Assembly (NCBI RefSeq): GCF_009617895.1
Contig: NZ_BLAW01000001.1
Span: 1,293,001-1,357,000, forward strand
Source of the DNA: Prolixibacter sp. SD074
GTDB taxonomy: Bacteria > Bacteroidota > Bacteroidia > Bacteroidales > Prolixibacteraceae
Length of the DNA: 64,000 bases
Direction of reading: 5' to 3'
Part shown: in pieces, positions 1 to 64,000 of the stretch
How the letters are laid out: every line of letters starts with the position of its first letter
How positions within the stretch are numbered: position 1 is the first letter of the stretch
Position numbers and translations under genes: made by a program
The notes under the pieces: model-generated
What the model was told of the DNA's origin: nothing
Databases searched by the model: none
What the model saw: only the letters and a program-made list of their open reading frames with translations

Positions 1-48
1 TACTACTAATTTGAAACATTCTACAAGGCAAACCTGTTCATATACCCA

Positions 49-62
49 ACCGTTGTGCGGCA
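49..62 (+). other. GTTGTGC motif, possible cassette boundary
   Basis: The sequence ACCGTTGTGCGGCA sits upstream of the retron. A near copy (AACGTTGTGCCGCA) lies at 5179-5192, and a related ACCGTTGTAGC occurs at 2901-2911 just before the fic gene. The copies flank separate accessory genes, which suggests a recombination or cassette boundary. That role is inference; no integron integrase is visible in the window. Confidence 0.3.
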
Positions 63-181
63 GCTAAAAAAACACCCGAACATCATTTAACTAAGCAGGA
101 CAAACTGACTTTTCAACAAAATTTAAATGAATTGTTGAAAAATATTTTCAAACTTTCTATTAACTATCAGGAATATTTTAC

Positions 182-189
182 TATATTTG
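182..189 (+). promoter_or_regulatory. Putative Bacteroidota -7 promoter element of the retron
   Basis: TATATTTG matches the Bacteroidota sigma -7 consensus TAnnTTTG. A transcript starting about 10 nt downstream would begin just before the a1 arm of the predicted msr-msd RNA at 223, which is where a retron promoter is expected. No clear -33 TTTG is present. Confidence 0.5.
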
Positions 190-222
190 CAATGTATTAG
201 TTCTTTGAAAAAATGTTTTGGT

Positions 223-437
223 GTTTATGGACTTAATGGAGTTCACTTGACTGTCTGAAAAGACAACCCTAACGGGTAAATTAGCGACACTCAATCATTA
301 TCCCTGTCAGACTGTCCCTCATAAGACTGAATGATGTGAGATGATATTGATTCAATCGTTATTATGCTATTATTTATTAAAAGCAGGAAATTTAAGTGAG
401 TGTATGAGAACATTGTTTACACATTAAGTGCATAGAC
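223..437 (+). ncRNA. Predicted retron msr-msd RNA
   Basis: Positions 223-238 and 422-437 form a 16-bp inverted repeat with one mismatch (230/430) and one G-U pair, the arrangement of retron a1/a2 arms. G239, directly after a1, is a candidate branching guanosine. Inside lie two adjacent perfect hairpins typical of an msr: 252-256/261-265 with a GAAA loop, and 266-269/274-277 with a TAAC loop. A 7-bp pair (287-293 with 397-403) can close the msd, with a smaller helix 294-299/330-335 within it. The RNA lies upstream of the accessory genes and the reverse transcriptase on the same strand. The exact msd 5' end, branch position and fold are inference. Confidence 0.72.
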
Positions 438-513
438 TTTAACTACCATTTTATTTACGACAGAGTTGGTTTAGCAGGACAACAATGTCGTTGTTCATTA
501 AAAACAAAGTAAA

Positions 514-732
514 ATGAGTAGATTAAAACAAATCCAAAACATTGATAACTTGGTACAAGGTATCACAGTTATCGCAGAGAGCCAGTGTTCTCTTTCGGAA
601 CAAGACAGAGTTGTCTTGAATGAAGTATTAGAAAGACTTCAAAATCTGAAACGGAAAAAAGGTAAGACCAATGAGCAAATTCTTGACGAGTTTGCAAAAG
701 TCATTGAGTTGTTAACCAAGTTTTTCGTTTGA
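514..732 (+). CDS. Small helical protein of the retron operon (72 aa)
   Basis: This 72-residue protein has no family that I recognise. It is rich in Leu, Gln, Lys and Glu, has no signal peptide or membrane segment, and should form two or three helices; a basic patch RLQNLKRKKGK lies in the middle (about residues 41-51). The start ATG lies 76 nt after the a2 arm of the ncRNA and just past a small hairpin (481-485/491-495). It is the first gene of the retron transcript, ahead of the HTH protein and the reverse transcriptase. Its position suggests an accessory part of the retron, either effector or neutraliser, but nothing in the sequence shows a catalytic site. Confidence 0.7.
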   Translation: MSRLKQIQNIDNLVQGITVIAESQCSLSEQDRVVLNEVLERLQNLKRKKGKTNEQILDEFAKVIELLTKFFV

Positions 733-804
733 AACCAGAATAGATGTCCAAAGATGCTGATTAAAAAACCGAACACTCCTTAATTTTTTTCAAGCAAATC
801 GAAA

Positions 805-1095
805 ATGGATTTAGGTAACGTCATAAAAAATATTAGAAAGCAAAAAGGGCTAACTCAAAACGAGTTTGCCTCTTTATGCGGTATTACTCAAACTTATCTT
901 TCACAAATTGAAGGAAACTTGAAAGAACCCACTCTTTCTACTTTAAAAGCAATTAGTGAAAAACTAAATATTCCATTACCAATCTTATTCTTTTTATCAA
1001 TGACTGAAGATGATGTTCAGCCGAATAAAAGGAAGGCGTTTGAAATAGTTAGTCCTTCTGTAAAATCATTCGTAAATGAATTCTTCGCAGTATAA
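805..1095 (+). CDS. XRE-family HTH protein of the retron operon
   Basis: A 96-aa protein with an N-terminal Cro/CI-type helix-turn-helix: residues 5-62 carry the hallmark pattern IRKQKGLTQNEFA, then ITQTYLSQIEG and TLSTLKAISEKLNIP. The C-terminal 30 residues are polar and unassigned. Its last 20 bases overlap the start of the reverse transcriptase gene (1076), implying translational coupling. Known retrons often carry an accessory protein beside the reverse transcriptase, and some described classes use an HTH protein. It could act as the toxic effector, as an msDNA-binding partner or as an operon repressor; the sequence does not decide between these. Confidence 0.85.
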   Translation: MDLGNVIKNIRKQKGLTQNEFASLCGITQTYLSQIEGNLKEPTLSTLKAISEKLNIPLPILFFLSMTEDDVQPNKRKAFEIVSPSVKSFVNEFFAV

Positions 1096-1957
1096 AAAGA
1101 ATGAGTTCAAAAAACTATGTGCAGCTATTGGCTTTAAACCAAAAGATGTTGAGACATTAATCTCCAACATTGATAGCTTTTATAAAGAATGGGTTGAAAA
1201 GAAAACAGATAAGAAAACAGGAGACTTAAAAAAATACAAGGACGGGACAGTAAAGAAAAGAATTATTCGTCCATCATTAATGGAGCTAAAAGCTATTCAA
1301 GGAAATATCAAGAATAAGATTTTAGTTCCCATTCCTCTTCCTGACTGTGTTCACGGTGGCGTAAAAGGACGAAGCAACATAACAAATGCAAAACCTCACC
1401 AGGGGAATAAGTTTCAATTTACAACAGATTTACAAGAGTTTTATCCTAACATTAGTTCAAAAAGAGTGTATGAAACTTTTGTAAAACTGAAATTTTCACC
1501 ACACTTTTCTCATTGGCTGACCAAGTTGACAACTTGGAAGTTTGAATTACCACAAGGAACACCTACAAGCACTCATATTGCGAACCTCGTTTTTCTTGAA
1601 ACAGACTTACAACTAATTGAACTTTGCAAAAAGCACGAAATTACCTACACAAGATATGTGGATGATTTGACTTTTTCATCTCAGAAGGATTTTCGCCCTT
1701 TATTAAATGACATTCTAAAAATTGTGACATCAAACGGTTTCAAACTAAGTTATAGAAAGACAAAGTATAGCGGGAATCAAACCGTGACAGGTATTAGCGT
1801 TTTGTTAAATAAGATTGATGCCCCTGAAAAAATAATAGAAAAGGCGAACATTGAAAAAGAATCCAACTCTGAAGTAAAACCATTTACGAACTATTTAAAT
1901 AACATTAGAAAGACAAATAATCAGACTAAAAAGAAAGCCGACCGCACAACATTTTAG
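1076..1957 (+). CDS. Retron-type reverse transcriptase
   Basis: This 293-aa protein makes msDNA from the upstream RNA. Visible RT motifs in order are: retron region X NAKPH (residues 104-108, fits NAxxH), motif A TDLQEFYPNI (about 117-126) with the first catalytic Asp, motif B LPQGTPTST (158-166), the catalytic box YVDD (194-197) inside RYVDDLTFS, and retron region Y as VTGISV (237-242, fits the VTG motif). Length fits retron RTs (about 300 aa), and there is no maturase or endonuclease domain as in group II introns. The gene overlaps the HTH gene and is followed by a strong terminator. The region is clearly more AT-rich than the chromosomal genes after 13 kb, consistent with transfer. Confidence 0.92.
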   Translation: MNSSQYKKNEFKKLCAAIGFKPKDVETLISNIDSFYKEWVEKKTDKKTGDLKKYKDGTVKKRIIRPSLMELKAIQGNIKNKILVPIPLPDCVHGGVKGRSNITNAKPHQGNKFQFTTDLQEFYPNISSKRVYETFVKLKFSPHFSHWLTKLTTWKFELPQGTPTSTHIANLVFLETDLQLIELCKKHEITYTRYVDDLTFSSQKDFRPLLNDILKIVTSNGFKLSYRKTKYSGNQTVTGISVLLNKIDAPEKIIEKANIEKESNSEVKPFTNYLNNIRKTNNQTKKKADRTTF

Positions 1958-1981
1958 GAATTAAGGCACAGTTGGGCCCTG

Positions 1982-2020
1982 AAAAAAGCCAGTAGGTTGA
2001 TTTACCTGCTGCCTTTTTTT
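1982..2020 (+). terminator. Terminator after the retron operon
   Basis: A stem CAGTAGGT/ACCTGCTG (1990-1997 with 2004-2011, one G-T pair) is followed by CC and seven T residues. A run of A residues precedes the stem, so it could work in both directions. It lies 25 nt after the reverse transcriptase stop codon and marks the operon end. Confidence 0.8.
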
Positions 2021-2047
2021 AGGGTAACAGCGCTCAAAATGCGCGCT

Positions 2048-2081
2048 CAATTGTGTTTTAATTCGTGTTGGGCTTAACCGT
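2048..2081 (+). repeat. 34-bp direct repeat, left copy
   Basis: These 34 bases recur exactly at 12789-12822. They run from CAATTGTG to GGGCTTAACCGT and contain GTTGGGC. The two copies bracket 10.7 kb of accessory DNA and have different outer flanks, so they resemble the ends of an integrated or recombined segment. Confidence 0.75.
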
Positions 2082-2102
2082 TGCTGTTCAAAGCTATACA
2101 CT

Positions 2103-2220
2103 ATGGGGATTGAATGGTTTTCCTGCATCCTTTCCGTTGTTTTTCTGCTGCCGGTTTTGCTATTTTACCTGTTTTGGGGCCGGGACCCGGATATTGGGCA
2201 CGTTTTTCGTTTCCACACTA
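2103..2220 (+). pseudogene. Possible N-terminal stump of a membrane protein
   Basis: From an ATG at 2103 this frame encodes one strong hydrophobic segment (about residues 8-24), then a polar GRDPDIGH stretch, before entering the integrase remnant on the other strand at about 2220. It may be the start of a host gene cut by the mobile DNA. There is no recognisable domain and the call is weak. Confidence 0.2.
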
Positions 2221-2697
2221 CTTTGCCTTCCTGGATGTTTACCTGCATCCGTCGGCTGTCAATGTCGGTAAGTTTGATGTTTACACTCTCTGATACCCTG
2301 GCCCCGGTGGAATAAATGAGCATGATGATAGCGCGGTGCTTGAAGTTGTCAATAGCCCCGAGTACATCGCTCACTTCGTCTTTTGATAAAACCAGCGGGA
2401 GTGTTTTGGCAACCTTTGGCGTTGGAAGGTATTCTTTTGCCCACTCCTTATGGTAAATATTTGTAAAGAGGAACCGAAGGGCGTAGTAGCCCATTTTTAC
2501 ACTGCCCGGTTTGTGGTTCCCATCGGTGAGCATACTTTGAAAATAGGCCCTGAGTTCTTCTACTCCCGTGTGTTCCGGGTCTTTTTTGCAAAAGTTACTG
2601 TAATCGGCAATGTGCCACCAGTAACTTTTACGGGTCCTTTCACTTAGATTGCGTAAAACCGCTTCCTGTTCAAAGCTTTTTTTAAATTTGTCATAAT
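2221..2697 (-). pseudogene. Tyrosine recombinase remnant A
   Basis: Read on the minus strand, this encodes the SAM-like N-terminal domain (ERTRKSYWWHIADYSNFC) and the first part of a XerD-type catalytic domain, including the Arg-I box STGARVSE. Similarity stops after NIQEGK at about 2221, so the His/Arg/Tyr part is missing. The only nearby ATG (2695-2697) is out of frame with the conserved sequence by one base at a run of seven A, and that frame stops soon after. Fragment B at 11793-12098 is nearly identical and shares the same defect. Comparable integrases accompany IS91-type transposases in Bacteroidota, which fits the chimera at 4320-5076. Confidence 0.75.
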
Positions 2698-2754
2698 AAT
2701 TAATTTTAAATGATTAAATGCCTCAAAGATACTGGTTTTCGGTGGCCTGTAAAA

Positions 2755-2911
2755 CCACCGAACGCCAGTGAGGTTAAGTTCAACACGGTACATATTGCAG
2801 GGCGGGGTTCGGTGGTACGCCAACTGCGGATTCTCGTTTCGCAGTTCCGTGTCCTTCGGACAGGAACGCGCTCCGAAATCGGCAACTAACCATACCGCCG
2901 ACCGTTGTAGC
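2755..2911. repeat. Cluster of hairpins between integrase remnant and fic
   Basis: Three stems lie in 113 bases: CCACCGAAC/GTTCGGTGG (2755-2763 with 2807-2815), AACTGCG/CGCAGTT (2822-2828 with 2840-2846), and a 10-bp stem with one bulge at 2844-2867 around a TTC loop. The tract then ends in ACCGTTGTAGC. It contains AGTTCAACAC (2777-2786), which recurs at 5160-5169 and inverted at 4098-4107. Such a folded non-coding block may be a recombination site; that is inference. Confidence 0.5.
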
Positions 2912-2979
2912 TCATTTTGAAAAAAGAATCAGCTCATAAATATTGCATAATTGAGCCGCATTTAATACTTTAGTGAGCT
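2909..2979 (+). promoter_or_regulatory. AGCTCA repeats upstream of fic
   Basis: The hexamer AGCTCA occurs at 2909-2914 and 2931-2936 and inverted (TGAGCT) at 2974-2979, the last 14 bases before the fic start codon. Because the Fic protein has an N-terminal winged-helix domain, these could be its own operator. This is an inference from position alone. Confidence 0.25.
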
Positions 2980-2992
2980 AAATAAATTGACA

Positions 2993-4033
2993 ATGAAAAA
3001 CAAAAGAGACTCCGAAATACTAAATTTCATTCTAAAAAATAAAGAATGTTCCTCTAAAGAAATTCATGAAGGAATTTCAGTTTCATTGAGTTATGCAACC
3101 GTTAAAAGAATTTTATTAAATCTTACTTCTCAAAACCTAATTTCAAAAGTCGGACAAGGAAAAGCCACAAAATATATCATCTCTCCTACTTACGAATTAC
3201 TTAAACCTGTTGACATTGAAGAATACTATAAAAAGGAGATTGACGAAAGAACAATCAATGAAAATTTCAATTTAAACCTAATTTCGGAAACCCTTTTAAA
3301 CACAGGACTTTTTACCGAAAATGAGATTATTAAATTGACGGAACTTCAAAATACTTATGAAAAAAATCTTTCTCAACTTTCAGAATTTGAGTACAAAAAA
3401 GAATTGGAACGACTGGCAATCGATTTGAGCTGGAAATCTTCTCAAATTGAAGGAAACACATATTCACTGCTCGAAACTGAAAGATTGCTAAAGGAAAAAG
3501 AAACTGCTTCAGGAAAAACAAAAGAAGAAGCAACGATGCTTCTAAACCATAAAGATGCGATTGATTTTATCATTGAAAATCCTGATTATTTAATTCCGTT
3601 GACTGTTTCAAAAATTGAGGACATTCATAGTATCTTAATCAAAGAATTAGCAATTGACAGGAATATTCGAAAAAGAAGAGTCGGTATTTCAGGGACAAAT
3701 TATCGTCCGTTAGACAATGAATTTCAAATCAGGGAATCATTGATAAATATGTGCGATTTGGTAAACGGCAAAAGCAATATTTTCGAAAAAGCACTTTTGA
3801 CATTGGTGTTAATTTCTTATATCCAACCATTTGTTGATGGGAATAAAAGGACAGCAAGAATTGTAAGTAATGCAATTCTGATGAACAACAAATATTGCCC
3901 GATTTCATTTAGAACTGTTGATTCCGTGGAATATAAAAAGGCGTTGTTACTGTTTTATGAGCAAAATAATATATCTGTGTTCAAAGAGATTTTTATAAAT
4001 CAATTTGAATTTGCAGTGAATACATATTTTTAA
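2993..4033 (+). CDS. Fic-family protein with N-terminal HTH and variant active site
   Basis: This 346-aa protein (ATG at 2993; an upstream in-frame TTG at 2987 is less likely) has a winged-helix DNA-binding domain at about residues 1-70 and a Fic domain at about 140-345. An inhibitory helix motif SSQIEG (149-154) fits [S/T]xxxE[G/N], so it is built like self-inhibited class II Fic enzymes, which transfer AMP to target proteins. The core motif reads QPFVDGNKRTAR (278-289), where the usual catalytic His is Gln; the phosphate-binding DGNKR part is intact. Activity is therefore uncertain: it may be inactive, regulatory, or use different chemistry. The gene stands alone between mobile-element scraps in AT-rich DNA. 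Confidence 0.85.
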   Translation: MKNKRDSEILNFILKNKECSSKEIHEGISVSLSYATVKRILLNLTSQNLISKVGQGKATKYIISPTYELLKPVDIEEYYKKEIDERTINENFNLNLISETLLNTGLFTENEIIKLTELQNTYEKNLSQLSEFEYKKELERLAIDLSWKSSQIEGNTYSLLETERLLKEKETASGKTKEEATMLLNHKDAIDFIIENPDYLIPLTVSKIEDIHSILIKELAIDRNIRKRRVGISGTNYRPLDNEFQIRESLINMCDLVNGKSNIFEKALLTLVLISYIQPFVDGNKRTARIVSNAILMNNKYCPISFRTVDSVEYKKALLLFYEQNNISVFKEIFINQFEFAVNTYF

Positions 4034-4063
4034 AAAGAAAAAAACGAGCTACAATAAATAGGA

Positions 4064-4126
4064 CTCTGAGCGGTCTGCAAGGCCCAGCGATGAGTCGGTG
4101 TTGAACTACACCAGCCGGGCTCAGAG
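4064..4126. repeat. Inverted repeat at end of IS91-like remnant
   Basis: CTCTGAGC (4064-4071) pairs with GCTCAGAG (4119-4126). Between them lies GGTGT/ACACC around TGAACT, which contains the inverted copy of AGTTCAACAC. It lies just past the transposase tail and may belong to the end of the former mobile element. Confidence 0.4.
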
Positions 4127-4319
4127 CTATGTACTTTCTGAAGGTTTTTAGTATTTTTTGAAGAAGAATAATGAAGGTGTTCTTTGACGTATTGCAGGTT
4201 TTTACGCTTTTACACGCCATTGGCACAGGCAAGTTGGTGCTTGTACCCTGCTTTTTTGCCATTCTTGCTGGTATTATGGCATAACTTTCCCGGTTGCACC
4301 GGGAGCGCAAATTTGAAAG

Positions 4320-5076
4320 TTCCTTAGATTTGTTTTACCCGTTTTTTAAAAGTGTCTCCTGTGGGGGAACGTATCCGGGCAATTCTCTTATGATAACCAT
4401 CCGCCCGGTTTTACATACGGGACAAATACAGGGATTTACGCCAGTCAGCCTTGCAAAGCGTTCAACATTTGTTTCAGGCGTTTTTTGTTGTTTGATAAGC
4501 GCATCAATACCGGGCTTCTCTTCCGCGGTAAATTGTAAAGCCAGGTTTTGTTTGGCGGATGTGGATAGTCTTCCGCTGAAAATCCACATCCGGGATTTTC
4601 AGGTTAATCACTTCCTGGCCACGCAGTCCGGCCGAGTAAATCAAGGTCAACACAATTCGTTGTTTGAGAAGCGTTGGGGCGCTGAAAAGCTCTTTAAGTT
4701 CCAGTTGGTTGAGGATAACGGGAAGTTTGGTATTTCCTTTTAGCGATGGCAAAGCGATAGCATTTTTGTTCATCCCCAGCAAACGGTAATAGTAACGCAA
4801 CCCGTACACCATGTGTTTAAAACTGCTGCGTGAAGGGGATTTGGGGTCGCGGGCCAATGCAGCCAGGTACTCGTTAATTTCATCCGGGTCGATCTGCTCG
4901 GGCAGCTTGCCGAAATGAACCACAAACAGCGCAATACGCCGGATATAATTATTTAATGTACTTTTGCTCTGTCCGCGCAAAGTAACCTGTTGCTCCAGCT
5001 TGCGGACAACTTTTTCAAACTCAGGAACAAGCATAATGGCCTGCCCAACAATAGTAAAACCCGATTTCTTTCTCAT
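4320..5076 (-). pseudogene. Integrase/IS91-like transposase chimera
   Basis: The minus strand starts (5076) with about 170 residues of a tyrosine recombinase: an N-terminal core-binding domain and the start of the catalytic domain with the Arg-I box AGLRGQEV. Near 4560-4580 the frame changes and the sequence becomes the C-terminus of an IS91-type (Y2) transposase (4335-4589), with the zinc-like pair CICPVC and the tail ELPGYVPPQ. In Bacteroidota an integrase gene often sits upstream of such a transposase, so an internal deletion has probably fused the start of one to the end of the other. Neither half keeps its catalytic tyrosines. Confidence 0.65.
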
Positions 5077-5436
5077 AATCTGAAATTTTTATGGTAAATA
5101 ATCTCGGAGTATAGGAAGAATCGGGTAATTTTGAAAGAGCTACCCGCGAAGGCGGGTTTAGTTCAACACACAATATAAAACGTTGTGCCGCATACAAGAA
5201 AGCCCTGCTACTATGGAAACAAATGAAAAAGACTCCTAAAAGAGAATATAGAATTCGTTCAGCCAAGAGTTGGATAAAAACATATACTGGGAAAAACGTG
5301 GTTAAAGGATATTCAAAAAAATACTCTGTTGACAAATTATGTGCTGTTTCAAAATGTGTGTCTGAGTAGCCAAAAAAGAACTTAATCTAAAAAATTTTAT
5401 TGGTTCTGTAATTATCGAGATCAAGCTGCAATGTGG
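5077..5436. other. Intergenic stretch with cassette-like boundary
   Basis: I see no credible gene here. A hairpin ACCCGC/GCGGGT (5142-5147 with 5152-5157, loop GAAG) is followed by AGTTCAACAC (5160-5169) and AACGTTGTGCCGCA (5179-5192), motifs shared with 2777-2786 and 49-62. Confidence 0.45.
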
Positions 5437-6261
5437 TTAAAAAGGGGATAATCTGGATTTGATGACTAAATTACCTTTTTTTATTATCCCGTATAGATTG
5501 TTTGTTTCATAGCGATCCCATGCAATGCCTTGTCCTTCTGAGGTGATTTTTAAAATCTTTTTCAACGCAAGAATCGATCCCATCTTTGGTAATTGCAGGA
5601 CATAGACCCTGGCACTGTCGTGACCGGTTACATATAAATTGCCATCAGGTCCCCAGGAACCGCCCGAGCAACTCATTGGTTTGAATTCCTGCAGAATGGT
5701 CTCCGGTAATGTCCAGGATTCCTGTTCATGCCAGTTTTTATCGAACTTTACCAATACGGTCCACCTGTTATTTTTGTTTGTCAGCGGTTCTAATTTGTCA
5801 TAATGGGCAAAGCAGACCCACCAATAATCGTTGTAATAGTCGGCCCAGGTACAGGACCCATATTTTATCCCAAAACTGTGGGAACCGAGATGTTCAAGAT
5901 TTTCCGTATCAAAGATCTCAATTGAACTGGTCATTGGGATTTCCGGATAATTTGAATGGGCGCAGTAAAGTTTGCCATTGACGACTACCCCACCATCGAA
6001 ATGGATGATCTGTCCTGAATCGTCCTTCCATTCGGCAACAAGATCACCGTTTTTTTTACTGTATTTTCCAATTCCTTTTGTATTAATGGCATAAAAATAA
6101 GCCGAATCAATCGCAATACCCTGCCTTGCTTCCCGGATTTCATAGGTCTGTACTGTTTTGAAGGTGGCATTCTCAGTTTGGGAAAACGAAATGTTTGTAA
6201 TCAACAAAAAAAGCAGGAATATGATGATTCTTGTTTGATGTAATATTTTATTGTCTTTCAT
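5437..6261 (-). CDS. Secreted beta-propeller-like protein
   Basis: A 274-aa protein with an N-terminal signal peptide (hydrophobic core about residues 11-27, cleavage near FSQ-TE). The mature part carries repeated short strands with patterns such as GGVVVNGKLYCAHS, WGPDGNLYVTGHD and GQGIAWDR, typical of a propeller of the strictosidine-synthase or SMP-30 kind. No catalytic residues can be assigned. It is the last gene of a minus-strand group after a TonB receptor (7833-10502) and a lipoprotein (6392-7810), so it probably takes part in binding or processing the same imported compound. Cell location is likely periplasmic. Confidence 0.65.
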   Translation of the reverse strand: MKDNKILHQTRIIIFLLFLLITNISFSQTENATFKTVQTYEIREARQGIAIDSAYFYAINTKGIGKYSKKNGDLVAEWKDDSGQIIHFDGGVVVNGKLYCAHSNYPEIPMTSSIEIFDTENLEHLGSHSFGIKYGSCTWADYYNDYWWVCFAHYDKLEPLTNKNNRWTVLVKFDKNWHEQESWTLPETILQEFKPMSCSGGSWGPDGNLYVTGHDSARVYVLQLPKMGSILALKKILKITSEGQGIAWDRYETNNLYGIIKKGNLVIKSRLSPF

Positions 6262-6391
6262 AAATGAACCTGGATTGATAAATCAAACTGCTGCAAAATT
6301 ACCTCTTTATTCTTTCCCGATAGGACTATATCTCCGTCGATTTTAGTCAGAGCTCCCTATCTTCTTTATTTTTTATTTTTCCTGATAGGGA

Positions 6392-7810
6392 CTAATCCGG
6401 GAATAACTGAACCCATCGTCCGTCGAAGCCTCCATCGCTGGTATTCCAGTTCGCATATTCCTCTTTGCCCAGAAATATTCCCCTGTTTTCCAGCTCGTCC
6501 TCAACAGAACTATCTCCCCGGGTACCATTATGGGCAAAATAAAGATGTTGAAACCATGGTTCAGGTCCCAACTCGGAATAGAAGTTATCGCCTTCCGTAC
6601 CATAAATATATACTCCCCAAAACCAGTGTTTCCGGATATAACCTTTCCGGTCTTCGTGGGGATCCTGGGTATCCAGTGCGGTGTAATAGAAGGTTGTTAC
6701 TCCGGTTAAAACTTCCGGGGTGCCGTTCTCACCCGTAACCGGGGTCACCATATTGACGGAGAGATCATCTTTCCAATTGGCGGGATCCAGGTGGCTGGGG
6801 ATAATGTCAGCCAGATCCTGCAGTTCATAGGTAATTCTTTTTACTTCAGACATGGAAACGCCTGAATACTGATCTTTCCCGGAAGCCAGGCTTGAGGCAT
6901 TGTCATTTTGTATGGCCTGCGCATTCCAGAAACTCGTTGCCTCGGTATCATTCTGATCAACAAAAATATAATGGAACAGGCTTTTGCCTTCGTTATTAAT
7001 ATCGACTTTTGCCGTTGCATTATTCGCATTTAGTTCCGTGATATCCGACCAGCTCTCCTCTACAAAATGCAACTCTGCCTGCGACGGGTTGAACAGGTTG
7101 AAATCCCAGTCCGCCTGCCAGATCATCACATGTTTCCCGGCAGATGTTGTCATGAAGTTAAGATCCGGATCAGGATATTCCCTGGCGTTGTGCAGGCTGT
7201 GCCGGGTAATGACCACGTAGTTAATTTCCTCACCGGAGCCAGGTCCGCCATGAACATTGTCAATTCTTATCTCTATCCGTTCCCAGTCGTGTATTTCGTA
7301 GCGTTGCTTGGCATGATATACATGGTAGAGCAAAATAATACTATTGGTTTGGAGGGAATGATCGTAAAAAAGAATGGCTGCCGAATACAGTGTCGGCCTG
7401 ATCTGCCAGTCGGGGTGTTCACCCTGGTTGACATATTTTTTTAATTCATCACTCCAGTTCTCTTTATTATTGGCCAGGTAATTGTCCTGGTCGTAATTGA
7501 AGTTGGTGATCCAGTCATGGCCTTTGTGATTATCGTCATATTCATTCGCTTGTTTGAAAATTACGGGCGAATAATAATGCAGATAAGACCGGATTTGTCC
7601 ATAAGATAATCCCGCGATCGGTTCAGATGTGCTGACGAACTGATCCGGTAGTTCTGCTGCGGTTGCCTGTCTGTTCACCTCCCACCGATCATTTGTACAG
7701 GCCTGCATTCCTGATAAAAAACAGCATGCAAGGAACAGAAGGAATATTCCCTGCATAGCATGTTTTGAGATAAATAAATATTCTTTGTGTCCGATTCCAG
7801 ATCTTTTCAT
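6392..7810 (-). CDS. Lipoprotein with HDWE motif (NPP1/VPS62-like)
   Basis: A 472-aa protein. The start at 7810 leaves about 18 polar residues ahead of the hydrophobic segment; starting at the internal Met (residue 19) gives a cleaner lipoprotein signal ending at GMQAC. The motif EIHDWERIEIRI (about residues 172-183), followed by a glycine-rich stretch and VVITRHSLH, resembles the HDWE motif of NPP1-type necrosis-inducing proteins and VPS62-like proteins, where it binds metal. That similarity is by eye only. The gene ends 131 nt before the propeller gene and starts 23 nt after the TonB receptor, so the three form one operon. Function is unknown. Confidence 0.6.
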   Translation of the reverse strand: MKRSGIGHKEYLFISKHAMQGIFLLFLACCFLSGMQACTNDRWEVNRQATAAELPDQFVSTSEPIAGLSYGQIRSYLHYYSPVIFKQANEYDDNHKGHDWITNFNYDQDNYLANNKENWSDELKKYVNQGEHPDWQIRPTLYSAAILFYDHSLQTNSIILLYHVYHAKQRYEIHDWERIEIRIDNVHGGPGSGEEINYVVITRHSLHNAREYPDPDLNFMTTSAGKHVMIWQADWDFNLFNPSQAELHFVEESWSDITELNANNATAKVDINNEGKSLFHYIFVDQNDTEATSFWNAQAIQNDNASSLASGKDQYSGVSMSEVKRITYELQDLADIIPSHLDPANWKDDLSVNMVTPVTGENGTPEVLTGVTTFYYTALDTQDPHEDRKGYIRKHWFWGVYIYGTEGDNFYSELGPEPWFQHLYFAHNGTRGDSSVEDELENRGIFLGKEEYANWNTSDGGFDGRWVQLFPD

Positions 7811-7832
7811 ACAACAGGTATTTTAGAAATCG

Positions 7833-10502
7833 TTAAAGTTTAAAAGAGAGTCCTATAGTACCGTATCTTCCAAATTTTGCCCATTGCTGAAGCTTGGCAT
7901 AATCGGCTGATGGTTTTCCGTAAATCTGTCGTTCTTCCTGATCGGTCAGGTTATTAAGCTGAAGGAAAGCAGACAAATTTTTCGTAATTCTTTGCTTCAC
8001 CGATAAATCAAGATGATATTCCTGCTTAAAATAGGAATCGGTATATTTATCGTCACCCACACTTTGCAGGATATCGTCCCTGAAATTATTCGAAATAACG
8101 AACGACAAACCTATTTTCGGATTATCATACATCAATGCAAAGTTTGCGATATTTTCCGGACTGTATCCCATCGGTAAGTTTCTTCCGTTAACTTCTATTT
8201 CAGCTTTTGTATAAGTGTAATTGGCATAAATGCTGAAATAATCCAGGAAAGGCACGTTGAGAAAATTAAGTCGCTGATTCAGGGCAAGTTCAAAACCATA
8301 AACTGTAGCATCGTCATCGCCGTTAACCGGCATGGTTATCTCGTAGACCGGTGATCCTCCTTCATACGGCAATGTTTCGGTATGGGTTGAATTCAGGATA
8401 ATATCAGCCATTTTTTTATAATAGACTCCTGCGCTGAAAAACCCCAAAGATGATGTATAACTCTCGAACATCAAATCAAAATTATTGGAAGTGGTTGGAT
8501 CAAGTTCCGGATTGCCCCTTTCTATTTCCCTCGAATCATCATCCCTAAACTCGTAGGGGACCAATGAAACATAATCAGGCCGGGAAATCCCCGATGAATA
8601 AGCCAACCTCAGGTTCATTTTATCGTTGAACCGGTAAGTAAAATGGGCAGAGGGCAATAAATTTGAGTAGCTTGCATCTGATTCATTTTGGTTAGTGGAC
8701 GCGATGGCCAGTGTCTGGTATTTATTCGTGGTTTTTTCGAACCTTAACCCGGCAAGAATGGTAAATTTTTCAGTCAGGTTCAGCGTTGTCATCCCGTAGG
8801 CAGCCCATATATCCTCACTGGCATCATAATTGTCATCCGTTTTGTCGAGGTACTCGGCCTTTTCTGCTCCCAAATACCCTGTATCATCCGGGTCTGCAAT
8901 CACATCGATAAAACCAAATTCCGCTTCGCCAAGTGTGTGTTCTTCAGGAAAATCCTTTAATTGCAATCTCCGGGCTGTATATTTTGCATCTTTATTTAAA
9001 TATTTTCCGCCAAATTTTAATGTACTCATTTCGTCGGTCAGGTAATAGGGAATTTCAATATTTACCATCCCCGAAATGTCTTCATCTTCTTTCAGGTTAT
9101 CGTCAACGCGAATGCGGTTGAGTGTGAGCACATCTTCCTGGGTAAATTTTGTATTCGGGCTAAATTCTTTTATTTCATCGTTAGTGTAACCCGAGAAATC
9201 AAAATCACGCTGAAACCTGAAATAAGTCCTCGCAGGCATATCTTCTTTGGCTTTAATCCAACTTCCTGTATAATCAAGCTTTATGCCGTTAAAATCATGG
9301 TTTCCCCCAAACATAATGCTGTTTAAATACTGATCTTCGACCCGGTTTCTGGTTTCTTTTGTTTCCTCGTTATCATCGATGACCCATTCGTTTTTCCGCC
9401 TGATCTCTTTATCAAAATACCTGTTGTAGTTGGCATTCACGTATATTCTGTTAAATTTATCAAATTTATACTCCGTGTTCAGATTAAACCCGGTCCGCTC
9501 CCTTAATACGTCATAATCGTTGGAGTGTTGGGCAAAAATATGCCCGGCCATGATATCATCGTATTCCAGTTCTTTTAACAACGAACCGCGATTGGTCTTA
9601 TAATAACTTGCAACAAACAGTACCCCGAGTTTTTTATCAAAGAACCGCTAGCCGACAACCCCCGAAAGATCGACAATATCTTTACCATATTCTTCGAAAT
9701 AAGAATGCTGGTCATTATAACCTGCCCCGGCATTTATGGCAAGAATACCTTTGTCGGGCGCTTGTTTCATCTGGAAATTAATATTACCGCCAATGGCGTC
9801 TCCGTCAATATCGGGCGTTAACGCTTTTGTTACAACAATATTTTCCATCAGTTCCTGGTTAAGCAGATCCAGTCCGACAGCCCTCCCCTCGCCGGGGTCC
9901 GGCGCAGGAATCCGTTGACCGTTCACTGTCAGTGAGTTATATTTGGGACCCATACCCCGAATCTGTACCAGTTCGCCTTCGCCCTGATCATAAGAAATAG
10001 ATATACCCGGAATGCGGGCAACCGTTTCCGCAGCGTTCCTGTCGGGGAAAACCTGGAATTGCTCAGACGACACAACATTTTTTATGTTGGGGGCATTCTT
10101 TTGCTCGTTCAGTGCTTTTGCCTGTCCGCGTGTCAGCTGACCGTAAACAGTGACACCCCCCAGTCTTTTTTCAGATTCCTTTAAAGCGAAGTCGACAACA
10201 GTAACCTGGTTTGCTTCAACGGTGACGTCCAGAACTTTTTTCTCATATCCGAGGTATGAAGCACTAATCTGATAGGTTCCGGGCTGTACCCCCGAAATCG
10301 TATAGTTGCCCTGTAAATCTGCTGAAGCGCCCAGCGAAGTATTCAGTAATATAACATTGGCGCCGATAAGAGGGGTTCCGGATGACTCTTCAATTAATTT
10401 ACCTACAATTTTCCCTTTAGATTGAGCAAATGTGTTTGAGAGACCCAGTATGCTGAAAAGCCCTATCCAGATAAGTAACAAATTAAACTTAAATCGAGTC
10501 AT
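7833..10502 (-). pseudogene. TonB-dependent receptor interrupted by an amber codon
   Basis: From 10502 the minus strand encodes a signal peptide, a carboxypeptidase-regulatory-like domain (about residues 28-115), and a TonB plug with PGISIS and VQIRGMG. The frame then meets TAG at 9648-9650 and continues without a shift to 7833, giving a beta-barrel that ends GTIGLSFKL, a proper outer-membrane C-terminus. The whole frame is 890 codons with one internal stop at codon 285. The motif FPDRNAAETVARIPGIS is typical of the Caulobacter/Xanthomonas-like receptor subfamily. It is either a fresh pseudogene or a sequencing error, because no other damage is visible. It heads the three-gene envelope locus. 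Confidence 0.88.
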
Positions 10503-10818
10503 AATTTTTTTTATTTTTTATTGTTATGTTAATAACTATATTTCGTGCCGATTTTAGGAATTAAATCATTCGCAATTTTTTATTCTTTTTACATTAAATA
10601 TTTTCTTGGGAGTTATGTTCCCTCTAACTAAATAAAAGATTTTGCGCTTCTGTTTTGGGGCAACAAAAAAATTACATTTTTATTTTGATCCTATTACGAA
10701 CCAGACATAAAATTGAATATCAATATATTATGTCTATACATTTTTTTTATTTTATTTAAAAGATATTTTATTTAGATCTGTTTAACAGGGAAGATTTTCT
10801 TCTTAACCGTTATGAAAC
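10503..10818. promoter_or_regulatory. Divergent intergenic region
   Basis: An AT-rich region of about 315 bases separates the TonB receptor (minus) from the ECF sigma gene (plus). Promoters for both are expected here, but I could not pick a convincing TAnnTTTG box for either. Confidence 0.4.
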
Positions 10819-11451
10819 ATGATTGATTTACCTTTGCATCAACATTTTTATAGAATTGTACTTCAGATGACGGACAATGAGGCTATAGTTATGTCTGACA
10901 AAGAATTAATAGAAAAGATCTCACAAAAGAAGGATGAAGGAGCTTTTACGATATTTTACAATAAATATTATCGATTATTGTACAAATGGGCATTCCGAAA
11001 AACGAGTGATTTGGAACTGGCGAATGAAATCACACAGTATTTTTGGATCACGTTTTGGGAGGAACCGGGAATCATTAAAACAGACGCTAACGACTCAGCC
11101 AACAAGTTTTTGCTTCATCATTTTACCTACCGAATGCTCGATTTCTTAAAATCACCCTATGTCAAAACTTTATCAGATGCCGGCAGAATATCTTTTGAGG
11201 AATTAGAAAATGAACTGTCCTATACGCACGTATCGGGGGAATACGAAATAAAAGAATTTGAATCTGTCGTTACAGATTTTTTTAATGATATGCCAGATAA
11301 GATGGGAGAGATTTTCATGATGCGTTACTGGGACGGATATACCATCAGGGAAACCGCGGAAATATTGAAAATAAATGAAAGGACGGTCAAATATAAATCG
11401 AAACATGCCGTTGACGCCATCAAAAAAATGATGGATAAAAAGAATGTATAG
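10819..11451 (+). CDS. ECF-type RNA polymerase sigma factor
   Basis: A 210-aa sigma factor. Region 2 lies at about residues 25-95 (KDEGAFTIFYNKYYRLLYKW to NEITQYFWITFW) and region 4 at about 145-205, ending in a helix-turn-helix with YTIRETAEILKINERTVKYKS. The first 24 residues are not conserved; ATG codons at 10867 or 10891 may be the true start. No FecR-type anti-sigma gene lies beside it. It is transcribed away from the TonB receptor operon and may control it, which is an inference from position. Confidence 0.85.
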   Translation: MIDLPLHQHFYRIVLQMTDNEAIVMSDKELIEKISQKKDEGAFTIFYNKYYRLLYKWAFRKTSDLELANEITQYFWITFWEEPGIIKTDANDSANKFLLHHFTYRMLDFLKSPYVKTLSDAGRISFEELENELSYTHVSGEYEIKEFESVVTDFFNDMPDKMGEIFMMRYWDGYTIRETAEILKINERTVKYKSKHAVDAIKKMMDKKNV

Positions 11452-11691
11452 ATACCGGATCATAGATTCCGGGTTATTCTAAGTTGTCAGAGTCGTTTTT
11501 CTTCTGTCAGCTGATAAGATAATCTAATCATGAAACCCGACTAATTTGGGCTGTAATATGATATTATTTGCAAAGTCCCTTAGGATAATTAGTTTGTAAA
11601 TTGCTAAGAAAAAGGCATCATCCTGTTAGGATAAATAATATCGAAAGTTTCCTTTGGTGTTTTGCCGAAAAAGTGGTAACATTGCACCCGC

Positions 11692-11713
11692 TTTTGACCG
11701 CTAGCGGTCAAAA
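11692..11713. repeat. Perfect 22-bp palindrome before the tRNA
   Basis: TTTTGACCGCT (11692-11702) is followed directly by its reverse complement (11703-11713), centred on CTAG. It lies 4 bases before the tRNA-like sequence. It may be a factor-independent terminator acting both ways or a protein-binding site. Confidence 0.55.
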
Positions 11714-11717
11714 AAAA

Positions 11718-11791
11718 GGTCCCATAGCTCAGTTGGTTAGATCACCTGACTCATAATCAAGGAGTCCTTGGTTCAAGCCCAGGTGGGTACC
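11718..11791 (+). tRNA. tRNA-Met(CAT), probably degenerate
   Basis: A 74-nt sequence with the layout of a Bacteroidota elongator tRNA-Met: GGTCCCA acceptor, D arm AGCTCAGTTGGTTAGA, anticodon loop CTCATAA and T arm CTTGG/CCAGG around TTCAAGC. Three deviations stand out: T replaces the usual G after TTAGA, the 3' anticodon strand reads TCAAGG where TCAGG is expected, and the acceptor 3' strand has an extra T (TGGGTACC rather than TGGGACC). These would weaken or bulge both stems, so it may be a dead copy. It directly abuts integrase remnant B. Confidence 0.65.
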
Positions 11792-11792
11792 T

Positions 11793-12098
11793 TTTCCTCC
11801 CGCGCCTTCAAAAAGGTAATGCCCGGGTTTGTACTTTTTGTAATAATCCCTTAAAACAGAAAGTAAAACCGGCGATAGCGGCACTTTACGTTGTTTCAGC
11901 CCTTTGCCTTCCTGGATGTTTACCTGCATCCGCCGGCTGTCAATGTCGGTAAGTTTGATGTTTACACTCCCTGTTCCGGGTCTTTTTTGCAAAAGCTACT
12001 GTAACCGGCAATGTGCCACCAGTAACTTTTACGGGTCCTTTCACTTAGATTCCGTAAAACCGCTTCCTGTTCAAATCTTTTTTTAAATTTGTCATCAT
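11793..12098 (-). pseudogene. Tyrosine recombinase remnant B
   Basis: A second copy of the integrase seen at 2221-2697, almost identical at both its N-terminal part (ERTRKSYWWHI) and the NIKLTDIDSRRMQV segment. About 120 codons between FCK and SVNIKLTD are deleted (junction near 11970). It extends further than copy A at the C-terminal side (KQRKVPLSPVLLSVLRDYY to LFEGAGGKG) and is cut at the tRNA-like sequence. The upstream ATG codons are again out of frame by one base at a run of seven A. No catalytic His-X-X-Arg or Tyr is left. Confidence 0.75.
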
Positions 12099-12159
12099 AC
12101 GTTATTTTTATTATAGTTCTTAAAAATAGACTTGTAAAGTCGTTTTAGTCAGCGATAAG

Positions 12160-12179
12160 CAGAAGGAAATCACCTTCTG
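12160..12179 (+). repeat. Hairpin preceding the 21-bp repeat array
   Basis: CAGAAGG and CCTTCTG form a perfect 7-bp stem around AAATCA. The last stem base is two bases before repeat unit 1 at 12181. Confidence 0.6.
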
Positions 12180-12180
12180 G

Positions 12181-12369
12181 TCGGAAAAATGCAACTGTAA
12201 GTCCGAAAAACGGCCATGTTAATCGGAAAAATGCATTTGTAAGGTTGTAAAATGGAGATGTAAGCATGGAAAACCCATCTGCAACTCCGAAAAAGGGAAA
12301 TGTAAGTCGGAAAAACGCAATTGTAAGTCTGGAAAACAGGACTGTAAAAGCGAATTACCAATTTGTAAT
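12181..12369. repeat. Tandem array of nine 21-bp units
   Basis: Nine units with exact 21-base spacing follow the pattern TCGGAAAAA-N6-TGTAAG. The six central bases differ in nearly every unit; units 4, 5, 8 and 9 are more diverged. Read on the plus strand the units encode heptapeptides of the form SEKxxCK with Cys at the same place in all nine, but there is a stop in unit 2 and no start codon. Read on the minus strand they give VFRTYSC-like heptads, open for 63 residues. The array ends 27 bases before a 99-aa gene. It may be a remnant coding repeat, a structured leader or a mobile repeat. Confidence 0.8.
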
Positions 12370-12396
12370 TTATTATAAACCTTTAAAAATTAAATT

Positions 12397-12696
12397 ATGG
12401 CATCAAGGACCAAACTTACCGACGCTTCAACCGATACCGACATACAAACAAAACTTTCAAGATTGAAAATATCCATAGACGACTTGAACGCAGCCAATAC
12501 CCTGATAACTGAATTAGAAGCATCAAGGGCAGTTTACTTGAAAGAAAAGGGAGAGTCTCAGGATGCAACCAAGATAAAAGATGCCGCAATTGGCAAGATA
12601 GATGAGTGGATGAGCGAGTTTTATGCAGTAGCACGTATTGGATTGGAAGATAATCCACAGCTATTAGAAGCCTTGGGCAAAACTGTGAAAAGTTAG
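12397..12696 (+). CDS. Small helical protein of unknown function
   Basis: A 99-aa, fully helical, soluble protein with no signal peptide; it starts 27 bases after the 21-bp repeat array. Its C-terminus (IDEWMSEFYAVARIGLEDNP, then LLEALGKTVKS) looks like the conserved tail of Bacteroidota proteins of roughly 150-200 aa found next to simple repeats, so it may be a shortened member. That family has no function I know of. The protein at 58929-59465 has a similar composition and also sits among repeats. The reading frame has good codon structure and no internal damage. Confidence 0.65.
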   Translation: MASRTKLTDASTDTDIQTKLSRLKISIDDLNAANTLITELEASRAVYLKEKGESQDATKIKDAAIGKIDEWMSEFYAVARIGLEDNPQLLEALGKTVKS

Positions 12697-12788
12697 TGGT
12701 ATTGCCCACACTATTTGCAAGCACATCCAGCAAACCCCACAGGCCAACGCCAGACCAAAATTTGCGGGAAGAGCTTACAAAGCCAGCC

Positions 12789-12822
12789 CAATTGTGTTTT
12801 AATTCGTGTTGGGCTTAACCGT
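12789..12822 (+). repeat. 34-bp direct repeat, right copy
   Basis: Exact copy of 2048-2081. Here the arms AGCCCAA (12785-12791) and TTGGGCT (12809-12815) make an inverted repeat that the left copy only half preserves. The right edge joins the stump of a hydrolase gene. Confidence 0.75.
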
Positions 12823-12991
12823 GCAGGGACGGTATGATTTTATTTGTCCTCCGGCACAGGCTTTCAGGTTGCATTCCCAATTGAAGAATTCGGAGCTGCA
12901 TATGACGATTGCCGGACACTCTTCAACGGATGAGGAGACGAAAAAAGCCTCGATTAGTGAACTGAAAAGGATAACGTCCACGGACAAATAA
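12819..12991 (+). pseudogene. C-terminal stump of an alpha/beta hydrolase (prolyl iminopeptidase-like)
   Basis: The frame VQGRYDFICPPAQAF, followed by SELHMTIAGHSS, matches the C-terminal pattern of prolyl iminopeptidases and relatives: the Asp of the triad in GRYD and the His in AGHS. Everything upstream, including the nucleophile Ser, is replaced by the 34-bp repeat, so only about 57 residues remain. It appears to mark where accessory DNA replaced chromosomal sequence. Confidence 0.5.
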
Positions 12992-13024
12992 CCTGTTGTA
13001 TTTAGCAAGTGCTAAAAATGAAAG

Positions 13025-13513
13025 CTATTTAATAATCTTAATCTTCTTCGCTGACTCCTTGCGGGTAATCAACATGGGAATGGCGACACCGGCTGCCAGC
13101 GATAACAAGATAAAAAGTGTTTTAAGGCCATTGCTTACTGCCGAATTCAACACATCGCTGTAGCTTTCGGCGCCTGTGTTACCAGCCAGTTTAATCAGTC
13201 CCAGCATCATCCGGTAGGCAAATGCTCCGGGAACCATGGGAATAACGGCCGGAATGGAAAAGACCAACGGCGGCGCATGTTTGTTGTGGGCCGCCGGAAT
13301 GCTCAGAATACCAACTACGACGGCACCGGCCAACGATGCCAGGATAATATTTCCGCCGAAGAAAAGCACCAGCAATTTGGTTATTCCGCCCAGTGCGCCC
13401 AACAGCCAAATGAATGGCAAAGTCCGCTGCGGCACATTAAACAATATGGCAAACCCCAGGGCTGCAAATCCCAGCCAAACGCCCATCTCCGGAAAATGAT
13501 ACCACTCCGTCAT
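13025..13513 (-). CDS. YjjB/ThrE_2-type membrane protein
   Basis: A 162-aa integral membrane protein with four or five hydrophobic segments and the family motif FSIPAVIPMVPGAFAYR (about residues 86-102), typical of the short partner of split threonine/serine or succinate exporters. It starts three bases after the stop of its partner (13517-14284), so the two are one transcript and probably one complex in the inner membrane. Proteins of this pair export small carboxylates or amino acids in other bacteria; the substrate here is not shown by sequence. Confidence 0.8.
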   Translation of the reverse strand: MTEWYHFPEMGVWLGFAALGFAILFNVPQRTLPFIWLLGALGGITKLLVLFFGGNIILASLAGAVVVGILSIPAAHNKHAPPLVFSIPAVIPMVPGAFAYRMMLGLIKLAGNTGAESYSDVLNSAVSNGLKTLFILLSLAAGVAIPMLITRKESAKKIKIIK

Positions 13514-13516
13514 CGC

Positions 13517-14284
13517 TTAAATATTATAGATTAACATGGCTCCTAACATCCCCAACGCAATGGCAAATGAGATAATCATCCCGTTTGCGCCACGAACCAG
13601 GCCATTCATAATGTTTCCGTCAATCAAGTCGGTAAACGAATTGATTAGCGGTACACCGGGAATCAGAAACAGCACCGATGTGGCAAAGGCCAGTTCCGGA
13701 TCGGCGCCCAGCCCCCATTTTACCGATGCGCCGGAAATCAACGATGCTGCCAGTGAACCGAAAAAGACACACATGTACCCGTTGAATGCATGTTTGTCAC
13801 TCTCCTGCCGCACATATAAACCAGCAAACGTTGCCGTGAAAGCCACAGCCATTTCAATGGCCTCGCCACCAAACAAGCGGCAAAACGACGCTCCGGCCAA
13901 ACTGACCAGTAACAAAATCACCAATCGCGGATAGTGCGGCAAACTTCGCAAACGCTCAATCTCTGCATTAATTTGCGGAATGTCCCACTCCTCTTCCACT
14001 ACGCGCCAGCTCATCCGGCTAATGCCTGATACCACCTTGAAATTGACACCATGCGGTGAAGTCCGTTTCAGGCTGCTGAAAAAATATTGCGATTCCTCTT
14101 CCACCAACGTCAGCATCAAGGCCCGGTGCGTCACCAACAACTCGGAAGTGTAGCCCAATGCTTCGGCAATCCGCGAAATGGTCACCCGAATCCGGCCGGT
14201 ACTGGCTCCGGAGCTCATCAACAAGGCTCCTGTCTCCAAAAGTGTTGAAGCCAGTTTCTTGGTACGATTGTTCACTTTCTCCAT
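13517..14284 (-). CDS. YjjP/ThrE-type exporter subunit (DUF1212)
   Basis: A 255-aa protein with a soluble N-terminal half and four to five membrane segments in the C-terminal half. The start LASTLLETGALLMSSGAST matches the conserved DUF1212 opening, and FLIPGVPLINSFTDL (about residues 200-214) is the family motif in the membrane part. In E. coli the YjjP/YjjB pair exports succinate; in Corynebacterium a fused version (ThrE) exports threonine. Either role is possible. It is the first gene of the two-gene operon. Confidence 0.82.
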   Translation of the reverse strand: MEKVNNRTKKLASTLLETGALLMSSGASTGRIRVTISRIAEALGYTSELLVTHRALMLTLVEEESQYFFSSLKRTSPHGVNFKVVSGISRMSWRVVEEEWDIPQINAEIERLRSLPHYPRLVILLLVSLAGASFCRLFGGEAIEMAVAFTATFAGLYVRQESDKHAFNGYMCVFFGSLAASLISGASVKWGLGADPELAFATSVLFLIPGVPLINSFTDLIDGNIMNGLVRGANGMIISFAIALGMLGAMLIYNI

Positions 14285-14592
14285 AATTTCAGGACTCAGT
14301 CGGATTAATTTCCAACTACAAAATTAGGGCATTCCTTTGGAAACAGCGGGATCGGTTTTCATTTTTAACGATAAGTTGATTTAATTCCATGCTTTACTGA
14401 ATTGGGGGCTGTTCTCCAGACGAACTTTGGTCGATTATGTGTGATGCCGTAGCATGAAATTCAATATCATAAAGATTTTTCAGGTCCCGGGTATTCGGGG
14501 AAAGGTAAAAAAAAACTTGATTTTTCCGGATTTAGAAGAATTTCAAACAACGATGTATAACATATATCCAATAGACGAACCGGTTATTTTCT

Positions 14593-14600
14593 TAATTTTG
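14593..14600 (+). promoter_or_regulatory. Putative -7 box for the DUF1080 gene
   Basis: TAATTTTG fits TAnnTTTG and lies 23 bases before the start codon at 14624. No clear -33 element is seen. The rest of the 14285-14592 gap shows nothing that I can assign. Confidence 0.45.
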
Positions 14601-14623
14601 TTCATCGGACTAAACTGATACAC

Positions 14624-15484
14624 ATGAAAAAACTGATTTTGCTTTTCGGGCTCGGATTGATCCTCTTCTCCTGTGCGCAGGAAAAACAACCTACATTTAC
14701 CAGCTTATTCAACGGGAAAGATCTTTCGGGATGGGATTCCTATCTAACCGCTCCTTACGATACCTTGCAGAAGTTAGGGCTGAATTACGGCGATGCGTTT
14801 CCCGATTCGCTTGTCTTTGGCGTAAATAACGATCCGCTGGGCGTTTTCACAGTAGTGGAAAAAGATGGTGCGCCGGCTGTTCGTATTTCCGGACAGATAT
14901 TTGGATGCATTGCTTCGCAGAAGGAATACAAAAACTACCATTTCCACCTTGAGTTTAAGTGGGGCGGGAAGAAATGGGCGCCCAGAACGGAGGCGCCACG
15001 CGACTGTGGCTTGCTCTATCACTCCGATGGACCATTTGGTGCGGGCTCCAGTACCTGGATGCGCTCGCTGGAATGCCAGATACAGGAACGGGATTGCGGT
15101 GACTTTTACCCGGTTGGCGCAGCTTACACCGATATTCCGGCTTTACCGAATAATGAAAACCGCTTTTACACCTACAAAGCAGGAGCCCCGCTGGTAACAT
15201 TTGGTGGTGACCTCTGGCGCTGCCAGCGCGACAAAGACTGGGAAAGCCTCCCGGGCAAATGGACTTCGATTGATCTGTACACGGTTGGCGACACCAGCAT
15301 TCATGTGGTGAACGGGCATAAAAACATGGTTCTTTTCCATAACCGAATGATGGTAAACGGGAAAGAAGTGCCCGCGGCCAAGGGCAAAATTCAAATTCAA
15401 TCGGAGGGTGCAGAAGTATTTGTCCGTGACATGAAAATCACGCCAATTGAGCATCTTCCCAAAGCATTACTGAACCAGGAATAA
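14624..15484 (+). CDS. DUF1080 (3-keto-disaccharide hydrolase-like) lipoprotein
   Basis: A 286-aa lipoprotein: the signal ends LILFSC at residue 17. The mature protein is one DUF1080 domain with the opening LFNGKDLSGWDSY and the laminin-G/GH16-like jelly-roll pattern FHLEFKWGGKKW followed by DCGLLYHSDGP. Members of this domain hydrolyse 3-keto-glycosides or bind sugars in the periplasm. It lies upstream of the DUF89 gene with an 11-base gap to that gene's preferred ATG, so the two are co-transcribed. Confidence 0.85.
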   Translation: MKKLILLFGLGLILFSCAQEKQPTFTSLFNGKDLSGWDSYLTAPYDTLQKLGLNYGDAFPDSLVFGVNNDPLGVFTVVEKDGAPAVRISGQIFGCIASQKEYKNYHFHLEFKWGGKKWAPRTEAPRDCGLLYHSDGPFGAGSSTWMRSLECQIQERDCGDFYPVGAAYTDIPALPNNENRFYTYKAGAPLVTFGGDLWRCQRDKDWESLPGKWTSIDLYTVGDTSIHVVNGHKNMVLFHNRMMVNGKEVPAAKGKIQIQSEGAEVFVRDMKITPIEHLPKALLNQE

Positions 15485-15494
15485 ATTGAGCATC

Positions 15495-16349
15495 ATGGAT
15501 CATCGTTGTTACACCTGCCTGGTAAAATCATTTGACAAACTACTGGAATCACATCCCTTTCCGGAAGATACCAAAGAAGCGCACATGAAAGATTTCCTTC
15601 GTTTTCTGGGAGCTGAAAACGGAAAGATTATGCCCGCCGATATTAGTCGCCGGAACCATCAGAAGATCCGGGAAATGTTGCAAACAGACGATCCCTACCG
15701 GGAAATCAAAATTCAGTCGAACAATGGATTGCTCGCACAGTACGATCACTGGAAGGAGAAGGTAAACCAAAGCAATGATTCGTTTGACACAGCATTGCGG
15801 CTGGCCATTGGCGGTAACATTATCGACTACGCTGCCAATCCTGAATTCGATGTGGATGAAACTTTTGACAAGGTATTGAACAGCGATTTTGCCATCAACC
15901 ATTCACAACTTCTCCGCCAAAAACTGGAAAAGGCGGACACGGTCCTATACCTGGGCGATAATGCCGGCGAAATAGTGATGGATAAACTCTTTCTGGAAAC
16001 GCTCGGTCATCCCGGCGTGGTGTATGCAGTCCGCGGCCGGCCCGTCATCAACGACGTAACCCTGGAAGATGCGAAAAGCGTCGGCATCGACCGGTTCGCA
16101 CGCATCATCAGTAACGGAGCAGATGCACCTTCCACGCTGCTTCACCTGGTTTCGGACGAATTTCTGGAGGTATACCGGCAAGCTGATGTCATCATCTCCA
16201 AAGGACAGGGTAACCTGGAAGGTCTTATGGGAAACCGGGAAAAATCGATCTTTTATCTGCTGATGGTCAAGTGCCCGCTGATTGGCGATAAACTGGGCGT
16301 GCAAAAAGGTGATTTTGTCGTGGCGCACAACCACCTGATGGAAAATTGA
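15495..16349 (+). CDS. DUF89 family protein (ARMT1-like)
   Basis: A 284-aa cytoplasmic protein (ATG at 15495; a TTG at 15486 gives three more residues). It shows the metal-binding family motifs GDNAGEIVMDK (about 157-167) and KGQGNLEGL, together with the N-terminal Cys pair RCYTC. DUF89 proteins are metal-dependent phosphatases, some thought to clear damaged sugar phosphates. The gene follows the DUF1080 lipoprotein, which would fit repair or use of unusual sugars. Confidence 0.85.
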   Translation: MDHRCYTCLVKSFDKLLESHPFPEDTKEAHMKDFLRFLGAENGKIMPADISRRNHQKIREMLQTDDPYREIKIQSNNGLLAQYDHWKEKVNQSNDSFDTALRLAIGGNIIDYAANPEFDVDETFDKVLNSDFAINHSQLLRQKLEKADTVLYLGDNAGEIVMDKLFLETLGHPGVVYAVRGRPVINDVTLEDAKSVGIDRFARIISNGADAPSTLLHLVSDEFLEVYRQADVIISKGQGNLEGLMGNREKSIFYLLMVKCPLIGDKLGVQKGDFVVAHNHLMEN

Positions 16350-16406
16350 ATTGCCTTCCGGGAAACCGGGCAATCGATAATTTAAACGTAACCCCCCCAA
16401 TTAACC

Positions 16407-16910
16407 ATGAAAAAACTAACGGCGAACGGACAAAAATGGCTGAAGATATTCCATCTCTTCTTCATCGCTTTATGGATTGGCGGTGCATTCAGCATCAACC
16501 TCAAACAGTTTTTTCTTCATCCCGAAAGCGGGGATGAGCTTTATGGTATTCTTTCCACTATGGATTTCATCGATTGGTATGTGATTGTGGTCGGTGCTAA
16601 CGGAACCTTACTCACAGCGCTTGGCTATTCCATTTTCACCAAATGGGGCTGGTTTCGTCACCGCTGGATCACCGTGAAATGGATTATTCTACTGGCCGGC
16701 ATATCCTTTGGAACTTATCCGCTAGGCCCGTGGTTATCAGAAATGACCGAACTGGCCCGAACACAAGGACTGGGAGCTTTTCACAACCAAACTTTCCATC
16801 ACAATCAAAAAATGCTAATGATTTTCGGAACCATTCAGCTTTGTACCATTCTCTTCGCAGCAGTTATTTCGGTGCTGAAACCCTGGAAGAAGAAGCCTAA
16901 AAGCGCCTGA
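16407..16910 (+). CDS. Small four-helix membrane protein (DUF2269-like)
   Basis: A 167-aa inner-membrane protein with four predicted segments (about residues 12-30, 50-72, 84-100 and 135-155). The first segment, HLFFIALWIGGAFSINL, carries the His and Gly pattern of small DUF2269-like or CopD-like membrane proteins. No function can be assigned. It may belong to the same transcript as the DUF1080 and DUF89 genes, which lie 57 bases upstream. Confidence 0.6.
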   Translation: MKKLTANGQKWLKIFHLFFIALWIGGAFSINLKQFFLHPESGDELYGILSTMDFIDWYVIVVGANGTLLTALGYSIFTKWGWFRHRWITVKWIILLAGISFGTYPLGPWLSEMTELARTQGLGAFHNQTFHHNQKMLMIFGTIQLCTILFAAVISVLKPWKKKPKSA

Positions 16911-16960
16911 ACACATTTTTATTTTAACGTTCGTTAAAACATTTCTATCCGCCATCGTGT

Positions 16961-16968
16961 TACTTTTG
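16961..16968 (+). promoter_or_regulatory. Putative -7 box upstream of the small His-rich protein
   Basis: TACTTTTG fits TAnnTTTG and lies 41 bases before the start at 17010. It probably drives the small protein and perhaps the TonB receptor behind it. Confidence 0.45.
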
Positions 16969-17009
16969 CGACACGTATTCGAAAGAACCGGGCAAGCATT
17001 ATAACTCCG

Positions 17010-17345
17010 ATGAGACGGAACCGATTGAATCTGATTTTACTGGTCGCTTTTCACCTGGCAGCGTTTACCCAACCGTTGCTGGTACCGTCTATTCACCGGT
17101 ATGTCCACCATCATAAAATTGAAAAAATACCGGGTAATCCTTCGCTGGAAAACCACGAAGATATTTGCCCCATCAGTCAGTTTCATTTTGTCCATTACAT
17201 TGGCACTGACAATAAACAAACACATGTAGCTCTTAAAGGCCAACCGGTAGTCAACGCTTTATTACCTGTATCCCGGTTTGCCGAATTTATCCACCTCTTT
17301 TTCCTTCGTGCCCCTCCCATGCATTCACCCCAAAACTGCGCATAG
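17010..17345 (+). CDS. Small secreted His-containing protein (DUF2946-like)
   Basis: A 111-aa protein with an N-terminal hydrophobic segment (about residues 6-22), a HRYVHHH cluster, a motif EDICPISQFHF, and a final LRAPP motif. The length, the Cys/His motif and the RAPP end resemble short DUF2946-type proteins that precede metal-related TonB receptors; I am not certain of the family. The TonB receptor starts 220 bases downstream on the same strand, which fits a role in metal handling. Confidence 0.5.
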   Translation: MRRNRLNLILLVAFHLAAFTQPLLVPSIHRYVHHHKIEKIPGNPSLENHEDICPISQFHFVHYIGTDNKQTHVALKGQPVVNALLPVSRFAEFIHLFFLRAPPMHSPQNCA

Positions 17346-17565
17346 TCGCTGCCCAAAGCTAATTTCCCTTTGCGGGGAAAGTTGAACGGTAAAGCCTGAA
17401 GGCTCCTGTATCCCGCGTGTATTTTCATACATGAGGATATTCGTTTATGCATGTAAGTCATCATTGCGGAACGGAGACTTCAATTTATCACGGATACGTT
17501 CCGGATATAAGCCTGCAATATATCGCAGAACGCTTGCTGAACGTATCCCAAAAACATCAGGTAAA

Positions 17566-20025
17566 ATGAACAATAAAATAATCCGTATAACGATGATTAA
17601 AAAAATATATCTCCTATCCCTTATTATTCTGTTACTTCCGTTTATTTCACTGGCCGATCCGGCCAATCCCCCCAAAGCAAGACTAACAGGAAAAGTAACC
17701 GATAAGAAGACCGGCGAATCGTTGCCGGGTGTAAGCATTTACTTTCCCGATTTGATGAGCGGCTCGGTAACCGACATGAACGGTAATTACACGATTGAGA
17801 ACCTCCCTGCTTCCAAAGTAATGATCCAGGTGCGGTTTATGGGGTACAAACTCATTGCCGAAACCATCGATCTAGCGCAGGTTCATGAAATGAACTTCCA
17901 ACTGTGGCCATCCGTAACCGAAATCAATGAGGTGGTAGTAACCGGACTTTCCAAGGCAGCGACCCAAAACCGGACGCCAACGCCCATTGAGATTGTCCCC
18001 AAAACCAGGCTTCTCCAAGATGCATCGTCTAATATCATCGATGCGTTGGCCAAAGAACCCGGCATTTCGCAGGTCACTACCGGGGCTGGAATTTCCAAGC
18101 CGGTTATCCGCGGACTGGGCTTCAACCGCGTAGTGGTGGTAAACGACGGAATCCGGCAGGAAGGCCAGCAATGGGGCGGCGAGCACGGCATCGAGATCGA
18201 CCAATATGATGTTAAACGCGCCGAAATCCTGAAAGGTCCGGCAAGTTTGGCCTATGGTTCCGATGCCATGGCCGGTGTCATCAACCTCATATCCGAACCA
18301 CAGATTCCCGAAGGTCACCTGCAGGGTGGCGTGCTGACCAATTACCAAACCAACAACGGGCTGTTTGGTTACTCGGCCAATCTTGCAGGAAATAAAAATG
18401 GTTTGCTCTGGAGCCTGCGTTACAGCAACAAACGCGCACACGATTACAAAAACAAATACGATGGCAACGTATACGATTCCCGGTTCAAGGAAGATGCCTT
18501 GAACGGAGTCATCGGACTGAATAAAGCCTGGGGATACTCGCACCTGATTCTGAGTTATTATCATATGGTCCCCGGCATTGTGGAGGGCGAACGTGACAGC
18601 CTGACCGGACAGTTCATCAAACCGGTACTCATTAACGAAACGCCCGGCGAAGCCATTGCGGCACATTCCGATTTCATGTCGTATAAACGGGGAATGCCAT
18701 ACCAGCAAATCCACCATTACAAGGCGGTTTGGAAAAACAATTTCGTTACCGGAAAAGGAAACCTGAAAACCATTTTCGGATTTCAGCAAAACAACCGCCA
18801 GGAGTACGGCGATATTCAGAATCCCGACCAGTACGGGCTTTACCTCAAACTGAATACACTCAATTACGACGTTCGTTACCTGCTTCCCGAATCGAATTCG
18901 ATGAATATTTCATTCGGTGTCAACGGTATGTTTCAGCATTCGTTGAATAAGGGAACAGAATACCTCGTTCCGGATTATCACCTGTTCGATGCCGGTGTTT
19001 TTATGTTGGCCCGGAAGAATTTCGGCCGGCTGGATTTGAGCGGAGGCCTGCGTTTTGACCGTCGTTCCGAACACGGCGAATCGCTCTATCTCAACTCAAC
19101 AGAACAGGCTGTTTCTTCCGGAACACCGGGAGCAACCGAACGTTTCCCATCCTTTCACTCCGATTTTAACGGCGTATCGGGTAGTATAGGGGCGACATAC
19201 CAGTTTTCGGAAAGCTTTTACGGGAAGATGAATATCTCGCGCGGATTCCGTGCACCCAACATTGCCGAACTGGGATCGAATGGCGTACACGAAGGAACAC
19301 AAAAATACGAAATAGGAAATCCGGACCTGAAACCCGAAAGCAGCTGGCAGTTCGATATCGCAACCGGAATGAATACACAACATGTTTCTGCCGAAGTGGA
19401 TCTTTTCAGTAACAGCATTCAAAACTTTATTTTTTCGCGAAAACTGAACGGAGCTTTTTCACAGGATTCCATCATGGATGGCGTTCCGGCATTCAGGTAT
19501 GTTTCGGGCAACGCCCACCTGTACGGTGGCGAAGCACACATCGACATTCATCCGCACCCGCTCGACTGGCTGCATTTCGGGAACAGCTTCTCGTATGTTC
19601 GGGGTGTACAGCCCAACCAACCCGACTCGACAAAAAATCTGCCGCTCATACCGGCGGCACGGTTCCAGTCAACGTTGCGGGCTGATATTCTCCCGAAAGG
19701 GAAAAACCTGCGCAATGGTTACATTGAGTTCGGTTTAGAGCATGATTTTGTCCAGGATAAATTCTTTTCGGCATACGGCACCGAAACCCGGACTCCGGCT
19801 TACACGCTGTTGCATGCAAGTGTTGGAACAGATATCTACCTGAAGAATAAGAAACGATTCTCCGTTTGGTTACAGGCCGACAACCTGGCCGACGTGGCCT
19901 ACCAAAGTCACCTGAGCCGGTTGAAGTACACAGGGATGAACTACGCCACCGGTCGCGAAGGGGTTTATAACATGGGACGGAACTTCAGCTTTAAGCTGCA
20001 AATTCCTATAGGTTCAAAACTTTAA
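17566..20025 (+). CDS. TonB-dependent receptor
   Basis: An outer-membrane receptor of about 820 aa. I chose the ATG at 17566 (or 17593, directly before the signal peptide) because the frame upstream lacks signal-peptide character. Domains in order: signal peptide ending near LADP, carboxypeptidase-regulatory-like domain, plug domain (from NEVVVTGLSK, with KPVIRGLGFNRVVVVNDGIR), and beta-barrel ending RNFSFKLQI. The plug with GQQWGGEHGIEID is typical of receptors for metal chelates or small cofactors rather than SusC. A His-rich small protein lies upstream, so a metal ligand is the best guess. Confidence 0.88.
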   Translation: MNNKIIRITMIKKIYLLSLIILLLPFISLADPANPPKARLTGKVTDKKTGESLPGVSIYFPDLMSGSVTDMNGNYTIENLPASKVMIQVRFMGYKLIAETIDLAQVHEMNFQLWPSVTEINEVVVTGLSKAATQNRTPTPIEIVPKTRLLQDASSNIIDALAKEPGISQVTTGAGISKPVIRGLGFNRVVVVNDGIRQEGQQWGGEHGIEIDQYDVKRAEILKGPASLAYGSDAMAGVINLISEPQIPEGHLQGGVLTNYQTNNGLFGYSANLAGNKNGLLWSLRYSNKRAHDYKNKYDGNVYDSRFKEDALNGVIGLNKAWGYSHLILSYYHMVPGIVEGERDSLTGQFIKPVLINETPGEAIAAHSDFMSYKRGMPYQQIHHYKAVWKNNFVTGKGNLKTIFGFQQNNRQEYGDIQNPDQYGLYLKLNTLNYDVRYLLPESNSMNISFGVNGMFQHSLNKGTEYLVPDYHLFDAGVFMLARKNFGRLDLSGGLRFDRRSEHGESLYLNSTEQAVSSGTPGATERFPSFHSDFNGVSGSIGATYQFSESFYGKMNISRGFRAPNIAELGSNGVHEGTQKYEIGNPDLKPESSWQFDIATGMNTQHVSAEVDLFSNSIQNFIFSRKLNGAFSQDSIMDGVPAFRYVSGNAHLYGGEAHIDIHPHPLDWLHFGNSFSYVRGVQPNQPDSTKNLPLIPAARFQSTLRADILPKGKNLRNGYIEFGLEHDFVQDKFFSAYGTETRTPAYTLLHASVGTDIYLKNKKRFSVWLQADNLADVAYQSHLSRLKYTGMNYATGREGVYNMGRNFSFKLQIPIGSKL

Positions 20026-20049
20026 AAAATAGATCTACTGTTCACCGGG

Positions 20050-20080
20050 AAAGTCTGCTTTTCACATGGCAGACTTTTCT
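20050..20080 (+). terminator. Terminator after the TonB receptor
   Basis: AAAGTCTGC (20050-20058) pairs with GCAGACTTT (20069-20077), followed by T-rich sequence. Confidence 0.75.
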
Positions 20081-20455
20081 TATACGAAACAGTATAATCA
20101 TTTAAACCTTTTCAGCCACTCCCCATCAAAAAATGAACAAATTGTCCGACGTTGTAATAACAAAACATATATTCTATGTGATTGCGAAATGCAATGTGGT
20201 TTAGTTAGTAATTAGCAGGCAGCCATCCCAAATTCCATCATTAGGATAATTTATCACAAGTTTGAATTCAGTCAGATTAAATATTCTTATCACCTACCTA
20301 TCAACAAGGTAAATACTCATCATATTACATCCGAAAAATGATCTTTCATAAAATTACACCATGCTATTTCAAAAATAACATGAACATATTGACAGCAATA
20401 GATATATAGACCTGAAAAATATTAAATTTACTGTTTAACTTTAACCATAGCACCA
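20081..20455. other. Intergenic region before malic enzyme
   Basis: About 375 AT-rich bases. I see no gene, repeat or clear promoter box; the promoter of the malic enzyme gene must lie here. Confidence 0.4.
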
Positions 20456-22753
20456 ATGACAAAACAATTTCATAATGATGCCCTCCTATATCATTCCCAG
20501 GGCCGGCCAGGGAAAATTGAGGTAATTCCGACCAAACCTTATAGTACTCAAAAAGATCTTTCTTTAGCATATAGTCCGGGAGTTGCAGCCCCTTGTCTTG
20601 AAATAGAGAAAAATCCGGAAGATGCATACACTTATACCGCAAAAGGCAACCTGGTTGCTGTTATATCCAACGGAACAGCCGTCCTGGGGCTGGGAAATAT
20701 CGGAGCCCTGGCAGGCAAACCGGTCATGGAAGGAAAAGGATTGCTTTTTAAAACCTTTGCCGATATTGATGTCTTCGATATTGAACTGGATACGCAGGAT
20801 GTAGAAAAGTTTATTCAAACCGTTACCCTTATCGCATCAACGTTTGGTGGTATTAACCTGGAAGACATTAAAGCGCCGGAGTGCTTTGAAATTGAGCGAC
20901 GACTAAAAGAAGTGCTTGATATCCCCGTCATGCACGATGACCAGCACGGTACAGCCATCATTTCATCTGCTGCGTTCCTGAATGCGCTGGAGGTAACCGG
21001 CAAAAAGATTGATGAGGTACAAGTGGTCGTAAACGGAGCCGGTGCCTCAGCAGTAGCATGTTCCAAGCTCTATTTTTCCCTTGGGGTGAAACCAGAAAAC
21101 CTGATCATGTGCGATTCCAAAGGAGTTATCCACCGTTCGAGAACGAACTTAACGCCTACCAAAGCGGAATTTGCTACCGGCCGGGATGTACATACGCTGG
21201 AGGAAGCGCTCCAGGGGGCTGACATGTTTCTTGGATTATCAGTCGCTGATTTGCTGACCGAAAAGATGGTCCGTTCCATGAACGACAACCCGATTGTGTT
21301 TGCTTTGGCTAATCCCAATCCCGAGATTTCTTATGAAAAGGCAAAAGCTTCGCGTCCGGATATTATCTTTGCCACCGGGCGAAGCGATTATCCCAACCAG
21401 GTGAATAACGTACTCGGATTTCCTTACATTTTCCGGGGAGCATTGGATGTTAGGGCGAAAGCCATCAATGAGGAGATGAAGATTGCTGCCGTAAGGGCAC
21501 TGGCATCGTTGGCCAAAGAGCCGGTACCCGAAATCGTATCCTCTGCTTACAACCAAAATGCCATCAGCTTCGGAAGAGAATATCTGATTCCCAAACCGCT
21601 TGACCCACGTTTGATTTCGACCATTTCGGTTGCAGTGGCAAAGGCCGCCATTGAATCGGGGGTGGCCCGACATGGTATTGCTGATTGGGATGCTTATCGC
21701 GATGAATTGGATCGCAGGCTTGGACATGATAACGCACTCATTCGAACCATTCGAGATCGAACCAAGAAATCAGGAAAACGCATTGTATTTGCTGAAGGTG
21801 AAAAAGTTAAAATTCTTCAGGCTGCACAAAATGTACTTCACGAAGAGATTGCCACCCCCATTCTTTTAGGTAATAAAGAAAAAATTTTTCGGCTGGCAGA
21901 TGAAAACAACATTGACATTGAAGGGGCAACCATCGTCGAATTTTTTGGCGAAGAAGAAGCTTGCCGCCGCGAAGAATACGCCAAAGTCCTGTTTGAGAAA
22001 AGACAGCGCAAAGGCCTGACCCTGCAGGAAGCCATGGACAGGATGTATAATCGTGATCATTTTGGCATTATGATGGTAGAAATGGGCGACGCAGACACTT
22101 TTATTTCAGGATATTCCACCAAATATTCCGATATCATCCGTCCGGCTTTGCGCATTATCGGCACGAATAATCCGGGAAGGCATATTGCCGGAATGTACAT
22201 GGTGATGACCAAACAAGGTCCCATTTTCCTGGCAGATACAACCGTCAATGCAGAACCCAATGCAGAGACGCTAATGGCAACTACCCTATTGGTCGACAGG
22301 GCCATCAGGCGATTCAATATCGAGCCGGTCATTGCCATGCTTTCCTATTCCAATTTTGGTTCCGTCCCGAAAGGGAACCCTGAAACGCCACGCAAGGCAG
22401 TACAAATGTTGCATGAACAGCATCCCAATATCATCGTCGACGGAGAGATACAGGCCAATTTTGCACTGAACAAAAAAATAAGAATGGAAAAATTTCCATT
22501 TGCCAAATGGGGCGATAAATATATCAACACACTGATTTTTCCTAACCTCAGTTCAGGAAACATATCGTATAAATTACTTCAGGAACTTGGCGGATATGAA
22601 ATTATTGGTCCGATATTGCTTGGAATTGATAAACCTGTACACATTATTCCTATCGAAAGTTCGGTTCGTGAAATTGTGAACATGTCAACCATTGCGGCAC
22701 TCGACGCCATTTGCATGGAAAAATGTGACGATAACTTTAACAGCAATCAATAG
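20456..22753 (+). CDS. maeB: NADP-dependent malic enzyme with phosphotransacetylase-like domain
   Basis: A 765-aa cytoplasmic enzyme that converts malate to pyruvate and CO2, making NADPH. The malic-enzyme half covers about residues 1-430: [12 protein letters not shown], the substrate/metal region [12 protein letters not shown] and [10 protein letters not shown], and the NAD(P)-binding [12 protein letters not shown]. The C-terminal part from about 430 ([18 protein letters not shown] to [19 protein letters not shown]) is the phosphotransacetylase-like domain, which in MaeB-type enzymes regulates activity through acetyl-CoA. The length matches MaeB (about 760 aa). It is monocistronic and converges with the stump at 22747. 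Confidence 0.95.
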
Positions 22754-23040
22754 TCAGACTTCATTGAGCTATTAAAAAAGAAATACACGACGACCTCCTC
22801 TTTGCAGCATAAATGGATAGGATAGTTATGCTTTTTAATATCTGCAACGTGCTGAATGGTTAGCTGTTGATTGGTATAGCCTCCGTACAGTATGCCGAAC
22901 GCCCACGCGGGGGGGACCACCAGGTTGGAATCAATTTTTACGTCCTGTTTTACAGTTTCAGAGATGGCAGAATGCTGCTTTGGCAAACAGGATTGAAAAA
23001 AAGCCAATGCGACAATTAGCAGAGTCAAATTTTTTTTCAT
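22747..23040 (-). pseudogene. N-terminal stump of a glycosidase-type lipoprotein
   Basis: The frame begins with a lipoprotein signal ending FFQSC, then VVPPAWAFGILYGGYTNQQ, which resembles the region just before the catalytic barrel of GH31-like bacterial hydrolases. After HNYPI the sequence turns to unrelated residues and stops, overlapping the last seven bases of maeB. The parent enzyme would have been many times longer. The remaining gap to 23297 holds nothing that I can assign. Confidence 0.45.
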
Positions 23041-23297
23041 CGAAATGTTTTTACTAATGATTTAGCTGGTAATCCTTTTTTATGCTATTGCAAGGATTTT
23101 TACATCAGCCAGGTGAAACATTGACGCTGATTCCTTTTACACCCTGCTATCTCTTCATCACCCATTCTCCATCGTGAACCCCTTCAAAACTGAAAAGGCA
23201 AATTCCGGAATTCAAATTACCCCCCCCGCAGATACGAAAACGTCAGTTAGGATGAGGCCAACCTGGTCAACTTCAAAATTTCTTCAGAAATGAGAAT

Positions 23298-23305
23298 TAC
23301 GTTTG
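23298..23305 (+). promoter_or_regulatory. Putative -7 box for the PepSY-like gene
   Basis: TACGTTTG fits TAnnTTTG and lies 25 bases before the ATG at 23331. Confidence 0.45.
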
Positions 23306-23330
23306 AGTCATAATCAAAATTCAGAAAATT

Positions 23331-23783
23331 ATGAAAACGACCTTTGTATTGCTTGCCTTTTTAGGTATGAGTCTTTGTGCACATGCACAAAAAGCGGTAT
23401 TACCGAATGCCGTAGCCGATGCTTTCTCACAGAAATTTCCGAATGCACAAAAAGTGCGCTGGAACCAGGAAGAAGCCAACGAATGGGAAGCCGAATTTTA
23501 TTTGAACGGAGTGGAAACCTCAGCCTCATTCAGTCCTGTAGGTAACTGGATGGAAACTGAGACGGAAATTAGTAAAAATTCGCTTCCTGCGCCGGTTAAG
23601 AATACCCTGACACAGCAGTTTGCCGGCTACAAAACAGGAGAAGTGGCCATCATTGATTTGCCCACTTTTTCCGGGTACGAAATCGAACTCAAAAAGAAGG
23701 ACCAGGCCATTGAAGTACAGTTGACCAAAGATGGTGTGCTGAAAAATAAGCGAATCCTGAAAGACAGAGCGGATAACGATTAA
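23331..23783 (+). CDS. PepSY-like periplasmic protein (first copy)
   Basis: A 150-aa protein with a signal peptide (cleavage near AHA-QK) and two PepSY-like (DUF2874) repeats: FSQKFPNAQKVRWNQE with EWEAEFYLNGVETSASFS, then a second half that ends KDGVLKNKRIL. Such proteins are periplasmic and are often controlled by two-component systems; their ligand is unknown. A relative sits at 28765-29223, after the response regulator and kinase. Two outer-membrane proteins and a PAP2 enzyme follow on the same strand. Confidence 0.8.
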   Translation: MKTTFVLLAFLGMSLCAHAQKAVLPNAVADAFSQKFPNAQKVRWNQEEANEWEAEFYLNGVETSASFSPVGNWMETETEISKNSLPAPVKNTLTQQFAGYKTGEVAIIDLPTFSGYEIELKKKDQAIEVQLTKDGVLKNKRILKDRADND

Positions 23784-23894
23784 TCCATAGCGCGCTATTT
23801 CCTGTTGAAAAGAACTTGCTTTTCCTGTACAAGCCTCTGACGAAACCGGATACCCCAAACCTAAGGTGATAACTGTTGTTGAAGTAACGTTTAA

Positions 23895-24617
23895 TTGATG
23901 AAACAGACAATGCTTTGGAAAAAGGCGCTTCCGGCTTCGGTTATGCTTTTTATGCTCACCATTTCGTCCGGTTATGGCCAGTTGGGCATCAGCATGGGAT
24001 ATGGATTGCAAATTCCCGGTAGGCAGGATTTAAAATTCAGGTATTATGAAAACGGGGTTTTGATGAAAAATCTGAAAACATCGAAGGTCATATCATCATG
24101 GTCTCCGGTGTCGAACCTCAGCGTAACCTATTGGCACCATAACATCGGGTTTGATGTTAGCTATTTGAAATGGGAAAACAAGAGCCGGGGTGTTCGTTTT
24201 CTCACCAACGAAATTCCGCCTTTCAGAAAAATGGAGCAGGCGAGGAACGTGTTTTTGCTGAGTTTTCTCTCCAAGACCCGAAATCCTTTCCATAAAGAAG
24301 GAGCGAAAGACGATGACAGTTATGGTTACTGGGGCGCAGGGATCGGTGCAGGTATTACCGAAACAAACCCTGGTATGTTCCGCAGTGTGAAGCTGGCCAT
24401 GCAGGTATTGTATGGTGTGTCCATTAAACTGACGCCCCATGTCCGTTTTTTCACCGAGGCGAAGTATCTTCTGACCCACGATGCCGACAATGCTCCTCCG
24501 TCCACGTTTACCGGATGGAAAGTTGACACATCGGGGCATCCGTTCCCGCTTCGTCCACATCCACACCTCGATACCCGGTTTTATGATTTGCAGTTCGGAC
24601 TTCGGTTCCGGTTATGA
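23895..24617 (+). CDS. Putative outer-membrane beta-barrel protein
   Basis: A 240-aa protein with a signal peptide (cleavage near GYGQ). The remainder alternates polar and hydrophobic residues (LSVTYWHHNIGFDVSYLKW, VRFFTEAKYLL) and ends DLQFGLRFRL, the aromatic/Leu ending of outer-membrane barrels, so eight to ten strands are likely. I do not recognise the family. A second ATG at 23898 is equally possible. It lies 112 bases after the PepSY-like gene and 25 before the porin-like gene. Confidence 0.6.
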   Translation: MMKQTMLWKKALPASVMLFMLTISSGYGQLGISMGYGLQIPGRQDLKFRYYENGVLMKNLKTSKVISSWSPVSNLSVTYWHHNIGFDVSYLKWENKSRGVRFLTNEIPPFRKMEQARNVFLLSFLSKTRNPFHKEGAKDDDSYGYWGAGIGAGITETNPGMFRSVKLAMQVLYGVSIKLTPHVRFFTEAKYLLTHDADNAPPSTFTGWKVDTSGHPFPLRPHPHLDTRFYDLQFGLRFRL

Positions 24618-24647
24618 TTTCCCTATTACTTACCCGAACAGATGACG

Positions 24648-25640
24648 ATGAAAATAATTCGGTTTAGCCTGCTCGCGCTGCTTTTGGCCGGTAGTAAAAT
24701 GGTCATGGCGCAATCAGCAAAGCAGGAAGATTTTCGACCGCACGGAAAAGCCCTGGTGCAGGTCTTCAGTAATTTCACCTACCGGCTAAGCGACTCCAAA
24801 GGGAAACCGTCATTTGATATCTCGCGGGCTTACCTGGGCTACGAATATGCCTTCAGCCATCGTTTTTCCGGCAAGGTAATTTTCGATGCGGGCCGCCCCG
24901 ATACAAGCGGCATTAAATTGAGTGCGGTGTTGAAAAACGCATATTTGCAGTACAATGGTGATAAACTGAGACTCAATTTCGGCGTGATACCGACCAGCCA
25001 GTTTATGTTGCAGGACAAATTCTGGGGACACCGCTATGTGGCCCCGACATTTATGGATGCTTATCATTTCGGACCGGAAGCCGATCTGGGGGCATCACTT
25101 GCGTGGAAGTTTTCGCCGTATGTTCAGCTGGATGTTTCGGTACTAAATGGCGAAGGATATCAAAAACTTCAGCAGGACAGCGCCCTGCAATATACCACCG
25201 GGTTAACCATCCAACCGGTGAAGAACCTGTATGCCCGTTTTTACTTCGACCACATAAAGAAAGGCATGTCACAGAACACCTACTCGGCATTCCTGGGGTA
25301 CGCAGGTTCGAAAGTAACCGCCGGTCTCGAGTATAATTACCAGTTGTCACACGCCAATGTAAACGACCAGGACCGTTCGGGGATTTCCCTTTATGCTACC
25401 ATGAAACTAAAAAGACATTCCAACCTCTTCATCCGGTACGATAAGCTCTGGTCGAAACGGAATGATGGAGCCCTGGATGGCTGGGATGTGCTGAATGACG
25501 GACGGCTCTACCTGGCCGGAATCGACTTTCACCCGGTAAAGGGCGTCACGATATCGCCCAACATGAGCGGCTGGTACCCGGTTCACGACACACATCACAT
25601 TGTTAGCCGGTTCAATCTTAGTTTACAGTTCAAATTTTGA
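24648..25640 (+). CDS. Porin-like outer-membrane protein
   Basis: About 330 aa, with the signal peptide ending MAQS. The pattern ISRAYLGYEYAFSHRFSGKV and KLRLNFGVIPT, with many alternating strands and a terminal FNLSLQFKF, fits a 14- to 16-stranded porin like those labelled phosphate-selective or OprO/P-like in Bacteroidota. The ATG at 24648 places the signal peptide correctly; one at 24642 adds two residues. Substrate unknown. It lies in the same run as the PepSY-like and PAP2 genes. Confidence 0.7.
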   Translation: MKIIRFSLLALLLAGSKMVMAQSAKQEDFRPHGKALVQVFSNFTYRLSDSKGKPSFDISRAYLGYEYAFSHRFSGKVIFDAGRPDTSGIKLSAVLKNAYLQYNGDKLRLNFGVIPTSQFMLQDKFWGHRYVAPTFMDAYHFGPEADLGASLAWKFSPYVQLDVSVLNGEGYQKLQQDSALQYTTGLTIQPVKNLYARFYFDHIKKGMSQNTYSAFLGYAGSKVTAGLEYNYQLSHANVNDQDRSGISLYATMKLKRHSNLFIRYDKLWSKRNDGALDGWDVLNDGRLYLAGIDFHPVKGVTISPNMSGWYPVHDTHHIVSRFNLSLQFKF

Positions 25641-25703
25641 TGTGGCTTTGATTAATCAATGTATAAGCATCGCAATTACTTATCATGAATAAATCAATTC
25701 AAA

Positions 25704-26579
25704 ATGGTAAATCGAATCTTGTTATTTTTTCTCCTGAGCATGTTCATTAGCCAGGCTCAGGCTGCCAATGGCCTGAAAAATACGTCGGGTAATGATAACC
25801 TGGCAGTGAACCAGGCTGTGACCGGAAGAATTGGGAACGCTGATGCCCACTTGCACATATCACAATATACAGATGTGGCCCGTTTCTGGCAGGCCAGTCA
25901 TGCCGGAGATAGCCTGCAGTCCGTTACCCGGACCAAAGCGCACCATTTTCTGAAGAAAGCCATTCTTCCTACCAGCCTGATAGCCACCGGACTGGTTACC
26001 ATGGCGGTTCCAAAGCAAACGGTCCTTAGTAAGTACCGTATTCATGACACAATGCATGACTGGAACCCAACTTTTCACACCACGGCCGACGACTACCTGC
26101 TGTTTGCACCGGCTGTTGTGACGTTGGGCCTGGGAGCGATGGGTGTAAAAGGACGCAACGATTTTCTGAACCAAAGCCTCCTTTTTACCAAAGCTGAATT
26201 GCTGATGTCGGTGATGGTTTATGGCATCAAGTATGCTACGCGAGTGGAGCGGCCTTATGGTGGCGTATTCACTTCCTTCCCGTCGGGGCATACGGCACAG
26301 GCATTTCTGTCGGCTACTTTCCTGGCGAAGGAATACGGTCATATTTCTCCCTGGATAAGCGTGGCCGGTTATGCAACAGCTACCGGAGTGGGCATGTTGC
26401 GCATGATGAATAACCAACACTGGATTTCGGACGTACTGGCCGGCGCCGGAGTCGGGATTCTCTCGGTTGAGTTTGTCTACCTGACCCATCAGCACCGCTG
26501 CGGAAAGAAAAACAACCTGGTATTTGCCCCGGCTTTGTATCACAAGGGCGGTGGCGTGTCCATGGCGATGACTTTTTAG
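25704..26579 (+). CDS. PAP2-family membrane phosphatase
   Basis: A 291-aa protein with a signal peptide or first membrane segment (residues 3-20), then a PAP2 domain at about 110-260. The three phosphatase motifs are visible: KYATRVERP (about residues 177-185), SFPSGHT with its catalytic His (about 191-197), and NNQHWISDVLAG (about 234-245). Such enzymes remove phosphate from lipids such as undecaprenyl pyrophosphate or lipid A. The neighbourhood of two-component genes and an RND pump fits an envelope-stress or lipid-remodelling role. Confidence 0.88.
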   Translation: MVNRILLFFLLSMFISQAQAANGLKNTSGNDNLAVNQAVTGRIGNADAHLHISQYTDVARFWQASHAGDSLQSVTRTKAHHFLKKAILPTSLIATGLVTMAVPKQTVLSKYRIHDTMHDWNPTFHTTADDYLLFAPAVVTLGLGAMGVKGRNDFLNQSLLFTKAELLMSVMVYGIKYATRVERPYGGVFTSFPSGHTAQAFLSATFLAKEYGHISPWISVAGYATATGVGMLRMMNNQHWISDVLAGAGVGILSVEFVYLTHQHRCGKKNNLVFAPALYHKGGGVSMAMTF

Positions 26580-26755
26580 GGTACTGTTCTGCAAACAAAA
26601 TTAACAACTTCCATTCCTGTGGGCTAAGCTACGATCCCAAATCAACACATTAACCCGATTTCTATTTGAAAACTTTTAAATCGGTTTTATGTCATTTCAA
26701 AACTCGATTCTGCCTACTTTTACCATTCCGGCAACTTTAAAACTGTTTTTCAGAA

Positions 26756-27433
26756 ATGAAAATACTAATTATAGAAGATGAGCGGTCGCTGGCTGACGAT
26801 TTGGTTAACTACCTGGCAGCGGAAGGAAATGTCTGTGAATCGGCACACAATTATTTTGCAGCAGAAGACAAGCTCGCTGCCTTTCATTACGACATAATTT
26901 TACTGGATATTAACCTGCCTGACGGGAATGGATTGCAACTGCTACACCTGTTAAGAGAGCAGGAACCCCCTACCGGAGTGCTGATCATTTCGGCGAGGGA
27001 TTCACTGGATGACAAACTGAAAGGCCTTGGCCTCGGTGCCGATGATTACCTGACGAAACCTTTTCATTTGGCGGAAGTGAATGCCAGGGTTAAGGCATTA
27101 AGCCGCCGGCGCATATTTGGTGGAAAGGCCGAAATTCGCTACCACGAAATCAGTATTGATCCCGAATCAGGGACAGTCCGGGTCAATGAGCAAGTTTCCG
27201 AGCTGACGCGTAAAGAATTTGCCTTATTGCAATATTTCGTCACCAATAAGAACCGTGTAATGACCAAAGAAGCCATCGCCGAACACTTGTGGGGCGATTA
27301 CATGGAAATGGCCGGGAATTTCGATTTTATCTATACACACATCAAAAACCTCCGACGAAAACTGACCGATGCCGGGGCCAACGATTATATCCGGACGGTT
27401 TATGGAATGGGGTACAAATGGAGCGACGAATAG
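26756..27433 (+). CDS. OmpR-family response regulator
   Basis: 225 aa. The receiver domain (1-120) has the acidic pair ED at 8-9, the phospho-acceptor Asp51 in LLDINLPDGNG, and Lys101 in YLTKPF. The winged-helix DNA-binding domain (about 130-225) has ELTRKEFALLQYF and ends RTVYGMGYKW. The partner kinase starts 18 bases downstream. Likely targets are the flanking PepSY-like, PAP2 and efflux genes, from position only. Confidence 0.95.
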   Translation: MKILIIEDERSLADDLVNYLAAEGNVCESAHNYFAAEDKLAAFHYDIILLDINLPDGNGLQLLHLLREQEPPTGVLIISARDSLDDKLKGLGLGADDYLTKPFHLAEVNARVKALSRRRIFGGKAEIRYHEISIDPESGTVRVNEQVSELTRKEFALLQYFVTNKNRVMTKEAIAEHLWGDYMEMAGNFDFIYTHIKNLRRKLTDAGANDYIRTVYGMGYKWSDE

Positions 27434-27451
27434 AACGACAAAATCTCTTCA

Positions 27452-28699
27452 ATGAAACTACTGCATAAAACCATCGGATATCAACTACTGCTGACAACCC
27501 TCTTTTTTGTGCTGGCCGGATTTGCCCTTTTCAAAATGATTAACGGGATTGAAAACGAAGAGATAGACGAAAACCTGACAGCGATGCAAATGAATATCGA
27601 GCTACAGCTGAAACAAGGGATTTCCATTAGCGATGCTCCTCCCCTTTTGCTGATTCACCGTCTGGATCAACCGCTGGCGAAGCAATCGGTCAGTATTCAA
27701 ACGGTTAAACTGCAGGATCCTATCGAAGGAGACAAAGAACCGTACCGCCAACTAACATCCCACACAATCATCAATGGCATTCCTTACGAGATCGTCATCC
27801 GCAGCCTACTGGTCGAAAACCGCGACATGGTCATCGCCATCAGCAGTTCTATCGGCCTTGTTTTGCTGTTACTGCTGGCTGCACTACTGCTAATGAACTA
27901 CTTCATGTCGAAACGGCTTTGGTCTCCCTTTTACCACACATTGGGGCTTTTAAAACAGTTCCGCCTTTCTGAAAATAAACAGCCCAAACCTTCCAGCACC
28001 GATATACTCGAATTCCGGGAGCTGGAGAATGCCATCACTGAGCTAACCGACAAAGTGCGCTCGGATTACCAGGCACTAAAGACATTTACCGAAAATGCAT
28101 CTCACGAAATCCGAACACCGCTGGCCATCATTTTATCCAAGCTCGAAATGTTGCTGCAATCGACCGAGCTTTCGCCGGAGCAGTCAAAGCTGGTCCAGTC
28201 GGCCTACCGAAACGCCCGCCGTTTGTCGCAAACGAATCGCAGCATGGTAACGCTTACGCGGATTGAGAACCGGCAGTTCAAACAAAATAAGCAATTGAAC
28301 GTGAGCGCTGTGCTTGACGAAATACTTGAACAATTGGAAGATTTCATCACATCGAAGAAACTTTCGGTTAAGAAAACATATACTGCCAAACCGGTTTGGA
28401 ATATCGATCCCGATTTAGCGCACATTTTGTTATCAAACCTGCTGGGCAACGCCGTACGGCACAACGTCGACAACGGCGATATTCAGATTTGGTTGAAAGA
28501 GCATGAACTGCAAATCAGCAATAGCGGCAGAGCGTCGTCGTTGCCTGCAGAGAAAATGTTTGAACGATTTCAGACCGGCAGCGAAACAGGAAACACCGGT
28601 TTGGGACTCGCTATCGTCAAAGAAATAGGCCGGGTAACAAACATGAAGGTAACGTATGATTATTCAGGTAACCGACATATTCTGACCATTCATTTCTAA
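27452..28699 (+). CDS. Sensor histidine kinase
   Basis: 415 aa. Two membrane segments (about residues 10-30 and 128-150) enclose a sensor region of about 95 residues. The dimerisation domain carries the phosphorylated His218 in ENASHEIRTPLA, and the ATPase domain (about 305-415) shows LLGNAVRHN (N box) and TGLGLAIVKEI (G box). The G1 box is weak (LQISNSGRA in place of DxGxG), as in several Bacteroidota kinases of this type. It pairs with the regulator just upstream. Confidence 0.93.
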   Translation: MKLLHKTIGYQLLLTTLFFVLAGFALFKMINGIENEEIDENLTAMQMNIELQLKQGISISDAPPLLLIHRLDQPLAKQSVSIQTVKLQDPIEGDKEPYRQLTSHTIINGIPYEIVIRSLLVENRDMVIAISSSIGLVLLLLLAALLLMNYFMSKRLWSPFYHTLGLLKQFRLSENKQPKPSSTDILEFRELENAITELTDKVRSDYQALKTFTENASHEIRTPLAIILSKLEMLLQSTELSPEQSKLVQSAYRNARRLSQTNRSMVTLTRIENRQFKQNKQLNVSAVLDEILEQLEDFITSKKLSVKKTYTAKPVWNIDPDLAHILLSNLLGNAVRHNVDNGDIQIWLKEHELQISNSGRASSLPAEKMFERFQTGSETGNTGLGLAIVKEIGRVTNMKVTYDYSGNRHILTIHF

Positions 28700-28764
28700 C
28701 TTCAGAATCTGTTCAGATTCTGATAGTAATATTGTCTCAGTATTCAGTCTAAACGGTAAAACAG

Positions 28765-29223
28765 ATGAAAAATATTGCATTACCTTTCATTATTGTGTTT
28801 CTTTATTTTATTGGAACAACTTCGTGTAGCGTGAAGGTACCAGTTACCGCCAAATCCAATCTGGGAAAGATGTTCCCTGAAGCTGCCCAAATCAGTTGGT
28901 CGCATGAAAACCAACACGAATTTGAGGCGGAATTTACCTGGCAGGGAAGTCCAACTTCAGCGACCTTCGATGAAAAGGGAAACTGGAAAGAAACCGAGCA
29001 AAGCATTACGGCTGATCAGTTACCAATTGCTGTTCAGGAAGCCTTAACTGAAGGTTTTGCTGATTTCGTGGTGCATTCGCCGGAAAAGCTTAGTTCTCCG
29101 GAATATGCCATTGCTTACGAAATGGTGGTCAAAAATAAAGAGGCCCGGGTGGAACTGCTTTTCGCCCCCAACGGCCAACTCCTGAAGAAAGAGTTGCTGA
29201 AAGATGATGAGGATGTTGACTAA
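28765..29223 (+). CDS. PepSY-like periplasmic protein (second copy)
   Basis: A 152-aa relative of the protein at 23331: signal peptide with a possible lipobox (GTTSC), then KSNLGKMFPEAAQISWSHEN and FEAEFTWQGSPTSATFDEKG, followed by a second PepSY-like half. It lies between the sensor kinase and the tripartite pump. In Bacteroidota such proteins are frequent targets or partners of two-component systems; it may feed back on the sensor, which is inference. Confidence 0.78.
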   Translation: MKNIALPFIIVFLYFIGTTSCSVKVPVTAKSNLGKMFPEAAQISWSHENQHEFEAEFTWQGSPTSATFDEKGNWKETEQSITADQLPIAVQEALTEGFADFVVHSPEKLSSPEYAIAYEMVVKNKEARVELLFAPNGQLLKKELLKDDEDVD

Positions 29224-29259
29224 TGTACCGGCTTCAGCCGAAAAACTGAATGAAATATA

Positions 29260-30501
29260 ATGAATTTGAAGATTAGGAGTTTACTTCTTTTATCATTTTT
29301 CATTGGAGGAGGAATGCTGCAGGCACAGCCTTCGCTTGATGATTACCTGAATTTTGCTTACGCGAATAATCCGTTGTTGAAAAGCGGACAGAACGCAGTG
29401 AAGTCGGCCAGCATCGACAGTGCGATGGCCCGCTCACAGTTTGGACCGCAGATTGGCTTTCAGGGCGATGCCAGCTATTATCCCACCAACGGAAAGTTCG
29501 GTTACGATGTGGCTCTTTCCAATAAGGGAATACTCGGCTCGGTGGTGAATTTCGACCAGGCTATTCCTTTTCAGAATCAGATGAAACCGCAATTGAAGGC
29601 TGCTTCCCTCAACCGGCAAAAGGCAACCAATGCACTTCATCTCACCCGGAAGGAAATCAAGAGGAATGTGACCCGACAATATTTGGTTACCTACGGCGAT
29701 CAGCTGCAGTACAGCTACAATAGCGAGCTATTGAACACATTGCAGAACGAATCGAGTGTGCTATTGGAACTGACCCGCGCCAACGTTTACCAGCAAACCG
29801 ATTACCTCGCTTTCCTCACCAATGTGCGGAAGCAGGCATTGTTGCTAACACAGGCCCGGATCCAGTTACTGAACGATTTATCACAATTGCGAAACCTGTG
29901 CGGCATTATCGATTCAGGCTTAGTCGCCCTACCGTCCCCGCAGATGATTCCGGAAGGTTCCGATTCCACAACGCCAACAGCATTTCTGAAACAATACCAA
30001 ATCGACAGTCTGCGGTTAGTTAATCAAACAGAAATCAATAAGCAGCAATACCAACCCAAATTGAGACTGCACGCCGATGCCGGCTACATGGCGTCGTTTG
30101 AAAAGACGCCCGGAACAAACTTTGGCGGCGGCGCCGGGCTGAGCCTTTCCATCCCCATTTACGATGGCCACCAGAAGGAACTGCAACAACAACAACTGAT
30201 GCTGCAACAGGAAGATTTGGATGCACAATACAGTTACTTCAAACAACAGTATAATCAGCAAATCAATGAACTGTTCCGGCAGCTCGGCCAAATGGAAAGC
30301 CAACAAACCGAAGTGGACGATCAACTCAGGATGGTGAACCAGCTCATTCGGGCCAACCGCAAACTGGTGACACAGGGAACCGTCTCCATTCCACAGTATT
30401 TCATGGTCATCCAGAATTTCATCGATTTGAAAAACGAACAGGGCCTCATCCGCATCAAACGATGGCTCATCATCAACGAAATCAATTACTGGACGGAATA
30501 A
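29260..30501 (+). CDS. TolC-family outer-membrane efflux protein
   Basis: A 413-aa protein with a signal peptide (cleavage near LQAQ) and two long helical repeats typical of OEP/TolC proteins (about residues 25-220 and 240-413), including LDDYLNFAYANNPLLK at the start and the coiled, Gln-rich stretch around 305-350. It forms the outer-membrane exit channel of the pump encoded by the next two genes. Confidence 0.88.
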   Translation: MNLKIRSLLLLSFFIGGGMLQAQPSLDDYLNFAYANNPLLKSGQNAVKSASIDSAMARSQFGPQIGFQGDASYYPTNGKFGYDVALSNKGILGSVVNFDQAIPFQNQMKPQLKAASLNRQKATNALHLTRKEIKRNVTRQYLVTYGDQLQYSYNSELLNTLQNESSVLLELTRANVYQQTDYLAFLTNVRKQALLLTQARIQLLNDLSQLRNLCGIIDSGLVALPSPQMIPEGSDSTTPTAFLKQYQIDSLRLVNQTEINKQQYQPKLRLHADAGYMASFEKTPGTNFGGGAGLSLSIPIYDGHQKELQQQQLMLQQEDLDAQYSYFKQQYNQQINELFRQLGQMESQQTEVDDQLRMVNQLIRANRKLVTQGTVSIPQYFMVIQNFIDLKNEQGLIRIKRWLIINEINYWTE

Positions 30502-30540
30502 CCGCTCCGGAGTAACGATATACAAACGAATTTGTCAGGT

Positions 30541-31506
30541 ATGCCATTCATGAAAAGAAACAGTACCCGTTTTTCATTCACAGCCCAACGCTTTTGGCTG
30601 GCCGGGATCTTCGCACTTACGGCTTTGGCTTTCAGCGGATGCGGTCAAAAGGACTCTGCATCAACAACAGACCAGGCGGCGCCGCTCCCTGAGGTTCAGG
30701 TTACACATGTCAGGCGCGGGACCATTCAACAAACCGTGGAGCTCAATGCAACGTCCGTGTTTCGGCGTCAGCATGTACTAAAATCGCCCGTCACCGGGTA
30801 TGTCTTCAAGTCGTTTGCCGAACCTGGACGTATGGTAAAGAAGGGCGCCCCGGTTTTCGTTATTGAAACGAAAGAATCAAGAGCGCTGGGCAACAGCCTG
30901 GATAGTCTGAACCTGCAACTGGGCCTGTCGGGAAGGATAACCATCCGTGCCAGTGTATCAGGCTACGTGGCCTCCATCAGTCACCAAACGGGAGACTTTG
31001 TACCGGAGGGAGAACCGCTGGCCACCCTCAACGATCGCAACAGTATGGCCTTCCTGTTGAATGTTCCGGTTGAATGGCCGACCATTATCCATAACGGGAT
31101 GCAGCTTCCGGTAAGGCTGCCTGACGGACGGACACTGACCGGAGTGGTCACCGAAACATTGCCGTCGGTTGACCAGGCTGCACAAACCCATCAGGTGATT
31201 ATCCGCGTGGGAAAAGCGGGTGTAGTTCCCGAAGGCCTTATGGCCAAAGTGTCACTGGCACAATCGGAGAAGGAGAACACACAGTTGCTTCCCAAAACGG
31301 CCGTTCTGGCCAACGAAACGGAAACCCATTTCTGGGTGATGAAGATGCATGGAAAGGAAACGGCCGTAAAAGTTCCGGTGACCACCGGCATCCAAACAGC
31401 TGACAGCGTGGAAATACTCACGCCAACGTTCCGGCCAGCCGATGAAATCCTGACGACCGGCAACTATGGAGTCCCTGACACCCTGAATGTAAAAGTGATT
31501 CGCTAA
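30541..31506 (+). CDS. RND efflux periplasmic adaptor (MFP) lipoprotein
   Basis: About 320 aa; ATG at 30541 or 30550 (an upstream TTG at 30532 is less likely). The lipobox AFSGC anchors it to the membrane. The barrel-sandwich region has VLKSPVTGYVFKSFAEPGRMVKKGAPVFVIE and its second half ITIRASVSGYVASISHQTGD. The helical hairpin between them is very short, which sets it apart from AcrA-type adaptors. It links the RND pump to the TolC-like channel. Confidence 0.9.
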   Translation: MPFMKRNSTRFSFTAQRFWLAGIFALTALAFSGCGQKDSASTTDQAAPLPEVQVTHVRRGTIQQTVELNATSVFRRQHVLKSPVTGYVFKSFAEPGRMVKKGAPVFVIETKESRALGNSLDSLNLQLGLSGRITIRASVSGYVASISHQTGDFVPEGEPLATLNDRNSMAFLLNVPVEWPTIIHNGMQLPVRLPDGRTLTGVVTETLPSVDQAAQTHQVIIRVGKAGVVPEGLMAKVSLAQSEKENTQLLPKTAVLANETETHFWVMKMHGKETAVKVPVTTGIQTADSVEILTPTFRPADEILTTGNYGVPDTLNVKVIR

Positions 31507-31527
31507 TTACGAAACTTTTTTCTATCG

Positions 31528-34500
31528 ATGAACATTAAAAACTTCTATACCGCATTTAAAAAACCGGTAACCTTTTTACTGGCAATACTTCTTTTGGGTG
31601 GTGGCTATTTTTATTCCAAGCTTCAGGTTTCCCTTTTCCCGGAAGTAACATTTCCCAAAGTAAAAGTAATTGCTGATGCCGGACTGCAACCGGCCAACCG
31701 AATGATGGTGACGGTGACACGGCCGATGGAAAATGCCATCAAACAGGTTCCCGGCCTAAAGATGATCCGTAGTATCACCAGCCGTGGGAGTTGCGAAATA
31801 TCTGCATTTCTCGACTGGAAATCGGATATCAATTTAAGCCAGTTACAGATACAATCGCGCATCAACCAGATTCGTGATCAGCTTCCCGCCAATATCAGCA
31901 TTACGGTGGAGAAGATGACTCCCTCCATCCTGCCGGTCATTGGTTATTCGCTGGAGAGCAAAACCCGCTCGCTCATTGATTTGAAATATATGGCCACCTA
32001 CCAGGTGAAACCATTCCTTTCGCAGGCTGAGGGTGTAGCCTCGGTGGCTATTCTTGGCGGTAAAGAGAAAGAGTACCGCTTCATTCCCGACCGGCAAAAG
32101 ATGTCCAGCCTCGGGATCACACTGGCTACATTGCAAAGTCGGTTTGCTGCTACCGGTTTCATCCGCTCCAACGGATTTCTCCCCGACTACAGGCGATTGT
32201 ATCTCAGCGTGACTGACGCGTCGATGCATGATAAATCGGATGTGGAAAATATGGTAGTGAAGAATGATGGGAACCGCGTTATTCTCCTGAAAGATTTGGG
32301 ACAGATCAAAATCGAGAAGGCCACAGAATATATAAAAGTCAATGCCAACGGAAAAGAAGGCGTGCTGGTGAATATTGTGAAACAACCCGGTGCCAACCTG
32401 ATTTCTACCACCGATGCCGTACAAAAAAATTTGGTCCAACTGCGGAAATCCTTACCTAAAGATGTTAGCATCAAACCTTATTATGTTCAGGCTAATTTTG
32501 TAAACGGCTCGATCCGGAGTGTGATGGATGCGTTTTGGATTGGGCTCGTACTGGCCATTATCGTAGCGCTCATATTCTTACGTTCAGCGAAAGCCGGAAG
32601 CACTATCCTGATTGTCATTCCAGTTACGTTGGGCGCTACGCTGACGGTCCTCTACACGCTTGGATACACCTTCAACATCATGACGCTGGGGGCGCTGGTG
32701 GCAGCTATGGGACTTATTATCGATGATGCCGTGGTAGTCATCGAACAAATTCACCGGACACACGAAGAGCATCCCGACGCCCATTCCCGCAAATTGGTGG
32801 GCAAAGCCATCCGTTATCTTTTTCCGGCCATGGTCGGATCATCGCTTAGCACCATTGTTATCTTTCTGCCTTTTGGCCTGATGTCAGGCGTAGCGGGCGC
32901 CTATTTCCACATCATGACCAACACCATGATGATTACGCTTATCTGCTCGTTCCTGGTTACCTGGCTGGGCTTACCGGTGGTGTATCTGCTGCTTTCAGGC
33001 AAACCCAAAAAGAAAGCGGACAATCCGAAAGTTCATGTATTGAAACAGCAAACCTGGGTGAACTTTTTCACTCATCATGCCTACATCAATGTGGTGATTG
33101 TGGTATTACTCCTGGGCGCGATTGTTTGGATTTACCCGCGACTGGAAACCGGTTTCCTTCCGCAAATGGATGAAGGAAGCATCGTACTTGACTATAATTC
33201 CCCTCCAGGCGCCTCGCTGGATGCTACCAATAAAATGTTGGATAAGGTGGATAAGATTATTACTACTATACCGGAAGTAAAAGCCTATTCCCGGCGTACC
33301 GGAGCACAAATGGGCTTCTTCATCACCGAACCAAACCGTGGCGATTACCTGATCGAACTGAAAGGGCATCGGCAACGAACCACTGACGAAGTAATTAATG
33401 ACATCCGGCAACGGGTGGGTGCCAAAGTACCGGGCCTCATCACCGACTACGGACAGGTAATTGGGGATATGCTGGGGGATCTTACGACCTCTGTCCAGCC
33501 CATTGTCATCAAAATATTTGGAAACGATGACAAAAAGTTGAGATCGCTTTCGAAGAAGACGGCTTCACTGGTAGAACGGGTAAAAGGAACGGCTGATGTG
33601 TTCGATGGTATTGTAATTGCCGGTCCGTCGATTTCGGTCATGCCCGACTACGCCGCCATGGCCCGATACGGGATTACTGCCGATGATCTCCAGTACCAGC
33701 TTCAAGCGGCTGTGGAGGGGAATGTGGCCGGCGATATTTTTAGTGGAAACTATCTCTCGAACATCCGCATTATTGATCACGACAGCACAAATATTGACCT
33801 CGACCGGCTGCAAAACCTGAAAGTATTTATGCCGGGTGGTCAGCTCATTCCCCTCTCTCGCGTCGCCAAAATTAAATTTCAAACGGGTGAATCGGAAATT
33901 GAACGCGAAAACCTACAAAACATGTACGGCGTAACAGCCCGTCTGGCCGGACGCGACCTGGGCAGTGTCATGAGCGACATCAAAGCGACCATCCAATCCA
34001 ATCTGGTCATTCCCCAAGGCTACCAGATTGAATACGGAGGCGCTTATACTCAACAGCAACAATCATTCAAAGAGTTGTTAACAATTCTCATCATTGCCAG
34101 TATGCTGGTATTTGGGGTCATTCTGTTCATGTTCCGGGAGCTGAAAGTTCCACTCATCATTCTGCTCATTTCGATACTTGGATTATCCGGTGGTTTCATG
34201 GCGCTCTACCTGACCAATACGCCGCTCAATGTGGGCAGCTATACCGGCCTCATCATGATTGTGGGTATCATTGGCGAAAATTCAATTTTCACTTATATGC
34301 AATTTAAGCGCACCTTTAAAGAAACCGGTAGGGTACATGAAGCCATCACCCATGCCATCAGCGTCCGGTTGCGCCCAAACCTCATGACTGCTCTTTGTGC
34401 CATCACTGCACTGGCGCCATTGGCCTTGGGCATCGGTACCGGCGCCCAGTTGCATCAACCATTGGCCATTGCCGTGGTTGGTGGATTTATTGTCGCACTT

Positions 34501-34560
34501 CCGCTGTTGCTGGTTGTGTTGCCCGGGTTGTTGAGCCTGACACATAAGGAGAATGAGTAA
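31528..34560 (+). CDS. RND efflux transporter permease
   Basis: A 1010-aa inner-membrane pump of the AcrB/MexF/CzcA superfamily with 12 membrane segments: the first near residues 13-30, two blocks at about 335-490 and 860-1005, and two large periplasmic loops. TM4 holds the proton-relay pair in LIIDDAVVVIEQI. The segment GFLPQMDEGSIVLDYNSPPGAS resembles metal- or solvent-type pumps (HME-like), but no Met/Cys copper-binding cluster is evident, so the substrate is open. It is the last gene of the TolC/MFP/RND operon. Confidence 0.93.
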   Translation: MNIKNFYTAFKKPVTFLLAILLLGGGYFYSKLQVSLFPEVTFPKVKVIADAGLQPANRMMVTVTRPMENAIKQVPGLKMIRSITSRGSCEISAFLDWKSDINLSQLQIQSRINQIRDQLPANISITVEKMTPSILPVIGYSLESKTRSLIDLKYMATYQVKPFLSQAEGVASVAILGGKEKEYRFIPDRQKMSSLGITLATLQSRFAATGFIRSNGFLPDYRRLYLSVTDASMHDKSDVENMVVKNDGNRVILLKDLGQIKIEKATEYIKVNANGKEGVLVNIVKQPGANLISTTDAVQKNLVQLRKSLPKDVSIKPYYVQANFVNGSIRSVMDAFWIGLVLAIIVALIFLRSAKAGSTILIVIPVTLGATLTVLYTLGYTFNIMTLGALVAAMGLIIDDAVVVIEQIHRTHEEHPDAHSRKLVGKAIRYLFPAMVGSSLSTIVIFLPFGLMSGVAGAYFHIMTNTMMITLICSFLVTWLGLPVVYLLLSGKPKKKADNPKVHVLKQQTWVNFFTHHAYINVVIVVLLLGAIVWIYPRLETGFLPQMDEGSIVLDYNSPPGASLDATNKMLDKVDKIITTIPEVKAYSRRTGAQMGFFITEPNRGDYLIELKGHRQRTTDEVINDIRQRVGAKVPGLITDYGQVIGDMLGDLTTSVQPIVIKIFGNDDKKLRSLSKKTASLVERVKGTADVFDGIVIAGPSISVMPDYAAMARYGITADDLQYQLQAAVEGNVAGDIFSGNYLSNIRIIDHDSTNIDLDRLQNLKVFMPGGQLIPLSRVAKIKFQTGESEIERENLQNMYGVTARLAGRDLGSVMSDIKATIQSNLVIPQGYQIEYGGAYTQQQQSFKELLTILIIASMLVFGVILFMFRELKVPLIILLISILGLSGGFMALYLTNTPLNVGSYTGLIMIVGIIGENSIFTYMQFKRTFKETGRVHEAITHAISVRLRPNLMTALCAITALAPLALGIGTGAQLHQPLAIAVVGGFIVALPLLLVVLPGLLSLTHKENE

Positions 34561-34922
34561 TGAACAATGAGAAATTAATAATTAGTCCCGATAGCTATTG
34601 TGGATGAATAATTGATTTCAAGTTTCAGGATGGGCTTTATCCGGCAGTGCCGGATGAATATTCTTCACCCCCAATTAATTTGGGGGTTGTGAACTCCTCC
34701 TTTGCGACCAACCCCGAAGCGGGTTGAATGAAAGCAACCAAATTAGCTCCTTCCGGAGTTGCGGGTGTATCTGAATTGCTTTTCCACCGGTGAAGAATAA
34801 TTTATCCCTCAAGGGACGCCTCTGCGAAAACTGTCCATCGAAGTCGAACAACAGAAACAACAGGAACAACAGAAACTCTTCCAAACCTGAAACTTTTAAA
34901 CCTGAAACTTATCCCCTTTTCT
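34561..34922. other. Intergenic region with hairpins and simple repeats
   Basis: There is no gene in this stretch. It holds the hairpins ATCCGGC/GCCGGAT (near 34638-34654) and a C-rich/G-rich pair CACCCCCAA with TTGGGGGTTG (near 34667-34690). The right part (34846-34912) is made of AACAACAGAAAC and AACCTGAAAC units, related to the tracts at 58790-58920 and 63841-64000. Confidence 0.55.
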
Positions 34923-34930
34923 TATCTTTG
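34923..34930 (+). promoter_or_regulatory. Putative -7 box for the thioesterase gene
   Basis: TATCTTTG fits TAnnTTTG, 58 bases before the start codon chosen at 34988. Confidence 0.5.
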
Positions 34931-34987
34931 CCTCTTCAATCCGCCGTGTACCATTACCCGGCAACGGCGCCAACAAAACATTTATCG

Positions 34988-35728
34988 ATGAAAAAAGTCT
35001 GGGAAGAATCCTTTAAGATAGCCTCATATCACCTTGATTTTCAACAGGAGTTAAAACCTTCCGTTTTACAGCAATACTTTCAGGAAGCGGCCGGTAACCA
35101 TGCCGAGAACCTGGGAGCCGGTTACGACACACTCATGGAACGTGAACTGTTCTGGGCTCTGTCGCGCATCCGGGTAGAGATTGACCGCATGCCCAAATGG
35201 GGCGAAACCATCCGCATTGAAACCTGGCCGGTAGGCCTGGAGCGCCTCTTCTTTCGCCGCGACTTCCGGATGTACGACGAACAGAACAACGAAATCGTTC
35301 GTGGTGCGTCGGGCTGGTTACTGGTGAACGCCAAAAGCATGCGTCCGCAGCGTTTGTCGGCCCTTGGGGTAGAGTTACCCGATAATGGCGGAAAGACCGC
35401 ACTGGATGCTCCCCTGCCCGACCGTATCTCCCTCGAAAGAGCCGAGCCGGCGTTCCGCAAGGTCATCCGTTACGATGAAATCGACATGAACATGCACGTG
35501 AACAATACCCGCTACCTCGACTGGGTGACCGATTGTTTCGACCGCAAGCATTACGAGCAAAATGTTCTCAGCGCTTTTAACCTCGAATTCCTGTCGGAAG
35601 TACATTGGGGAGACGAAATGGAAATGCAAATCGACCGCAACGGAACCGAAGCAAAGGTACAGGCCGTTGAGACCGCTTCCGCGAAAGCGTTATTTAAAGC
35701 CGATGTGGAGTGGCGGAAAAGAGACTAA
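34988..35728 (+). CDS. Acyl-ACP thioesterase
   Basis: A 246-aa cytoplasmic double hotdog-fold enzyme that releases fatty acids from acyl carrier protein. The first hotdog (about 1-130) has LQQYFQEAAGNHAENLG and RELFWALSRIRVEIDRMPKW; the second has EIDMNMHVNNTRYLDWV (about 161-177), which contains the catalytic Asn/His region of the FatA/FatB-like family. The frame is open upstream, but the first 66 residues would be repeat-derived, so the ATG at 34988 is preferred, consistent with the -7 box at 34923. Confidence 0.9.
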   Translation: MKKVWEESFKIASYHLDFQQELKPSVLQQYFQEAAGNHAENLGAGYDTLMERELFWALSRIRVEIDRMPKWGETIRIETWPVGLERLFFRRDFRMYDEQNNEIVRGASGWLLVNAKSMRPQRLSALGVELPDNGGKTALDAPLPDRISLERAEPAFRKVIRYDEIDMNMHVNNTRYLDWVTDCFDRKHYEQNVLSAFNLEFLSEVHWGDEMEMQIDRNGTEAKVQAVETASAKALFKADVEWRKRD

Positions 35729-35887
35729 CAATCTCTTTCCGCCGGAAGGCAATGTACGACAAAGACAAACCAATAGCAGGGCAGGGTGCATTGCACCGTT
35801 GAATCGATGCCCGGCACCTGTTTCCAGCGTTCCCGCCTTGCCGCACATCGCTTCTGCTATTGGCTGCCTGTCATCCCTCAAGCGAAA

Positions 35888-36660
35888 TTATTTCTTCGGG
35901 ACCTGTGGTTTTACCTGTTCCAGGAAATAATTGTTTTTCAGGGAGTCCATCTGTTCAAACAGTTTATCCATCTTTTCCATGTTGTTCCGGAACCGTTTGG
36001 AGAAAAAGTTTTTCCGGTAAAAGTCGTACTTCTTAATCATCTTAAATACTGTAGCTGATATCACTTGTCCACACGCCACCCCACTTTTCTCCGGTTCGAA
36101 AAGTACTGTCGGCTTCAATATTCTGACACAACTCATCAAGCGACATATTGCAAACGGCATTTAACAGCGATGACTCGCTACGGAAAGCGGGATATTTCGA
36201 AATATCGTGTTCCAATGACCATTTTGAGGCCACATGGGCATCAGGATTGTAAGTATTCAGTACCAATTCGGTATCGTAAATACCATCACCGTCAGGATCC
36301 TTTAACTGCATCCGGTCATCGAGATGAAGGTTGTCATAGTCCTGGTTCAGCGAAAAAGTATTGCCTGCTATATAAAGGCCTTTAAAATCGTTCTTGGCAA
36401 TTTTATCCCTATGTACATCTTCATAATACCCCTTTTCCTTGAACGCTTTGAGCACCAGACGAAAATCAACCCGAAATTTTGCCCGGACGTTTTTGGGCAA
36501 AAACGGTATAACCTGTTGTGGTTTTGTGTGCTTCGGCTGTTGACCAAATTCCGTATTAATCACTATGCGCCCCTCTCCCGACGGAACAATATTGATTTTA
36601 TGACTTGTATTGTATAGCAGTTCATCGTCCTTCCCATTTACGCCAATACACTAGATAATT
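35888..36660 (-). pseudogene. Remnant of a six-hairpin-type glycosidase
   Basis: The minus strand has an open stretch (GTG at 36563, conserved sequence extending to about 36650) with IAGNTFSLNQDYDNLHLDDR, DPDGDGIYDTEL and RTGEKWGGVWTSDISYSI. These resemble the N-terminal sugar-binding part and the start of the catalytic barrel in Bacteroidota debranching-type or GH63-like glycosidases. It lacks a signal peptide, stops at 36042 exactly where the barrel should start, and the remaining piece to 35888 is unrelated. It belongs to the decaying GH97/SusCD locus. Confidence 0.5.
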
Positions 36661-36740
36661 TATCACTCTACTTTTATGCTTTGGCAACAAACCGGAACGG
36701 GCATCGATAATCTACCCGTCCCGGCGTCATCCTTTTCAGT

Positions 36741-38807
36741 CTATTCCATTGCTTTAAAATAGATTGCCTGACCTCCTCCTTTGGCCAGTTTCACTTTCAG
36801 TACCGTTTGGTTGGTTACCCGTTCGCAGTGAATTGAATAATCGAGCGGATTTTTATCCCAACTGGCATCTTTTCCATCGGCATAAATAAACGCGCTATAT
36901 GTTATCCCATCATTTAAAAATGAGAGCGGAATATCGAATTCCCTGGCTGACTCATTGGTGATACTTCCCAATGCCCAGTTCTTGGTCCCTTTTTCTTTTC
37001 TGGCGATGGTTACATATTCACCGATTTCCGCATTCACAACTTTTTGAGCATCCCAATCAACCGGTACATCACGAATAAACTGGAAGGCGGGATTATTTTC
37101 ATAATTCTCAATGATATCAGCGGCCATTTGAACCGGGCTGTAGAAAACGACAAACAAGGCCAGCTGCTTCGCCAGCGTGGTTGGAATCTGATTGTTTTCG
37201 CGGTATTTTTCCAGTTTTATATCGAAAATTCCCGGAGTAAAATCCATCGTTCCTGCTAACATCCGGGTAAAAGGAAGAATTAATGTGTGCGAAGGGTTAT
37301 TGCCTGGCTTCCCCCAGGCATTAAATTCCTGGCCACGGGCGGCTTCTTCCGCCATCAGGTTTGGATAAGTCCTGCACAATCCGGTAGGTTTTATGGTTTC
37401 ATGAACAAATAGCATTAACTTATGCTTTGCGGCTTTTTCCAATGCGGTCCGGTAATTTTCAACCATCCATTGCCCCTGTTGATAATGAGTTGCCGGAATA
37501 ATTTGTCCAACGTAACCAGATTTCACCGTCTCGATACCCAACTGATTAAAGTAGTCGTAGGCCTTGTCAATGTCCCGCATGTAATTGCCGACCATGCCGT
37601 TGGTTTCATGTTGCCCGATTATCTTAACTCCCTTAGACCGGGCATAATCCACTACCTCTTGAAAATTAAAATCAGGATAAGCAGTCACCCAATCGAATAT
37701 CGTTTTCCGTTCATTTTTGATCCATTCGACATGCTGATCGTTCCAGCCTTCGATGAGTAACGATTCGATACCGTTTTTACTGGCAAAATCAATATACTCC
37801 TTTGATCTTTCGGTTGTGGTTCCATGATTGTTGTTCTCCATTTCCCAATCGTATTGACCGATGTGCATGGCCCACCACAAGCCAATGTATTTCTGGGGAT
37901 GAATCCAATCCGTATCCTCTATCTTACACTCATCATTGAGATTCTCAATCAAATTCGATTCAATTAAACCAGCTGGCGATTCTGAGATTTGAATCGTGCG
38001 CCAGGGCGTTACAAAAGGAGTTTTTGTTTTTACTTTAACTCCGTCTTCCCAGGCGACCAGTGCGCTGGTCATTTTTAATGCTTCCGCATTACACGAAAGA
38101 GTCATCCCTGCATAATTGGCCAGGTTGGCTTCATGAAAGCTCAGGTAAGTCCCTTCTTTCGTTTTCATCGTAATCGGGGTACTTACCGCCTTTATATCAG
38201 GGATATATGAAGAGATGAGAGCATCCCTCAAATAGGGTGTATCATCTATTTTGCTAAACTTCGTATGCGAATAAAGATGTTCATAGCTATCCCAATCACC
38301 CGGGGTCCACCAGCAACTATTGTCACCCGTTAGTTGAAATTCCGTCTGTTCGTCCATTATCTGGACATCCTTTAGATTCTTCTGTTCCGGAAATTCGTAC
38401 CTAAATCCCAGCCCATTATCATACACTTTAAAAATGATATTGAATCGTCTGCCTAGCCGGGATTCCTCCTGAAGTTGAACCGACAACATGTTATAGTGAT
38501 CCGCAACTTCAATTGTAGGGCCCCATTTTCTGCTCCACTTTTCGTTTACTGATCTTGTTTGAGCGTCAATCATCTGGATATGATTTTTTAACTCGTGTGC
38601 CTTTTTGAACCGGAATGCGATAAAAGAATTGCCTATAATTGGTTCATCCTTAAATGAAACGTTGTAATAAGGCCGTCCCTCATTATTCACGGCAAATACC
38701 ACATTAATCCTTCCATCCGGGGAACTGACCGTTTTTTTAGCATTGTCGGCATAGACATAGCCCTCCATTAAAAGAATGGATAGCAATATATAAATGTATT
38801 TTTTCAT
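36741..38807 (-). CDS. Glycoside hydrolase family 97 (SusB-like)
   Basis: About 688 aa with a signal peptide (residues 1-20). I chose the ATG at 38807; an upstream ATG at 38858 adds 17 non-signal residues. The N-terminal beta-sandwich has SPDGRINVVFAVNNEGRPYY. The barrel has YIGLWWAMHIGQYDWE, LLIEGWND and the metal-site Glu residues typical of GH97 (EQTEFQ, HETNGMV, HETIKPTG), so it is most likely an inverting alpha-glucosidase of the SusB kind or a retaining alpha-galactosidase relative. Enzymes of this family are periplasmic and serve SusC/D loci. It is downstream of the SusD gene. Confidence 0.9.
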   Translation of the reverse strand: MKKYIYILLSILLMEGYVYADNAKKTVSSPDGRINVVFAVNNEGRPYYNVSFKDEPIIGNSFIAFRFKKAHELKNHIQMIDAQTRSVNEKWSRKWGPTIEVADHYNMLSVQLQEESRLGRRFNIIFKVYDNGLGFRYEFPEQKNLKDVQIMDEQTEFQLTGDNSCWWTPGDWDSYEHLYSHTKFSKIDDTPYLRDALISSYIPDIKAVSTPITMKTKEGTYLSFHEANLANYAGMTLSCNAEALKMTSALVAWEDGVKVKTKTPFVTPWRTIQISESPAGLIESNLIENLNDECKIEDTDWIHPQKYIGLWWAMHIGQYDWEMENNNHGTTTERSKEYIDFASKNGIESLLIEGWNDQHVEWIKNERKTIFDWVTAYPDFNFQEVVDYARSKGVKIIGQHETNGMVGNYMRDIDKAYDYFNQLGIETVKSGYVGQIIPATHYQQGQWMVENYRTALEKAAKHKLMLFVHETIKPTGLCRTYPNLMAEEAARGQEFNAWGKPGNNPSHTLILPFTRMLAGTMDFTPGIFDIKLEKYRENNQIPTTLAKQLALFVVFYSPVQMAADIIENYENNPAFQFIRDVPVDWDAQKVVNAEIGEYVTIARKEKGTKNWALGSITNESAREFDIPLSFLNDGITYSAFIYADGKDASWDKNPLDYSIHCERVTNQTVLKVKLAKGGGQAIYFKAME

Positions 38808-39002
38808 AACTGATTGACTATTTTGTGATAAGACATAGTGAGAGCTCCGGTCAGCCAACGTGGACAGATGACTGATTCATTCAGTCCACTCATTTCCAAC
38901 CGCTATCGCACACTATCTTCTGAGAAGCTAACAGCTAATCAGTATACCTCAGTCTCGTGTTTATCTGTTTATTGAAAAGGATTTCTACTACAGGTAATTA
39001 AA

Positions 39003-39032
39003 TCAGGCTTCCACTTAAACATGGAAGCCTGA
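39003..39032 (-). terminator. Hairpin after susD
   Basis: A perfect 11-bp stem, TCAGGCTTCCA with TGGAAGCCTGA, lies seven bases past the susD stop (minus strand), followed on that strand by ATTTAATT. It is terminator-like, so the GH97 gene may need its own promoter. Confidence 0.6.
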
Positions 39033-39039
39033 CATATCA

Positions 39040-40545
39040 TTAATAACCGGGATTTTGTACTAAGTTGGTATTTTTATCCATCACTGACTGGGGAATAGGG
39101 TAAATGCCACGGTAAGAAGGTGTCGCATCCTTATTCCACCAAGGTTTGAAATAATCTCCAAAACGGATATTATCGGTTCGACGATGTCCTTCATACACAA
39201 ATTCGAATTTCAGTTCATTATTAATGAAATCAAGATCGATTGTTGCTGGTGTTGACAACCCTGCCCTGGAACGAACCTGTTCAACTAACGGTCGAGCCAT
39301 TCCGGGGTCTCCCAGCCTGACATAACTCTCAGCTTCCATTAACAATATTTCAGAATAACGAATGAGTACCCAGTCGTTGTCACGCTCCCAACCCTGACCG
39401 TCTTTCACTTCATATTTATACATCCGAACACCTTCATTGGGTTTTGCCGCGTTCAAATCGGAAATCTCTTCAGTATAATCAAGCTCACTGCCATCATCCA
39501 ATAAAATCACCTGCCCGGTACTCAGATTGATTTGTTTGCCTTCGAGCAGTGATTTTTTCCGTAAGTCACTATCATTAAACGAGGAATAGAGACCAGGCTG
39601 ACTGAGGAGTCCGTTGGGACTTCCGGGGTAATTTCCGGTTCGTGATATAGCGAATTTCTGATATTCATGAATGGTCATCGATTGAAGATAATTACCTTTT
39701 GTTCCGGATTTACTATCGTAAGGAATCACAAAAATATTTTCCTTTGATACCTCATTCTGAATCAAGAAATTAGTGAAATAATCTGGTTCCAGAATATAAC
39801 CCGATACTTTTTCACAAACATCTATACAATCCTGCCATCTGGGAGTTCCGGTGTACACTTCTGCATTTAAGTACAATCTTCCTAAGAGCGCATAGGCTAC
39901 ATTTTTCGTGAAACGGCCATAAATAGCTTCACTGGGCAATTTATTTACGATGTCCTTTAATTCTGATTCAACAAATTCAAAAACCTGTTGTCTGGTTGAA
40001 TTGGCAGGTAATTCAGCTACCTGATAGTCGGTTACAATAGGAACATTTCCAAACATATCTAAAAGCAGATAGTAATAATAAGCCCTGATACCGCGCAGTT
40101 CTACATTAATAGCTCCTTTCTCTTCTTGCGTGAGATTCGATTCATCGACCTGATAAATTACGGAGTTAACTTTTGAAACACCTTCGAAGCAATACCTCCA
40201 GGCGCTTAAGAGCATTCGGTTTGCCGGAGTCCAGGTATGATGCTGAGCTTCCAAATAAACGCCGCCATCATACCATCCACCTCCTACTTTGGTCGCGATA
40301 CACGCCTCTTCTGAGGAAACTTCCGTCAAAAAGAATACATATTCACAGGTGGGATAAGAAATGGTGATTCCATCATTAAATCCTCTTAAGGAAGCGTATG
40401 CGTTCCCGATAATCGTTTTGATCTCGTCAGGAGTTTTTCCATAATCGGCCGACTCCACTTTATCAAATAAATTTTCGTCAAGATTCGTGCAGCTCTCGAA
40501 AAATAACAGGGGCAGCAACAGAATTATATATATTATTTTCTTCAT
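39040..40545 (-). CDS. SusD/RagB-family nutrient-binding lipoprotein
   Basis: 501 aa; lipobox FFESC at residue 19, then a SusD-like alpha-helical protein with tetratricopeptide-type repeats (ELRGIRAYYYYLLLDMFGNVP, AYALLGRLYLNAEVY) and the C-terminal RagB part (RYSEILLMEAESYVRLG, FEFVYEGHRRTDNIRFG, ending NLVQNPGY). It sits on the cell surface and forms a lid over its SusC partner. The adjacent SusC is truncated, so this protein probably has no working partner here. Confidence 0.93.
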   Translation of the reverse strand: MKKIIYIILLLPLLFFESCTNLDENLFDKVESADYGKTPDEIKTIIGNAYASLRGFNDGITISYPTCEYVFFLTEVSSEEACIATKVGGGWYDGGVYLEAQHHTWTPANRMLLSAWRYCFEGVSKVNSVIYQVDESNLTQEEKGAINVELRGIRAYYYYLLLDMFGNVPIVTDYQVAELPANSTRQQVFEFVESELKDIVNKLPSEAIYGRFTKNVAYALLGRLYLNAEVYTGTPRWQDCIDVCEKVSGYILEPDYFTNFLIQNEVSKENIFVIPYDSKSGTKGNYLQSMTIHEYQKFAISRTGNYPGSPNGLLSQPGLYSSFNDSDLRKKSLLEGKQINLSTGQVILLDDGSELDYTEEISDLNAAKPNEGVRMYKYEVKDGQGWERDNDWVLIRYSEILLMEAESYVRLGDPGMARPLVEQVRSRAGLSTPATIDLDFINNELKFEFVYEGHRRTDNIRFGDYFKPWWNKDATPSYRGIYPIPQSVMDKNTNLVQNPGY

Positions 40546-40566
40546 AGCGATTTCTATTAATAAGGT

Positions 40567-41817
40567 TTAAAAAGAAAGGTTTACACCGAAAGTTACCGTT
40601 CGTGTTTTGGGATAGTAATTATATACATCCATTCCCGGATTATCCAGTCCATCTATGTTCACTTCAGGGTCGATACCACTGTATCCTGTCAGCACAAAAA
40701 GGTTTTCACCTGTCACATAGATTCTGCATTTTTTAATCCCCATTTTTCCGGTATTGATATTATATCCAATGGTAACATTCTGGAGCCGCAAAAATGAAGC
40801 GTCTTCAATCCAGTAACTTGAATAAGCTGCATTTGATGTAATGCCACTTTCCAGTGAACTATTCGTGACATTGTTGACAGGTAAGCGATTCGGATCACTG
40901 AGCACCATCGCGGTCGCATTCAACACCTTCTGCCCAAACATACCATAGGTTGATACTTGAAAATCAAAATTCCGGTAGGTCAAATCCATGCTAAATCCCA
41001 GGTTGAACTTTGGCTGTGCATTACCTAAATATTGGGCTTCACCATCATTCTCATAAACAACTTCACCGTTTTGATCCAGTCCAAGACTTTTAGGTCCCCA
41101 AAAACTTCCGGGAGCATACCCCTCTTTAATTACCTGAGCATATTGACCAGACATACCTGGAAGGCCATGAAGCGAGCCGGAATAGATGGCATCTGTTTGA
41201 TAAGTCTGATTTGATAATTTCTCTATTTTCTGAATATTATGTGAAAGAGTCAGTGTTGTATTCCAGCTAAAATCTGTTTTCTGCATCAGATTCGCATTAA
41301 GAGTCAACTCATAGCCCTTGTTACTTAAGTCGCCAACATTTGCCAGGATTGTTCCGTACAGATACGGTGGCTGCGGAACTTCATAAGTGTAGAGAAGATC
41401 ACTCGTTTTTTTCCGGTATACTTCAAACGAACCATTGATGCGATCAAACAATGAGAAATCAACACCTACATTTAATTGGCTAGTTGACTCCCATTTCAAA
41501 TTTGGATTAGCGTTTTGGATAATACCGTAGGATTGTTTCCAGCTGCCGGTTTCGGCATCGTAATAAGGAGCACCACCAGCACCAATGAGAGATAAAGATT
41601 TATATTCACCGATGCCGTCCTGGTTTCCTGTTATTCCGTATCCAACCCGTAATTTCAAATAGCTCAGCCACTCCGAAGAACTCTTCATAAATGATTCCTC
41701 AGATATCCGCCATGCCAATGAAGCCGAAGGAAACAAACCCCACTTGTTATTGATACCAAATCGTGAGGAGCCATCAAAACGAATCCAGCCGAAATCAATA
41801 TCCAGGATACATTATAA
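40567..41817 (-). pseudogene. SusC/RagA receptor, C-terminal fragment
   Basis: About 410 residues of the SusC beta-barrel remain: DGSSRFGINNKWGLFPSASLAWR to the proper end TVTFGVNLSF. Signal peptide, regulatory domain, plug and about half the barrel (some 550-600 residues) are missing. At about 41780 the sequence passes into the start of an unrelated membrane-sensor gene. It lies 21 bases upstream of susD, as in an intact susCD pair. This is a deletion pseudogene. Confidence 0.85.
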
Positions 41818-41924
41818 CGGGTACGACGAATCAAACTGATGGCAATAACAGCAGCACCAATTTGAATCATCATCGACAACAGGAGGGCAACCTTGAGCAA
41901 CATTTTTTTAGTAAAACTAATCAA
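41765..41924 (-). pseudogene. N-terminal fragment of a membrane sensor (histidine kinase type)
   Basis: From an ATG at 41924 the minus strand encodes KKMLLKVALLLSMMIQIGAA, then IRRTRYNVSWILISAGFVLM, the usual first two membrane segments of a family of Bacteroidota PAS histidine kinases. The expected ALRR-like continuation is lost: the DNA switches to the SusC barrel coding sequence in another frame. The two genes were joined by a deletion. The remaining gap up to 42199 contains nothing else that I can assign. Confidence 0.5.
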
Positions 41925-42199
41925 TATCTGTCTTACTAGTCGTTTTCCGGTGCTTAGAGATTTTTTTTCATCATAGAGAATTGACCAGAGATAAACTGAA
42001 GCCTCATCCAGGGCTTTCCAATTCTGAATTTGGTGCCCTCTTTATTTTTATATGAAAATCAACTATTTGCCGCAAATAACTAAAAACAGGTCACCTTATA
42101 GTTCACTCAACTCCAATATACTTATAATAAATAAGTCTATATTTTTATTATTAAATAGAAAGAAGGCAATGTGTGACGTTGAAAAGTCTTTCCCTTGTA

Positions 42200-43414
42200 T
42201 TATAGCCTCAACCGAATGTTAATTTTCGAAAGCAGTGCAGTAAGTCCAACCATGGCCAAAGCCCATAACAATGAACCACCGACAGCCAGCAACGCGCTGT
42301 GATCCTGCTTGTAGAAGAAAATATGAAGTCCCAGTCCGCCAACCAGAAAATAAAGGATGTCCGGTGCCAGATACGTAGTTAGGGAATTTTGACCGGCCGG
42401 AAGAAATATACTGCCCCAACGACTTTTTTTCTGTACATCCAAAAAGTAATACAAAGCAGAGAAAACAAGTAAACTAATCCCGTTGCAAAGCATTCCCCAG
42501 CTGGGAGTAGCATATATTTTAGAGATGATGAACCAGTTCCTTAGAACGAAGCCCATAACAAGGGACAACAGACCAGCTGAAATAATCACAGGCAGCAGTT
42601 TCCTGTAGTGAGTCCCATATTTTTTCATCAACATCCCGGTTAACAATCCTGCCATGACTATAAACGGTACATTTCCCTGGATGAGAATGCCCAACAGCGG
42701 TTTGACCGGATTAAGAAATTCCAGTACTCCCACCTGAGACAATACGTTCAGAACGAAGAAAAAGAGGAATACCAGGGTGTTTGCCCAAAATCGTTCACCG
42801 ACCAGGAGGAAAGAAGTACCGGCTGCAAAATAACCCCATCCGATCAATCCAAGAATCCCCCACCAGCCGGTCTTGAGCCAACCAATGTGTCCGGGTTCTC
42901 CGGAACGGAAAATGATCACCATGACAACCAGCCCAACCACTCCCACCAGCTTCAAACCAGCGTACAACTTTTTATGTTGGGATAAATCAGGATACCTGTT
43001 CCATATCAGGAAAATGAAAACAAAGACCAGTATCGACCACCAGTAATGATTCATCCCTGTCAGAGTGGAATTTACCGAGCCCATATTCAACATCAGCACA
43101 CCAATTAACAACAGGCTAAAGGTACGTACCAATATATGCGTGAATATTTCCTGCCTGCTTTTTCCTTTAGACAGACGGGAAGTAATAGCAAACGGGATAG
43201 AGATACCCACCATAAACAGGAATCCGGGGAAAACCCAATCAGCCAATCCCATACCATCATAATCGGCAGGAGTATGCACCAACCAGGAAGGAACTCCCGG
43301 CTCATACAGGTCATTCACAAACAACATGAGAAAGAGCGTCAGTCCTCTCATGATATCAACTGACAAAACGCGGGATGTCTTACTACCGGTTATTGTATTG
43401 GTTTCATTCACCAT
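42200..43414 (-). CDS. NagX-like membrane acyltransferase (DUF5009 type)
   Basis: 404 aa with 10 or 11 membrane segments. The opening SVDIMRGLTLFLMLFVNDLY and FPGFLFMVGISIPFAI match the bacterial relatives of heparan-alpha-glucosaminide N-acetyltransferase. Such proteins lie in GlcNAc or chitin loci and are thought to acetylate glucosamine across the membrane or transport amino sugars. It overlaps the end of nagA by 11 bases, implying coupled translation and a shared pathway. Confidence 0.85.
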   Translation of the reverse strand: MVNETNTITGSKTSRVLSVDIMRGLTLFLMLFVNDLYEPGVPSWLVHTPADYDGMGLADWVFPGFLFMVGISIPFAITSRLSKGKSRQEIFTHILVRTFSLLLIGVLMLNMGSVNSTLTGMNHYWWSILVFVFIFLIWNRYPDLSQHKKLYAGLKLVGVVGLVVMVIIFRSGEPGHIGWLKTGWWGILGLIGWGYFAAGTSFLLVGERFWANTLVFLFFFVLNVLSQVGVLEFLNPVKPLLGILIQGNVPFIVMAGLLTGMLMKKYGTHYRKLLPVIISAGLLSLVMGFVLRNWFIISKIYATPSWGMLCNGISLLVFSALYYFLDVQKKSRWGSIFLPAGQNSLTTYLAPDILYFLVGGLGLHIFFYKQDHSALLAVGGSLLWALAMVGLTALLSKINIRLRL

Positions 43415-44537
43415 ATCCGTTTTTTAAATTCCCAATTACATTCAATTCCCGATCCAGAAGAATCAAATCATCGTCCTTACCAATTTCAATACTTCCTCTT
43501 CGGTGGTCAATTCCCAAAAGCTGGCAGGGATTATAAGATACAAACCGAACAGCCTCGTACAACGAAGCTCCTGTCAGTTCCACAAACCGTTTTAAGATTT
43601 GGTTGACCAAAAGATTGGAGCCCATTAAAACATTATCCGCTTTATACCTGACACCGAATTCATTTGATACGATTTCCCGGTTATAGGAAGTATATTCGCC
43701 ATACTCTAACCCTGCGGATACCACCGCATCAGAAATCATAACAAGTTTCTCCCTGTTCAGGCTGGAATAACACATCCGGATGGTCTCATCATTTAAGTGG
43801 ATCCCGTCACCGTTCAATTCAAAAAAAGTGTCGTGATTAATGAACGGCAGCATGGCCAGTCCGCTCCGTTTATGAGATACTCCCGACATCGCGTTGAAAA
43901 GATGGGTAATATTCGTTTTGTACTTTCCCGGTATATCTACATCCTTTATTTCACAATTCGAATGACCATAACAGGGAACGACACCATGCTCATTTAAGTA
44001 AGCAGCCATCTCCCGGCTCCCGTCCTTCTCCGGTGCGATGGTCATTAGTTTCAATAACCCTCCTGTTTCACCGATGATTTGTTCCAACCGCTCACGGTCG
44101 AAATCGAAGATATAATCTGCTGAAATGCCACCTTTTTTCTCCTTGCTGATAAAGGGGCCCTCAATGTAAATTCCCGGGATATCCGCCAACAAACTGGATT
44201 GCTGAATTTTCCGGACTACATCATTCACAACCTCCCGGTTGTATTGGAAGGTCGGCACAAACGTATTGATTCCGTTTTGTTTCAGAAACCCGGCAGCTCT
44301 TTCCAGGTCGCCCTCATCCAGAATATCAAAACCATAGGTACCACACCCGTGGATGTGTACTTCAACAAAACCTGGAGAGACGTATGCCTGCTTAGCATCA
44401 ATGATCGTGAAATTTCCAACAACTGCCACGTCTTGCGAGATATCGGTAATGGTGTTGTTTTCGACAACAATATCGAAACCATCCAGAATACTGTCTTTCA
44501 GAATGATTCTTCCGTTTTTAACGATATAGTTCTTCAT
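43404..44537 (-). CDS. nagA: N-acetylglucosamine-6-phosphate deacetylase
   Basis: 377 aa from the ATG at 44537; a longer frame upstream runs through a hairpin and is unlikely. NagA removes acetate from GlcNAc-6-P in the cytoplasm. Metal and active-site motifs are visible: VEVHIHGCGTYGFD, IEGPFIS (metal Glu), YGHSN (His), THLFNAMSG (His), and MISDAV with the catalytic Asp. The Asp appears in ISD as expected. It fits with the ROK kinase and SIS protein in the same gene cluster to take imported GlcNAc into glycolysis. Confidence 0.92.
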   Translation of the reverse strand: MKNYIVKNGRIILKDSILDGFDIVVENNTITDISQDVAVVGNFTIIDAKQAYVSPGFVEVHIHGCGTYGFDILDEGDLERAAGFLKQNGINTFVPTFQYNREVVNDVVRKIQQSSLLADIPGIYIEGPFISKEKKGGISADYIFDFDRERLEQIIGETGGLLKLMTIAPEKDGSREMAAYLNEHGVVPCYGHSNCEIKDVDIPGKYKTNITHLFNAMSGVSHKRSGLAMLPFINHDTFFELNGDGIHLNDETIRMCYSSLNREKLVMISDAVVSAGLEYGEYTSYNREIVSNEFGVRYKADNVLMGSNLLVNQILKRFVELTGASLYEAVRFVSYNPCQLLGIDHRRGSIEIGKDDDLILLDRELNVIGNLKNGYGE

Positions 44538-44573
44538 TATAAATAACCTTTTTTGAACTAACACTTCAATTTC

Positions 44574-44621
44574 AAAACCTGAAAGGAATAGTGCCATTTT
44601 GCCCTGTTCCTTTCAGGTTTT
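44574..44621. promoter_or_regulatory. 15-bp perfect hairpin between GH9 and nagA
   Basis: AAAACCTGAAAGGAA (44574-44588) pairs exactly with 44607-44621 around an 18-base loop. On the plus strand it ends in six T residues (terminator shape); on the minus strand, the direction of the genes, it ends AGGTTTTG. It may stop part of the transcription from the GH9 side, or protect mRNA ends. Confidence 0.6.
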
Positions 44622-44684
44622 TTCGTTTACTAAAACGAATGTAAAGAGGAATAGACAACTCCCGGCATATTCCCCAACAAAAAA

Positions 44685-46481
44685 TCAGTCCCGGTTCTCT
44701 TTCCTTCCCTCCGATTCGAGAGCCGAAAGCAGATAGCTCAGACTGGCCGTACCATCCATCGTCGGTTCATTGGTCGAATAATCTCCTGTGTCATCATGAT
44801 ACACTGCTACAGAAGACTGAAACGCCCGATAGGGATCTTCTCCTGATAAACCTGAACCAATATGCTGTTCAAAAATGGAACGGTATATCGGGCCATCCAC
44901 CAATCCTCCAAGCGGTTGCCGGTTTAACAGAACGACCGCTCCGGAATGAGTCTGAGTCGGGAAATCGCCGTTTCCAGGAATTCCGATGATCATACTGGTA
45001 CCCCAGGGATTACAGCCAAATAGCCAATCAATTAATGACTGCTCCATTTCCTGGTACTGCTCATCCCCGGTCGCTTTGCGGTACAAATTACACTGCGTAG
45101 CCATAGCTACAACCAAATTATTGGAACACCAGATAAAAGGTATTCCAATAAAAAAGGGATTATTTTTTCCTTTGTTAAAAACACGTTGTATCCCCTGTTG
45201 ATAGTAATGGTCAAACAAGGAAGCTTCCTTGTCCCCTGTCCCATAAGCCAAATAATAATGTCCCAGATTGATGAACGGATACCATTGATAATGTCTGGCG
45301 GTATCGGCACCCATCCAGGGAGTAAACGGCTCCTGTTTGCCATAGCTTATGGCATCCTCCAGATAGGTATCATTTTTGGTCAGAAGATAAAGCTGAGCAG
45401 CAGCCAGTTCCATATCGTCGACCCAGTTACCCTCCTCGTAAAAGTAAGGGGACACATAACATGCCGTCTGGCATACCCCGGGATTTTTCTTACCGAAATC
45501 ATAAGCTTCCGACGCTTTTTTGAAGATTTTTTCCGAAAACTCCGGATAATATTTTTTTAGGAGCTTACTTCCAAGGGCAAAAGCTGAAGCATATTTCCCG
45601 GCCGTGGAAGCAATACCTGTTGCATTGTTTTGGTGAGCCGTCGATCCCTGGGGTTTACCTGTGCAAAAATAAACAGGCCTCTCTCCACCTTTTCCTCTGC
45701 CATAGTCCGCCGTGTCTTTATCCGGCAGTTTAAAGCCAATGTGATCCCGGTCATCAGCAATCTGATTGTACATCTGCCCTTCGGAGGGGTTCATCTTATC
45801 CAGCCAGTCAAGTCCCCACTTGGCCTGATCCAGTATATCAGGGATACCGTTGCTCCCCGGATCCCCGTTTGCCTGGTAGTGATCTCCGTAAACCGAAGGA
45901 TTTTGTTGGTAGGCAAAAAGCATTTGATAGGTGGCATTTGCTGAAGTAGTCACATATTGCAGATAGTCGGTAGCATCATGCCATCCGCCGATTACATCAA
46001 TATGCGTCGAATCGATTTTTTTGTCCGGGTTATAAATGATGAATCCGTCTTTCACATGACAGGAATCCTTGTAAAACGGATTATACCCACACTGCTGTTG
46101 CCGCATATACTGAAGAATGTAGTCCGCCATATGAGCATACACGTCATTCCCTATTTGAAAAACAGGGGATTTAACCTCTCCGACCTGAATATAGTACCGA
46201 CCAGGCTCTTTCCAATCGGAAAAATTGAGCCTGTAGCTTTTTTGAAAAGGTCCCCATACCGGAAATTCGGTAACCTGCTCCGATTCGTAAACTTTTTCAT
46301 CTCCGTCAGCCGAGAAAATTGAGAATTCTGTTATACCTCCATCTGAATTACTTACATAGACGGCATTCTTGACTGCATCGGGCATATATCCTACCTGATT
46401 AATCCTGATCCATGCACTTTCCTCCCGGGAGTGGCAGGATGTCATCAGGACAACAAACACTGCGAATAAACAATATTTCAT
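44685..46481 (-). CDS. Glycoside hydrolase family 9 lipoprotein
   Basis: About 598 aa from ATG 46481 (or 46484), with lipobox LMTSC. The N-terminal Ig-like cellulase domain (IRINQVGYMPDAVKNAVYV, about 20-110) precedes an alpha/alpha-barrel with the two catalytic-base Asp residues in GGWHDATDYLQY, the His motif in QTHSGAVVLLNR, and the acid Glu in TNEPTMDG near the C-terminus. GH9 members are endoglucanases, but some are exo-glucosaminidases; given the amino-sugar genes around it, activity on a GlcN/GlcNAc-containing glycan is more likely than on cellulose. It would act at the cell surface or in the periplasm. Confidence 0.9.
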   Translation of the reverse strand: MKYCLFAVFVVLMTSCHSREESAWIRINQVGYMPDAVKNAVYVSNSDGGITEFSIFSADGDEKVYESEQVTEFPVWGPFQKSYRLNFSDWKEPGRYYIQVGEVKSPVFQIGNDVYAHMADYILQYMRQQQCGYNPFYKDSCHVKDGFIIYNPDKKIDSTHIDVIGGWHDATDYLQYVTTSANATYQMLFAYQQNPSVYGDHYQANGDPGSNGIPDILDQAKWGLDWLDKMNPSEGQMYNQIADDRDHIGFKLPDKDTADYGRGKGGERPVYFCTGKPQGSTAHQNNATGIASTAGKYASAFALGSKLLKKYYPEFSEKIFKKASEAYDFGKKNPGVCQTACYVSPYFYEEGNWVDDMELAAAQLYLLTKNDTYLEDAISYGKQEPFTPWMGADTARHYQWYPFINLGHYYLAYGTGDKEASLFDHYYQQGIQRVFNKGKNNPFFIGIPFIWCSNNLVVAMATQCNLYRKATGDEQYQEMEQSLIDWLFGCNPWGTSMIIGIPGNGDFPTQTHSGAVVLLNRQPLGGLVDGPIYRSIFEQHIGSGLSGEDPYRAFQSSVAVYHDDTGDYSTNEPTMDGTASLSYLLSALESEGRKENRD

Positions 46482-46589
46482 CATCAATATTTTTAACCGG
46501 TTATCTTTAAGGGAATGAGGAGCAGCACAACCTGCGAAATTAGTCATACCCCCCTCATTCCACTGAATCTAACGAACCAAACTACTAGT

Positions 46590-47351
46590 CTAAACTCCTT
46601 TAATTCTTTTCTTGTATTCAGTCAGGCATGACTGAAGACGTTCGTGAGCGGTAGTGTCTCCAGGGACATTATGTGATGGATGGATATACAGCTTCACTCC
46701 CCTGTCTGCCAGAATCTCCGCTACCGTCAGGACAGTCATCCAGGTGGCTGTAACGAATGCCATTGTCGACACCGGACCGACCTTGTCAACGTGATTCTTC
46801 AGCGAAACAGAGGCATCTTGCACAGGGACACATGAATCAACGACCACATCAGCAAGTTCAAAAAGAGTCTTGCCACTGGAATGTCTTGGTTTTTTCCCTT
46901 TGGCCTCTTCAGCCGATCCAAAAACAATCAGCTTATTACCCATCTCCTTTACTTTAAGGGCGATATCAATATTCACGGCATTAATACCTGTATGTGAAAA
47001 CATCCAGAAACAGTCATCCGGATGGAATTGATATCCTTTCATAATCTCCGTTCCATACCCCTCAACCCGTTCCAAAAACACAAAATTCTGCACGCTCATC
47101 CCGTTGGTAATGTTTGTGAAAAAGGTCAGTGGTAATTCCAGCATCGGATGAAAGCCTACAAATCCACCGATTCGCGGATAAATATCCTGGATTGGCAGGG
47201 TAGCATGACCGCAACCGAAAGTGTGGACCCACCGTTCTTTTTCAATGGAGTCAGCCATGATCATCGCCGCTTTCCTGATATTTTCCATTTGAGTTTCCTC
47301 AATTTTGTTCATAACGCCGTGCGCGTTATTCAACCATTCTTTAGCTATCAT
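46590..47351 (-). CDS. SIS-domain sugar-phosphate protein
   Basis: 253 aa, cytoplasmic, with a single SIS domain at about residues 30-220 (HTFGCGHATLPIQDIYPRIGG, MFSHTGINAVNIDIALKVKE). It resembles the UPF0309/sugar-isomerase type that binds phosphosugars such as GlcNAc-6-P or MurNAc-6-P. The exact reaction (isomerase, deaminase, etherase or regulator) cannot be read from the sequence. It starts 4 bases after the MFS gene's stop, within the amino-sugar operon. Confidence 0.8.
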   Translation of the reverse strand: MIAKEWLNNAHGVMNKIEETQMENIRKAAMIMADSIEKERWVHTFGCGHATLPIQDIYPRIGGFVGFHPMLELPLTFFTNITNGMSVQNFVFLERVEGYGTEIMKGYQFHPDDCFWMFSHTGINAVNIDIALKVKEMGNKLIVFGSAEEAKGKKPRHSSGKTLFELADVVVDSCVPVQDASVSLKNHVDKVGPVSTMAFVTATWMTVLTVAEILADRGVKLYIHPSHNVPGDTTAHERLQSCLTEYKKRIKGV

Positions 47352-47355
47352 AAAT

Positions 47356-48510
47356 CTATTGTTTAATGATTTTATATTTCACAGCATACAGTAATGCTAT
47401 GATGATTGAAACAAACAGTATGAGCAACACACTTAACATGCTCATTCCCAACAACTGCAAGATATAACCAGTTAACAAATTCAGTAATATGTTCCCAACC
47501 AGGGCTATACCGATCACAATACTGAAAACGATTCCGGTATAACCGGGAAATGCATCGGCTGCATAGTCCAGCATAACCGGAAAAGATGCTGCCAGTCCCA
47601 CACCGATAATCGCGATCCCGGTCAGGGACACCCAGAACGTAGGCCCTAATCCCATAATGAGAATTCCAGCCATGGCAATCAGCAAACTGAATAACAACAC
47701 CTTGAAAGACGATACTTTTTTCAGGAGTTGGCTTAAAAAGAGTCGGGTCAGTGCAATACTGACACAGCTAACGGTTATTGCATAAAGTGCCCTCGCATAA
47801 TCCACATGAAACGTATCTTTCAGGTAGGTAGGAGCCCAGGTCGGAAGGATGGCTTCAACGGCACTCTGAAAAAAGAGAACCAAACCAATGATAATAATCG
47901 CCGGTTTAGTAAAAAAACCGAGGTATTCCCGCATTTTCACCGGTTTTTCCCGTTTAGGAGCCGGAAACTTCACGAATAGTACGAATACTAAGGGAATTAC
48001 CAGCACCAGACCGGTAATAAACAAGATGGCCTGGTAGTTTAAACCCGAATTCAATAGAATGGAAGTCAACAACGGAAATCCAAACGCCCCAACCCCGTAA
48101 AAGACACCCAGCAAACTGATCCAGGCACCGGCATTTTCGGGATAAAGAATGGCCACGATTAGATTGGTGACTCCATTGATAACTCCCCCGCCGACTCCGA
48201 TTAACAAAAACAGGTAAGGAATAACCGATACATCCGGAGCATAAATAATCCCCTCTATTCCCATAATAACGAAGAGGATTCCCAGAATCATGATGGGCTT
48301 ATAACCATAAAACTCGACAATCGCTCCAAAAGTAAAGGAACCAACCAGGATACCCGTGGTCAACATAGAAGCACAGAACCCGATAAAAATTTTGTCGACC
48401 TGATAAGTAGAAGTCAGAAAGTCGTTGATGGTTCCGACCACCACCATCGTAATGCCAAACAACATCATTACCAAGCCGGTGACAAAGAATTGAAGTTTTC
48501 GTGTATCCAT
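47356..48510 (-). CDS. Major facilitator superfamily transporter
   Basis: 384 aa with 12 membrane segments. It has an N-terminal half and a C-terminal half of six each, separated by the basic loop KFPAPKREKPVKMREY (about 185-200). It resembles the FucP/NagP-like sugar carriers of Bacteroidota, so it would bring GlcNAc or short oligomers across the inner membrane. It follows the ROK kinase gene by only two bases. Confidence 0.88.
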   Translation of the reverse strand: MDTRKLQFFVTGLVMMLFGITMVVVGTINDFLTSTYQVDKIFIGFCASMLTTGILVGSFTFGAIVEFYGYKPIMILGILFVIMGIEGIIYAPDVSVIPYLFLLIGVGGGVINGVTNLIVAILYPENAGAWISLLGVFYGVGAFGFPLLTSILLNSGLNYQAILFITGLVLVIPLVFVLFVKFPAPKREKPVKMREYLGFFTKPAIIIIGLVLFFQSAVEAILPTWAPTYLKDTFHVDYARALYAITVSCVSIALTRLFLSQLLKKVSSFKVLLFSLLIAMAGILIMGLGPTFWVSLTGIAIIGVGLAASFPVMLDYAADAFPGYTGIVFSIVIGIALVGNILLNLLTGYILQLLGMSMLSVLLILFVSIIIALLYAVKYKIIKQ

Positions 48511-48512
48511 GG

Positions 48513-49472
48513 TTATTCGCTTAAATTGTCATCGTAACCCATTGCCAGTTTAGCCGCGCCATAAAGACCAGCCATTTCAGCGTTCCAGGAAGCTTCCAAC
48601 CGAACCTGTTTCATGGCAATGGGCTGTCCCCATTTTACGGCCTCCTGATAAATTTTGTCAAGAAATCGTACTGCCTCGCCAAATACCCCTCCACCGAAGA
48701 TAACCACCTCAGGATTTAGGATACTCACCAGATTCGCAACAGCCATCCCCCAGTATTCAATGGCATTGTCGATTACCCGAACCGCAATTTCATCGTTATC
48801 ATCATATGCGCGGAACAGGTTATAAGCATTTATTTCCCGGGTCCGGAACATTCCCGAATAGTCAGACTGCAAAGACAGCAACTCATTCGCATACCGGGTC
48901 AAGCCATCTCCTGAAGCGTAATATTCAAAACACCCGCAGGGAATGTATTTATCCTCGTATGGTTTGCTAAGTGCAAGCCAGCCAACGGCCCCGGCAATAC
49001 CGCCGGGACCCTGGACAACTTCACCATCGATCATTATGCCGGCTCCGATTCCTGTTCCAACGGCTAGAAAAATAGCATTCCGACATCCCCGGGATTTCCC
49101 TTTCCATGTTTCTCCTAGGACATAACAGGCCCGATCTCCGGCAATTTCTATATTGATCTGTCTTCCTTCTATCGTTTCGAACAACTCCCTCTTCAGAGGG
49201 TAGTTGTCCCATCCATCGATGTTGGGCACCCAGACCGTGCCGGAAACGGCATTGTAAATTCCGGGAACAGATACACCAACGGCTCTCACCGGATCCGCTA
49301 AGGAATCGCCGATGGTCAGCAACAACTTCAATTGTGATTGCATCAATTCACTGACCTCTTTGCCTTTTTTCCCTTGAAGCAATACCTTTCTTACATCCAG
49401 TATCTCTCCATCTTCAGAAAAAATCGCACTGATCAGTTTCGTTCCTCCGAGGTCAATTCCAATTACTGACAT
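48513..49472 (-). CDS. ROK-family sugar kinase
   Basis: 319 aa. The phosphate-binding loop IGIDLGGTKL starts at residue 4; the sugar-site region has AVGTGIGAGIMIDGEVVQG, and the zinc/ROK signature is short (YIPCGCFEYYASGDGL). Most likely it phosphorylates GlcNAc or ManNAc made by the surface and periplasmic enzymes, to feed NagA. It has no HTH domain, so it is not a repressor. Confidence 0.88.
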   Translation of the reverse strand: MSVIGIDLGGTKLISAIFSEDGEILDVRKVLLQGKKGKEVSELMQSQLKLLLTIGDSLADPVRAVGVSVPGIYNAVSGTVWVPNIDGWDNYPLKRELFETIEGRQINIEIAGDRACYVLGETWKGKSRGCRNAIFLAVGTGIGAGIMIDGEVVQGPGGIAGAVGWLALSKPYEDKYIPCGCFEYYASGDGLTRYANELLSLQSDYSGMFRTREINAYNLFRAYDDNDEIAVRVIDNAIEYWGMAVANLVSILNPEVVIFGGGVFGEAVRFLDKIYQEAVKWGQPIAMKQVRLEASWNAEMAGLYGAAKLAMGYDDNLSE

Positions 49473-49483
49473 GATTTTCGGTT

Positions 49484-50290
49484 TTAGTACCGGTATCCTT
49501 TTTTCTTAAATCGCCATACCCACCCCAGATTCTTGGCACTTCCGGCACAATTCTGGAACAGCACGAGTTCATTCTCATTCAGCAATTTTATCTGGTAAAT
49601 CCGGACATCGGGTACAAATACATAATCGTAGTCACACAGATCCATATCCTTCAGGGTGATGGTCATGTTGTCGGCATCAAACTCAAATTCGCTGCTTTTC
49701 GGTTCTGCCCCGGGAGACGTTGTTATCTTCAGGGTATTGACATCATCGACACGACTGAAGAACAACTCATCTTCAAATCCACCGTCAGCCGGGTTGGTTC
49801 CATCAGCAACCGGAGACCACCAGAGTTCTTCCCAATTGGTAGGACTGGACAAATACCAATGTTGGGTTCCGTCTCCATAATCGGTGGCGTATACCCAGGT
49901 CACCCCGTCTCCAAAAGAGCCCACCAGGTAAGACAGTGGTTCCGGGACCAATCCCTCCAAAACGGTTACCTCTACTTCCCTTTGAATACTGACAATACCA
50001 CCGTCTGTCACGACGTCACAAACAATTTCTTTTTTGCCAAGAGAAGTTAGTTTGAGTGTGTCTGTTGTTGCGAAAGAGCTCAGACCATCTGCCTTCCAAA
50101 GAACGATGCTGCCATCTTTAACAGAAACCGCTATTTCGTTGCTCCCCGGAGTTAAACTTTCCACTTTCAGGTCTAGCTCCTGAGCTACCTCATCTACGCT
50201 TTTCAAGGCAGGAAGAGAATCCCTGTCCTCAATGGGATCACAAGATGCAATCAGCATTGTGACAAACAGAAATATGAATATTTTTTTCAT
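49484..50290 (-). CDS. Surface lipoprotein of the amino-sugar locus
   Basis: 268 aa with lipobox MLIASC. A PKD/Ig-like stretch (about 35-120, SLGKKEIVCDVVTDGGIVSI) is followed by a beta-rich part with WYLSSPTNWEELWWSP and ending NLGWVWRFKKKGY. Its place directly after susD is where SusE/SusF-like glycan-binding lipoproteins are found. It has no recognised catalytic motif; a sugar-binding role through the many Trp/Tyr residues is an inference. Confidence 0.7.
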   Translation of the reverse strand: MKKIFIFLFVTMLIASCDPIEDRDSLPALKSVDEVAQELDLKVESLTPGSNEIAVSVKDGSIVLWKADGLSSFATTDTLKLTSLGKKEIVCDVVTDGGIVSIQREVEVTVLEGLVPEPLSYLVGSFGDGVTWVYATDYGDGTQHWYLSSPTNWEELWWSPVADGTNPADGGFEDELFFSRVDDVNTLKITTSPGAEPKSSEFEFDADNMTITLKDMDLCDYDYVFVPDVRIYQIKLLNENELVLFQNCAGSAKNLGWVWRFKKKGYRY

Positions 50291-50320
50291 CTCTTTTTGA
50301 ATTCTTAGGTTTGTATTGAT

Positions 50321-51928
50321 TTACTGCCAACCGGGATTTTGTTCGAGAACACCTTCAGACAACAAAATTTGGGATTCAGGTATCGGCAAGAACCCTTTGG
50401 TTTCAGGATTGAATGTTACCGAATAAGTAGTTTGCTTTCCTCCGCTGACAACCGGAATATTCGAAATGGCACTAAAGGCTTTTTCGGCATCATGCCACCT
50501 AAGCAAATCATAGTACCTCACTCCCTCAAACGCCAGTTCATGGCGTCTTTCCACCTTGATATTATCCAGTGTTACGGGAACGCTTGGCAATTGAACACGG
50601 TCACGAACATCATCAAGATATTCCTGGGCTTTGGTTGAACCCAGTTCAGCCCCCATCAGCATGACATCCGCCAACCGCAGAAGGACCACTTCCTGTGTAT
50701 TACAGGTCATGTTATCCTGCTTTTGATCAGGAGCATAGATCTGGGTGAACATACTTTTACTGGCGCCGTCGACTTCAATATTGACCGGCATGTATTTCTT
50801 CTGCCAGAAATAAGTTTCCTCTACCTGATCGGGAGAAGAAACATACCCGATACTTTCCGCATTCACATCACAGACCGAACCGACTTTCCGGATATCATCG
50901 TTGCTCCAGGAATCCCATAACTGGGGATTTACCGGGCCGCATCCCCACCCATATCCGAACGGGTAAGTATTTTGCATTCTCAATCCGAAAAACAGGTTGA
51001 AGCGGTTACAGGTGGCTGATTGAATAGAGAATCGAATAGAGAACATCGCCTCGGTATTTCCACCTTCCTCACCTACCCAGGAAAGATTATTATCCTTCGC
51101 GTAGGGATACACATCACCGGCATAGGCATAGGGCCATTGGTTTCGAAAATCACTAACCAATTTGTGACCGCTGTTGGCGACACAATCATCTACATAGTTG
51201 ATTACCTCAGCTTTAGTAATTGTACCTCCGTCAGGCAACGGCAATTCGGTTTTACCATAAACTCCCGTATAAAACAGGAACACCCGGGCCATGTATCCTT
51301 CTGCAGCCCATTTAGTTGTACGTCCAATATCGTTAACAGAATAGGGAGCAGCCGGTAATTTCTCGATTGCCTGTTTCAAATCCAGCGCAATCTGGGCATA
51401 TAACTCTTCCGGTGTGGCCTTGGGCAGATTCTCCGGTTCCGTTTTCAATACCAGGGGAACGGTACCAAACATCCGGGCCAAATCGAAGTAGAAGAATGCT
51501 CTCATAAATAAAGCTTCCCCTTCATACCGGGCTTGCTGCGTTTCTGAATCCCAATCCGTTACCTGCGAAATACTCTCCAGCAACATATTGGACCGGTAAA
51601 CTCCCTTGTAGTCCTGCTGCCATGGGAACAAATACATATCGTACGAATAGTTTTTAAAATCTGCTATCGCCTGAAGTTCCGGATCCACGGTACCTCCGCC
51701 GCCAAAGCGGTCATCCGACATCAATTCGGAAACGAAAAAACTGTGCTTGAACAGATTGTCTCCGGGATTCATCAAGCTGTAAATTCCATATAGTGCCTCT
51801 TCTACGTCCCCAGGCGTTTGGTAGAAACTGGTATTCACTTTCATTGTAAGTGGCTCCGTATCCAGAAAGTTATTGGAGCATTGGCTGAAAAGCAGGATGA
51901 CACCCAACAGATAGAATATCTTTTTCAT
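50321..51928 (-). CDS. SusD/RagB-family glycan-binding lipoprotein
   Basis: 535 aa; lipobox LFSQC at residue 17, then the SusD fold with AYYFDLARMFGTVPLV-like motifs (here ALFMRAFFYFDLARMFGTVP), and the C-terminal ERRHELAFEGVRYYDLLRW with the end GVLEQNPGWQ. It starts 12 bases after the SusC gene ends and forms the lid of that transporter. It captures the glycan at the cell surface. Confidence 0.95.
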   Translation of the reverse strand: MKKIFYLLGVILLFSQCSNNFLDTEPLTMKVNTSFYQTPGDVEEALYGIYSLMNPGDNLFKHSFFVSELMSDDRFGGGGTVDPELQAIADFKNYSYDMYLFPWQQDYKGVYRSNMLLESISQVTDWDSETQQARYEGEALFMRAFFYFDLARMFGTVPLVLKTEPENLPKATPEELYAQIALDLKQAIEKLPAAPYSVNDIGRTTKWAAEGYMARVFLFYTGVYGKTELPLPDGGTITKAEVINYVDDCVANSGHKLVSDFRNQWPYAYAGDVYPYAKDNNLSWVGEEGGNTEAMFSIRFSIQSATCNRFNLFFGLRMQNTYPFGYGWGCGPVNPQLWDSWSNDDIRKVGSVCDVNAESIGYVSSPDQVEETYFWQKKYMPVNIEVDGASKSMFTQIYAPDQKQDNMTCNTQEVVLLRLADVMLMGAELGSTKAQEYLDDVRDRVQLPSVPVTLDNIKVERRHELAFEGVRYYDLLRWHDAEKAFSAISNIPVVSGGKQTTYSVTFNPETKGFLPIPESQILLSEGVLEQNPGWQ

Positions 51929-51939
51929 AGTCTGAATTT

Positions 51940-54900
51940 TTAAAATACAATGTTGAAACCGAACATGACCGTTCTCGGACTGGGGTAGTACCCCAGATCT
52001 ATCCCGGAACCGAAACTTACTCCTCCGTTATATCCTACTTCCGGGTCCATGCCGGAATATTTGGTGAACGTGTAGAGATTCTGTACAGCTACATAAGCAC
52101 GCAGCTTCTGGAAGGGTATCTGACGATACAGGGCTTTGAAATCATACCCGAATGAAATATCCGATATTCTCAGGTAATCACCGTCTTCAATGTACAAGTC
52201 TGATATGTTGGTAGCGTTGATGGATGACAGGGTCGAAAGCTTGGGAAGCCGGTTGGAAGTTCCTTCCCCGTGCCACCTCCCGAAAATCTCGGTCGTATAA
52301 TTATGCCGGGGATAAATCCCAAAGTCACGATAAGAGCGAATGATTTGGTTTCCGGCTACTCCATTGGCAGATACCGAAAAGTCAAATCCCTTGAAATCAG
52401 CACCCACACTCAACCCAAATATAAAATCCGGGTTGGGATCACCAATCTTTACTTTGTCTTTGTCATCGATGATATTGTCATCGTTCATGTTGACAAAACG
52501 GACGTCACCGGGAGTCGCATTCGGTTGAATCAATTCCCCTTTGGAATTTTTGTAGGCCAGTACTTCCTGCTCATTCTGAAAAATTCCATCCGTCTTGTAT
52601 CCCCAGAAATATCCGATGGGCATCCCTTCTTCAGCCCGGAAAATTTCGCTGGTCAAATCGGCCAAAATATTGGTGGGGCCATGAATGATCTTTTCAGAAT
52701 TGGCAATACGGGTGATTCGGTTCTTATTGTGGGATAAATTGGCCCCGACATGATAATGCAACTCGCCGATTTTATCACTCCACTGCAAGGAGAATTCAAC
52801 TCCCGTATTTTCCACGTCCCCGCCGTTGATATAGGGTGCTGTAGTTCCATAGCTTGCCAGTGCAGGAGCCCGGACCAACCAATCTTTCGTTGTCTTTTTA
52901 TACCAGTCGAAACTGAAAACCAGCTTGCTGTCGAAAAGCCGGGAATCCAATCCGATATCTGTCTGTTCGGAAGTCTCCCATGTGATATCCGGGTTCGGCA
53001 TGATACTCGGGTAAGCGCCAACCAGGCGGTTTGTTTTGTCCAGCGTGTAATAGCTGGCATCGAAAGCGATGGATGATAAATACTGGAAAGAATCAATGTT
53101 CTGATTTCCGTTTTGTCCCCAACTGGCCCTGATTTTTAGAAAATCCAGCCACTTTTCTGTTCCTTTCATAAAAGGTTCACTGGATGCAATCCAGCCTGCT
53201 GCTACGGATGGGAAATATCCCCAGCGTTTGCCCCGGGCAAATTTTGAAGAACCGTCGGCCCGGGCAACCAGGGTCAACAGATACTTCTCGCGAAAATTAT
53301 AGTTCAGCCTTCCGAAATAGGAAAGCAACATATTTTCTCCCCAGGGATAGCTGGATAATTGTGTATTTTTGGCATCAATCTTCTCTGCATTGATCAGGTA
53401 AGCGTGCTCCAGATCATCGAATATACTGTTCACGTTTTTGCCCGTGATCGATTCCCCGATGCCGTCTTTTTGAATGGTATTTCCAGCCAGTACGTTAAAC
53501 TTGTGTTCTCCATTCAGTGTGAAAACGTAATTTATCGTGTTCTCAAACGTATAGGCAGAACCCAGCGACATGCTGTGATAAATATCGCTTTCGTTATTGA
53601 AAGAACGCTCACTCAACTGGTAAGCTGGAACATAGCTTCTGTAACTTGAACCGTAAAGGGAATATCCGAAATTGCTCTTAATGGTCAAATCCTTTATCGG
53701 CTGCAGTTCCGCGAAAGCATTTGCCAATAACTGATGGTTCTTGGAAATGTTCCGGCTATTGTAATCCATAATTCCTATCGGATTGGCTTCCCTGACATCC
53801 CAGGCATCGATGGCATAATGATAGTCACCGTTGTCATCGTATATGGGCATCAGCGGACTTGCAGACACCATATTCCGGATGGCATTGTTGTACATACCGC
53901 CGATGGCAATACCGGACTTTTCATAATAACTATAGACAATGTTTTCACCGATCTTCAGAATATCCCGGTTGTTATGCTGATAGATGATATGCTCCGTATT
54001 TACCCTGACGTTGTATCTGTCGTAAGAAGATGCTACCGGCTTACCCAAAATTCCATCCTGCGAAGTGTAGGAGAAACCGGTGGAATAAGATGAACTCTTG
54101 GTGCCTCCGTTAAATCCCAGTGAGTGATTCTGTATCGGGGCATCTTTAACCGTAATGGCGTCCAGCCAGTTGGTTCCTTTACTTTTTCCACTCTCTATAT
54201 CACTCCAGTTGGGAATAATACTGGCATAATCATAAGGCATCATCTTATCATTGATCCGCGCCTCATTCATCATGGCTGCATATTCCGGGGCATTCAACAA
54301 GGGCACCTTTTTATACAGGTTCTGAAGCCCGTAATATTCGTCATATGTAATGGTTGGTTTTGTCTCAAATCTGCCTTTCTTAGTCGTTATAAGGATGACA
54401 CCGTTTGCCGCACGGGAACCGTAAATGGCAGATGACGCCGCATCCTTCAGTACATCGATAGACTGGATGTCAGATGGATTGATAAAATCGATATTCGATA
54501 CCGGAGTTCCATCAACGATGAATAAAGGCGTTGCGTTACCGATGGTTCCCATACCGCGAATATTGATATTGTAACTTTCACCGGGCTGTCCTGATTTTTT
54601 TACAATCTGGACACCTGAAGTAAAAGATTTCATGGCATCGACGACCGAAACCGTCTTGCTCTGTTCAATATTTTCACTGCTAATCTGCGAGGTAGCACCG
54701 GTTACCAGCTTTTTCTTTTGTACACCATACCCGATGGCTACCACTTCCTGTAAACCGACCGTTTCGCCTTCCATCACCAGGTTAATCGTCGTCTGATCTT
54801 TTACCTGGATTTCCTGGGTTTTCATTCCAATGAAGGAGAAAACCAACACAGCATTCTCCGGAACATTGCCCATTGTATAATATCCGTCCGGGTTAGTTAC

Positions 54901-55323
54901 CGTACCATTGGTAGTACCTTTTACCACGATGGTAACACCCGGTAGCGGTTCTCCGGAAGTATCCGTAACTTTTCCGGAGATAGCATGCTGCGGCTGGGAT
55001 AGCTTATCCTGTGATTTTTCCGCGTCCGGATATACAATAATGTTCTTCCCGTCCAGTTTATAAGTCAGCCCTGTACCGTTTAGCAACTCGCTGACAATAT
55101 CCATGATATCCTGCCCGGAGATATCGACAGAACTTCTGCCAACCTCACGTATTTGTTCATTTTGATAGAAAAACCGATAATCGGTTTGTGCTTCAATTTG
55201 GTTGAAAATCTCCCCCAATGTCCCGTCCACTACTTTCACCGAAATTTTCGAATTTTGAGAGTATGACGATGCTGAAAAGACATTAAGGACCAAAGCAAGG
55301 ATTAAGAAGGTCGTTAGTTTCAT
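51940..55323 (-). CDS. SusC-type TonB receptor with STN domain (5' end split by an IS)
   Basis: From ATG 55323 about 1127 aa: signal peptide (MKLTTFLILALVLNV), STN domain (about 27-95, KISVKVVDGTLGEIFNQIE), carboxypeptidase-regulatory domain (about 115-200), plug (NEVVA-like KKLVTGATSQIS, NINIRGMGTIG) and barrel to the proper end TVMFGFNIVF. The STN domain signals to a FecR anti-sigma factor, and one lies just upstream. The original start (ATG at 56709-56711, 14-residue leader) is cut off by the ISAs1-family element at 55355-56669; the shortened frame keeps the whole signal peptide, so protein can still be made if a transcript exists. Confidence 0.93.
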   Translation of the reverse strand: MKLTTFLILALVLNVFSASSYSQNSKISVKVVDGTLGEIFNQIEAQTDYRFFYQNEQIREVGRSSVDISGQDIMDIVSELLNGTGLTYKLDGKNIIVYPDAEKSQDKLSQPQHAISGKVTDTSGEPLPGVTIVVKGTTNGTVTNPDGYYTMGNVPENAVLVFSFIGMKTQEIQVKDQTTINLVMEGETVGLQEVVAIGYGVQKKKLVTGATSQISSENIEQSKTVSVVDAMKSFTSGVQIVKKSGQPGESYNINIRGMGTIGNATPLFIVDGTPVSNIDFINPSDIQSIDVLKDAASSAIYGSRAANGVILITTKKGRFETKPTITYDEYYGLQNLYKKVPLLNAPEYAAMMNEARINDKMMPYDYASIIPNWSDIESGKSKGTNWLDAITVKDAPIQNHSLGFNGGTKSSSYSTGFSYTSQDGILGKPVASSYDRYNVRVNTEHIIYQHNNRDILKIGENIVYSYYEKSGIAIGGMYNNAIRNMVSASPLMPIYDDNGDYHYAIDAWDVREANPIGIMDYNSRNISKNHQLLANAFAELQPIKDLTIKSNFGYSLYGSSYRSYVPAYQLSERSFNNESDIYHSMSLGSAYTFENTINYVFTLNGEHKFNVLAGNTIQKDGIGESITGKNVNSIFDDLEHAYLINAEKIDAKNTQLSSYPWGENMLLSYFGRLNYNFREKYLLTLVARADGSSKFARGKRWGYFPSVAAGWIASSEPFMKGTEKWLDFLKIRASWGQNGNQNIDSFQYLSSIAFDASYYTLDKTNRLVGAYPSIMPNPDITWETSEQTDIGLDSRLFDSKLVFSFDWYKKTTKDWLVRAPALASYGTTAPYINGGDVENTGVEFSLQWSDKIGELHYHVGANLSHNKNRITRIANSEKIIHGPTNILADLTSEIFRAEEGMPIGYFWGYKTDGIFQNEQEVLAYKNSKGELIQPNATPGDVRFVNMNDDNIIDDKDKVKIGDPNPDFIFGLSVGADFKGFDFSVSANGVAGNQIIRSYRDFGIYPRHNYTTEIFGRWHGEGTSNRLPKLSTLSSINATNISDLYIEDGDYLRISDISFGYDFKALYRQIPFQKLRAYVAVQNLYTFTKYSGMDPEVGYNGGVSFGSGIDLGYYPSPRTVMFGFNIVF

Positions 55324-55344
55324 AACTCGCAACAATTGTGTCCA

Positions 55345-55354
55345 CCCGATCCTT
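55345..55354. repeat. Target-site duplication, left
   Basis: CCCGATCCTT, repeated exactly at 56670-56679 on the other side of the insertion sequence. Both lie in the former susC leader coding sequence. Confidence 0.92.
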
Positions 55355-56669
55355 CAGGGCCAACGCATGACTTTTTGAAAAAGCCAGGTTTTGAATGGGT
55401 TTGTTCACGGGTTATCAACATGGGCCCGGGCTTAAATCCTGAAACTTGAATCTTTTTGAATGATTGTTGATATGTTCATCTTTGAATGTCAATAACTTGT
55501 ACTGGCCGTGGTACAGCATTCAGCCGGGAGTTTCCCAGTTTTGGTTGAAAACAAGGCACTATGGAAACCTCATTGCACAAACACTTTTCAGGATTGAACG
55601 ATCCAAGGATCAAACGGAACAAGAAGCACCTGTTGTTGGATATTGTTATCCTGGCCATCATTGCAGTCCTATGTGGGGCGGAGTCGTGGAACTCGATCGA
55701 GCTGTTCGGGAAAACCAAGATTGGTTTCCTAAAAAGCTTCCTGAAACTGCCCAACGGCATCCCCTCGCACGATACGATCAACCGGGTCTTTTCGATGCTC
55801 AATCCCGGAAAATTCGAAAAGCTGTTTGCCCAATGGGCCGCTTCGCTGAAGGATAAAGATATTGACCTGGAGTTGATTGCCATTGACGGGAAAACGGCAA
55901 GGGGATCAAAAGACACTTTTCATGACCGGTCCCCGATCCACCTGGTCAATGCCTGGGCCGGCCACAACGGACTGGTGCTTGGGCAATGCAGGTCGGAGGG
56001 AAAATCCAACGAAATCACCACCATCCCCTTATTGCTGGAGATTCTGGATATCGAAGGCTGCATTGTAACCATTGACGCCATGGGCACCCAAACCAAAATA
56101 GCTGAAGCCATTGTGAAGGGAGAAGGTGACTACGTGCTGGCCTTAAAAGGGAACCAAAAAGAATTAAGGGAGGAAACCGAAAGCATTTTCCGGGTGCAGC
56201 AACCTGCCTCAACCCACGAAGTGACCGAAAAAGGGCACGGACGGATAGAAACACGCAAGTGCGAAGTGATCAACGACCTGGGGTTTTTGCACGGGAAGGA
56301 AAAATGGGAAGGGCTGTCAAGTATTGTAAGAATCACCACCGAACGGGTTGTCCGTGACAAAACGGAACATGAGGCCCGTTACTACATCAGTAGTTTGGAC
56401 ACCTCGGCTGACCGGTTCAACCAATATATCAGGATGCACTGGGGCGTGGAAAACTCACTGCACTGGACACTGGACATGACTTTTGGGGAGGACGGCCAAA
56501 GAAAGAGGAACGGGATGGCAGCCCAAAACTTTGCCCTTGTCAACAAAATTGCCCTTAATATATTGAAAAAGGACAGTTCCAAGGGAAGCCTCAAGTCCAA
56601 AAGGCTCAGGGCCGGCTGGGACAACAAGTTCCTGCTGAAATTAATCACAAATTAAATGCGTTGGCCCTG
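55355..56669. mobile_element. ISAs1-family insertion sequence (1315 bp)
   Basis: The ends are perfect 14-bp inverted repeats, CAGGGCCAACGCAT at 55355-55368 and its complement at 56656-56669, flanked by the 10-bp duplication CCCGATCCTT. The interior holds one transposase gene. The element is complete and looks recent because ends, duplication and gene are intact. It sits in the 5' coding end of susC in the orientation opposite to that gene. Confidence 0.95.
55561..56655 (+). CDS. ISAs1-family transposase
   Basis: 364 aa. The N-terminal DDE-associated region has HLLLDIVILAIIAVLCGAES, and the catalytic core shows IAIDGKTARGS, VTIDAMGTQ (Asp) and the final Glu in MHWGVENSLHWTLDM, typical of ISAs1/DDE transposases. 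The frame is complete, so it is likely active. The stop at 56655 directly abuts the right inverted repeat. Confidence 0.95.
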   Translation: METSLHKHFSGLNDPRIKRNKKHLLLDIVILAIIAVLCGAESWNSIELFGKTKIGFLKSFLKLPNGIPSHDTINRVFSMLNPGKFEKLFAQWAASLKDKDIDLELIAIDGKTARGSKDTFHDRSPIHLVNAWAGHNGLVLGQCRSEGKSNEITTIPLLLEILDIEGCIVTIDAMGTQTKIAEAIVKGEGDYVLALKGNQKELREETESIFRVQQPASTHEVTEKGHGRIETRKCEVINDLGFLHGKEKWEGLSSIVRITTERVVRDKTEHEARYYISSLDTSADRFNQYIRMHWGVENSLHWTLDMTFGEDGQRKRNGMAAQNFALVNKIALNILKKDSSKGSLKSKRLRAGWDNKFLLKLITN

Positions 56670-56711
56670 CCCGATCCTTACCGGATGGTCCGGAAATCGT
56701 TTTTTTTTCAT
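56670..56711 (-). pseudogene. Detached start of susC
   Basis: The minus strand from the ATG at 56709-56711 reads MKKKRFPDHPVRIG, including the target duplication, then enters the insertion sequence and stops after QGQRI. Joining it to 55344 and onward restores GWTQLLRVMKLTTF in frame, the usual leader of FecR-linked SusC proteins. This shows where translation started before the insertion. Confidence 0.85.
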
Positions 56712-56748
56712 AGTTTTGAATGGATTTATGCAATTAAATCTATTATGT

Positions 56749-56783
56749 AAAGGTGATATTTCGTTGGCGCGGGTATCACCTTT
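56749..56783 (-). terminator. Hairpin between fecR and susC
   Basis: A perfect 10-bp stem AAAGGTGATA (56749-56758) with TATCACCTTT (56774-56783) lies 20 bases past the fecR stop. It may end the sigma/fecR message; susC then needs its own ECF-dependent promoter in the 56712-56748 gap or within the stem region. Confidence 0.6.
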
Positions 56784-56802
56784 ATCTTTATCTATTTAGC
56801 GC

Positions 56803-57786
56803 TCATTTTCTCAGCGCCAGCCTGATGGTTTTGTTGTCTATTTCATAGTTTATAGGAATTGTCAGGTTAATAAATTCAAGAACTCTCTCAATTGTCAGGT
56901 TATTAATGGTGCCGGTATAATGGATATTACGGAAGGCCTCTTTATTGTAGAGAAAGGTTACAGCATAATATCTCTCCAATTTCTGTAACAACTCATTAAA
57001 TGAGTCGTTATCAAAAACCAGGATCCCTTGTCGCCATAAAATCTCATTCTGCACGTTGGCTTTCATTTTCGTCATCACGTGAGTGGTTGGCCGGTAGACC
57101 ACTTTTTCTCCAGGTTTCAATTCAATCGGTGATTTTCTTCCGGTCAACGACATTTCGATTCTGCCCGACAATAAGGATACTTTGTCAAACTCGGCCCCCG
57201 GATAGTGGGATACATTAAATTTGGTACCCAGGACCCGAACTTTGGCATCACCTGTTTCGACAACAAAGGGATAATCGCTGGAGTGTTTTACTTCGAAATA
57301 AGCCTCCCCATTCAGGTAGACCTTCCGTTCCCTACGATCAGGATGGTACCTCACTTCGGTCTCGGCATTCAGCCATACGATACTGCTGTCAGGCAAGGTA
57401 ACCTTGCTTTGCTGACCGGCTTGCGTGGATACTTCTACCCAGTTGTTCCTATAGAAGAGATTGGATTTCGAAATGAAATACGATGAAACGCCGGCAATTG
57501 ATATGAGCAAGATAATTGCAGCGGCAATCTTTGAGAAACTGAAAAACAGTGAACGCTTTCCTTTTGTTCCCACGGCCGGAGTGATCCGGGTCAGCAACCT
57601 CTCTCTTGCATGCGTCAAAAGACCCGGTGACTTCTCTTCTAACGGATGATTCCAAAAAGTTCTGAGGCTGCCCAGAAATCTTGAGTTATCCGCAGACTTT
57701 CTTTCCCATCGGGACAGATCATCCAACTCATCTTTGTCAGCAATGTTCAGCAGGTAACGGGCAATAATTTCTGAAATATCCTTCAT
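56803..57786 (-). CDS. FecR-family anti-sigma factor
   Basis: 327 aa. The cytoplasmic N-terminus (1-85, IIARYLLNIADKDELDDLSRW) binds the sigma factor. One membrane segment lies at about 87-108, then the periplasmic FecR domain (VSTQAGQQSKVTLPDSSIVWLNAETEVRYHP, VRVLGTKFNVSHYP), and a C-terminal DUF4974 domain (FDNDSFNELLQKLERYY to the end), which meets the STN domain of SusC. It passes the substrate signal to the ECF sigma factor upstream (115 bases). Confidence 0.95.
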   Translation of the reverse strand: MKDISEIIARYLLNIADKDELDDLSRWERKSADNSRFLGSLRTFWNHPLEEKSPGLLTHARERLLTRITPAVGTKGKRSLFFSFSKIAAAIILLISIAGVSSYFISKSNLFYRNNWVEVSTQAGQQSKVTLPDSSIVWLNAETEVRYHPDRRERKVYLNGEAYFEVKHSSDYPFVVETGDAKVRVLGTKFNVSHYPGAEFDKVSLLSGRIEMSLTGRKSPIELKPGEKVVYRPTTHVMTKMKANVQNEILWRQGILVFDNDSFNELLQKLERYYAVTFLYNKEAFRNIHYTGTINNLTIERVLEFINLTIPINYEIDNKTIRLALRK

Positions 57787-57901
57787 CCCAAATGGTTAGT
57801 GTTTGATATAAGGACACCACTTTCGCAAATTTTCCCCAAAGAAATTTTAAAATATTTCAGGCACGGAAGAAAGGAAGCAACCAAACAAGCTGTTTGTCAG
57901 C

Positions 57902-58498
57902 CTATAACGAAAACAAAAAAGAAGTAAGTCCCCTGGAATTCTTTGGATTGGAGAGATCAATATTTAGTTTCTGTGCAATTTTCTGAACGGCAATAGCAAT
58001 CTGATTGTCCACCGTCTTGACGGAGATATTCAGGATGTGGGCCACTTCATTTCGGTTAAGCCCGTCTTCCCTGAGCAATTTAAAGATCATCTTGCATTTG
58101 GAAGGAAGCTGGTTCACTGCTTCATTCAACCTCGCAAACATCTCGTTCTCGACAAGCAAATCATCTGCGCCCACCTTGTATCCCGACAGTTGAACATGAG
58201 AATCTTCCAGCATATCAAAGTGGAATTTCCATTCCTTCTTAAGTGTATTAAGGGCCGTATTTCTGACGGACACAAACAGATAGGTTTCAATATTGTTAAT
58301 GGAGTTCAATGACTTTCTATGTGTCCACAATTTCGTAAACACATCTAATACAATTTCTTCGGCCAGCAGCTCAGACTTGGTAATGGTAGTAGCGAATTGG
58401 ATTAAGCGTGTGAAGAAATAATCAAAAAAGTCAGTGAAAGACTCCTGAGTTAATTTCACCCTAAACTGATTAAACTTATATTTTCCTTTGCTTCCCAA
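57902..58498 (-). CDS. ECF sigma factor of the amino-sugar locus
   Basis: 198 aa. Sigma region 2 is at about 20-90 (FTDFFDYFFTRLIQFATTIT, AEEIVLDVFTKLWTHR) and region 4 at about 125-185 with the helix-turn-helix NRNEVAHILNISVKTVDNQIAIAVQKI. It pairs with the FecR protein and presumably turns on susC and its operon when the glycan is bound. A sigma/FecR/STN-SusC trio is the normal control of host-type glycan loci in this phylum. Confidence 0.93.
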   Translation of the reverse strand: MGSKGKYKFNQFRVKLTQESFTDFFDYFFTRLIQFATTITKSELLAEEIVLDVFTKLWTHRKSLNSINNIETYLFVSVRNTALNTLKKEWKFHFDMLEDSHVQLSGYKVGADDLLVENEMFARLNEAVNQLPSKCKMIFKLLREDGLNRNEVAHILNISVKTVDNQIAIAVQKIAQKLNIDLSNPKNSRGLTSFLFSL

Positions 58499-58789
58499 TG
58501 TAATTCGCTTCCAGAATTAAATTAATGTTAAGCCTGTAAGTTTAAGCATTATTTGAGAATAAAGGTCAACAATCAAAAAAAGGAATGCAAATAGTCAAAA
58601 ACCTATTTCTTACTCATCATTAGCTTACGCAATAATCCTTTCCTTTCCAATGTATTAATTTCCAAATACTTTCCCTCCGGGTTTTTCTGTCTGTTTGCCT
58701 TAGCTAGATTTCAGCTAACGTAGTTATGCGTTCTGTATTTATTGTTCCCGTTTCAATCGGGGTTAGCACGTGCGGCGCAACAGCAAGCC

Positions 58790-58920
58790 GAACCTGAAAC
58801 CGTCGAAAGTTTGAAAGTCAAAGGTCGAATATCCTGATCTAACGATAGAAACAACGAAGCGCAACTTGAAACCTGTAACCTGAAACCTGAAACCTGTAAC
58901 AACAGAAACTCTTTTAACGT
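58790..58920. repeat. CCTGAAACCTGTAACCTG-type intergenic repeats
   Basis: The tract holds GAAAGTCAAAGGTCGAATA, then GAAACAACGAAGCGCAACTT, then alternating CCTGTAA/CCTGAAA units. Its reverse complement closely matches 63841-64000, and parts match 34846-34912. The rest of the gap from 58499 shows nothing. Confidence 0.75.
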
Positions 58921-58928
58921 TTTACGTC

Positions 58929-59465
58929 ATGACACACGAACAACAAATCCGGATGATGATGTTCCAGGTGGCACGCGATTACCTGGCCAACAATCACGAT
59001 GTAGTAAAAGCGCTTCCGAACTACTCTTTCTGGTACGACCGTTTTACCCAAAGCATTGGGCTGTTGATGGAGATGACGGTAGAACAGGGCCGGAACACGA
59101 ACGGTATCTCTGTACTGAAAAACGATCTGAAGAAGCGGCTGGGTGATATGGCTTTTAACCTGTCGAGCCGGATGTATGCCTACGCAATGCAGAACGACCT
59201 CACAGCAATGAAGCCTGATGTGTATAACCCGCTCAGCCGGTTCCGGTTTGGTACCGACAGCTATGTGCGCGATTGTTCTCGGAGGTTGTACGATCTGGCG
59301 CAGGAACACCTGGAGAAGCTCTCTCCTTACGGTATGACGGCTCCAATGCTCGATGCGTTGCTGGTGAAGTTGCAACTGTATGAGCAGGTTCTTTCGAAGC
59401 AGCCGACGAAGGTGAGCCAAGTGATGGCGGTTACTTCCCGCATCGGAATGTGTTTGATGAGGTGA
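58929..59465 (+). CDS. Helical protein of unknown function, flanked by repeats
   Basis: 178 aa, soluble, almost all helical, with no signal peptide. Patterns include FWYDRFTQSIGLLMEMTVEQ, MAFNLSSRMYAYAMQNDL and YVRDCSRRLYDLAQEHLEKL. I do not recognise a named domain. It starts nine bases after a CCTGAAACCTG-type tract, and the inverse motif TTTCAGGTTACAG follows its stop at 59469-59481. It recalls Bacteroidota proteins of this size that lie in simple repeats; the protein at 12397-12696 may be related at the family level. Confidence 0.65.
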   Translation: MTHEQQIRMMMFQVARDYLANNHDVVKALPNYSFWYDRFTQSIGLLMEMTVEQGRNTNGISVLKNDLKKRLGDMAFNLSSRMYAYAMQNDLTAMKPDVYNPLSRFRFGTDSYVRDCSRRLYDLAQEHLEKLSPYGMTAPMLDALLVKLQLYEQVLSKQPTKVSQVMAVTSRIGMCLMR

Positions 59466-59514
59466 ACGTTTCAGGTTACAGTTCATCCTAATCACACTCT
59501 TAATTGTTCATTTC

Positions 59515-61223
59515 TAATTAGGGTCTGCTGATTTTCTATGCGCCACACGAGTTCGATATTGGAATGAGCAAAAGGTTTTTGTCAAATAATTCTAATCTCA
59601 GCAGGTTTTTGATGGCCGCTTTTAGTTTTTTAAGTAAGAGCGCAAAAGAACCTTTCCATTTTTCTGCCACTTGCAGCAATTTGGCCAGGTTCATGACAAA
59701 AAGGATCGCATTGACCCATGATTCGGACGTTTCAGGAAGCCTGGCCATGATATTGTTGAGCCCGTATCCTCGTTTGCCTTGTCCAAACTTGCCTTCTACG
59801 TGGTTTCGTTTGGCTGCTTCTTTTTTGTCACGGTATTTCTGACTGGCAGTTTGGCTGTCATTTTTCGGTGGCCTTCCCAGGGGTTTGCCGTAGATCTTAA
59901 TCCCTTTTTCTTTCAGGTATTTGCGGTTTTCCCTTGTCAGGAAAATCTGGTCGCCAAGGAATACCCGGGGATAGCAACCATAGGTATGTTTAAAATTTTC
60001 TACCTGCATTTTCAAATCCGTGCTTTCATTGTAGGCATCCCAGCTGAACCGGTCTATCCGGCAGAATCCGTTCACCTCACTGATGTTGATTTTCGCTCCA
60101 AATTCGGTTTTCGCTTTGTCTTTTCCCCGGACAATCGGACGCACATGGGGCTGGAAAATGTTCACAATGCGGTTCTCGCATTGATGGGTTCTATTCTCAT
60201 ACATCAATTTTTGCTGGCTGTAAACTTTCCGAATGGTTGCCATCAGTTCCCTGTCGCGTTTTTCCAGCAATTCCGACCGACCGGGTTTTAACAATAAGCT
60301 GTCAACTATTTTTAGATCGCGGGAAATGTATTGAAGCTGTCCCCTGATTCCCCGGCGAATCTGCTTCTTTGTCTTCTTTTTCTTCTTTGCAATGTTCAGG
60401 TAATGCTTGCGGGCATTCCTGCGGTAGGTTCTTGGTTTTGTTCCATCTGCCGGGCGAAGGTACAACAGGTCTATGATTCGTTCCAGATTTCCCCTGGAGG
60501 TGTTTAAGAGTTTCAAATCTGTCGGATAGGTGATCTCCTGGTCGGCCACAGTCGCATCTACTTTCAGTGTTCCCCGGTTATCATTCTTTTCGGGCCCGTC
60601 GTTTTTGTCCTTATCCTTGTCCGTTGCCTCTTCCTTTTGTTGCTGTTGTTTTCTTTTAATGCGGGACTGATGTGGTTTAATTTGTTCGGATGATTCGATG
60701 ATTCGTTGGTTGAAAGCTTCAAACTCATCGCCTCCCAATCTTTTGCGGATATCGACAAACAGGCTGGCATCAAAAACCGGTTGGGTGGTAAAACACGGCA
60801 GCCCGCAAAAGTATTGCAGGTAAATGTTTTCCTGTATCATTTCTATGGTACCCCGGTCATCCAGGCCAAGCTTGTGCTTGACTATCAAGGCCGCTATCAC
60901 CGTGCGGATGTTGACACTTTTACGCCCCGAGCCCGCATCGAGCTTCCGGCTATAAACGGCTGCAAGTGAATCCCAGGGAATCAATGCGGCTAATTTCACC
61001 CATCGGTTCTCCTTGTCCAACCCTTGTTCAAAAGGATGCTTGAACATATTTAAACTTAATTGGCTTTGTGGTGTGTAATCAATCATATCTGCAAGGGTTT
61101 TGAACCCAATTTATACAAAACCATGCATTTACACCAATCATCAGCCTTGAAAATATGAACAAATAAATGTTGATAATCAATGTATTAAATGTATTCTTTG
61201 AGAATATCAGCAGACCCTAATTA
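59515..61223. mobile_element. IS5-type insertion sequence
   Basis: The ends carry GGGTCTGCTGAT (59521-59532) and its complement (61206-61217), a perfect 12-bp inverted repeat. TAATTA follows outside each end; because TAATTA is itself a palindrome it can be part of the inverted repeat or of the target duplication, so the exact edge is uncertain by a few bases. One transposase gene fills the element. Confidence 0.88.
59536..61086 (-). CDS. IS5-family (DUF772/DDE) transposase
   Basis: 516 aa. The N-terminal DUF772-type domain (ENRWVKLAALIPWD, YLQYFCGLPCF) is followed by a Lys/Gln/Asp-rich linker (about 140-175) and the DDE core with LKVDATVADQEI (Asp), RVFLGDQIFLTREN (Asp) and NHVEGKFGQGKRGYGLN (Glu). 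The frame is intact, so the element may move. It starts 120 bases inside the right inverted repeat. Confidence 0.9.
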   Translation of the reverse strand: MIDYTPQSQLSLNMFKHPFEQGLDKENRWVKLAALIPWDSLAAVYSRKLDAGSGRKSVNIRTVIAALIVKHKLGLDDRGTIEMIQENIYLQYFCGLPCFTTQPVFDASLFVDIRKRLGGDEFEAFNQRIIESSEQIKPHQSRIKRKQQQQKEEATDKDKDKNDGPEKNDNRGTLKVDATVADQEITYPTDLKLLNTSRGNLERIIDLLYLRPADGTKPRTYRRNARKHYLNIAKKKKKTKKQIRRGIRGQLQYISRDLKIVDSLLLKPGRSELLEKRDRELMATIRKVYSQQKLMYENRTHQCENRIVNIFQPHVRPIVRGKDKAKTEFGAKINISEVNGFCRIDRFSWDAYNESTDLKMQVENFKHTYGCYPRVFLGDQIFLTRENRKYLKEKGIKIYGKPLGRPPKNDSQTASQKYRDKKEAAKRNHVEGKFGQGKRGYGLNNIMARLPETSESWVNAILFVMNLAKLLQVAEKWKGSFALLLKKLKAAIKNLLRLELFDKNLLLIPISNSCGA

Positions 61224-61310
61224 CTCATTGATTGGAGGGTTTCAGGCTTGTGTTGAATCTAATGTTTTCCATGTTGGTTCCAGGGTAAAGCATCGCGTCC
61301 CTACATGCTG

Positions 61311-62513
61311 TTATCGTCTTTCCAGGGTGGTTTTGATGGCGTTGGCTAACGCAGCTTTGTTCAGTCCGGTGCTGACGTAAACGACTTTTCCGGTTCCGTC
61401 AATCAGGAAAAAGACGGGTGCTACATCGACGCCATATTCGGTAGCCACATTTCTTCCCTGGTAAAGGGTTGGATAAAGCCGCTTCTGCTTTTCAACGTAA
61501 GTTTTGAGATTGGATGCCTCCCTGCCGGTCATTTCGATACCGTAAATCGCCAGGTCGTTGTGTCCGTCCAGCTTATGCAGTTTATTCAGAAAAGCGGTGG
61601 CCTCGTCGTCGCCCTGGCAATAGGGAAACCAGAACTCGAGCAGTACCAGTTTGCCTTTTATCTCTTTCAGACTGACAAAACTGCCCTTCAGCTCCGGAAG
61701 TCTCCATTGAGGTGCTACCTGTCCGGATTTTACCTGCGCCCGGTTTTTCAACGATGCAAAGTATTCCTGTTTAGACATGCGCAGATACGACTTCGGAAAA
61801 CGGCCGTAACTCCATGCCGACGTCTCCATCCCTTGATCTATCCCGAGGTAACGGAAAGTCGATTCCCAGTAACCTTTGTTATCCGGGTAGTTCCATCGGA
61901 ACTGAACCGGCAGTCCCATTCTTTTTGAGATAGCAAGCATATAATGATAGGTCTTCCCCGGCGCCGGTCTCAATTGGTGATTGGCATTCGGATCAATCCA
62001 TTTATTCTTCATATCAATGGATACCCCCCAACATTCCTGCTTCCGGATGGTCCGGTCGTTTTGCCAGGTAATTTTAATGTCCGGGGCATCCATCATCTGT
62101 GGTAACAGCTTCCGCAGCACATACACCGAGTTGATGAGGTAGGTGGAGCTGTTCACGTCGAATGCTACATGATGATTGGAGTAGATGACGGTTTTGTCGA
62201 ACGGACTGCTTTGAAAGAACTGGTGCCCGTTGAACACCTGCTCCCCGTTGCTGGTCATGAACCGGTACCGGGCTCCCAGAATGGAATCCGAACTGGTGAA
62301 ATCGAAATAGCAAAGCGCCGAATCGAGCTTGTCCGTTCCCATCTCCCGCTGGAAGGTATGAATGGTGGTTTTGTACCCTACCGACTGCATCCGGTTTAAC
62401 CGATCTTCCGTTTGCCAAAGAATATCAGTAGGCTTCTCCCGGCAACCGGCCAGCAACCAGATCCCCGTCAGTAAAATTAATCCTGTCGCGACCGTCCGTC
62501 TGTTCCACTTCAT
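61311..62513 (-). CDS. TlpA/AhpC-like thioredoxin-fold lipoprotein
   Basis: 400 aa with lipobox LLAGC. The N-terminal 240 residues are a beta-rich DUF of the kind that often precedes thioredoxin folds in Bacteroidota. The C-terminal TlpA-like domain (about 255-398) has GKLVLLEFWFPYCQGDD and the cis-Pro motif DVAPVFFLID. The usual CxxC is CQGD, so the second Cys is absent; it cannot form the normal disulfide and may work as a one-Cys peroxidase or not as a redox enzyme. Stands alone between an IS and a DUF898 gene. Confidence 0.82.
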   Translation of the reverse strand: MKWNRRTVATGLILLTGIWLLAGCREKPTDILWQTEDRLNRMQSVGYKTTIHTFQREMGTDKLDSALCYFDFTSSDSILGARYRFMTSNGEQVFNGHQFFQSSPFDKTVIYSNHHVAFDVNSSTYLINSVYVLRKLLPQMMDAPDIKITWQNDRTIRKQECWGVSIDMKNKWIDPNANHQLRPAPGKTYHYMLAISKRMGLPVQFRWNYPDNKGYWESTFRYLGIDQGMETSAWSYGRFPKSYLRMSKQEYFASLKNRAQVKSGQVAPQWRLPELKGSFVSLKEIKGKLVLLEFWFPYCQGDDEATAFLNKLHKLDGHNDLAIYGIEMTGREASNLKTYVEKQKRLYPTLYQGRNVATEYGVDVAPVFFLIDGTGKVVYVSTGLNKAALANAIKTTLERR

Positions 62514-62611
62514 GTATCCTGTTATTTACAACAATGCTTTGATGTCCGCTAAGATACATTTATCTGTGGGTTTGTCATAGATGCGCTGCCTGCAACGTCT
62601 CTACCGTTTAT

Positions 62612-63538
62612 TTAATGATCGTTCGAAGCAGTTACATAGGTTTTACTGAGGATGCGTTTCCGAATCTTTGCATAGGCCCAGGGACGATAGAGACCCAGTG
62701 TAACGATGGTCAGCAACCATTGTCCCCAGATAAACAGAAAATCGGCAGTTGGCTCGATATCATATCCAAATATGTAGGCTCCGTCTTCTTTTTGGGCAAT
62801 GGTCCGTGCAGAAAAATAGGTGTATAACCGAAGGAAAGCCATAGGCAAATAGATTCCCAGGGTGATAACGGACAGGAATGCTTCCAACGCGATTTTTCCT
62901 ACCGAAGGCATCCATTCCGTATTCCAGTGAATATGGTATTCCTTGTAATTAATGTTAATCAGCCATTTATAGTATAAGAAGTAATAAGGAATGGCCAGGA
63001 TGAGGACAAACAAGTACCTGGAAATTGTAAAAGCAAGTGGTTCACTTTTGATCGAATAAAAAGGTATGGTACTCAGAGCAAATACAATAACCGGGATCAT
63101 AAATACCAGGAGAACAATGACAAATAGTTTACTGCCGCTTCCGTTGAACCGGAATATATGTCCGCTATGCGAACTGTTATCGATAAAAAAGCGGTTGATA
63201 TCCCGGGCAAACCAGGCACCATAAATCCCAAGGGTGATAACAGTCAAAAACGCTCCCAGTAACACCTTTCCGGTGAACAACCAGAATCCTCCACCAAAGC
63301 GAAAGTTGGTTTCTCCATACTGAACATGCTCAATGGTAATCTTAGCGATGAGATAGTATATTAATAAGCCGATAAGTAACAGGGGGAAAAAAATATGTTT
63401 TAAATAATGAAGCTCGACTCCAGGTGCATACCTTTCGTAGTAATAAACGCCCATCGGGATGATATATACCAGATAGTACAGTAACCAAATGGGCAAAAAC
63501 TTCTTTCCTGTTAGAGTAAAATCGAAATAGTTTTTCAT
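62612..63538 (-). CDS. DUF898 (YjgN-like) membrane protein
   Basis: 308 aa with six to eight membrane segments. Characteristic repeats LGAFLTVITLGIYGAWFARDINRF, EAFLSVITLGIYLPMAF and LTIVTLGLYRPWAYAKIR are the DUF898 signature. The function is unknown. It is monocistronic as far as can be seen. Confidence 0.88.
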   Translation of the reverse strand: MKNYFDFTLTGKKFLPIWLLYYLVYIIPMGVYYYERYAPGVELHYLKHIFFPLLLIGLLIYYLIAKITIEHVQYGETNFRFGGGFWLFTGKVLLGAFLTVITLGIYGAWFARDINRFFIDNSSHSGHIFRFNGSGSKLFVIVLLVFMIPVIVFALSTIPFYSIKSEPLAFTISRYLFVLILAIPYYFLYYKWLININYKEYHIHWNTEWMPSVGKIALEAFLSVITLGIYLPMAFLRLYTYFSARTIAQKEDGAYIFGYDIEPTADFLFIWGQWLLTIVTLGLYRPWAYAKIRKRILSKTYVTASNDH

Positions 63539-63840
63539 TACAGTTCTGTTTAATATATGTTGATTATTGGTTTATCTGTCTGTCTTACGTATGGCTAAAT
63601 AAATGATGCATTCCATCTATTCGGTTAGTCACTGGGATACCAAAATAATAAAAAGAATGCAAACTTATTGTTCATTAGTCATGTCAATCGATTGTGCCGA
63701 AACAGGCAAATTCCGTTCATCCCACAATTCGAACCATTCAGCATATAAAATTGAACGTTCACCACTAAAATCGAACTATTAAGAATGGATAAAAATTACA
63801 AAACAGATGTTAGAGGGGAGACGAAAATGGTTAAAGGTTT

Positions 63841-64000
63841 CAGGTTGGGCTTCGCTGTTGTTGTGGTTAGAATTGTTTCTGTTGTTTCTATTGTTGACTC
63901 AGAACCTTTGACCTTTGACTTTCGATATTGGATGGTTTCAGGTTACAGGTTACAGGTTACAGGTTACAGGTTAAGCTTCGCTGTTTCTGTGGTTGGAATT
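63841..64000. repeat. Repeat tract with five CAGGTTA units
   Basis: 63939-63973 is CAGGTTA five times. The block CAGGTT-GCTTCGCTGTT-GTGGTT-GAATT occurs at 63841-63872 and again at 63967-64000, 126 bases apart. The tract is the inverse of the 58790-58920 repeat. It continues past the window edge. Between the DUF898 gene and this tract (63539-63840) I see nothing. Confidence 0.8.

Follow-up and report, generated by a model that had tools for sequence, protein, structure and literature searches.

Tandem arrays spaced by two or four helical turns precede genes of the PQLLE and DUF6261 families in Bacteroidota

The window (the whole stretch of 64,000 nucleotides that was analysed) belongs to a genome assembled as one contig, and the module described here is chromosomal. 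It consists of a shortened gene and a tandem array directly in front of it, with the following features:

12088..12119, plus strand: weak promoter-like pair TTTG-N20-TATAGTTC, 5′ of the array, found by eye
12160..12179, plus strand: hairpin CAGAAGG-6-CCTTCTG with a 7-bp stem, 5′ of array unit 1
12181..12369, plus strand: array of nine 21-bp units, the last one degenerate, consensus about TCGGAAAAA-N6-TGTAAG
12181, 12202, 12223, 12244, 12265, 12286, 12307, 12328 and 12349, plus strand: starts of the units of the 21-bp array
12397..12696, plus strand: shortened PQLLE-family gene, 99 aa, matching the NF052641 profile
12423..12432, plus strand: junction of an in-frame deletion, from the alignment with a twin gene

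The exact 21-bp register of nine units given in the preliminary description was confirmed for 12181-12369, apart from the degeneracy of the ninth unit, and none of 500 Markov (dinucleotide) shuffles was as periodic. Self-identity was 0.63, 0.67 and 0.62 at lags of 21, 42 and 63 bp (12181-12347), the best local identity in the 700 bp 5′ of the gene was 0.69 at lag 42 (z = 11.1), and the Tandem Repeats Finder score was 125. The perfect hairpin reported in front of the array is there, and the ATG lies 27 bp past the last unit, as had been stated. The unit pattern that had been proposed, a constant block and TGTAAG around six variable bases, is exact in three of the nine units (12181, 12223 and 12307), but not in the other six. 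The consensus used for the promoter-like pair is TTTG / TAnnTTTG. At the gathering score, the sole Rfam match in the whole window was a tRNA.

PQLLE is the NCBIfam family NF052641, a named family with no function assigned. The window protein matches its profile with 111.3 bits over positions 125-211 of 211, and a Pfam search with the 99 residues returned no family at E ≤ 1. The genome also encodes a 219-aa twin (851-852 kb; start codon on the minus strand, ATG at G000:C1:852006), which scores 258.7 bits, so that both copies stand above the curated cut-off of 80. Upstream DNA of the twin is nearly identical to that of the window gene, with one 21-bp unit more in its array; the hairpin at 12160-12179 is common to the two, while the nine other upstreams aligned from the ortholog group do not have it. 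Compared with the twin, 360 bp of coding sequence are missing from the window copy, in frame, and the twin carries a near-identical 10-bp word at each end of the stretch that was deleted. Judged from this alignment, the window gene is a decayed (broken) duplicate of its twin, and its intact relatives are the proper object of study.

PQLLE matches at E ≤ 0.001 were found in 35 of 100 genomes sampled from the family (25 over the cut-off), 15 of 149 sampled from the order (9 over the cut-off) and 15 of 395 sampled from the phylum (6 over the cut-off), with up to 18 matches listed for a single genome; scanning named genomes yielded 33 loci. The survey set comprised 101 distinct near-full-length members, drawn from part of the matches listed and mostly from the best ones; one of them had a short upstream, which left 100 upstreams, 85 of them nonredundant. 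Periodicity was significant (z > 3) in 69 of these 85, at 20-22 or 41-43 bp in all except one, whose period was 60 bp (three times 20). The best lag was 42 bp in 32 upstreams, 21 in 29, 41 in 6, 20 in 5 and another value in 13. Distant members have the period in common while the array sequences are unrelated, and the summed autocorrelation of an earlier set of 44 upstreams had sharp peaks at 21, 42, 63 and 84 bp.

When 76 upstreams of other genes at the same loci were used as control, the best lag was 21 or 42 bp in 8, compared with a best lag of 21, 41 or 42 bp in 42 of 51 PQLLE upstreams. At z > 4, arrays were found upstream of 62 of 85 genes and in the 700 bp downstream of 3 of 80. In a tree of 78 PQLLE proteins most branches have arrays, and the members with a 20-bp period group together (5 changes; equally low in 1 of 500 shuffles). 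No significant array was detected in 16 of the 85 upstreams, and paralogs of the window's own genome without one are L038, L039 and L116 (the last a redundant row). Among 16 more distant relatives inspected by eye, six have clear 21/42-bp arrays (L053, L130, L141, L179, L209 and L211), and in the other ten the array is weak or absent. The search proposed in the preliminary description thus had a positive outcome: the PQLLE family follows such arrays in other Bacteroidota, and the search then reached a second family, DUF6261. Copies scattered with no linked gene, the pattern that would have spoken for neutral satellite DNA, were not what was found, though some arrays without a gene exist.

The periodicity scan covered 1.664 Mb, of which 1.264 Mb came from the genome of the window, the window itself among them, and 0.4 Mb from a sister genome, several pieces of which were picked for holding family members. 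It gave 47 periodic places, 28 of them with lags of 20-22, 41-43, 62 or 64 bp; 13 of these 28 could be assigned by position to a PQLLE-like or DUF6261 gene (one 2 kb away), some of the remaining 15 resemble family arrays but have no gene, and the others are unassigned. Lag 66 formed a separate class with 9 of the 47 places. The proteins behind two new arrays belong to DUF6261 (Pfam PF19775; 87.8 and 75.5 bits, gathering score 27), a family to which the window protein had no match in the Pfam search. From 42 DUF6261 loci, four of them without a usable ORF, 38 members and 36 nonredundant upstreams were obtained, of which 32 were periodic at z > 3, 31 of these at 40-43 bp. The best lag was 41 bp in 17, 42 in 16, 43 in 1 and another value in 2, and the summed autocorrelation had no signal at 20-21 bp. 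At z > 4, arrays were found in 29 of 36 upstream and 3 of 36 downstream regions, none of the latter at lags of 40-43 bp. In hhalign the two families match with a probability of 5.3 for the first set and of 14.7 for the second (E = 0.0018, colinear), and by profile they are not clearly homologous. Both structure models, however, are all-helical, with second-half helices at matching residues.

The 62 PQLLE arrays with z > 4 have 5-15 units of 20-21 bp or 3-4 units of 41 bp and end 3-340 bp before the ATG. Inner unit junctions are exact by construction, as ungapped arrays were taken; at the array ends 10 further units are joined with a shift of 1-5 bp. Cyclic alignment of 53 PQLLE arrays revealed a common oriented core, roughly [TG]NAG[GC]AA, which is clearest in closer relatives; in the window's ortholog group two boxes, GGAAAA and TGTAA, lie about 10 bp apart. 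The information of the core was 5.53, versus 2.76-3.06 in ten sets with unit positions permuted, and four of the 53 arrays flipped when either strand was allowed. Along the 21-bp unit, the autocorrelation of conservation in 48 PQLLE arrays had its minimum at 5-6 bp (z = -8.0 at 5 bp; -0.32 at 6 bp, z = -8.5) and rose to +0.065 at 10 bp (z = 3.7). With just one conserved block the minimum would fall at 10 bp, and thus the observed minimum and the following rise suggest, for PQLLE, contacts made once per helical turn, as though the array were read from one side of the helix. The same autocorrelation gave no 10-bp rhythm for DUF6261 units. An alternation of A and B units (42 bp) was rejected as a general rule, since it reached p < 0.05 in just 12 of 48 arrays.

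Comparison of orthologs indicated how the arrays change. Orthologous arrays align unit by unit, with an identity of 0.66-0.99 for units of the same index and 0.53-0.59 for units of other indices. Divergence of the core is below that of fourfold sites in seven of eight ortholog pairs, narrowly so in one of them (0.13 versus 0.16), and the eighth pair is almost identical; a comparison of core with non-core positions is partly circular, because the units compared had also served to define the core columns, and that with fourfold sites is less so. L025 and L091 encode proteins that are 90% identical, and their array units are different, with the AGCAA core and the register kept. Whole units are gained or lost between the window and its twin and between L091 and L092. 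Array similarity and protein similarity were correlated over 1035 pairs (r = 0.59) and among pairs at 30-60% protein identity (r = 0.44), and in neither case was the value reached in 500 permutations, although joint inheritance alone would also give such a correlation. Arrays within one genome differ widely in sequence.

Could the arrays be neutral satellite DNA, or the coding array that the preliminary description had offered as one of two explanations? Gain and loss of whole units would fit the former, and the Cys codon at the same place in 9 of 9 window units, which was described correctly, would fit the latter, but the same frame is interrupted by a TAA stop in unit 2 (12220-12222). A heptad repeat was rejected as a candidate, because periods of 20 and 41 bp break any reading frame; as 31 of 62 arrays have stops in every frame and none of the 62 continues into its gene, we conclude that the arrays do not code. 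Neither satellite nor coding DNA would explain a core that has diverged less than fourfold sites in all but one of eight pairs, or a period restricted to 20-22 or 41-43 bp in 68 of 69 PQLLE upstreams, and we give the two together hardly any weight.

The second explanation, an array that binds a protein as RNA or DNA, fared better: a candidate nucleic-acid-binding array is supported by the comparisons, and DNA fits better than RNA. If RNA were the active form, the array would be transcribed as a leader, with units of 21 or 41 nt, and bound by the protein encoded downstream, similar to type III toxin-antitoxin modules. Gene order and the single orientation of the arrays agree with this, as does a plus strand rich in purines (0.62; 0.67 in 38 closer arrays), and type III modules likewise keep unit length while the sequence differs, as far as the relevant part of PMC5086642 goes. 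Moreover, the array may be transcribed: the promoter-like hexamer TAnnTTT[GA] was counted 18 times within the 120 bp preceding the 62 PQLLE arrays versus 8.5 expected, and is at chance in the gap between array and gene (11 versus 12.1). The full two-part promoter consensus is weak (8 of 61 upstream regions versus 4.5 expected), the excess being that of the -7 half alone, and one ortholog group has a TATATTTA block just 5′ of the array. The strongest point for RNA is a terminator-like hairpin in the gap of 5 of 62 PQLLE loci versus 0.6 expected; the remaining 57 have none, and DUF6261 gaps have such sites at the expected level (2 of 31 versus 1.9).

Folding argues in the other direction. In a model without pseudoknots PQLLE arrays fold like shuffles (z = -0.11), and DUF6261 arrays fold slightly better than shuffles with both strands alike (z = -1.36 for plus, -1.46 for minus; plus strand more stable in 11 of 31). 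GU mismatches are rarer than AC mismatches (22 versus 33 and 8 versus 19). Hairpins in a plus-strand RNA are not supported, and by these pseudoknot-free tests the array does not appear to be a structured leader RNA. A 10-bp rhythm has no reason in single-stranded RNA, and PADLOC gave no convincing match (one at E = 0.02 in one of the two proteins was not taken as real). On balance an action as RNA seems unlikely to us.

A DNA site could also serve a protein of the host, such as a silencer, a nucleoid protein or an activator that tunes the gene, with the encoded protein having nothing to do with the array. The encoded proteins are acidic (median pI 5.30 for PQLLE, 81 of 100 below 6; 5.04 for DUF6261, 33 of 38 below 6), and arrays without a gene exist, both of which would suit a host reader. 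Such a common reader would hardly follow arrays that differ so widely within one genome, and the spacing lies upstream of the two families, is lacking downstream of them and is uncommon before other genes of these loci (8 of 76); we think there is little chance that this is the explanation.

Arrays without a gene bear also on whether the array is a dispersed or mobile repeat of the REP kind, placed by chance before these genes and spreading with them. Arrays of the L307 type occur without a gene at two further places (G000:C1:2338872-2339147 and 2608623-2608949) and one of the L312 type at G000:C1:336684-336771, all far from the nine DUF6261 matches of that genome; they may be relics, or additional places at which the modules act. 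Among 66 loci no neighbour gene was conserved beyond one clade and groups of three loci. The most frequent neighbour, at 6 of 66 loci (L167, L171, L185, L188, L189 and L192), is transposase-like; it had no Pfam match at E ≤ 0.001 and is presumably of the IS200/RAYT kind. This neighbour is confined to the clade with 20-bp arrays, though, the L025-type array occurs at one place only, and the period is common to unrelated sequences, so a mobile repeat is in our view quite improbable.

Some loci deserve mention for themselves. At G000:C1:2139358 there is a 21-bp array with a GTAGCAA core and no family gene adjoining. At L284 a transposase-like pair, which we take to resemble IS3-type transposases, is flanked by two parts of one 21-bp array (G566:C1:12953 and 14692); this suggests that the array was split by insertion. 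L071, L072, L073, L056 and L077-L079 form one ortholog group with proteins about 82% identical in distant genera; the array lies behind an ORF whose end is Cys-rich and GDCCVYCSYGSVKCPSIQ-like, a cation-efflux-like gene is common to three of the loci, and the group was likely transferred as part of an island.

The array pitch is conserved while the letters are free, and therefore the partner should have a fixed step; since many different arrays coexist in one genome, each module should bring its own, private partner. The encoded protein is the natural candidate. The PQLLE structure model is rod-shaped, with two halves that resemble each other, 56-residue helices and no strand (pLDDT 94.3, pTM 0.81), and several basic residues are conserved (K90 in 62 of 78 proteins, K93 in 71, K181 in 75 and R200 in 68). 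Foldseek gave no match at E ≤ 0.001 for either the PQLLE or the DUF6261 model, no DNA-binding fold was recognised by the fold searches with the two models, and the best VIA score (Z = 9.4, PQLLE) may with such long helices mean just a common arrangement. The proteins were not transposases by any search made. One query protein found no relative among 72,556 plasmid records, and one query each found none in viral contigs and phage records.

Putting these data together, we propose a module of two parts. One is a gene whose product is all-helical, elongated and duplicated within itself; the other is an array in fixed orientation immediately 5′ of that gene, with units two helical turns apart in PQLLE (20-21 bp) and four turns apart in DUF6261 (41-42 bp). 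As a DNA site acting in cis, the array would be contacted on a single face of the helix, and the module's own protein would bind to it cooperatively as a regular lattice; this lattice might control the module's promoter and, where arrays lack a gene, have effects elsewhere. The identity of the partner with the encoded protein, the formation of a lattice and any effect on expression or the cell are all three inferred. We hold this as our working explanation, plausible but somewhat short of probable. Conserved basic columns of PQLLE such as K93 and K181 are in its favour. Against it stand the acidity of the proteins, the absence of a recognised DNA-binding fold, the 16 of 85 PQLLE upstreams without a significant array, the missing 10-bp rhythm in DUF6261 and the sufficiency of joint inheritance for the correlation; in addition, the promoter-like hexamers lie before and not within the arrays, which leaves room for a role as RNA.

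A wider form of the proposal is that PQLLE and DUF6261 constitute a superfamily of self-addressing DNA-lattice modules, each with a private array sequence, a pitch of two or four turns and no cross-talk. The rod-like protein would assemble along one face of the DNA and read its own array and a few without a gene, so that many modules could coexist in one chromosome, the pitch being conserved while the address evolves. This we regard as possible, though doubtful.

Several known systems combine direct repeats with a gene. In ParMRC (parC) and TubZRC (tubC) direct repeats lie upstream of the genes, the repeats of these partition centromeres differ between families with matched binding specificity, their length is 20 bp in pSK41 and 10 and 11 bp in others, and ParMRC joins a motor gene with a ribbon-helix-helix centromere-binding protein, according to the sections of PMC9426499 and PMC5016525 that deal with them. 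Upstream direct repeats with family-specific sequences are thus shared, as far as those sections go. The PQLLE module, however, is one gene with no recurrent ParM- or TubZ-like neighbour (at most 6 of 66 loci, in one clade), its protein is modelled with helices only (pLDDT 94.3) and not as ribbon-helix-helix, and the modules are chromosomal and multi-copy, with no plasmid match for one query. In type III toxin-antitoxin modules structured RNA repeats (pseudoknots) neutralise an endoribonuclease toxin encoded downstream. As described in the part of PMC5086642 concerned, unit length is kept while the sequence differs, a Rho-independent terminator lies between array and gene, and units are 34-36 nt in three ToxIN-family members. 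ToxIN, CptIN and TenpIN resemble our modules, on that description, in having a repeat array directly before one protein gene. PQLLE and DUF6261 units are 21 or 41-42 bp instead of those 34-36 nt, terminator-like sites are present in the few gaps counted above, the arrays are without plus-strand structure in a fold model that lacks pseudoknots, and the protein model is all-helical. We file the modules under neither heading, because defining features of both were tested and not found; a DNA lattice of the centromere type is nevertheless the leading analogy.

Plasmid iterons are direct repeats of about 20 bp beside a gene, carried by the replicon whose copy number they control, and our arrays share the repeat arrangement. 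The PQLLE module differs in being chromosomal, with no plasmid match (one query) and no Pfam match to a replication protein, and PQLLE and DUF6261 arrays keep their period across unrelated sequences. REP elements with RAYT transposases are short repeats linked to a gene with copies elsewhere, which holds for PQLLE and DUF6261 arrays too; ours, however, are strict tandem arrays of two or four turns, no search showed the proteins to be transposases, and linkage to a transposase-like gene is limited to the six loci of one clade.

Searches of the open-licence PMC literature gave no paper on the arrays or on PQLLE and one unrelated mention of DUF6261. A helix-phased spacing kept while the letters change points to an undescribed protein-DNA address system. 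PQLLE and DUF6261, both without assigned function, would gain a common candidate physical partner, the DNA array. If each protein reads its own array, the modules would form a natural set of dozens of protein-DNA pairs, possibly orthogonal and each with its own ruler, and a model for DNA recognition by lattice proteins and for the separation of paralogous modules. Should RNA be what is read, they would be a kind resembling toxin-antitoxin systems but built around another protein fold. In both cases experiments can directly address a DUF and a family that has no name.

The surroundings of the window module contain further elements. Its flanks, 12030-12108 and 12770-12822 (also 2571-2707 and 2029-2081), have about 20 other matches each in the genome, several at regular spacing and adjoining tyrosine-recombinase fragments, and the second flank (12770-12822) has an inverted repeat around GCCCAATTG..CGTGTTGGGC. 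At 11718-11992 a tRNA-Met (CAT) lies beside a C-terminal tyrosine-recombinase fragment on the other strand. At 805-1957 (plus strand) a small helix-turn-helix ORF (PF01381, 59.8 bits) overlaps a reverse-transcriptase ORF (PF00078, 52.5 bits), a pair that we assume to be retron-like, and 2987-4033 (plus strand) encodes a Fic/DOC-family protein with an N-terminal penicillinase-repressor-like domain.
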